Source of the DNA: a virus
Direction: 5' to 3' (one strand)
IMG/VR virus record: IMGVR_UViG_3300020463_000133
Coordinates: 1 to 23,825 of that record
Length of the DNA: 23,825 nt
Below the pieces are notes generated by a model. It was not told where the DNA came from. It made no database searches and worked only from the letters and a program-made list of their open reading frames with translations. The number at the start of each line of letters is the position of its first letter. Within the stretch, counting starts at the first letter, position 1. The translations under genes were made by a program, and so were the position numbers. Shown piece after piece: positions 1-23,825 of this stretch.

Positions 1-4
1 CCCA

Positions 5-520
5 TTATTTTTTAACCATTCCTAGCGCAACTTCTGTTGCTTCATTGTTTCGCCTAGTCCAACCTTTACCAAACGCATCAAAGTGGTTTAACCCTTCGTA
101 AAAACTTTGCCTTACTTCTTTAAACTTTTCTATCATAAAATTTGTATCTTGCCCTAAAACAAGTTGTAGTGTCTTTGGCCCTATTACGCCGTCTGGCTCA
201 GCGCCACAACATTTCTGTACACCTTTAGAACTTCTGCTTACTCCGGAATTAACAGCCCAATCAAAAACAACGTAGTCCAAACCGGAAGGTAGTTCATCAC
301 AATTTGCTTTTATCCAGTAGTTGTTTAGATATATTGGAGCAACATCTTCTGGTGTAAGCTTCATCATATCTTGTTTATCAACTTCGTAGCCTAGCCATTC
401 TTCATAAACACTTTTGGTCACCCCTAAATTAGTCATACCTCCGGGATCGCGTTCGTGATTTACAAATCCGCCTTCGTGCTTCAACAGAAGCTGTAATGAT
501 TTATCAAAGTTTTCTCTCAT
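5..520 (-). CDS. Endolysin, GH108-type peptidoglycan muramidase
   Basis: A 171-residue lysis enzyme expected to cleave the glycan strands of host peptidoglycan at the end of infection. The N-terminus carries the GH108 signature: the catalytic Glu is E16 in KHEGG, followed by DPGGMTNLGVT (residues 25-35), the usual E-GG...DPGG-TN-G arrangement. The C-terminal half (about 83-165) looks like the peptidoglycan-binding domain that accompanies this family, with FDWAVNSG, DGVIGPKT and a late GWTRRNN motif. Length is typical for single-polypeptide GH108 endolysins. There is no signal peptide, so release should depend on the holin. The ATG overlaps the holin stop by four bases (ATGA), so holin and lysin form a coupled pair. 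It is the last gene of the leftward block in this window. The family is recognised from motifs; the precise bond cleaved is inferred. Confidence 0.93.
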   Translation of the reverse strand: MRENFDKSLQLLLKHEGGFVNHERDPGGMTNLGVTKSVYEEWLGYEVDKQDMMKLTPEDVAPIYLNNYWIKANCDELPSGLDYVVFDWAVNSGVSRSSKGVQKCCGAEPDGVIGPKTLQLVLGQDTNFMIEKFKEVRQSFYEGLNHFDAFGKGWTRRNNEATEVALGMVKK

Positions 521-912
521 TTAGTGATTCCTTTTTGCTTTTCATATGTCCTGAGTCCTCCGATTCCGAGCATGCCGCCCAAAACAGTTAAAAGTGTACC
601 CATATCAAATTCAGGTAGCTCAGGTAGTTCTGCACCAGCAAAAGATGCACCAAATATAATTAGGTCTTTGATTATAAAATGATATGCAAAAGCAATCGCG
701 CAAACCCAGCCAACCGCTGGACGCCAACCGCCTTTGAAAAGTGATCCAGAAGCTGCTTCAGCCTTATTAACTTCGATTTGGGCGAGCGCTATCTGCTGGG
801 CATGTTTATCGGCCATCGTTGCCAAGTCGTGTGCAAGCTTTGCCTTTTGGTCTTTATCCTCTACAAACTTGTCAAGTAACCCAGTAACTGGCCCTATTAA
901 ACTTTGTAACAT
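517..912 (-). CDS. Holin, three-TM gene-transfer-agent-type family
   Basis: A 131-residue membrane protein that probably forms the inner-membrane lesion releasing the endolysin. Residues 1-55 are a charged, helical, Ala/Gln-rich segment. The diagnostic element is LFKGGWRPAVGWVCAIAF (about 58-75), matching the RPa-GW motif of GTA-type three-TM holins. Hydrophobic segments lie at about 66-89 and 104-120, with a basic C-terminal tail. Only two membrane segments are obvious to the eye; a third may be the amphipathic region or the broken stretch near residues 86-100. Its stop overlaps the endolysin start (ATGA). The ATG follows the preceding gene after a two-base gap, preceded by GAGGAGTAATT. Gene order and motif agree, so confidence is high. 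Confidence 0.88.
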   Translation of the reverse strand: MLQSLIGPVTGLLDKFVEDKDQKAKLAHDLATMADKHAQQIALAQIEVNKAEAASGSLFKGGWRPAVGWVCAIAFAYHFIIKDLIIFGASFAGAELPELPEFDMGTLLTVLGGMLGIGGLRTYEKQKGITK

Positions 913-914
913 AA

Positions 915-1139
915 TTACTCCTCAATAAGTTCTACTATATCATAACCGCCATCTGACTTTTTTTCCAGCTTTACTTTTAATTCTTTGCATTTCCACTGAC
1001 TATCAAAGTTTACGCCGCCGTTAACATTACGTTTAATTGTCCTCTTTGTAGACAAACATTCTGATAGTTTATCATATGGAGTATACTCTATAGCTTCTCC
1101 ATTACTATACAGAAGCAAAACAAAAACTAGCTCTATCAT
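915..1139 (-). CDS. Small exported-type two-cysteine protein of the lysis region
   Basis: A 74-residue protein of unknown function. Residues 1-11 (MIELVFVLLLY) are hydrophobic and look like a short signal or anchor. The rest is polar and charged with exactly two cysteines (C28, C51), which could form one disulphide outside the cytoplasm. The start overlaps the previous gene's stop by four bases (1136-1139), so it is translationally coupled to a membrane protein with a coiled-coil tail. Another gene at 1562-1762 has the same layout: hydrophobic start, Cys at residue 28, second Cys near 52, similar length. A role with the holin/endolysin, for example as an outer spanin subunit, is possible, but no lipobox is visible, so the function stays open. 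Confidence 0.72.
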   Translation of the reverse strand: MIELVFVLLLYSNGEAIEYTPYDKLSECLSTKRTIKRNVNGGVNFDSQWKCKELKVKLEKKSDGGYDIVELIEE

Positions 1140-1543
1140 TGTTTTCCGTGACCATTGTTCCTTAGTTTCTCTATATTCTCTTCTATAGTTGTTATACGTT
1201 TTTCATAAAATTCCAAGGTCAATTTTTGTTGTTGGTCATATGGTGCTTGACCACTTTCTATTTGAGACTGTAACTTTTCTAACTCTTTAGCTAGATGCTC
1301 AATCAACATAAACTGCTCAGAATCAGCAGGTAAACTACCCATCTCACCCCTAGGCCACTTAATACGAAACTCTGTGTTCTGCCCTTGATCTGCCTCCATC
1401 ATAGTAATACTGGTTTCCATTTGGTTTAACCGTTCTATAATCCCAAAATACGCCCATGTAGCAACAGAAGCTGCTGCCACCATAGTAATTATGTTTCTAA
1501 GTGGTAGTGCAACTTCAGTATTTTCATTTACTTTTGTAGCCAT
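1136..1543 (-). CDS. N-anchored membrane protein with coiled-coil tail, spanin-like or lysis accessory
   Basis: A 135-residue protein with one N-terminal membrane segment at about 17-36, a conserved-looking block NTEFRIKWPRGEMGSLPADS (56-75), and two predicted coiled-coil stretches (about 77-98 and 107-130). I recognise the architecture and the KWPRGEMG block as recurring in marine phages, without a known function. Membrane anchor plus periplasmic coiled coil is also the layout of inner-membrane spanins (Rz), and its place two genes before the holin fits. The overlapping small exported gene downstream would be the partner. No biochemical role can be proven from the sequence; the spanin idea is an inference. 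Confidence 0.75.
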   Translation of the reverse strand: MATKVNENTEVALPLRNIITMVAAASVATWAYFGIIERLNQMETSITMMEADQGQNTEFRIKWPRGEMGSLPADSEQFMLIEHLAKELEKLQSQIESGQAPYDQQQKLTLEFYEKRITTIEENIEKLRNNGHGKQ

Positions 1544-1561
1544 ATCATTTGTTTATACCAT

Positions 1562-1762
1562 TTATTTGTAAATTTCAGTACCATTTTTTACCTGTTGTAA
1601 TTTACACACAGCAGTAATTTTTTTCTTTTTTTCACCCGGTATAGGGGGTTGACGCATCAACCTACTAGCAAAATACCTACACCTATTAACATCATACCAA
1701 TAAGTTACTGGCGGTTGTAAGCTAGCGCCTGCATATACATATAACGCAAACACTGTAATCAT
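1562..1762 (-). CDS. Small two-cysteine protein with hydrophobic N-terminus
   Basis: A 66-residue protein of unknown function. I chose the ATG at 1762 because it overlaps the upstream stop by four bases (ATGA); a longer form starting at 1789 would overlap by 31 bases. Residues 1-13 (MITVFALYVYAGA) are hydrophobic, like a short signal or anchor. The remainder carries C28 and C53, a KKKK run at 45-48 and several aromatic residues. Its layout mirrors the 74-residue gene at 915-1139. It sits among lysis-region membrane proteins, so an envelope location is likely. No family is recognised. Confidence 0.65.
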   Translation of the reverse strand: MITVFALYVYAGASLQPPVTYWYDVNRCRYFASRLMRQPPIPGEKKKKITAVCKLQQVKNGTEIYK

Positions 1763-2082
1763 TTCCCGTTCGTACTGCGTTGTGTCCAAGCAGTAGTTCC
1801 CATATAGGTGGCAACCACGCCGCCGCCTGTAAGGTAGAAAAGATTCGAAATATCTGCGAGTGCATTAACTCTTTCTATTGGTATAAAGAACATAGCTGCA
1901 GTAAATACACCCATTGCAATTAAAGAAAACCTAGCCATCCTAAGTTGAGCTAGGTTTTTTCTCGTAGCGTCTTCTGTTTGTTTAATCTCTTTAACATGAC
2001 CAAGTTCTTCATCAGTAACTATACCGTCACCGTCTTGGTCATACTCGTCATATACAGATTGTTTTTGTAGTTTTTTTGCCAT
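1759..2082 (-). CDS. Membrane protein with canonical EF-hand loop
   Basis: A 107-residue protein joining a cytoplasmic-looking N-terminus to two membrane segments (about 52-69 and 79-98). Residues 15-26 (DQDGDGIVTDEE) fit the 12-position EF-hand calcium loop exactly: Asp at positions 1, 3 and 5, Gly at 6, Val at 8, Glu at 12. Only one loop is present, so calcium binding would need dimerisation or be weak. The gene starts one base inside the upstream stop (TAATG), with AAGGA nine bases before the ATG. Its place in the small-membrane-protein run suggests a holin-like or envelope role, perhaps sensing calcium, which is abundant in seawater. The EF-hand match is direct; the sensing role is inference. 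Confidence 0.78.
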   Translation of the reverse strand: MAKKLQKQSVYDEYDQDGDGIVTDEELGHVKEIKQTEDATRKNLAQLRMARFSLIAMGVFTAAMFFIPIERVNALADISNLFYLTGGGVVATYMGTTAWTQRSTNGK

Positions 2083-2552
2083 TAGATAATTCCTTTATAT
2101 CTTAGCAACCACAATCCGCCTATCAAACCGCCTAGTAAAAGTGCAAATATAAGTATGCCTGCTATCCAAGTTTGAGACTTTTCTACAAACTCAGCCCACT
2201 TTCGTTCTTTTTCTTTTGCATCCTCTTGTCTTCGTTTTCTAGCTTCTACACAAAACCTTACATAGTCACTATGTAAACCGGGTCTGCCTAGATATATCAT
2301 CATTTGTTTTAACTCGTTTTCTTTTTCCCTAATTTCTTCAAGAGCCATAAACTCTTCTAAGTCGCTTTCATCCTTACCAGTAAAGTTTGACCATATACTA
2401 TTTTTTCTTTTGTTTGCATGTTTAGCTAGATCGTCTGTAGCATGTGTAAAAGCGGCAATCTGTTTACCAACAGAAGTTAGTTCACGACCGTTTTCAACCG
2501 CCTTTCGTATGACGGCATAGGCCGCATTTGCTGCTGCTACATATTCTAGCAC
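2082..2552 (-). CDS. Helical protein with C-terminal membrane anchor, GTG start
   Basis: A 156-residue protein, mostly charged helices (residues 20-125), ending in one membrane segment at about 129-150 and a short basic tail. The only in-frame start near the 5' end is GTG at 2552; an ATG at 2559 is in a different frame. An AGG about nine bases upstream could serve as a weak ribosome site. The N-terminus (EYVAAANAAYAVIRKAVENG) resembles a small phage membrane-associated family seen in marine podoviruses, but I cannot name a function. It lies between a lysine-rich small protein and the EF-hand membrane protein and is coupled to the latter (TAATG). A lysis or virion-envelope role is possible. 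Confidence 0.72.
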   Translation of the reverse strand: MLEYVAAANAAYAVIRKAVENGRELTSVGKQIAAFTHATDDLAKHANKRKNSIWSNFTGKDESDLEEFMALEEIREKENELKQMMIYLGRPGLHSDYVRFCVEARKRRQEDAKEKERKWAEFVEKSQTWIAGILIFALLLGGLIGGLWLLRYKGII

Positions 2553-2561
2553 CGGACATAC

Positions 2562-2774
2562 CTAACCTTTCTTCTTATCCATGTCGTTTTTCTTTGATCG
2601 GATAATCTGATCTTTTAATGCAGCTGGTAGTTTCATCTGAGCTGAAGTCAGCTCAGGCACTGTCTTACCATCTTTATACATAATCTTTTTCTTCTTAGTC
2701 ACAGAGCCACCATAGCCGTACATCTGTGTACCCATCTTCATTTTCTTTTTATCTTTCATCTTATAACCCGGCAT
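2562..2774 (-). CDS. Small lysine/glycine-rich protein
   Basis: A 70-residue, strongly basic protein with lysine runs (KDKKKMKM near the start, TKKKKIMY near 26-33, DKKKG at the end) and a YGYGGSV turn. A strong ribosome site (GGAGG seven bases before the ATG) supports this start. Short Lys/Gly-rich proteins with a GGSV-(K)n-YKDGK pattern recur in marine phage structural blocks; the 74-residue gene at 15767-15991 has a comparable GGSV...YGSGGKVYTDK pattern. The charge suggests DNA or RNA contact, or packaging in the virion, but nothing shows this directly. Confidence 0.65.
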   Translation of the reverse strand: MPGYKMKDKKKMKMGTQMYGYGGSVTKKKKIMYKDGKTVPELTSAQMKLPAALKDQIIRSKKNDMDKKKG

Positions 2775-2787
2775 TTGATCACCTCCT

Positions 2788-2970
2788 TCAATTTATTAAG
2801 GTTAGTATTATTGATAGTAATCCCGCAATCACAGCACCAGCTGCGCCGAGAAATATACGTTCAAGTCTAGAAAGTCTGGATAAAATCATGTTATAACGTT
2901 CAGCACAGATTGCTTCGTGTTGTAATAGTTCACTATTTATCTCAGCTGTTGTCATACGTTTTCTACTCAT
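2788..2970 (-). CDS. Small C-terminally anchored membrane protein
   Basis: A 60-residue protein from the ATG at 2970. That start is preceded by GGGGAAAG and overlaps the upstream stop by eight bases; a longer form from 3021 would overlap by 59 bases. Residues 7-38 form an amphipathic or coiled-coil helix (TTAEINSELLQHEAICAERY...LSRLER), then one membrane segment at about 40-59. This coiled coil + single C-terminal TM layout is common for small phage proteins near the lysis genes. I recognise the HE-x2-CAERY pattern as recurring in phages but know no proven function. Holin-regulator or virion-membrane roles are speculative. Confidence 0.68.
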   Translation of the reverse strand: MSRKRMTTAEINSELLQHEAICAERYNMILSRLSRLERIFLGAAGAVIAGLLSIILTLIN

Positions 2971-3133
2971 CTTTCCCCAATACCGCTGCTGTTTGGTCTT
3001 CAACCGCCTGTGGCTTTTCATAAAGCGGAGGCTCTTTAACCACCACTCCTTGACTCACATACTCATCACCCCGTAAAAATTTGCCGTCTGGCATCATAAC
3101 AAGAGGTGTTCGTCTAATCTCTTTCCTATCCAC
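2963..3133 (-). CDS. Small hypothetical protein, probable GTG start
   Basis: A 56-residue protein of unknown function. An ATG at 3160 would give 65 residues but overlap the preceding gene by 35 bases. The GTG at 3133 lies seven bases after GGAG and overlaps that gene by only eight bases, so I prefer it. The protein is polar, with a PDGKFLRGDEYVSQGVVV stretch that looks like beta structure and an acidic C-terminus, without membrane segments or cysteines. It is followed by the small anchored protein gene with an eight-base overlap, so the two are coupled. No family is recognised. Confidence 0.55.
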   Translation of the reverse strand: MDRKEIRRTPLVMMPDGKFLRGDEYVSQGVVVKEPPLYEKPQAVEDQTAAVLGKDE

Positions 3134-3428
3134 TAGGTTGCTCCGGCCATTTGACATCATCTATTGATGTATATTTTTTAGTTATATCTCTCAACTCTTG
3201 CCTGTATGTAACCCAAGCGGAGGGGACTGTTGTGCCATCTTCTTGCGCTTTAACAACTACCCAATCACATCCTGCTAACTTACCATTACGCTGTGCTCTA
3301 AGCTGCTCAAGTTCCACTGCAGGAATAGCATCAGCAGTAGCTTTCCATTCTGCTTTTTTAGCAGTAAGCTCATCACCTGTAATCTCTACTCGTTCACCGT
3401 TTATAATTTTATAATATTGTTCAGCCAT
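3126..3428 (-). CDS. Phage tail assembly chaperone-like protein, copy 2
   Basis: A 100-residue protein of the small family found beside tail-fibre genes (Phage_tail_APC-type). The C-terminal signature is clear: LRAQRNGKLAGCDWVVV (44-60), then YRQELRDIT and a final DDVKWPEQP. The family pattern is RN-xL-a-tDW ... YRQaLRDIT ... WP-xP. The N-terminal part (YYKIINGERVEITGDEL) is variable between copies. It follows the second fibre gene by two bases, and a homologue follows the first fibre gene at 4605-4922, so each fibre seems to have its own partner. It probably helps the fibre fold or trimerise, or is itself a minor fibre component; that role is inferred from context. Confidence 0.78.
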   Translation of the reverse strand: MAEQYYKIINGERVEITGDELTAKKAEWKATADAIPAVELEQLRAQRNGKLAGCDWVVVKAQEDGTTVPSAWVTYRQELRDITKKYTSIDDVKWPEQPSG

Positions 3429-3430
3429 AA

Positions 3431-4600
3431 TTACGCCCTTTCTACCCCAAATACCGTAAATCGGCCAAAGGATGAGTTACCCCCAGTACCAAAAATACTA
3501 AAGCCTGTAAGGTTTGTGTGGGGGGCGCTTCCAGTAAAAGCACTCGTCCATTTTTCATCATAATGATCAGTGCCTGTTTGATTAATCAATTGAGACATAC
3601 CTGTTACCAATGTCCTATCAACACCATCGGCAAAAAAAGAAATTTGTCCTTGACCATGTGATGCGTAAGCAGAGCCATTTCCAGCCATCCAAGCGTAACT
3701 TTGGTTTCCTGCGTAAGTAGAATTATTGTGCGTTGGTGCTGTATCAGCAGCTGTACTACTTTTCCAAGAGACATTATTATTATAACTTGATGAAGTTATG
3801 TCGCCGCTACTATTTCTAAATCTAAGCGCTGTAACCGTCCAAGCAGGGCCGTGGTTACATATCCAATAAAATAAATAATGTCCGTATTTTGAGTCATCAA
3901 AAACATCAAACGCAACAGATGAAGTATTTGACGTAAATGTAGTTTCTTGCAATAGCACCAAACCACTACCAAACACTTTACCATTTACAGTAACATCACC
4001 GTTAGTATTTACTTCTAGTTTTTTGCCAATAGTGCCAGCTGGAATTAGAGATACTTTGCCGTTGCCCGACCAAATATAAGTCTCACCAGATGCAAGACTA
4101 TTACCTTGACCTGTACCGTTGTGGATAAGATAGCCAGAGCCGTTGTCTGATTTCGCTTCGTAATAACTCAAATCAACTCCGCTAGTCGTATTTTCGAGTT
4201 TCATACGAACGTGATCGGAGTTTGTGCCTGTAATATGAAGAGCTTCTTGAGCTGTAGTCTCTATATCTACAGCACCAGAAATCGTACCGCCACCTGTAAG
4301 GTCAATAGCATCAAATAATGCAGCGGTAGGTCTAAGTTCAAACCTATCACCAATGGCAAAAGCAGCAGCTGTAGTATTATCTTGAGCGCGAACTACAGTC
4401 ATAGAATCTGTAGAACGTGCGGTAACTTTTACAATTTCAAGATTATTAGACGTATCAATAAGAGTAGCAAAGAAAAAATCACCAGAACCTAATGTAGGAA
4501 AACGTGCACCCTGCCCGCTATCAAGAACAATAGTGGTAACAGAATTATTAATACCAGCTGATATAGTTCCGAATGCGTTGTTTGTTACTTTGACTCCCAT
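3431..4600 (-). CDS. Tail fibre or surface protein, copy 2
   Basis: A 389-residue, Ser/Thr/Gly/Asn-rich protein without membrane segments or signal. The first ~95 residues (VKVTNNAFGTISAGINNSVT, then GARFP, FFFATLIDTSNNLEIVKVT, IGDRFELRPTAA) are homologous to the start of the protein at 4919-5869 and look like the virion-attachment domain. The middle (about 120-215) is rich in short beta-type repeats typical of fibre shafts (for example VNTNGDVTVNGKVFGSGLV). The C-terminal ~170 residues are unlike the other copy, have many aromatics and end in FGRFTVFGVERA, like a receptor-binding tip. The ATG is preceded by GGAG at seven bases. Shared base with divergent tip is the usual mark of host-recognition diversification. 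Confidence 0.8.
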   Translation of the reverse strand: MGVKVTNNAFGTISAGINNSVTTIVLDSGQGARFPTLGSGDFFFATLIDTSNNLEIVKVTARSTDSMTVVRAQDNTTAAAFAIGDRFELRPTAALFDAIDLTGGGTISGAVDIETTAQEALHITGTNSDHVRMKLENTTSGVDLSYYEAKSDNGSGYLIHNGTGQGNSLASGETYIWSGNGKVSLIPAGTIGKKLEVNTNGDVTVNGKVFGSGLVLLQETTFTSNTSSVAFDVFDDSKYGHYLFYWICNHGPAWTVTALRFRNSSGDITSSSYNNNVSWKSSTAADTAPTHNNSTYAGNQSYAWMAGNGSAYASHGQGQISFFADGVDRTLVTGMSQLINQTGTDHYDEKWTSAFTGSAPHTNLTGFSIFGTGGNSSFGRFTVFGVERA

Positions 4601-4604
4601 ACCA

Positions 4605-4922
4605 TCACTCCGGTTTAGTTGGCCACGTTACATCATCAAGTGATGTAGCTGACTTTGTGATATCTCGCAAATCTTGTCTATATTTTTTTTGCTCATCTGT
4701 TATTGTAAGGTCTGATGACGCCCACCAGTCGGTTTCTGCAATCAAACGGTCACGCTCTGCCCGTAGCAGTTTCATAGGCTCTGCCGCCTTTAACTCTGCA
4801 ACCTTATCTGAAATTTCAGTTTTAGTAGGTTCAGACTGTTCTGTATCTACCCACTCTATTTGGTCACCACGCAATACCCATTTTGCGTTAGGGCGTAAAA
4901 TGTCTAAAGCTTTACTAATCAT
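4605..4922 (-). CDS. Phage tail assembly chaperone-like protein, copy 1
   Basis: A 105-residue protein of the same Phage_tail_APC-type family as 3126-3428. It shows LLRAERDRLIAETDWWASSD (53-72), KYRQDLRDITK and SLDDVTWPTKP at the C-terminus, aligning motif for motif with the other copy. The N-terminal third (LRPNAKWVLRGDQIEWVDTE) differs. Its ATG overlaps the stop of the first fibre gene by four bases (ATGA), so it is made together with that fibre. It is expected to assist fibre assembly; the direct role is inferred from family and context. Confidence 0.8.
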   Translation of the reverse strand: MISKALDILRPNAKWVLRGDQIEWVDTEQSEPTKTEISDKVAELKAAEPMKLLRAERDRLIAETDWWASSDLTITDEQKKYRQDLRDITKSATSLDDVTWPTKPE

Positions 4923-5869
4923 GTTGCAACCTCCATAATAACCAAGGACTGTTCACTACCTGAATCGGAATATGCTGGAGCAGCGGCTCCAAAATCATAG
5001 CTTCCATTAGATACAGCCCAATTTGCTACCTGAACTGTTGTTCCTGCTGCTATACTTGTAGTTGAAAGCTCTGAGTGAGATTTGGTTTCGCACCAATATT
5101 GGTCTCCCTGTGACCCGTTTCTCTTGGTATCTGCAGCGTACCATGAATTTAATCCGGATATTGCTCGGCGGCTAAATGTACTACTATCCATTGATGTATA
5201 ATCTGATGTAGACCCTGATGCTGAACCTGTTTTAAAAGCTAAAGACAAAGCTAAATCTATGTCATTGTAAGAACTAACACCACCGATTGCTAAGTTAACT
5301 GAAGCAAACAACTTGCTGCTAGCTTGTTTTGTTGTAATTGAGCCTTCTATAATTTTTGCTGTAGTATTGTTTATAGTTATTTTACTAGTAGTTTTGACCA
5401 CCACAACTTGAAGCACTGTACCAGCAGGTAATCTAGCAGATGGTAATGTACCAGACGTTAAGTCAGTTGCACTAGTAGACCCTGCATCATCAAAAGATAC
5501 GTTTGTCCCATCAGTTTTAAGAAATTTACCGCTGTTGCCAGATTGAGACGGTACGATGTTATCTATGTTAGTAGCATCAGTAATACCTGCTGCTGTTACA
5601 CGAAGTTCTATTCGATCTCCAATAGCATACGCTCTTGCTGTTGTACTTTCTTGAGCACGAGTTGCTGTAAGAACATCAGATGATCTACCTGTTACCTTAA
5701 CAATTTCAAGATTATTTGAAGCATCAATTAATGTAGCGTAAAAATGCTCACCACTCGAAAGAGATGGAAAACGAGCGCCATGTCCACTTGCAACAGTTAT
5801 GCTTGTACCATTAGAAGCTAAACTAGCAGCTAATGTGGAGTGTCCATTATTTGAGAATTTTACACTCAT
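4919..5869 (-). CDS. Tail fibre or surface protein, copy 1
   Basis: A 316-residue, Ser/Thr-rich protein whose first ~95 residues (VKFSNNGHSTLAASLASNGT, GARFPSLSSGEHFYATLID, NNLEIVKVTGRS, IGDRIELRVTAAG) match the N-terminus of the protein at 3431-4600 almost position by position. A central segment (QSGNSGKFLKTDGTNVSFDD, about 108-127) is a motif typical of phage fibre shafts. The last ~160 residues (from LQVVVVKTTSKITI onward) look like a beta-sandwich head domain, unrelated by eye to the tip of copy 2. The ATG follows AGGAGTAAGAT. It is coupled to the chaperone-like gene downstream. Probably one of two alternative or co-existing adhesins. Confidence 0.8.
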   Translation of the reverse strand: MSVKFSNNGHSTLAASLASNGTSITVASGHGARFPSLSSGEHFYATLIDASNNLEIVKVTGRSSDVLTATRAQESTTARAYAIGDRIELRVTAAGITDATNIDNIVPSQSGNSGKFLKTDGTNVSFDDAGSTSATDLTSGTLPSARLPAGTVLQVVVVKTTSKITINNTTAKIIEGSITTKQASSKLFASVNLAIGGVSSYNDIDLALSLAFKTGSASGSTSDYTSMDSSTFSRRAISGLNSWYAADTKRNGSQGDQYWCETKSHSELSTTSIAAGTTVQVANWAVSNGSYDFGAAAPAYSDSGSEQSLVIMEVAT

Positions 5870-5879
5870 ATCTTACTCC

Positions 5880-6317
5880 TTAGTTTACAGTAACAGTCCA
5901 AGTAATACCTAATGTATCTGCAGCTCCTTTGTTAATCACTGAGAATACAGTTCTACATAAAAGTGTACCACTTGATGATGCGTTAAGTATACCGGCTTCT
6001 GTAATTGCACCTGTTCCTGTACCAGCAGCAAACGTTGCAACGTAAGCAACAGCGTTACTTGACACAGTAGTTGATGTAAGAGCTACTCGACCAGCCTCAG
6101 TTCCAAGAGCTGCATCACCAGCGGCTGCAGCAGTGCTGCCAGTACCGATAGCCATGTGACTCATAGCTGTAGCTGATGCGTCTTTCATTCGTGACGCAAT
6201 ATATTCTTTACCATCAGTAACGACAATGTTAGGTACAACCGTTTCATGTACGTTACCGTCAGGTTTTGTAAGAGTGACTTTTAATTCACCCGTTACTTTG
6301 ATAGTATCATTTATCAT
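5880..6317 (-). CDS. Conserved phage tail/fibre-associated structural protein
   Basis: A 145-residue protein starting at the ATG at 6317, which sits six bases after AAAGGAG; the longer reading from 6353 would overlap the preceding gene by 22 bases and start inside its ribosome site. It begins with GELKVTLTKPDGNVHETVV, then NIVVTDGKEYIASRM, SHMAIGTGSTAAAAGDAALG, TEAGILNASSSGTLLCRTVF, and ends in DTLGITWTVTVN. I recognise this order of motifs as a widespread small phage structural protein usually next to fibre genes. It is beta-rich and Ala/Thr/Gly-rich without membrane segments. The likely role is a virion surface or fibre-linker component, unproven. It follows the repeat protein after a 14-base gap. 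Confidence 0.75.
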   Translation of the reverse strand: MINDTIKVTGELKVTLTKPDGNVHETVVPNIVVTDGKEYIASRMKDASATAMSHMAIGTGSTAAAAGDAALGTEAGRVALTSTTVSSNAVAYVATFAAGTGTGAITEAGILNASSSGTLLCRTVFSVINKGAADTLGITWTVTVN

Positions 6318-6331
6318 ACCCATCTCCTTTT

Positions 6332-7843
6332 TTAAACATATGATCCTGCACAAAGCGGTGTCTCATTTAAGAAGTGACCACCTAATTCAGTATCGTCCGT
6401 ATCAGTATATATGAAATTAACTAATAGTCCAGCAGAACTTGTTTCTGCATAAGTTATGCTTTGTCCATTAATGCGAGGTTGGTTTATAAGCCCCGCAGAG
6501 CCAAGGATACCAACGGACTCATCTCTTCCTTTAGCCTCAACTGCAGAGTTCCAAATTACTGTATTGTTAAGTAAACTATCATCTTGACCCAAAATACCTG
6601 TAAAGTCTGTTAATCTATATCTATACACATCTTGAGTAAATACTGTACCTCCACCTTCATTTAGACCTCTATGATAACCTCTAATACTTGAATCATTAGG
6701 ATCAGTATCGTGCATGTAAACTTGATTAGGGTACATAAACTCTGAATCGCCAAGTATTAAGCTAGTGTTTATACTTTCTGTAACTGACGCAGTATGTGAA
6801 AAAGCTTGTTGTATATTTAACACAGCAGCTTCTACAGGGCTTGCTGTATCACTTAGTGATATAGAAGGTTCTAGTTTTATACCTTCTACTGCAGAAAGAC
6901 TGTCGGTTAAACCTCCATGAGTAAAGTTTTTAGCTGTAGATTCTGTCGGAGACGCAGTATCAGCAAGACTATTATTACCGACTGTCTTGGCTGTAGCCTC
7001 TACAATACTAGCAGTATCAGTTAAACCTTTATTTAAAGCAAAAATATTTATTTGTTCTGAAGCTGTAACTGGATCAGGGTCTACATCAGCGTCTGATAAA
7101 TCAAAATCTATGTTTGAAGTAAATGCTTTTATGTTAGATTGTACAGCGGTAACTGAATCATCTGGGTCAGTGGCTGTGAGGTTTTTAGCCGTAGCTTCTG
7201 TAACTGACACTGTATCGGTCAGCACTGTTGTCACATCAAAGCGGTTAATTTCTTCAGAAGTTGTTGCTGTATCTGTAACGTTTTTATGCGGACGAAACTG
7301 ATTAATTGTTTCTGACGTAGTTACACTATCTACAACTCCGGGTTTGTTGGGTGACTTTGCAGTAGATTCAGAAACTGTTGCTTCATCTAAACCTGATATA
7401 TTTTTAGACGCATCAAATGCTGCTGATTCATCTATAGTAACTGGTGTTGCGTCTACATCGTCATCTGTAGGGTCAAAATCTATAAAATCTGTAAATACTT
7501 TTACACGAGACTCAACCATAGTAACCGAGTCTGTTTTAACTATTGCGACATCAAATTTATTAATAGCTTCGGAAGGTAATGCTTCATCTACCTTTGCAGC
7601 AGCAATAGCTTTTGTTAAATTTATATCTACACCAACACCATCTCCGATATCGCTAACTGTAGCTTGTTGCTCAGGAAGAACAGTAGTTGGAACAATAAAA
7701 TAACTAGCACTTATAGAGTTATCATCGTACCCTGCTACAACATCATTGTAAGACGCAGCATATGACGGAGATAAAACAGCAACAGAAACAGATATTACCG
7801 AACTTATTACAATAGAAGATATTGATATGCTACTATTAGCCAT
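6332..7843 (-). CDS. Repetitive fibre-like structural protein with ~19-residue repeats
   Basis: A 503-residue protein in three parts. Residues 1-30 are Ser/Ile/Val-rich (SSISISSIVISSVISVSVAV) and superficially signal-like. About 85-370 is an array of roughly 14 imperfect ~19-residue repeats on the pattern (L/V)-x-D-(S/T)-(A/V)-(S/T)-x2-E-(S/A)-x2-K/N. Examples are LTDTASIVEATAK, LADTASPTESTAK and LSDTASPVEAAVL. Two longer units carry an inserted acidic linker (DFIDFDPTDDDVDATP and NIDFDLSDADVDPDP). The last ~130 residues are non-repetitive and aromatic (YHRGLNEGGGTVFTQDVYRY onward), probably a folded tip. Such D-S-x-S-x-x-E arrays occur in extended shafts of marine phage fibres. The ATG overlaps the upstream stop by one base. 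Confidence 0.75.
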   Translation of the reverse strand: MANSSISISSIVISSVISVSVAVLSPSYAASYNDVVAGYDDNSISASYFIVPTTVLPEQQATVSDIGDGVGVDINLTKAIAAAKVDEALPSEAINKFDVAIVKTDSVTMVESRVKVFTDFIDFDPTDDDVDATPVTIDESAAFDASKNISGLDEATVSESTAKSPNKPGVVDSVTTSETINQFRPHKNVTDTATTSEEINRFDVTTVLTDTVSVTEATAKNLTATDPDDSVTAVQSNIKAFTSNIDFDLSDADVDPDPVTASEQINIFALNKGLTDTASIVEATAKTVGNNSLADTASPTESTAKNFTHGGLTDSLSAVEGIKLEPSISLSDTASPVEAAVLNIQQAFSHTASVTESINTSLILGDSEFMYPNQVYMHDTDPNDSSIRGYHRGLNEGGGTVFTQDVYRYRLTDFTGILGQDDSLLNNTVIWNSAVEAKGRDESVGILGSAGLINQPRINGQSITYAETSSAGLLVNFIYTDTDDTELGGHFLNETPLCAGSYV

Positions 7844-8517
7844 TACGATATTAAGTTACCCATACCATTACCATGAGAAGTACAATAGTATTGAGCAGGT
7901 AAAGCCCCAGTTAAAGGTACAACAATCGTTGTGCTAGCACCAGTTTGGCCCGGAGTACCACTTGTTGAAACGCCAGTTGTATAAGAACTACCGCTAGAGT
8001 TTTTAAAAGCAAGTTGGTGACCAGCGTTACTTGAGTCACTTTGGTCAAATATATAAGTACTACCTCGCACAAAAGTTATTGCTGGATTGCTAGCACCGCT
8101 TAAAATAAATACATTTCCTGATCCGCCACCGTAAAGAGTGCCGCTACCTACTGTTACAGTATAAGTATTAGTGGTAGCCACAGCTACAGTATTAGCTCTA
8201 ACTCTAAATTTTAAAATATCATAAACAGTTTGAAGAGACCCATTATAATTAATTACAATTTCTCCTTCATACTCACCGGGATCAACATCAAGTATACCGC
8301 CTGCAAAATCAAACGTAATTTTACCATCTGTTCCGTTTGTAGTCTTAGTTGTAGTAATTGTAGATAGAGTAGTTGTTGTACCTCTTTTTCTAAATTTAAT
8401 AGAAACAGAAGTCGTAGACAAAGATAAATCTAAAGCTGAGTTAGCCGTATCGTCTGTAAGTGTCAAAACGATTTGTGGTAATTCATCTCCTTGTACTACT
8501 TTTATTGTTTCAGCCAT
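7843..8517 (-). CDS. Two-domain structural protein with C-terminal cupredoxin-like domain
   Basis: A 224-residue protein. Residues 1-110 (VVQGDELPQIVLTLTDD ... GEYEGEIVINYNGSLQTV) resemble the beta-sandwich N-terminal domain of phage baseplate/upper-tail proteins (BppU-type). Residues 117-222 look like a cupredoxin-type domain: GNVFILSGASNPAITFVRGS, TYIFDQSDSSNAGHQLAF, then TTGVSTSGTPGQTGA and the end YYCTSHGNGMGN. The four type-1 copper ligands are all present in order (H167, C212, H215, M219) with C-x2-H-x3-M spacing. Related domains are common in marine proteins. It is followed by the repeat protein with a one-base overlap and preceded by the second adaptor gene, so it is a virion component by context. 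Copper binding itself is inferred. Confidence 0.72.
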   Translation of the reverse strand: MAETIKVVQGDELPQIVLTLTDDTANSALDLSLSTTSVSIKFRKRGTTTTLSTITTTKTTNGTDGKITFDFAGGILDVDPGEYEGEIVINYNGSLQTVYDILKFRVRANTVAVATTNTYTVTVGSGTLYGGGSGNVFILSGASNPAITFVRGSTYIFDQSDSSNAGHQLAFKNSSGSSYTTGVSTSGTPGQTGASTTIVVPLTGALPAQYYCTSHGNGMGNLIS

Positions 8518-8525
8518 AATTTACC

Positions 8526-9188
8526 TCACGCGAACTTTTGTGCTTGCACCCGCATGGATGCTTTTCCTACGCCTAAATTAGTTCTAGCTCTACGCTCAGA
8601 TAATTTATACGCAAATTGTTTTGCATGGTAAGAAGCTAACTCTCTATCACTAAATGTCCTATCAGGCAACACTAGCAGATGTTGCAACGCCCCGTGCATT
8701 ATTACATTCTCTAACTCATCTAAAAACGTTTTATTCATTTTTGTTGCTGTTCTTAAAGGTTTAAGACACACAATCATACGGACATCATAATTTGTGCCAG
8801 CATCTGGTAAAGGAGCTACAGAGAAATTATCCGGGTCTAACTGAGTAATATACCGTGGTTCAGCATATTCGTTAGCAGCTTGGTGTGGCCACTTTGGATA
8901 TAAATCATACATCTGCTCTAAAGTAACAGGAGTAAGAGTTTTACCATTAACAGTAGCAGTTATAAACGCATGAACCTCAGCATCATCAGGAGTATCAAAC
9001 TCATAGTCATATGCACCAGTAACCAATCTAATAGCAGGCTGTTCATAGCGCCAAGCTAGTGTTCGCTCACACGCCTCTATAGCAGCGTCACGAACATATT
9101 GTTCTATGACAGGAGTTGGACATCCGGGCACACTAGGAGATAATCTATTAACGATATCGAGGAATGCTCTATCAGTATATATAGCCAT
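8526..9188 (-). CDS. Head-tail adaptor / connector protein 2
   Basis: A 220-residue protein without membrane segments. It begins FLDIVNRLSPSVPGCPTPVI, with helices to about residue 48, a beta-rich middle (VTGAYDYEFDTPDDAEVHAF, then YPKWPHQAANEYAEPRYIT) and a helical C-terminus (LDELENVIMHGALQHLLVLP, then YHAKQFAYKLSERR). Helix bundle-beta insert-helix is the usual build of podovirus adaptor proteins that ring the portal (gp4/gp11-like). The gene follows the other adaptor-type gene with a one-base overlap, in the position expected for neck proteins between coat and fibre genes. The role is inferred from fold-type features and order. Confidence 0.72.
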   Translation of the reverse strand: MAIYTDRAFLDIVNRLSPSVPGCPTPVIEQYVRDAAIEACERTLAWRYEQPAIRLVTGAYDYEFDTPDDAEVHAFITATVNGKTLTPVTLEQMYDLYPKWPHQAANEYAEPRYITQLDPDNFSVAPLPDAGTNYDVRMIVCLKPLRTATKMNKTFLDELENVIMHGALQHLLVLPDRTFSDRELASYHAKQFAYKLSERRARTNLGVGKASMRVQAQKFA

Positions 9189-9832
9189 TAAGCAACATCC
9201 TCCTCATCTAATCCGCCTCGTTCTGTATCAGTGATAGACCTGCTCTGTGCGGCTACCCCTAGAGCTTGAGTAAACGAAGTTTGGAATAACTGTGCTCTAT
9301 TTGAATTGACATGTTCGTTGTCTACAGACTCAGCAATAAATACAGTAGCATCTATAACAACAGGAAAGTAAGCATCTGGCAACAAAGCAACTGTAGTTGT
9401 ACCATCGTATATAGGAGGAGTCTGTGCATACTCCCCAATTAATATTTGGTTGTCAGGAGCTTTTGGATATATAAAAAATTTGTTTGCATTTCTAACATGA
9501 CGCATAAAGTTAAGAGCAGGGCCAGCGGTAGTATTCATCCAAGTAGGTAACGATTGATCTAGTATTTCTCTATTAGTCTCAATAACTCCGTTACCGCCTT
9601 TGACAGAATAGATTTCTAACAAACGAATAGAATCTGTAGGCATTGACTGCACTACAGTGTTTAGCGTAGTAGGAATTTCTGCAATAATAGCAAACAAGTC
9701 AGGCCGCAAAACAGCTATACGTTTTAACGCTTGATTTGCAAAACCTAGTAGAACAGTATCACTATACCGCTGTGGGGATAGAGTATCCTGTAGTATCCGT
9801 CTTGCCTCTGTTATTACATCATTTAATATCAC
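9188..9832 (-). CDS. Head-tail adaptor protein 1 (phage adaptor family, DUF6682-like)
   Basis: A 214-residue protein. The start ILNDVITEARRILQDTLSPQ followed by RYSDTVLLGFANQALKRIAV is typical of phage head-tail adaptors, which open with two helices and RYSD. Further features are LPDAYFPVVIDATVFIAESV (147-166) and the helical end NSNRAQLFQTSFTQALGVA, also family-like. It should bind under the portal ring and close the capsid after packaging. The ATG overlaps the preceding stop by four bases (ATGA) and its own stop overlaps the next adaptor start. No tape-measure or tube gene follows, consistent with a short-tailed phage. The family number is from memory and should be treated as tentative. Confidence 0.77.
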   Translation of the reverse strand: MILNDVITEARRILQDTLSPQRYSDTVLLGFANQALKRIAVLRPDLFAIIAEIPTTLNTVVQSMPTDSIRLLEIYSVKGGNGVIETNREILDQSLPTWMNTTAGPALNFMRHVRNANKFFIYPKAPDNQILIGEYAQTPPIYDGTTTVALLPDAYFPVVIDATVFIAESVDNEHVNSNRAQLFQTSFTQALGVAAQSRSITDTERGGLDEEDVA

Positions 9833-10158
9833 TTCTTTTCAACCCATGCTTCGTTTTCTGGTGTACTTGGATCATCAGATACATAATGTCCTTTATCATC
9901 TCTAGCTCGTACCAAACCTTTACTTGCTTCTTCTGCTAGCTCAGGTGGTGTCTCACCTTTTGGATCAGGAATATCTTTTTCAGCCGTTTCTACATTAACT
10001 TTAGGGGGACGACCTTTTTGTTTTTTAGGCATGTGTTTCTCAGGAAACGCTTGTTCCTCAGTAACTTCTTCAGTCAGTGGATTTTCAGCTAGAATTTCAT
10101 TCCAACCATAAATCTCACCATCTTTAATGTTTCTTAGCCATCTTCTAGTTTCAGTCAT
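9829..10158 (-). CDS. Acidic/basic linker-type virion protein with AT-hook-like motif
   Basis: A 109-residue hydrophilic protein. Residues 1-40 hold the block RNIKDGEIYGWNEILAENPL, which I recognise as recurring in marine phages. The middle (about 44-56) is basic, KKQKGRPPKVNV, with a GRPPK core like an AT-hook. The rest is Pro/Glu/Lys-rich and probably disordered. It has no cysteines or membrane segments. It is coupled to the adaptor gene downstream by a four-base overlap, so it is made with the neck proteins. DNA contact through the AT-hook-like stretch is conceivable but not shown. Confidence 0.68.
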   Translation of the reverse strand: MTETRRWLRNIKDGEIYGWNEILAENPLTEEVTEEQAFPEKHMPKKQKGRPPKVNVETAEKDIPDPKGETPPELAEEASKGLVRARDDKGHYVSDDPSTPENEAWVEKK

Positions 10159-10180
10159 TTTTTATACCTTTCTTTTTATA

Positions 10181-10438
10181 CTACGTTTTTCTTGTAACTC
10201 TTTCAACTTTCTTCGAACTTTTCTTCTGAGCCAAGCGATTACGCTTTTCAGAAGCTGTGAGTTCTTTGGACGTTTTAGGGGTTTTGGATGATACTCGCTT
10301 AGACGGGCGGCAATAAGGGTAAGCACGACTCTCTCCCTTTTGTCTTCCACACGGCTTTCCTGTTCTTACATCTACCCATTTTTCTTTAAACCATCGTTGT
10401 AAGTTAGCACCAGCTTCTGTTTTTCTTACATTCCCCAT
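10181..10438 (-). CDS. Small basic conserved marine-phage protein
   Basis: An 85-residue, highly basic protein. I start it at the ATG at 10438, just after the preceding small gene's stop (10440-10442) and preceded by AAGAAG. The longer reading from 10513 would run through most of that gene. The core (NLQRWFKEKWVDVRTGKPCG, then RQKGESRAYPYCRPSKRV) is one I recognise in many phage and large-virus small proteins, with two cysteines (GKPCG and YPYCRPS). The C-terminal 40 residues are Lys/Arg/Ser-rich and probably disordered. DNA or RNA binding in the capsid is likely from charge; the function is unknown. Confidence 0.72.
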   Translation of the reverse strand: MGNVRKTEAGANLQRWFKEKWVDVRTGKPCGRQKGESRAYPYCRPSKRVSSKTPKTSKELTASEKRNRLAQKKSSKKVERVTRKT

Positions 10439-10439
10439 A

Positions 10440-10595
10440 TCATTTCTTCTTCTTACTATTGCCCCAATTAGCTGCACCAACCTTTCTACATTTTGCCAAA
10501 GCCCCTGAAGCATATGCGCTTGGCCAAACTTTGTAGCGAGCTTTTACCTTATGGTAACAAGCGTCTTTTTTAGATTTTACTTTTGGTGCTGCCAT
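10440..10595 (-). CDS. 51-residue basic conserved marine-phage protein
   Basis: A very short gene: ATG at 10595, stop TGA at 10440-10442. The product carries the block KKDACYHKVKARYKVWPSAY, then ASGALAKCRKVGAANWGNS and a KKKK end. I recognise the RYKVWPSAYASGALxKCRKxG core as a recurrent mini-protein in marine phages and some large viruses. Two cysteines (C13, C36) and a high Lys/Arg content suggest a compact nucleic-acid-binding or metal-binding fold. It sits in a run of four small basic genes between the coat and adaptor genes, with four bases to the upstream stop. Function is unknown; the conservation pattern makes the coding call firm despite its length. Confidence 0.8.
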   Translation of the reverse strand: MAAPKVKSKKDACYHKVKARYKVWPSAYASGALAKCRKVGAANWGNSKKKK

Positions 10596-10599
10596 ATTA

Positions 10600-10845
10600 T
10601 TACCACTTCTTACACGACCAATAACGAGCAGTCATCTTAGAGGGTGGTCGTGTATCACACCCATGTCTAGCACGAAAACTTTTGCGCCTGCCCGGTTGAT
10701 TCTTTTTAATCGTCATATTGGCATCTCCAAACCTAATGATTTTTTCTTTACCATTTTGACACGCTTTTACAACAAACTTCTTACCGCCAGAAACTTGGCG
10801 CTTTGGTTTGTTACATGCCATTTTAGATTTGTCGATTTTAGCCAT
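10600..10845 (-). CDS. Small basic, Cys-containing conserved marine-phage protein
   Basis: An 81-residue protein with four cysteines (C11, C29, C64, C78) and many Lys/Arg. The pattern KKFVVKACQNGKEKIIRFGD, then NQPGRRKSFRARHGCDT and the end TARYWSCKKW is a family I recognise from marine phages. Four Cys in a small basic protein suggest a zinc-type fold, but spacing is not a classic CxxC ribbon. The ATG overlaps the upstream stop by one base (TAATG). It lies in the cluster of small basic genes after the coat genes. A role in condensing DNA or in the head is plausible and unproven. Confidence 0.8.
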   Translation of the reverse strand: MAKIDKSKMACNKPKRQVSGGKKFVVKACQNGKEKIIRFGDANMTIKKNQPGRRKSFRARHGCDTRPPSKMTARYWSCKKW

Positions 10846-11015
10846 TACGCTTTAGCCTTTTTTTGTGCTGTCGCACTTAATTCTTTAAAATGAAATAAAC
10901 GTTTACTGTTTTTACCATGTGTCTTTCCGGAGTGCAGCTGACCATTAGGCATTTTATGTGTGCCACCTTTATGTTCAGTCCCATCACGAAAATAATGTTT
11001 CATACCTGCGCCCAT
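10845..11015 (-). CDS. 56-residue His-rich basic conserved phage protein
   Basis: A short gene from ATG at 11015 to TAA at 10845-10847, with AAAGGAG five bases before the start. The product opens MGAGMKHYFRDGTEHKGGTH, followed by KMPNGQLHSGKTHGKNSKRL and FHFKELS, a pattern I recognise from marine phages. It has seven histidines and many lysines, no cysteine. It is the first gene after the coat-accessory terminator hairpin (11032-11053) and is coupled to the next gene by TAATG. Metal or nucleic-acid contact is possible from composition; function is unknown. Confidence 0.8.
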   Translation of the reverse strand: MGAGMKHYFRDGTEHKGGTHKMPNGQLHSGKTHGKNSKRLFHFKELSATAQKKAKA

Positions 11016-11031
11016 AATATCTCCTTTAAAA

Positions 11032-11053
11032 TAGGGGGGCCGAAGCCCCCCTA
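11032..11053 (-). terminator. UUCG hairpin after the coat genes, probably leaky terminator
   Basis: A perfect 9-bp stem (TAGGGGGGC / GCCCCCCTA) with, on the minus strand, a C(UUCG)G tetraloop. It is followed by only four T before AAAGGAG, the ribosome site of the next gene. The stable stem plus short U tract suggests partial termination after the coat pair, analogous in position to the T7 terminator behind its capsid gene. It may also protect the coat mRNA 3' end. Confidence 0.72.
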
Positions 11054-11059
11054 GTTATA

Positions 11060-11527
11060 CTATGCACAATCAGCTACGAGTGCCCAAACTTTGATCTTTG
11101 CAGCATCAGTTACAGCACCTGATACACCGATAAGCATATCAATAGTGTCTGCAGTCGCAAAATAGTGACCATTGTTATTGGCAATCAAAAGCGCACCGTT
11201 CGAGTTGGTAGTGCCCGCTGCGTTAGCGTCACCACCATCAACGAAACCATCTACATCACCACCAGTTAAACCGATGTCAAATGTTGATGCTGCGCCTTCA
11301 GCAGTTATAGTAGTTGCTCCAACCGCCATCACTAGGGTGTTAGCTGGAATGCTTAGCACTTGGATAGAATCACCAGCAGCAAGTGCCGTAGCACCTGCAG
11401 TAGCTCTATCCGCAGTGATCTTAGCGAAGTCTAGTTCGACTTCCATTAGCCCGACTTTAGTAAGACCTTTGGCAGGGTGTGCCGCAGAACCTTTAAGATA
11501 GCCGTGCGAGTCTGTATATGCAGCCAT
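11060..11527 (-). CDS. Coat-accessory (head decoration or fibre-base) protein
   Basis: A 155-residue Ala/Gly/Thr-rich protein with a low content of charged residues after residue 40 and no membrane segment. It opens AAYTDSHGYLKGSAAHPAKG, then has beta-type repeats of the kind LAAGDSIQVLSIPANTLVM and FDIGLTGGDVDGFVDGG. It lies directly behind the coat gene (12-base gap) and before the strong hairpin, so it is probably made at coat-like levels. Position and composition suggest a decoration or capsid-stabilising protein, or a surface protein on the head. I recognise it as a recurring marine-phage structural protein; the exact role is inferred. Confidence 0.7.
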   Translation of the reverse strand: MAAYTDSHGYLKGSAAHPAKGLTKVGLMEVELDFAKITADRATAGATALAAGDSIQVLSIPANTLVMAVGATTITAEGAASTFDIGLTGGDVDGFVDGGDANAAGTTNSNGALLIANNNGHYFATADTIDMLIGVSGAVTDAAKIKVWALVADCA

Positions 11528-11539
11528 GTTTGCCTCCTA

Positions 11540-12445
11540 TTATAAGGTTACAATCATTGTCGCAAGAGCTTCAGGCTTAACGACTTTATAGCCGTAAACT
11601 TGAAGACCACGAATGATGTTTCCAAAAGTTGTTTCAGAACGAATAGTTTCCATATTTGTCATCTGTGATGCAAATGTGAATCCCATTGAATGTCCACCAA
11701 GTACGCTAAACTCACTACCACTTTTTACAAGGTTGTGAGAAACATAAACAGTGAAACGGTCAATCATACCAAGTCTACCGTTTCTCAATGGTGTGTTTCC
11801 ATCACCAGTGATAGACGCGTCTTTAAGGTCTGATTGTTTGATTAGACCAGCCATCTTAGCAGGAATCACTAGAAAGCGATTACCTTCAGGACAGTTAGCT
11901 TCATCAAGGACTGTTCCCATGTCAACGATTTTACCAATTACATTAGAAGTGGTAAGCGCTTCAGGAGTACCTGCTACACCAAGATCAATATCACCAGAGA
12001 TTGCTCCAGCTGTTTGACCTTTGTTGTTTGCGGATACACCAGTCAGAACATCAGCCAAAACCCTTTGGTCAATTTTGATCTTCATACGCTCGGAAGCGTC
12101 TTTAGACCACATGTCCATTAGATTCATGTCTGTCTGCACTTGGTCAACATCGTCTTCGACACAGGCAAAGTATTCACCTTTATCAATTACGAGTTGTAGT
12201 TTAGCCTTGTCAGGATTCTCTACAGATAGAGTTTGACCCTTAACATAGGTTTGGATAGTGATCTCAGGAGTGGTTCGGATATTAACCGTATCACCCATAT
12301 TTCTGATCTCACCTTCGTAGTCAGTGTTTGAGATTGCTGCGAGCACTGTAGCATCGTAGAAATTCTCAATTAGTTTTCCCGACCAGATTTCAGGAATGAA
12401 ATTTCCTGTATATGCTGGGCTACCGGGAGATGTTGCGTAAGCCAT
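11540..12445 (-). CDS. Major capsid (coat) protein, P22/HK97-fold type
   Basis: A 301-residue protein that should form the icosahedral shell. Supporting sequence: NFIPEIWSGKLIENFYDATV near the start, MGDTVNIRTTPEITIQTYVK (about 52-71), the E-loop-like LQLVIDKGEYFACVEDDVDQ, a long helix MWSKDASERMKIKIDQRVLA, and an end (IRGLQVYGYKVVKPEALATM) typical of this coat family. It has no prohead-protease-type delta domain, consistent with a separate scaffold. The ribosome site is very strong (AAGGAGG five bases before the ATG), as expected for the most abundant virion protein. The scaffold gene lies just upstream and the decoration-type gene just downstream. Confidence 0.93.
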   Translation of the reverse strand: MAYATSPGSPAYTGNFIPEIWSGKLIENFYDATVLAAISNTDYEGEIRNMGDTVNIRTTPEITIQTYVKGQTLSVENPDKAKLQLVIDKGEYFACVEDDVDQVQTDMNLMDMWSKDASERMKIKIDQRVLADVLTGVSANNKGQTAGAISGDIDLGVAGTPEALTTSNVIGKIVDMGTVLDEANCPEGNRFLVIPAKMAGLIKQSDLKDASITGDGNTPLRNGRLGMIDRFTVYVSHNLVKSGSEFSVLGGHSMGFTFASQMTNMETIRSETTFGNIIRGLQVYGYKVVKPEALATMIVTL

Positions 12446-12471
12446 AATGACCTCCTTAAGTTAGTAGTTAA

Positions 12472-13479
12472 TTAAGCAACGTTAATGCGACCTTCCTGCT
12501 GTGCAGCAAAAATGTCACGTTCGATTCGACCACGCTCATCATCTCTCCCCTTAAATTTACCCTTTCTAACATCAGAGTAAAACTCTTTGATATCTTCCTG
12601 AGTATACGTTTGGTTCTGTCCAGAAGTCTTTACTCCATTGTTCCGGCTTCGTCCCGGAGCAACTTGTTTCTGTAACTGAGACTGTTGAGCACTACGGTCA
12701 ACTTGAGCAGTATTAGTCGTACCATTTGCCCCTTCCCAAGTTCTAAAGAAGTTAACCACTCGACCTGAATCTAGATTCTTCTGTGCGTCCTCTAGGTAAG
12801 TCTGTCGGCTAATACCAGTTAGTGGATCAATCGCTAACAACCAAGACTGAAAGTCTGGATCATTGTTAATATCACTCCAATTTGGTACTTCGCTAGCAAT
12901 AGCGCCCCAGAACGTTTGCTCACCGGACTTCTTCTGTTGTGCTTGTACCTGCTGTACTTGAGGTAAAACACCTTGAAGCTGTCCTAGTTGTTGTCGCAAC
13001 TGTGCAATCTCTTGAGAAACTTCCTCACGAGCTGCTTTCCGCATAACAGCAATGGAATCACCGTACTCTTTAACATCGTCATCTGTAATCAATTTATCAG
13101 CATGAACTGGTGTTTGTTGAGTAGGTTCTTGCACTGTGCTTAGCAGTCCTTCTAGTTGAGACACACGGGAAGAAAGGTCTCTGTTCTCGGCATTAAGCCT
13201 AGGAACATCAGCATTATACATCCCTTGCAACGATCTGTATTTCTGTTGCCAGTTATCTTGTTTCGGTTCTTGGTCGCCTGACTCCGTTTGCCCTTCCGGC
13301 TCAGACTGAGGTGCTCGTTCTTCTACACTGTCGGAAGTTGTAGGTTCTGCCACATCATTAATAGCGTCTGCAGGAGTAGCCTCGGCAGTTGCCTGTGCTT
13401 CTTCTGTTTCTCCATTAATCTGTTTATACAACTCTTGTACTTCCTCTGATTGTTTCTGAACTTGCTTTGGTATTGACAT
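12472..13479 (-). CDS. Capsid scaffolding protein
   Basis: A 335-residue hydrophilic protein, Glu/Gln-rich, that should guide procapsid assembly and then leave. Residues 1-75 are acidic and disordered; about 85-185 form coiled coils (LNAENRDLSSRVSQLEGLLS, AREEVSQEIAQLRQQLGQLQ). The middle (190-255) is more globular (WGAIASEVPNWSDINNDPDF), and the C-terminal third is basic (NGVKTSGQ...DVRKGKFKGRDDERGRI), suitable for binding coat by charge. Gene order portal - small gene - scaffold - coat is the classic podovirus arrangement. AGGAGCGATT precedes the ATG. Fold type and position agree; no sequence motif is diagnostic. Confidence 0.88.
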   Translation of the reverse strand: MSIPKQVQKQSEEVQELYKQINGETEEAQATAEATPADAINDVAEPTTSDSVEERAPQSEPEGQTESGDQEPKQDNWQQKYRSLQGMYNADVPRLNAENRDLSSRVSQLEGLLSTVQEPTQQTPVHADKLITDDDVKEYGDSIAVMRKAAREEVSQEIAQLRQQLGQLQGVLPQVQQVQAQQKKSGEQTFWGAIASEVPNWSDINNDPDFQSWLLAIDPLTGISRQTYLEDAQKNLDSGRVVNFFRTWEGANGTTNTAQVDRSAQQSQLQKQVAPGRSRNNGVKTSGQNQTYTQEDIKEFYSDVRKGKFKGRDDERGRIERDIFAAQQEGRINVA

Positions 13480-13513
13480 AATCGCTCCTATCGGTGTGCG
13501 TAATTAACAGCTG

Positions 13514-13735
13514 TCATTTTGACTTTGCTGAAATTGTTTCAGGGGACTGTTTTATTAGTTTAGTAACTTCTGACAAAACCTGACACCGCCCCTGTGCAAG
13601 TGCTGTGTTTTGCAAGACACTTGGTAGCGTCTGTAGTTCGTGATCACGCCATTCCTGTAGCCAATTAAGCACTTCAGGATATTGACGACACACTACTGCT
13701 AAAGACTGAATAACCTCTGGTTTTGGATTTATCAT
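13514..13735 (-). CDS. Small hypothetical protein between portal and scaffold
   Basis: A 73-residue protein, mostly helical and polar, starting INPKPEVIQSLAVVCRQYPE with WLQEWRDHELQTLP in the middle and a Lys/Ser-rich end. Its ATG overlaps the portal stop by four bases (ATGA), so it is coupled to portal synthesis. Two cysteines (C16, C52) are present without a metal-site pattern. Small helical genes at this spot recur in marine podoviruses, but I know no function; a portal or scaffold cofactor is possible. Confidence 0.7.
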   Translation of the reverse strand: MINPKPEVIQSLAVVCRQYPEVLNWLQEWRDHELQTLPSVLQNTALAQGRCQVLSEVTKLIKQSPETISAKSK

Positions 13736-15765
13736 CCAGCACCTCCAGTGTCACGGTTACTCACTGTATTGCCATCCATCCCTCCTTTAGGGGAACCGTC
13801 CGGTTGAGTTGGTGCGGGCTGCTGAGCTTGCTGTTGAGCTTGCATCTGCGCCGTTACTTTATCTTGGAACCGTTCTTTCTCCCTAGATGGAACAATGTCA
13901 TCTACAGGCATTTGCAATCCTTTAGCCACTTCACGAAGTATCGCTGCACGGCCTTCCTTACCAACAATTTGCATATCAACTTCGTTGGCGGTTGCATTAA
14001 GAAACTCTATACGGCGAACATTTACAGTCTCTTTGACTGCAAGATTAACTGCACCTTTTGGTACAATGTTAACATCGCCTTTAATTGATTCATCCTCATC
14101 ATAACGCATATTGTAAACAAACTGTCTGTAAACAATAGGTTTAATAATCTCATTATCTATGTGCATAACAACTTGGCGTATACCTTTACCAGCTGCACCC
14201 ATTAACATAGACAGACCAGAAGATGTTCTGCCAGCGCCTTGAACATTCAGGTCACCATAAACGTATGATGGTATACCTGAATGATCGTCAGCTAGCTTGG
14301 AGAATTTATCATAAACACCCATTAGTGTGTTTGCATTATCATCCGGTTGTGTAAATCTAACAGCAGGTGCACTAGAACCTAACGGGTCGTTCGTGACTTG
14401 CCAGATTTTCCACGGGTGGAGTTGCGTGATGTCTTCGTTGGGCGGGATTCTTTCGAGGTTAACTTCGACTTGCGGGCCGGAAGATATCCCCATATTGTTG
14501 ACCAAAGCCCTTGCAGCAGCGTTACAAACGTTCTGCAAATCTTCAATAATTTCTGGTATACCTTTACCCCAAAACGCACCGGGGCATTTAATAAACGATG
14601 TTTTAGCATATGGTTTTTCTCCTAACGGGTCGTAGTTTAATACTGCTTTAATAATGTAGTTACCTACGGCCCAAACGTTAGCATCATACTCCTTTGCTTC
14701 ATCAGGTATTTCTTCGTCAGTAAGACCCCATTCTTTTAGCATCTTACCACTTACTTTACCCCAAAACTCTAGGGCATCATAAGTTGTAGTAGGTTTGTTA
14801 AATGTATGAAACTTTCTTTCTTCATGTTCTTTAGAAAGCTCTACATCCTCACTAAACCAAGATGTGCCATTACCAATATCAAGAACGTCCCTGATAGCGT
14901 CTTCGTCATAACCCGGCACACCTATAAGGTCTGCGAGTTCCGAACGACTTAAAGGATGATGTTGAAACAAATAACCATCATTAAGATTAGACAAACCCGG
15001 CTCAGGATATATTCTAAATGGATCAACTCTTTCAAACTCTGGAGCAATAATCTCATCAGCTTCTACAGTAGTCCTACCATTTTCATATTTCCAGCCAAGT
15101 TTTCTTTGTCTACGAACCACAGGGCCTTTTACAAAACCACACGGATAAGTAACCAAATCGGTAACAAACTCATTAAACGATTCACCCCAACCGCCTTGTA
15201 CAAACTGGTCACGGATTTTAATGTCCATTTTCTTTGCACGGTTATCTGCACCTTGCAATAATTTAAAACGGTAATCTTGTGTTACCATTTCTTTTAATTC
15301 AATCATTTCTTGTTGAGTAGGTGCTTGCCCGTTCACCTCAACAAGCTTTACAACTTGCTCAGCAAACGAGTTTTCTATCTCTGCTGTCTGTTGTGGTGAC
15401 AAGTCAGGTATAGGTGTAGGCTCTAAACCCCACGGGGGAGAACCTTGATCAAGAAGAATATCACGCAACCAGCTTTCTGCCGCACGACATTTAACTTCTG
15501 TAATCATCATATAAACATCAGACCCACCTTGTTGGTTAATCTGTGCTAACTTATCTGCCTCATACTCTCCGTTTCTTTGACGGAGTGCTTTTAACATAAT
15601 ATTCTCGATAGGCTTCTTCGCCATTCTAGCGGCGTCCCAACAAGTTCGTAGGTGATCTGACAAACCCAAAATAAGAGGTTGGTTCTGCCTGTCAGCTAAC
15701 TGTTGTTTAGTAAGAGCTTCTTCCTGCTTTACTAATTCTTCATTTCCTACGACTTGTAATACCAT
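13732..15765 (-). CDS. Portal protein
   Basis: A 677-residue protein forming the dodecameric ring at the packaging vertex. Evidence: length in the podovirus portal range; an N-terminal helical region with WDAARMAKKPIENIMLKALR; the stem/wing block QFVQGGWGESFNEFVTDLVT followed by YPCGFVKGPVVRRQRKLGWK; PEFERVDPFRIYPEPG (typical portal VDP-x-RIYP); a clip-like region KTSFIKCPGAFWGKGIPEII; AGRTSSGLSMLMGAAGKGIR before the last helical part; and a Gln/Pro-rich disordered tail (about 635-677). TSSGLSMLM near HIDNEIIKPIVYRQF is characteristic of P22-like podovirus portals. It is coupled to the small gene downstream and sits one base from the gene upstream. Confidence 0.92.
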   Translation of the reverse strand: MVLQVVGNEELVKQEEALTKQQLADRQNQPLILGLSDHLRTCWDAARMAKKPIENIMLKALRQRNGEYEADKLAQINQQGGSDVYMMITEVKCRAAESWLRDILLDQGSPPWGLEPTPIPDLSPQQTAEIENSFAEQVVKLVEVNGQAPTQQEMIELKEMVTQDYRFKLLQGADNRAKKMDIKIRDQFVQGGWGESFNEFVTDLVTYPCGFVKGPVVRRQRKLGWKYENGRTTVEADEIIAPEFERVDPFRIYPEPGLSNLNDGYLFQHHPLSRSELADLIGVPGYDEDAIRDVLDIGNGTSWFSEDVELSKEHEERKFHTFNKPTTTYDALEFWGKVSGKMLKEWGLTDEEIPDEAKEYDANVWAVGNYIIKAVLNYDPLGEKPYAKTSFIKCPGAFWGKGIPEIIEDLQNVCNAAARALVNNMGISSGPQVEVNLERIPPNEDITQLHPWKIWQVTNDPLGSSAPAVRFTQPDDNANTLMGVYDKFSKLADDHSGIPSYVYGDLNVQGAGRTSSGLSMLMGAAGKGIRQVVMHIDNEIIKPIVYRQFVYNMRYDEDESIKGDVNIVPKGAVNLAVKETVNVRRIEFLNATANEVDMQIVGKEGRAAILREVAKGLQMPVDDIVPSREKERFQDKVTAQMQAQQQAQQPAPTQPDGSPKGGMDGNTVSNRDTGGAG

Positions 15766-15766
15766 A

Positions 15767-15991
15767 CTAAGATTCCAAATCTTTCATTTTCACTTCGGTG
15801 TCTTTATCATTCTTGTCTGTATATACTTTACCACCTGATCCATACTTTACAACTGCGCCCATATCTTTTACTTCTACAGACCCACCTGATTCCATCATCT
15901 CTATAGTCATTACACTAGACATTCCACTCGTGTCCATTTTTGGATTATCTGAGTAAATAACAGATTTTTTACTGCCACATTTACCTTTCAT
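15767..15991 (-). CDS. Small Gly/Met/Lys-rich protein before the portal
   Basis: A 74-residue polar protein of unknown function with GGSVEVKDMGAVVKYGSGGK in its middle and an acidic/lysine-rich C-terminus (TDKNDKDTEVKMKDLES). It is the first gene after the terminator/promoter segment and has a good ribosome site (GGAGG six bases before the ATG). The YGSGGKVYTDK pattern is reminiscent of the Lys/Gly-rich protein at 2562-2774. Such proteins recur in marine phages next to portal genes. No membrane segment; one Cys only (C5). Confidence 0.68.
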   Translation of the reverse strand: MKGKCGSKKSVIYSDNPKMDTSGMSSVMTIEMMESGGSVEVKDMGAVVKYGSGGKVYTDKNDKDTEVKMKDLES

Positions 15992-16018
15992 TAATAACCT
16001 CCAATAAGTTTACAATTA

Positions 16019-16047
16019 AATATACACAGGAACAAGTATATACGCAA
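16019..16047 (-). promoter_or_regulatory. Candidate sigma70-type promoter for the portal-coat segment
   Basis: On the minus strand, TTGCGT (16047-16042) and TATATT (16024-16019, five of six to TATAAT) are separated by 17 bases. Predicted start is near 16012, about 20 bases upstream of the gene at 15991. It lies directly downstream of the terminase terminator, where a new transcript start would be needed. The -35 match is only moderate. Confidence 0.5.
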
Positions 16048-16065
16048 GTTATTTAAACGCAAGAA

Positions 16066-16093
16066 AAACCCACCTGCCGGAGCAAGTGGGTTT
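16066..16093 (-). terminator. Rho-independent terminator after terminase large subunit
   Basis: AAACCCAC / GTGGGTTT gives an 8-bp stem, extended past one mismatch by TGC/GCA closing a UCCG (UNCG-type) tetraloop on the minus strand. A run of five T (GGGTTTTTCTTGCG) follows on the minus strand. It sits 41 bases after the terminase stop and ends the terminase transcript. Confidence 0.78.
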
Positions 16094-16133
16094 GAAGGTA
16101 ACATAGTTGGAAGGTAACTATACGCAGATTGTA

Positions 16134-17513
16134 TCAAGTCCATCCTCCTGCCGCAACCCTTTTTATTTCACGGCGTTGTACAATGAACCCACCCTCACCT
16201 GCACTACCAACGTGCAGCATAAGGTATTGTAGCGCTTCTGCTACATGCGAGTGTTTATTTTTATCAATATTGCCATTCTTATAGTGGAATCTGTATCCTC
16301 CCATCATTGCAGCCTTTAACTGCGTACATCTGGGATCAACTAAAAACGCTGAATCCCCATCGACTTGCCTCATAAGGAAGTCGTCTACCGCAGATAATCG
16401 CGCAGACACGTTATTGGTTTTAGCAGGGAGAACTCTAAAACCTTCGGCCTTTATGATATCCACGGCAGACCTCTCGTCAGTTTGTGCACGTTGCACTCCT
16501 GCAGGGTCTGTAATGATTAAGATTGGTGCGCCCGAGAACCTTTCGGTCAACAGCGGGCGCAGAATGGTGCGGACGAATCGTTGAATACCCATATCGAAAC
16601 TAACAGCCTCATCGAGAATCAGGACTCGTCCGCGAGGGTCTTGTTGCCCTATAACTGCTGCTGGTGTCAAGCCTAAATCTATTCCAATTACAATAGGCCG
16701 CACACCATTAATTATAGGTCTAAGTTTTGCATGCCCCATATGATAGTCTGCTTTGAAGTATTTATATACAGGCTGACCTGCAGAGCTTAACCCATACTCG
16801 CCGTCTATATACACACGGACATATTCGTCTGATCTACCTTGGGTGTCGTAATAGCCTTCGGGCAGGTTTTCAACATTTTCTGCCAAGGAGCTTCTGCCCG
16901 AAGGTTGTTTGAATACATCCCACCCATTATCGTTCGGACTGACTCCATCTTTAGAATCTAAACCTTCCATTTGATAATACCACCATGTATCCATAGTCGG
17001 AGGGTTTGTATCCCCCCACATCCCAAACCATGAAGGGCCACCATCTTTAGATGACGGGAATCGCCCTATACGTTTAGACATAGCGTCAACAATGTCAGGG
17101 TTGATATCCCTGCACTCGTTAAACCATGCAAACGTTAATTCTAATGAGTTCAAGTTTGCAACATCGTCAGAGTCATCAAGAGCACGAAACATAATCTCAC
17201 ACTCTATATCTCCAACCTTGAAGAAATATGTTTTGGTAGTACGCATGTAGTCTCCGCATATTCCGGGCGGAAACCAATCGTGAAAAGTTTTAATAGTCGT
17301 ATCTTGTAACTGTCTTGCAGTCTCACGAACAATAGCTACTCGTGATTTACGGATTCCTTGTTTGTTAGGCTTCTGCATTGTAGCTCGTCTGATAACTTCA
17401 AAACAACTTGCTACTGACTTACCCGAACCAACAGGCCCCATAAGCACACGCATCTTTGCGTCTGATGTCATAAACTCCTTACATACTTTAGAAGGTGTAT
17501 AATCTATTTCCAT
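16134..17513 (-). CDS. terL: Terminase large subunit (packaging ATPase/nuclease)
   Basis: A 459-residue motor that pumps DNA through the portal and cuts concatemers. Walker A is GPVGSGKS at 26-33. The Walker B/catalytic-Glu segment is LELTFAWFNECRD (124-136, with E133). The ATPase coupling region includes MWGDTNPPTMDTWWY (165-179). The RNase H-like nuclease follows: D279 in IVIGIDLGLTPAAVIG, D336 in ILIITDPAG, and the third acidic site in KHSHVAEALQYL, where E426 takes the place usually held by Asp. Length and motif order fit the podovirus terminase family. It is read after the zinc-ribbon gene with no gap and followed by a terminator. Confidence 0.95.
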   Translation of the reverse strand: MEIDYTPSKVCKEFMTSDAKMRVLMGPVGSGKSVASCFEVIRRATMQKPNKQGIRKSRVAIVRETARQLQDTTIKTFHDWFPPGICGDYMRTTKTYFFKVGDIECEIMFRALDDSDDVANLNSLELTFAWFNECRDINPDIVDAMSKRIGRFPSSKDGGPSWFGMWGDTNPPTMDTWWYYQMEGLDSKDGVSPNDNGWDVFKQPSGRSSLAENVENLPEGYYDTQGRSDEYVRVYIDGEYGLSSAGQPVYKYFKADYHMGHAKLRPIINGVRPIVIGIDLGLTPAAVIGQQDPRGRVLILDEAVSFDMGIQRFVRTILRPLLTERFSGAPILIITDPAGVQRAQTDERSAVDIIKAEGFRVLPAKTNNVSARLSAVDDFLMRQVDGDSAFLVDPRCTQLKAAMMGGYRFHYKNGNIDKNKHSHVAEALQYLMLHVGSAGEGGFIVQRREIKRVAAGGWT

Positions 17514-17834
17514 CTAACCCCAAGACCCTTGACTGTTTATAAAAGTTTCATCAAACCAACCCATGTCTCCACAATGTTTGCACCACGAGATGTCCACAAG
17601 TTTGTCCCCGCATCTGTCACAGTTACCATGATCAATCCACAAGTTATCCACAAGTAATACATAGTACACTGTGGATGGTTTTCTTAAAATTTTTGTTTTA
17701 TATGTTACTTCTAACCTAGTTAGCTCTGCTGTCAAAGCATCATGCTCTGTTATATCCGTCAGCTTACAAGCCTTCGTACCCTCGTAGACCGTATCAAACT
17801 TCTCAAGAAGTGCCGAGGACAGTTTGTGCGTCAT
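17514..17834 (-). CDS. Zinc-ribbon protein between terminase subunits
   Basis: A 106-residue protein. Residues 1-50 are helical (LLEKFDTVYEGTKACKLTDI, then DALTAELTRLEV). The C-terminus carries NCDRCGDKLVDISWCKHCGD (71-90), two CxxC knuckles (C72/C75, C85/C88) nine residues apart, a clear four-cysteine zinc ribbon. I start it at the ATG at 17834, a 32-base overlap with the upstream gene; an ATG at 17930 would overlap by 128 bases. Neither has a good ribosome site, so the start is uncertain. Its position between the terminase genes suggests a DNA-binding packaging accessory, which is inference. Confidence 0.72.
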   Translation of the reverse strand: MTHKLSSALLEKFDTVYEGTKACKLTDITEHDALTAELTRLEVTYKTKILRKPSTVYYVLLVDNLWIDHGNCDRCGDKLVDISWCKHCGDMGWFDETFINSQGSWG

Positions 17835-18279
17835 CGGGTTCTGCGTCAATAATAGTTGCTCGGTGCTCTTGGTCTCCGAGATTAATTGTAATTTTAACTC
17901 CACCTGATCCTCCTTCTGCCAGAACATCATTCTTTGGTTCTAGCCCGCCCCACTTAACAGTAGACTTGATGAGGTCTGCCTTTACTGCAGCGGACACATC
18001 AGGACTGTGTATCAAAGTCCAAGAAGTTGTCAGGAGTTCTTCTGCCTGAGCACGGGCCTTAACTTTGAATGTCATACCCTTATCTCGAATATCATTTCGA
18101 TAAGAATCAACCTTCTTCAAAAAGACCTGATCTTTGTTGAACTTAATTATATCTTCCGCTTTGATTGCATGTCTTTCGATTACTTCATCCAAAGACTCTC
18201 CGCTGCCCTCTAACATAAGAGCGACATCAAAAGCTAAACGGTCAGACCACTTAGTATGTTTCAATGGTAACGTATCCAT
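17803..18279 (-). CDS. Terminase small subunit-like protein
   Basis: A 158-residue protein, first gene of the leftward block. About 10-55 are helical and could be the DNA-binding part (DRLAFDVALMLEGSGESLDE, then ERHAIKAEDIIKFNKDQVFL). The middle (FKVKARAQAEELLTTSWTLI, HSPDVSAAVKADLIKSTVKW) is the oligomerisation-type region, and the tail after GGLEPKNDVLAEGGSGGVKI is beta-like/disordered and acidic, as in small terminases that touch the large subunit. Position upstream of the zinc-ribbon and large terminase supports the call. There is no Shine-Dalgarno, and a good promoter places the transcript start at the ATG, so the mRNA may be leaderless. Confidence 0.78.
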   Translation of the reverse strand: MDTLPLKHTKWSDRLAFDVALMLEGSGESLDEVIERHAIKAEDIIKFNKDQVFLKKVDSYRNDIRDKGMTFKVKARAQAEELLTTSWTLIHSPDVSAAVKADLIKSTVKWGGLEPKNDVLAEGGSGGVKITINLGDQEHRATIIDAEPDDAQTVLGTS

Positions 18280-18285
18280 AAGTAA

Positions 18286-18313
18286 ATCATACCGAAAACC
18301 GAAACTATGTCAA
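18286..18313 (-). promoter_or_regulatory. Leftward sigma70-type promoter for the terminase block
   Basis: On the minus strand TTGACA (18313-18308, consensus) and TATGAT (18291-18286, five of six) are 16 bases apart. The expected start, six to seven bases after the -10, falls on or next to the A of the ATG at 18279. This is the best promoter match in the window. Confidence 0.68.
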
Positions 18314-18369
18314 GCAGTAAACTTTACACGTTCATTTTTTGGGTCTTGTTATGAGAGGTTTACTTATAT

Positions 18370-18407
18370 GGGGGGGTGGCTATCGCGCGCAATCCATGTG
18401 CCCCCCC
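18370..18407. repeat. G7/C7 inverted repeat in the divergent region
   Basis: Seven G (18370-18376) and seven C (18401-18407) enclose 24 bases that include TGG/CCA pairing and GCGCGC. On the plus strand it is followed by TTTT, so it could terminate rightward transcription; on the minus strand no U tract follows. It could also be a protein-binding or packaging site close to the small terminase gene. Confidence 0.5.
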
Positions 18408-18477
18408 TTTTGCTTATTTGCGACACACATATAATCTTTATAAATATAGGCTCTGAAAGCCTTATATAGCCTCATAC

Positions 18478-18506
18478 TTGACAAACGTGTATTGTTTTGC
18501 TAGCTT
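18478..18506 (+). promoter_or_regulatory. Rightward early promoter
   Basis: TTGACA (18478-18483, consensus), a 17-base spacer ending in an extended -10 TGC, and TAGCTT (18501-18506, three of six). Predicted start is near 18513, giving a leader of about 67 bases before the strong ribosome site GGAGG of the first early gene. The -10 is weak but the extended -10 compensates. Confidence 0.55.
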
Positions 18507-18579
18507 TAAATCATCGGCAACACAGACCGATTGACATAACCCGAGCACTCGTCACGCTCACACTTACGGAGGTGTTTAC

Positions 18580-18894
18580 ATGAGTAAACTCTTTAGAGGT
18601 AATGTGTCTATAGTCACTGGTTTTACCAAGGCTGGCACTGAGGATATCCGCCTTACAAAGGATATCGAGGGCGCTTTCAATTCAGAAAATACTACTGAGT
18701 TGTTGGCTAAGGCTAAAGAATTGAGCAAGAAGGAAAAGCTTCCGCTCAATACTTGGAGCTTCTACTTCCCTGAAAAGGTGAAGAACGCCGAGCCAGTCTT
18801 ATTGGCTGATAAATTCGGCAAGCCCAAGTTGACTATGCTTCCGCCGATGGCAGGCAAGTCAGCTCCGAAAAGCAAGACACGCAAGCTTGCTTAA
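18580..18894 (+). CDS. Small early protein A (paralogue of the gene at 19982)
   Basis: A 104-residue soluble protein of unknown function. It opens MSKLFRGNVSIVTGF, has IEGAFNSENTTELLAKAKEL in the middle (29-48), then AEPVLLADKFGKPKLTML (70-87) and a basic Ser/Lys/Pro tail. The gene at 19982-20290 shares the KL-x2-GNV start, the EG-x-FN-x-EN-x2-EL block and the (E/Q)PVLLA...FG...ML end in the same order, so the two are paralogues. It has a strong ribosome site (GGAGG) and is the first rightward gene, so high early expression is likely. DNA binding or a host-takeover role is only a guess; no catalytic motif or metal site is visible. Confidence 0.78.
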   Translation: MSKLFRGNVSIVTGFTKAGTEDIRLTKDIEGAFNSENTTELLAKAKELSKKEKLPLNTWSFYFPEKVKNAEPVLLADKFGKPKLTMLPPMAGKSAPKSKTRKLA

Positions 18895-18903
18895 CATCAA
18901 CCC

Positions 18904-18925
18904 GAGGGGAGTTTCGGCTCCCCTC
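18904..18925 (+). repeat. Intergenic hairpin 1 of a repeated early element
   Basis: Perfect 8-bp stem GAGGGGAG / CTCCCCTC around TTTCGG, directly after gene A and before the next ribosome site. The segment CGAGGG...TTCGGCTCCC...CTCACAAC recurs at 19114-19139. There is no U tract, so it is more likely an mRNA-stabilising or attenuating element than a full terminator. Confidence 0.72.
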
Positions 18926-18943
18926 ACAACAATGGAGTGTATC

Positions 18944-19108
18944 ATGTCAGATAAGACACGCACAGTGAAGTTGGTTTACTATGAAAACTATTACTTCAAA
19001 TTCCGCTGGTTCTTCTCAATCGGACAAGCCAAGGCTTGGGCTTGGTCACAGTTAGTAGATAAGAATGTCTGCAACTGGAATCAGATTGAGATTCACACCA
19101 CTAAATAA
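18944..19108 (+). CDS. Small aromatic early protein
   Basis: A 54-residue protein from the ATG at 18944, seven bases after GGAG. An upstream in-frame ATG at 18887 would run through the hairpin and overlap the previous gene, so I reject it. The product is rich in aromatics (YYENYYFKFRWFFSIGQAKA, then WAWSQLV and CNWNQIEIH) and basic at the start. It is flanked on both sides by the repeated UUCG-type hairpins. Small aromatic early proteins of this sort are often host-inhibitory, but no function can be assigned here. Confidence 0.65.
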   Translation: MSDKTRTVKLVYYENYYFKFRWFFSIGQAKAWAWSQLVDKNVCNWNQIEIHTTK

Positions 19109-19114
19109 TCAACC

Positions 19115-19134
19115 GAGGGAGCTTCGGCTCCCTC
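19115..19134 (+). repeat. Intergenic hairpin 2 of the repeated early element
   Basis: Perfect 8-bp stem GAGGGAGC / GCTCCCTC with a C(UUCG)G tetraloop, six bases after the stop of the aromatic gene. It is followed by ACAACC and the ribosome site GGAG of the next gene. It matches hairpin 1 in both arms and flanks. Confidence 0.75.
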
Positions 19135-19154
19135 ACAACCTAACGGAGATAACT

Positions 19155-19361
19155 ATGTACAAAGTAAAATATAAAGACGACACACTAATACTAACTGGCA
19201 CAGATATAAAGTATATGTTTGATGCAACCACAACTAAACTACTCGAACTAAAACGTGCAATCAAAGATAATAACTTAGATTCACTACCACGCATCGCTAA
19301 GTTTGTAAGACCAACAGACAAGCGAGTGTCTTGGGATCACTTTTGGACACTATCAAACTAA
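19155..19361 (+). CDS. Small early protein of unknown function
   Basis: A 68-residue basic protein from the ATG at 19155, preceded by CGGAGATAACT. The longer reading from 19065 would start inside the previous gene and cross the hairpin. It contains YKVKYKDDTLILTGTDIKYM, a helix TTTKLLELKRAIKDNNL and an aromatic end (VSWDHFWTLSN). No cysteines, membrane segment or known motif. It is the third and last gene of the first early unit, which ends in the strong terminator just downstream. No family recognised. Confidence 0.68.
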   Translation: MYKVKYKDDTLILTGTDIKYMFDATTTKLLELKRAIKDNNLDSLPRIAKFVRPTDKRVSWDHFWTLSN

Positions 19362-19366
19362 GGATT

Positions 19367-19404
19367 GGGGCTTCGGCCCCTTTCTTTTTTTATTTATTTT
19401 TTTG
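19367..19404 (+). terminator. Strong terminator closing the first early unit
   Basis: GGGGC-TTCG-GCCCC (19367-19380), a perfect 5-bp stem with a UUCG loop, followed by TTTCTTTTTTTATTTATTTTTTT. It lies five bases after the stop of the third early gene and is one of the two clearest rightward terminators in the window. Confidence 0.85.
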
Positions 19405-19510
19405 TTTAATATATAATCCCATAGTTCGGGGGGTTATCGCACGTTACTTACGGAGATAAGGTCATGGTTTAATGTAAAGTTACTACACTATCTAGCTATC
19501 TAGTTACAAC

Positions 19511-19539
19511 TTGACACAACATGTTGTGTTTTAGATACC
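19511..19539 (+). promoter_or_regulatory. Candidate promoter overlapping an operator-like palindrome
   Basis: TTGACA (19511-19516) overlaps the perfect 16-base palindrome ACACAACATGTTGTGT (19514-19529). A -10 is weak at usual spacing (GATACC at 17 bases or TAGATA at 15). The palindrome would let a dimeric regulator cover the -35 and spacer. Confidence 0.45.
19514..19529. repeat. Perfect 16-base palindrome, operator candidate
   Basis: ACACAACA-TGTTGTGT reads identically on both strands with no spacer. Perfect two-fold symmetry of this length next to a TTGACA box is typical of a repressor or activator site. No regulator gene lies close by in the window. Confidence 0.65.
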
Positions 19540-19772
19540 CTAAGTTTACATGATGTAGTCCATATAGCGTTGATTTACTTGCGTTTTAACCATATGACAA
19601 GCAAAATACTATCTATACTATCTAAATTATCTATGAATTATACATATACCCTTTGTCTGCAAGATATTACCAACGATATAACGATAGCGAGAGTAGCAAC
19701 GTATTACTTAATTCCACCTAGATAGTTTATATACTAAGTTGTAACCTGCTGTTATACTTATGTTTTCTAATA

Positions 19773-19794
19773 TATATAACCTGTATATAACCTG
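19773..19794. repeat. Tandem 11-base direct repeat
   Basis: TATATAACCTG occurs twice without a gap. A related GTAACCTG lies at 19741-19748. The second copy occupies the -35 position (17 bases upstream) of a consensus TATAAT at 19807-19812, so it may be an activator site or an iteron. Confidence 0.65.
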
Positions 19795-19852
19795 TAACTT
19801 TACATGTATAATGCTGTATGTTTATAGATACTTGTTTAAACTTGCGTTTATC

Positions 19853-19877
19853 TTGTAAAGGCACACAAACTTTACAA
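19853..19877. repeat. Inverted repeat TTGTAAAG / CTTTACAA
   Basis: An 8-bp perfect inverted repeat with a nine-base spacer (GCACACAAA). The right arm contains TTTACA, which with a 17-base spacer precedes TAAATT (19894-19899), a possible weak promoter for the gene at 19982. It could be an operator for that promoter. Confidence 0.5.
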
Positions 19878-19907
19878 AACGATTTCGATTTGATAAATTT
19901 TAAAAAT

Positions 19908-19946
19908 CGGCAGTCGAGGTATTCTGATACTCAGATACTACTGTCG
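19908..19946 (+). promoter_or_regulatory. Leader hairpin upstream of early protein B
   Basis: CGGCAGT / ACTGTCG (7 bp with one G-U pair) encloses an inner stem GAG(G)TAT / ATACTC around TCTG. It lies about 35 bases before the ATG at 19982 and would sit in the mRNA leader. Possible stabiliser or regulatory structure; pairing is by eye. Confidence 0.4.
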
Positions 19947-19981
19947 GTGTACCAATGATCTTAACACAAAGGAGGTATATC

Positions 19982-20290
19982 ATGGGTAAGTTATATGAAG
20001 GTAATGTAGAACTGTTTGCTAACCACAAGACTAAGAAGGTTAACATCCGTCCTAACCCCGAGGGTAAGTTCAACAAGGAGAACGTATCCGAGTTGTACAA
20101 CAAGATGAAAGAGCATGCTACTAAGTTGAAGTATGAGATGAACTTGTTTGTACCCGATGCTAACAAAGCAGAACAACCTGTGCTGTTGGCTAGTCTGAGG
20201 TTTGGAGGTAAGCCTTACTTGGCTATGTTGGAGAAGCGTGATCTTTCAACAGCACCATCAAGGAAGAGTGACATTGAAGTCCTATCCTAA
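19982..20290 (+). CDS. Small early protein B (paralogue of the gene at 18580)
   Basis: A 102-residue protein from the ATG at 19982, chosen because AAAGGAGG lies seven bases upstream; an in-frame ATG at 19955 has no ribosome site. It matches early protein A in order: MGKLYEGNV start, PEGKFNKENVSELYNKMKEH (24-43), AEQPVLLASLRFGGKPYLAM and a short basic tail. The acidic/basic helical middle is conserved in type. No catalytic motif. It is isolated by the non-coding region on the left and a strong terminator on the right, so it is probably expressed as an abundant single-gene transcript, with read-through feeding the operon behind it. Confidence 0.8.
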   Translation: MGKLYEGNVELFANHKTKKVNIRPNPEGKFNKENVSELYNKMKEHATKLKYEMNLFVPDANKAEQPVLLASLRFGGKPYLAMLEKRDLSTAPSRKSDIEVLS

Positions 20291-20300
20291 ACATTCATTG

Positions 20301-20333
20301 GAGAGCATGGGTAACACCATGCTCTCTTTTTTT
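20301..20333 (+). terminator. Strong terminator after early protein B
   Basis: GAGAGCATGG / CCATGCTCTC, a perfect 10-bp stem around GTAACA, followed by seven T. It ends 18 bases before the next gene, leaving no room for an obvious separate promoter, so some read-through is expected. Confidence 0.88.
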
Positions 20334-20351
20334 GTAACTATGGGAGATACA

Positions 20352-20564
20352 ATGACAGGTAAACATATCTGTATAGTATGTTGTGATGAGGAGGTTATCC
20401 CTGCTCGTTACAATTTAGGTTATCCAACGTGTTTGAAATGTGGACAGGTTACGGCAGGTAAGCGAAAGTTTACAGTCGTACCAATGCACAAGTCTAACTA
20501 CGTTGTGATATCCAACAAGCAAGAACTAAAAGGTATCAACAACAAAGGAGGCTTTTATGAATGA
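20352..20564 (+). CDS. Small zinc-ribbon early protein
   Basis: A 70-residue protein from the ATG at 20352, preceded by GGGAGATACA. Cysteines C7, C10 and C11, then C27 and C30 (in NLGYPTCLKCG) form a CxxC...CxxC zinc ribbon with an extra Cys. The rest holds KFTVVPMHKSNYVVISNKQE (39-58) and a GINNKGG end, a pattern I recognise from phage early regions. The likely role is nucleic-acid or protein binding through zinc; the target is unknown. The gene starts just behind the terminator and overlaps the next small gene by eight bases. Confidence 0.78.
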   Translation: MTGKHICIVCCDEEVIPARYNLGYPTCLKCGQVTAGKRKFTVVPMHKSNYVVISNKQELKGINNKGGFYE

Positions 20565-20649
20565 TACAACATGGTGGATTATATGGGGGTCGGTAGCATC
20601 TGCTACTGTCGCTGTACTAGACATCTACTTTGGTTGGGGTCTGTTCTAA
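20557..20649 (+). CDS. 30-residue single-pass membrane micro-protein
   Basis: A very short gene: ATG at 20557, TAA at 20647-20649. A strong ribosome site (AAAGGAGG) sits at the right distance, and the stop overlaps the next ATG (TAATG). The product (MNDTTWWIIWGSVASATVAV, then LDIYFGWGLF) is almost wholly hydrophobic with one membrane helix. Coupling on both sides supports that it is real. No family recognised. Confidence 0.65.
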   Translation: MNDTTWWIIWGSVASATVAVLDIYFGWGLF

Positions 20650-20855
20650 TGATTATCTATGGACACCCTGTAACTAAACGAAAGGTATTGGAATGGATAC
20701 TAGCACTTGTCGCAACGGCAGGTGTTGGTTTCCTTCTTGCCTTTATAATTATCAACCTGTTGCTAGGTTGTGAGACTTGGGATGAGAGTCTTTGGACTGA
20801 GTACAACTCATGTCTCACACTACAACATATTATAGAAGGAGTAAGTAATGACTAA
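20649..20855 (+). CDS. Small membrane protein with two C-terminal cysteines
   Basis: A 68-residue protein from the ATG at 20649, which overlaps the previous stop (TAATG). A longer in-frame reading from 20571 would run over the micro-protein in another frame. A basic start (VTKRKVLEW) leads into one membrane segment at about 14-38, then an acidic, aromatic part with C41 and C55, perhaps disulphide-linked outside. It may act with the 30-residue protein in the membrane. It overlaps the next gene by eight bases. Function unknown. Confidence 0.7.
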   Translation: MIIYGHPVTKRKVLEWILALVATAGVGFLLAFIIINLLLGCETWDESLWTEYNSCLTLQHIIEGVSND

Positions 20856-21039
20856 GGCTACGTTGAAACTCTTCATGCTACGACAGCATCAAGGTGGAGT
20901 ACCAGTACGAGATGATAAGGGCGACATCATCTTCTACTCAGATAAGCAGGTCGCCAAGAAGACTAGGGTAGGCAAACAAGTCGTATCCTATGGCTTTGAC
21001 CATCGCAGATATAACCATAACAGAAAGGAAGGTGCGTAA
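20848..21039 (+). CDS. Small basic protein before the AAA+ gene
   Basis: A 63-residue, strongly basic protein (TLKLFMLRQHQGGVPVRDDK, then KQVAKKTRVGKQVVSYGFDH and RRYNHNRKEG). It has an AGAAGGAG ribosome site and its stop overlaps the AAA+ start (TAATG). No membrane segment or cysteine. The charge suggests nucleic-acid binding or an adaptor to the ATPase; I recognise no family. Confidence 0.7.
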   Translation: MTKATLKLFMLRQHQGGVPVRDDKGDIIFYSDKQVAKKTRVGKQVVSYGFDHRRYNHNRKEGA

Positions 21040-22031
21040 TGCGAGCAACATTGTTGAAGGAAACTATTAAGAACCTGTTCCCAATCAAGAGGACTATCGC
21101 TATCGAAGGTAGCCCGGGTGGAGGTAAGACAACCATCGTGCAAGAAGTTGCCAAGGAACTTGGTATCGGATACATCGAGAAGCATATGCCAACCATGTTG
21201 GTGGAGGACTTTGGTATCCTCTATCCTAATGGTGATGACATGCTTCACTACAAGCTACCCGATTGGTTTCCATACGAAGGCAGGACTGACATACCCGATG
21301 AAGGTATCCTGTGTTTCGATGACAGAAACCAAGCAGGTGCAGACTTGCAGAAGGTGTTGGCTAACATCTGTCAAGCTAGGAATCTACATGGCAAGCCAAT
21401 GAAGAAGGGTTGGATGGTCGTGTCTACTGGTAACAGACAGGCAGACAGGGCAGGTGCTAACAGAGTGCTATCTCACTTGCGTAATCGTGAGACTGTGTAT
21501 GAGTTGGAGACACACCTTGATGACTGGACATCATGGGCGATTGACCACGGAGTAAAACCTGTTGTCATATCATTCATTCGATTCCGTACTGCATTGCTAC
21601 ATGACTTTGATCCACAGAGAGATGTGAACCCATCGCCTCGTAGTTGGGTTGAAGGTGTTGCTGACATGATTGGTGTCGTACCACCCGAAGCAGAGTACGA
21701 GACATTCAAGGGTGCTGTTGGCGAAGGATGTGCCGCAGAGTTTACTGGCTTTCTAAAGATCGAACGTAAGCTACCCAACCCCGACACAATCATTCAGTCA
21801 CCAATGTCTGTGACTGTACCCGATGATCCTGCTACTTGCTATGCACTTACTGGTGCATTGGGCGAGAGAGCAACCACGGAAAACTTTGGTAACATTGTGA
21901 AGTTCGCTGAGCGTATGTCACCCGAGTTCTCTGTTCTATGTGTCTCGTATGCTAGTCGTAAGAACCCCGACCTTGCATCACACGAGGCATTCACCAAGTG
22001 GGCTATCGCTCACCAAGATGTTTTATTTTAA
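21039..22031 (+). CDS. MoxR-type AAA+ ATPase
   Basis: A 330-residue ATPase. Walker A is GSPGGGKT (24-31), followed by IVQEVAKELGIGYIEKHMPT. Walker B is ILCFDDRNQAG (90-100), with Asp at the position usually held by the catalytic Glu (FDE becomes FDD). Sensor 1 is VVSTGNRQADRAG (127-139, N132), with an RVLSHLRNRE segment following as in MoxR-family proteins, and DPQRDVNPSPRSWVEGVADM in the lid. MoxR ATPases remodel or mature partner proteins with a VWA protein; here both a DUF3150-like and a VWA/metallopeptidase gene follow in the same operon. The TAATG start is coupled to the preceding gene. Confidence 0.9.
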   Translation: MRATLLKETIKNLFPIKRTIAIEGSPGGGKTTIVQEVAKELGIGYIEKHMPTMLVEDFGILYPNGDDMLHYKLPDWFPYEGRTDIPDEGILCFDDRNQAGADLQKVLANICQARNLHGKPMKKGWMVVSTGNRQADRAGANRVLSHLRNRETVYELETHLDDWTSWAIDHGVKPVVISFIRFRTALLHDFDPQRDVNPSPRSWVEGVADMIGVVPPEAEYETFKGAVGEGCAAEFTGFLKIERKLPNPDTIIQSPMSVTVPDDPATCYALTGALGERATTENFGNIVKFAERMSPEFSVLCVSYASRKNPDLASHEAFTKWAIAHQDVLF

Positions 22032-22042
22032 TGGAGGTAACT

Positions 22043-22894
22043 ATGAAACTAAGTGATAAAGCATTGTTAGTTCAGTTGGGTATATCCCAATGGACTGCAA
22101 GAAAGTACGACAAGCGAGCCACCGAACAGGTGGCTCAACAGAATGGTAGTGCAACACAAGCAGGTAGATACAACAAGTCGTTGTTACCTATGAATGATGC
22201 ACTCAATAACATACATCAGAAGTCTACTCTGATTCGTAAGAAGTTCTATGCGAACACCTTACCTTGGGGTATCGAAGGCACGATGATGTTACCATCTGCT
22301 AACTACCTAAACTTTATGACCGAGTTTAGGAAAGAGAAGGGTGATTGGCAATTACTTGTAGATACATTCTACCAAGAGTATCCAAGACTGCATGCAGATG
22401 CACAGAGATTCCTTGGTAATCTGTACAACAAGAATGATTACCCTGCTCTTCACGATATCCAACGTAAGTTCAAGATGGACATGGCTGTGTTTCCAGTACC
22501 ATCGAATGACTTCCGAGTGAGTATCGGTGACGAAGAGTTGGCTAAGATACAGCAAGATGTTGAGGCACGAGTTGAATCCTCTGCACAGCAGGCTATGGAA
22601 GAAGCTTGGCAGAGATTGTATGACCGAGTGAAACATATGGCTGAGAAACTTGCTGACCCTAAGTCTGTGTTCAGAGATACATTGGTAGAGAATACCAAGG
22701 AAGTCTGTTCAATACTTAGTCGGCTTAACTTTGCTGACGACCCTAACTTGGAAGCCATGCGACAACAAGTTGAGGGGAGTTTGGCTAACAACCACCCTGA
22801 ATCATTGCGTAATGACCCCGACCTCAGACGTACCAAGGCTGAGGAAGCGAAGGCTATTATGGATAAGATGGGTGCATTTATGGGAGGTAAATGA
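22043..22894 (+). CDS. DUF3150-like helical protein of the MoxR-VWA operon
   Basis: A 283-residue helical protein from the ATG at 22043, six bases after GGAGG; an upstream in-frame ATG at 21998 lies inside the ATPase gene. It begins MKLSDKALLVQLGISQWTAR and has LPWGIEGTMMLPSANYLNFM (near 74-93). A YPRLHADAQRFLGNLYNKND block and a long coiled helix (IQQDVEARVESSAQQAMEEA, then YDRVKHMAEKLAD) follow. The layout and the place between a MoxR ATPase and a VWA protein match DUF3150 proteins found with such pairs in phages; the family name is from memory. It probably links ATPase and VWA or holds the substrate. It overlaps the next start (ATGATG). Confidence 0.72.
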   Translation: MKLSDKALLVQLGISQWTARKYDKRATEQVAQQNGSATQAGRYNKSLLPMNDALNNIHQKSTLIRKKFYANTLPWGIEGTMMLPSANYLNFMTEFRKEKGDWQLLVDTFYQEYPRLHADAQRFLGNLYNKNDYPALHDIQRKFKMDMAVFPVPSNDFRVSIGDEELAKIQQDVEARVESSAQQAMEEAWQRLYDRVKHMAEKLADPKSVFRDTLVENTKEVCSILSRLNFADDPNLEAMRQQVEGSLANNHPESLRNDPDLRRTKAEEAKAIMDKMGAFMGGK

Positions 22895-23825
22895 TGGAAC
22901 TAGAAAGACGAATCGCCAAGGCAAAGACGGCACTCATACTTGAGCATCCGTTCTTTGGTAACTTGGCAATGAACATGCCCTTTGAATTATCAGAGGATGT
23001 TCCAACTGCGGCTACCAATGGTAGCCGTGTGTTGTTTAACCCTAGCTTTTGTGAGCCATTGAAAGACGAGGAACTATTGTTCCTTGTTGCTCACGAAGTA
23101 TGTCACCCAATGCTTGAACACATCTTTCGATTGAATGGTCGTGACCACAAGCGTTGGAACTATGCAGGTGATGCCGTTATCAATCCAATGCTTGAAGACG
23201 AGGGCATTGGTAGGTTCATCGAAGGTGGTGTCATGGACAGAGACTTACTGCAACGAGGTGGTGGTACTACCGATGGTGTCTACAACTTGTTGCCACCAAT
23301 GCCCGAAGATGGTGATGGTGGGTATGGTGATGGTATGAAACCATACGATGACATCGAAGATGCAGGGGAGGGTTCTTCCCCTGCTGAGATTGAGCAGAAG
23401 AAAGCAGAGTGGAAAGTTAAGGTTGCTCAAGCCGCACAGTCTGCAAAGATGATGGGCAAACTATCAGCAGGACTTGAACGATTCGTTGGTGACTTGATGA
23501 AGCCACGAGTGAATTGGAAAGATGTCATGCAGAGGTTTCTTATCAAGCAACGTACAGACATGAGGACTTGGGCAAGACCGAACAGGAGGTTCTTGTCACA
23601 AGGTATCTACCTACCTAGTGTATCGGGTGAAGCCATTGGTGAACTATGCTTTGCTATCGACACATCGGGTTCGATTGGTGAGGAGGAACTCACTCAGTTT
23701 GCGAGTGAGATTATCAAAGTCTACCAAGACTTATCACCTACCAAGATACATGTGATCTACTTTGATTCTCAAGTCTGTCACTATGATTGTTTTGAAGATG
23801 ATGAGCCAGTCATATCCCCACATGG
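22894..23825 (+). CDS. Metallopeptidase-like plus VWA domain protein (DUF2201 type), 3' end cut by the window
   Basis: A gene open to the window end (about 310 residues visible). The likely start is the second ATG, at 22894, six bases after GGAGG; the first ATG (22891) is also possible. Residues here are numbered from the first Met. The N-terminal domain has zincin-like HEVCH at 68-72 within LVAHEVCHPMLEHIF, then WNYAGDAVINPMLEDEG, the usual set of DUF2201-N domains. A Gly/Asp/Glu-rich linker follows (about 130-170), then helices (VNWKDVMQRFLIKQ). The VWA domain starts GELCFAIDTSGSIGEEELTQ with MIDAS DTSGS at 257-261. VWA proteins of this type are clients or partners of MoxR ATPases. A possible protease activity on host or phage proteins is inferred. 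Confidence 0.85.
   Translation, partial: MELERRIAKAKTALILEHPFFGNLAMNMPFELSEDVPTAATNGSRVLFNPSFCEPLKDEELLFLVAHEVCHPMLEHIFRLNGRDHKRWNYAGDAVINPMLEDEGIGRFIEGGVMDRDLLQRGGGTTDGVYNLLPPMPEDGDGGYGDGMKPYDDIEDAGEGSSPAEIEQKKAEWKVKVAQAAQSAKMMGKLSAGLERFVGDLMKPRVNWKDVMQRFLIKQRTDMRTWARPNRRFLSQGIYLPSVSGEAIGELCFAIDTSGSIGEEELTQFASEIIKVYQDLSPTKIHVIYFDSQVCHYDCFEDDEPVISPH

Follow-up and report, generated by a model that had tools for sequence, protein, structure and literature searches.

What do three adjacent genes, encoding a MoxR-type AAA+ ATPase, a helical protein and a protein that joins a zincin-like domain to a VWA domain, do for the phage that carries them? The question is raised by a viral record of 23.8 kb, the whole of which was analysed (hereafter the window). 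The record has no near match among sequenced phages, and the carrier of the trio is an uncultured phage of a mostly marine lineage. An initial annotation had described the three genes as adjacent and translationally coupled, and all three reading frames are indeed present and open. The trio and its motifs are as follows:

21039-22031, plus strand: gene 1, open reading frame for a MoxR-type AAA+ ATPase of 330 aa
21108-21131, plus strand: Walker A motif GSPGGGKT of the ATPase
21315-21329, plus strand: Walker B motif FDDRN of the ATPase
22043-22894, plus strand: gene 2, predicted helical, DUF3150-like protein of 283 aa, with an ATG start and its stop at 22892-22894
22894..23825, plus strand: gene 3, DUF2201 protein with an N-terminal zincin-like part and a C-terminal VWA domain, cut by the window end
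23092-23106, plus strand: zincin-like motif HEVCH (context AHEVCH)
23164-23184, plus strand: motif A.D..IN
23659-23673, plus strand: VWA MIDAS motif DTSGS

The product of gene 1 matches PHROG 1297 (‘ATPase’) with E=6e-67, and the two Walker motifs on which its assignment to the MoxR type had been based are in place, together with a sensor-1-like TGN and a sensor-2-like SPR. Homologues carry the annotation MoxR family ATPase. Pfam gave generic AAA/AAA_5 matches only, all below threshold, and a PDB sequence search with the ATPase gave nothing useful. The Walker B motif reads FDDRNQA in 69 of 69 contigs. Its layout is like that of the MoxR signature DExNRA, with an Asp where the catalytic Glu stands. 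In the trio ATPases of plasmids and of most genomic loci, DD precedes a G-Q pair (for instance, FIDDLGQA), and LDE is found in the ATPase of phage N4 and in one genomic trio. An Asp in place of the Glu of Walker B could make hydrolysis slower; active AAA+ proteins with a DD Walker B are nevertheless known, DnaC/IstB among them.

The third protein matches PF13203 (DUF2201_N, E=6e-44) and PF09967 (DUF2201, E=1.5e-9), both above the cut-offs. Full-length relatives are about 376 aa long (an example of 376 aa lies at L003:8004-9134), and in these the MIDAS is complete; the window holds its DxSxS part, and the Thr and second Asp lie beyond the window end. We aligned 89 proteins, which represent 77 independent contigs once duplicates are removed. 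Both His and the Glu of the HExxH motif are invariant (89/89 aligned loci, 77/77 independent contigs), and the x positions vary (V/C/I and C/M/F/L/A), which is the pattern expected of selection for zinc chemistry. The MIDAS positions D256, S258, S260, T315 and D339 are likewise invariant in the 89 aligned proteins and 77/77 contigs. Asp93 and Asn97 of the A.D..[IV]N motif downstream of HExxH are invariant in the alignment, and Asp93 is a candidate for the third zinc ligand. In the predicted model, residues 247-376 adopt a VWA fold (Z 12.6 and rmsd 2.6 over 131 residues against vWF A2). A zincin-like nature of the N-terminal half is supported at the sequence level, by PF13203 and by weak SprT-like and M48 similarity; a PDB sequence search with this protein gave nothing useful. 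Thus, the combination of HEVCH and DTSGS in one chain, as proposed in the initial annotation, was confirmed by the DUF2201_N and DUF2201 matches and by the VWA fold of the model.

The reading frame of the middle gene begins at the ATG at 22043, which is preceded by the ribosome-binding site GGAGGT at 22033-22038 and is preferred over an unlikely, mechanically assigned GTG start at 21998. Structure prediction gives a helical protein (pLDDT 79). Searches with this protein found nothing above threshold in Pfam, NCBIfam or PHROG, and Foldseek gave no confident PDB match (best E 0.43). VIA-align Z scores of up to 10.3 were uninformative: they cover the C-terminal helical bundle only (residues ~182-283), and designed bundles are among the matches. 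Its naming as DUF3150-like stood at the superfamily level but not as a direct match, since PF11348 (DUF3150) was found at E<=10 neither in six related phage records nor in the annotated relative MinM2. However, a profile built from the phage middle proteins retrieves relatives in bacterial genomes, and in 7 of 10 of these genomes the PF11348 match at that very position exceeds the cut-off. Because relatives retrieved by the same profile match PF11348 above the cut-off, the middle protein is DUF3150-like at the superfamily level, as judged through these intermediate sequences. It also aligns with its plasmid relatives (hhalign E=1e-43 and 1e-60). A 321-aa gene of CRP-7 that adjoins the VWA gene of that phage was considered as a relative and rejected, as no relationship was detectable (hhalign probability 1.6%). 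No paper mentioning the name DUF3150 was found in the open-licence literature searched.

We then considered whether the three genes belong together. In the window, 11 bp separate the ATPase gene from the middle gene, and the start of the third gene (22894, or 22891) overlaps the stop of the middle gene (..ATGATGGAA..). Among 80 IMG/VR contigs with all three genes, a set freed of duplicates and selected in part by gene 2, order and strand are identical in 80/80. Genes 1 and 2 are separated by a median of 13.5 bp and genes 2 and 3 by a median of 34 bp, with 37 overlaps at the latter junction, where the spacing ranges from overlap up to 480 bp. The translational coupling proposed earlier is therefore apparent in the window, but is not a general property of its relatives: tight coupling is typical, not universal. 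When loci were fetched by the third protein alone, the middle gene was present in 68/68 and the ATPase gene in 49/49 of those with enough upstream DNA, although some of these contigs are common to the 80-contig set. Seen from the ATPase gene, a neighbour with a VWA domain is present in 49/49 loci. Relatives of gene 2 occur in at least 237 IMG/VR stretches and relatives of gene 3 in at least 582. Given the strong family matches (6e-67 for gene 1 and 6e-44 for gene 3) and the co-occurrence, the trio is more than a chance arrangement.

The surroundings of the trio contain the following features:

11540-12445, minus strand: major head protein
13732-15765, minus strand: portal
16134-17513, minus strand: terminase
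19367-19380: terminator-like hairpin upstream of the trio, with a T run after it
20300-20327, plus strand: terminator-like hairpin upstream of the trio, with an 11-pair stem and then a T run (consensus match only)

The plus strand carries small genes from about 18580 and the trio after them, opposite to the structural genes on the minus strand. In the window's relatives, the trio lies upstream of PolA, PD-(D/E)XK nuclease and helicase genes. An early status of the trio would follow from these positions. The hairpins suggest that the trio is either its own transcription unit or is reached by antitermination. A promoter scan of the window remained at chance level (10 found versus 12.3 expected), and Rfam and tRNA scans of the window gave no matches. 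Two of the small proteins, at 18580-18894 and 19955-20290, begin alike (MSKLFRGNVSIV, MGKLYEGNVELF) and are apparent paralogues; neither has a family match. Downstream of the trio, most close relatives contain a gene for an HslV-family (Ntn/proteasome-like) peptidase with a conserved N-terminus, MTVI/MSVI (for example, L003:11297-11755, PHROG 1040, E=7e-23), at a place that lies beyond the window end. Two conserved genes without assigned function (230 and 371 aa) stand between it and the trio in these relatives. This peptidase is possibly a functional partner of the trio.

The trio and its parts are not limited to the lineage of the window. Among phages, it is present in the window's lineage in IMG/VR, in MinM2 and in two Planktothrix phage records, and more than 500 records of sequenced phages contain the ATPase/DUF2201 pair. 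The middle gene is dispensable in some of these, as the pair occurs without it in the three N4-like phages tested (N4, SBP1 and Ab2712) and in the nearest cultured relative, Rhizobium phage RHph_TM3_14A. The gene order of the latter (ATPase, metallopeptidase, PolA, RecB-like, VRR-NUC, helicase) resembles that of the window's relatives. The portal of the window is closest to those of Rhizobium phages of the RHph_TM group and of HMO-2011-type marine phages, and searches for genes 3 and 2 in HMO-2011, CRP-13, HTVC033P and Rollin gave no match. As HMO-2011-type phages have a similar portal and lack the third protein, this protein is not essential to that genome plan.

Outside phages, the trio is present on Burkholderiales plasmids, two loci of which were read in detail; 18 of the 88 plasmid records matching the third protein and 16 of the 44 matching the middle protein are typed conjugative. 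It is also present in bacterial genome contigs (L108, L131, L132 and L133; phylum of the Desulfobacterales MAG). A Tannerella MAG (L107:3701-6873) has the module in the order ATPase, VWA, DUF3150-like middle gene. The L108 locus is probably a prophage, to judge from a portal-like ORF nearby. In the third protein of this Desulfobacterales relative (L108:7270-8496), HExxH is lost (CESVMFLACGH), whereas MIDAS and trio are retained. Cleavage is thus not always needed, which suggests that the core function may be remodelling rather than cleavage.

Several of these elements are already known. In group 2.2 jumbo phages, Iyer et al. (2021; PMC7824862) described a MoxR ATPase whose neighbour is a vWA protein carrying a metallopeptidase domain at its N-terminus. 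The window shares this pair but belongs to a phage group of about 54 kb, its trio also occurs on plasmids, and its lineage has a constant third component, DUF3150-like, where two components were named for the jumbo phages. In N4, gp24 is homologous to the ATPase (profile E=5e-85) and gp25 to the third protein (E=2e-79, with HELWH and DTSGSI), and both genes lie ahead of the helicase and DNA polymerase genes. N4 and its Schitoviridae homologues differ from the window in that N4, SBP1 and Ab2712 lack the middle gene, and the N4 Walker B reads LDEFNSA instead of FDDRNQA. Synechococcus phage MinM2 and the Planktothrix phages (OQ594354, OL906435, PP438419) have MoxR, DUF3150 and VWA genes in the same order as the window, with only 25-30% identity and with small genes inserted between the members. 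Hence, the pair is already known in phages (N4, jumbo phages) and the trio is annotated in the MinM2 group. New are the DUF3150-like protein as a constant third subunit in the window lineage, the absence of the middle gene from the three N4-like phages, the relative without HExxH, and the presence of the trio on plasmids, many of them conjugative, and on integrated elements, a wider range of carriers than described.

The middle-gene family is found near an AAA ATPase in the classical DUF3150 (PF11348) loci of Desulfobacterota elements as well. Two such genes (L138:8156-9034 and L137:9770-10669) lie near a gene for an AAA protein of about 470 aa, Cdc48/FtsH-like by its motifs. These loci differ from the trio in the class of the ATPase, and no trio-type MoxR or DUF2201 gene was found in their flanks, which suggests that DUF3150 proteins may partner AAA ATPases of more than one class.

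NorQ-NorD, CbbQ-CbbO and RavA-ViaA resemble the trio in that a MoxR ATPase has a VWA partner, a likeness that we do not take as membership of those subfamilies. To our knowledge, none of them has a metallopeptidase domain fused to the VWA domain or a DUF3150-like subunit. In NorQD, the MoxR ring grips a finger of the VWA partner and twists it, which opens the client, and MoxR-VWA pairs of known function mostly perform client opening of the metal- or ligand-insertion type (PMC13036017). No experimentally shown function for the ATPase/DUF2201 pair was found in the literature searched, and the main text of the CRISPRi-ART paper mentions neither MoxR nor von Willebrand, ‘phage N4’ or ‘N4gp’.

By analogy to these MoxR-VWA pairs, an ATP-driven remodelling or cleavage machine appears well founded. 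Gene order, family membership, invariant catalytic residues, VWA fold and distribution are observed; from here on we infer complex formation, zinc binding, cleavage, an adaptor role, the timing and the client. The MoxR ATPase would build an AAA+ ring, on which the VWA domain of the third protein would dock, its MIDAS metal gripping an acidic residue of the client, as in NorQ-NorD. ATP turnover would pull or twist the client past the zincin-like domain, which would bind zinc and probably cleave the client, or at least grip it. The DUF3150-like helical protein could serve as the adaptor or scaffold that chooses the client. This client would most likely be a protein of the host or of the element, encountered during establishment of the phage or plasmid, rather than a virion protein. 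We give this account of the trio as one ATP-driven client-remodelling machine about an even chance. Weighing against it are the L108 protein without HExxH, the N4-like phages and RHph_TM3_14A without a middle gene, and the HMO-2011-type phages without the third protein. The families and the idea of remodelling or cleavage in the initial annotation were retained, the latter by analogy, but the module is not new to phages, as N4 gp24/gp25 and the jumbo phage pair (PMC7824862) demonstrate.

An alternative outside this account is that the module is a chaperone of virion assembly with a peptidase, folding or processing structural proteins, as is envisaged for jumbo phages and in analogy with tail development in the Acidianus two-tailed virus. 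Iyer et al. (2021; PMC7824862) proposed virion assembly plus processing for the homologous jumbo phage pair (group 2.2), and the genes for some virion proteins of roseophage RPP1 lie close to the homologues of N4 gp24/gp25 (PMC4193335). However, the trio is also carried by large plasmids, of which many are classed as conjugative or mobilizable, and plasmids make no virions; this speaks against a role confined to making virus particles. Moreover, the trio is grouped with replication genes, away from the structural genes on the other strand, and N4 gp24 and gp25 are middle genes (PMC4193335). Its occurrence on plasmids, its position before replication genes and the middle timing in N4 make a purely structural role less likely, and we consider virion assembly improbable, although phages and plasmids could put the module to different uses.

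The initial annotation had named takeover of a host complex, protein quality control or defence suppression as possible roles. Plasmid occurrence fits such targets better than virion assembly, and proves none of them. Counter-defence, in which the machine would unfold or cleave a host defence protein, is a narrower form of the client-remodelling account. Phages, plasmids and integrated elements have in common that they face host defence on entry, and the distribution is patchy (9 of 395 genomes in one phylum sample, 1 of 395 in another). On the other hand, the trio showed no connection with known anti-defence genes, PADLOC returned generic weak AAA hits only on the window, and the pair is widespread in N4-like phages, which is not the variable occurrence expected of a specific anti-defence gene. 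We regard this narrower form as unlikely.

A further possibility is a metal-insertion or cofactor chaperone like NorQD, CobS-CobT or CbbQO, which would open its client for the passage of a metal or ligand, with a zincin-like domain that only binds metal. This is the usual job of MoxR-VWA pairs of known function (PMC13036017), HExxH is able to bind metal without cleavage, and the L108 locus has the trio without HExxH. However, no chelatase or metalloenzyme genes neighbour the trio in the flanks read, and HExxH is strictly kept in all sequences examined other than L108, so we hold this role to be quite unlikely.

Finally, the third protein is an HNH endonuclease according to the label of PHROG 1314 and to the RefSeq product name of N4 gp25 (NC_008720.1), an identity that is refuted by its domain content, with no HNH family among its Pfam matches and with clear DUF2201_N and DUF2201 matches and a VWA fold, and that we consider practically without a chance. 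In both PHROGs and the RefSeq phage records, the name given to these DUF2201 metallopeptidase-VWA proteins looks like a misannotation. Its likely source is perhaps an insertion like that in phage SBP1, where a separate, true HNH ORF (PF13392) lies between the ATPase and DUF2201 genes. A widely copied database name is thus wrong for this family.

With respect to the client-remodelling account, the constant third subunit in the window lineage, the plasmids, the absence of the middle gene from the N4-like phages and the relative without HExxH favour remodelling of a client at establishment or in early infection, perhaps with cleavage. The plasmid copies provide a testable reason to look past virion assembly, and the gp24/gp25 pair of N4, a laboratory phage, is an easy model for the function of the ATPase and DUF2201 proteins. 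In its most specific form, our tentative and rather doubtful proposal is that the trio is a three-subunit AAA+ unfoldase/metallopeptidase of phages and conjugative plasmids that would target a protein of the host when the element enters, the DUF3150-like protein serving as adaptor for this client. If this were true, the trio would be a general establishment device of mobile elements and not a virion chaperone, with a target such as a defence or DNA-handling complex.
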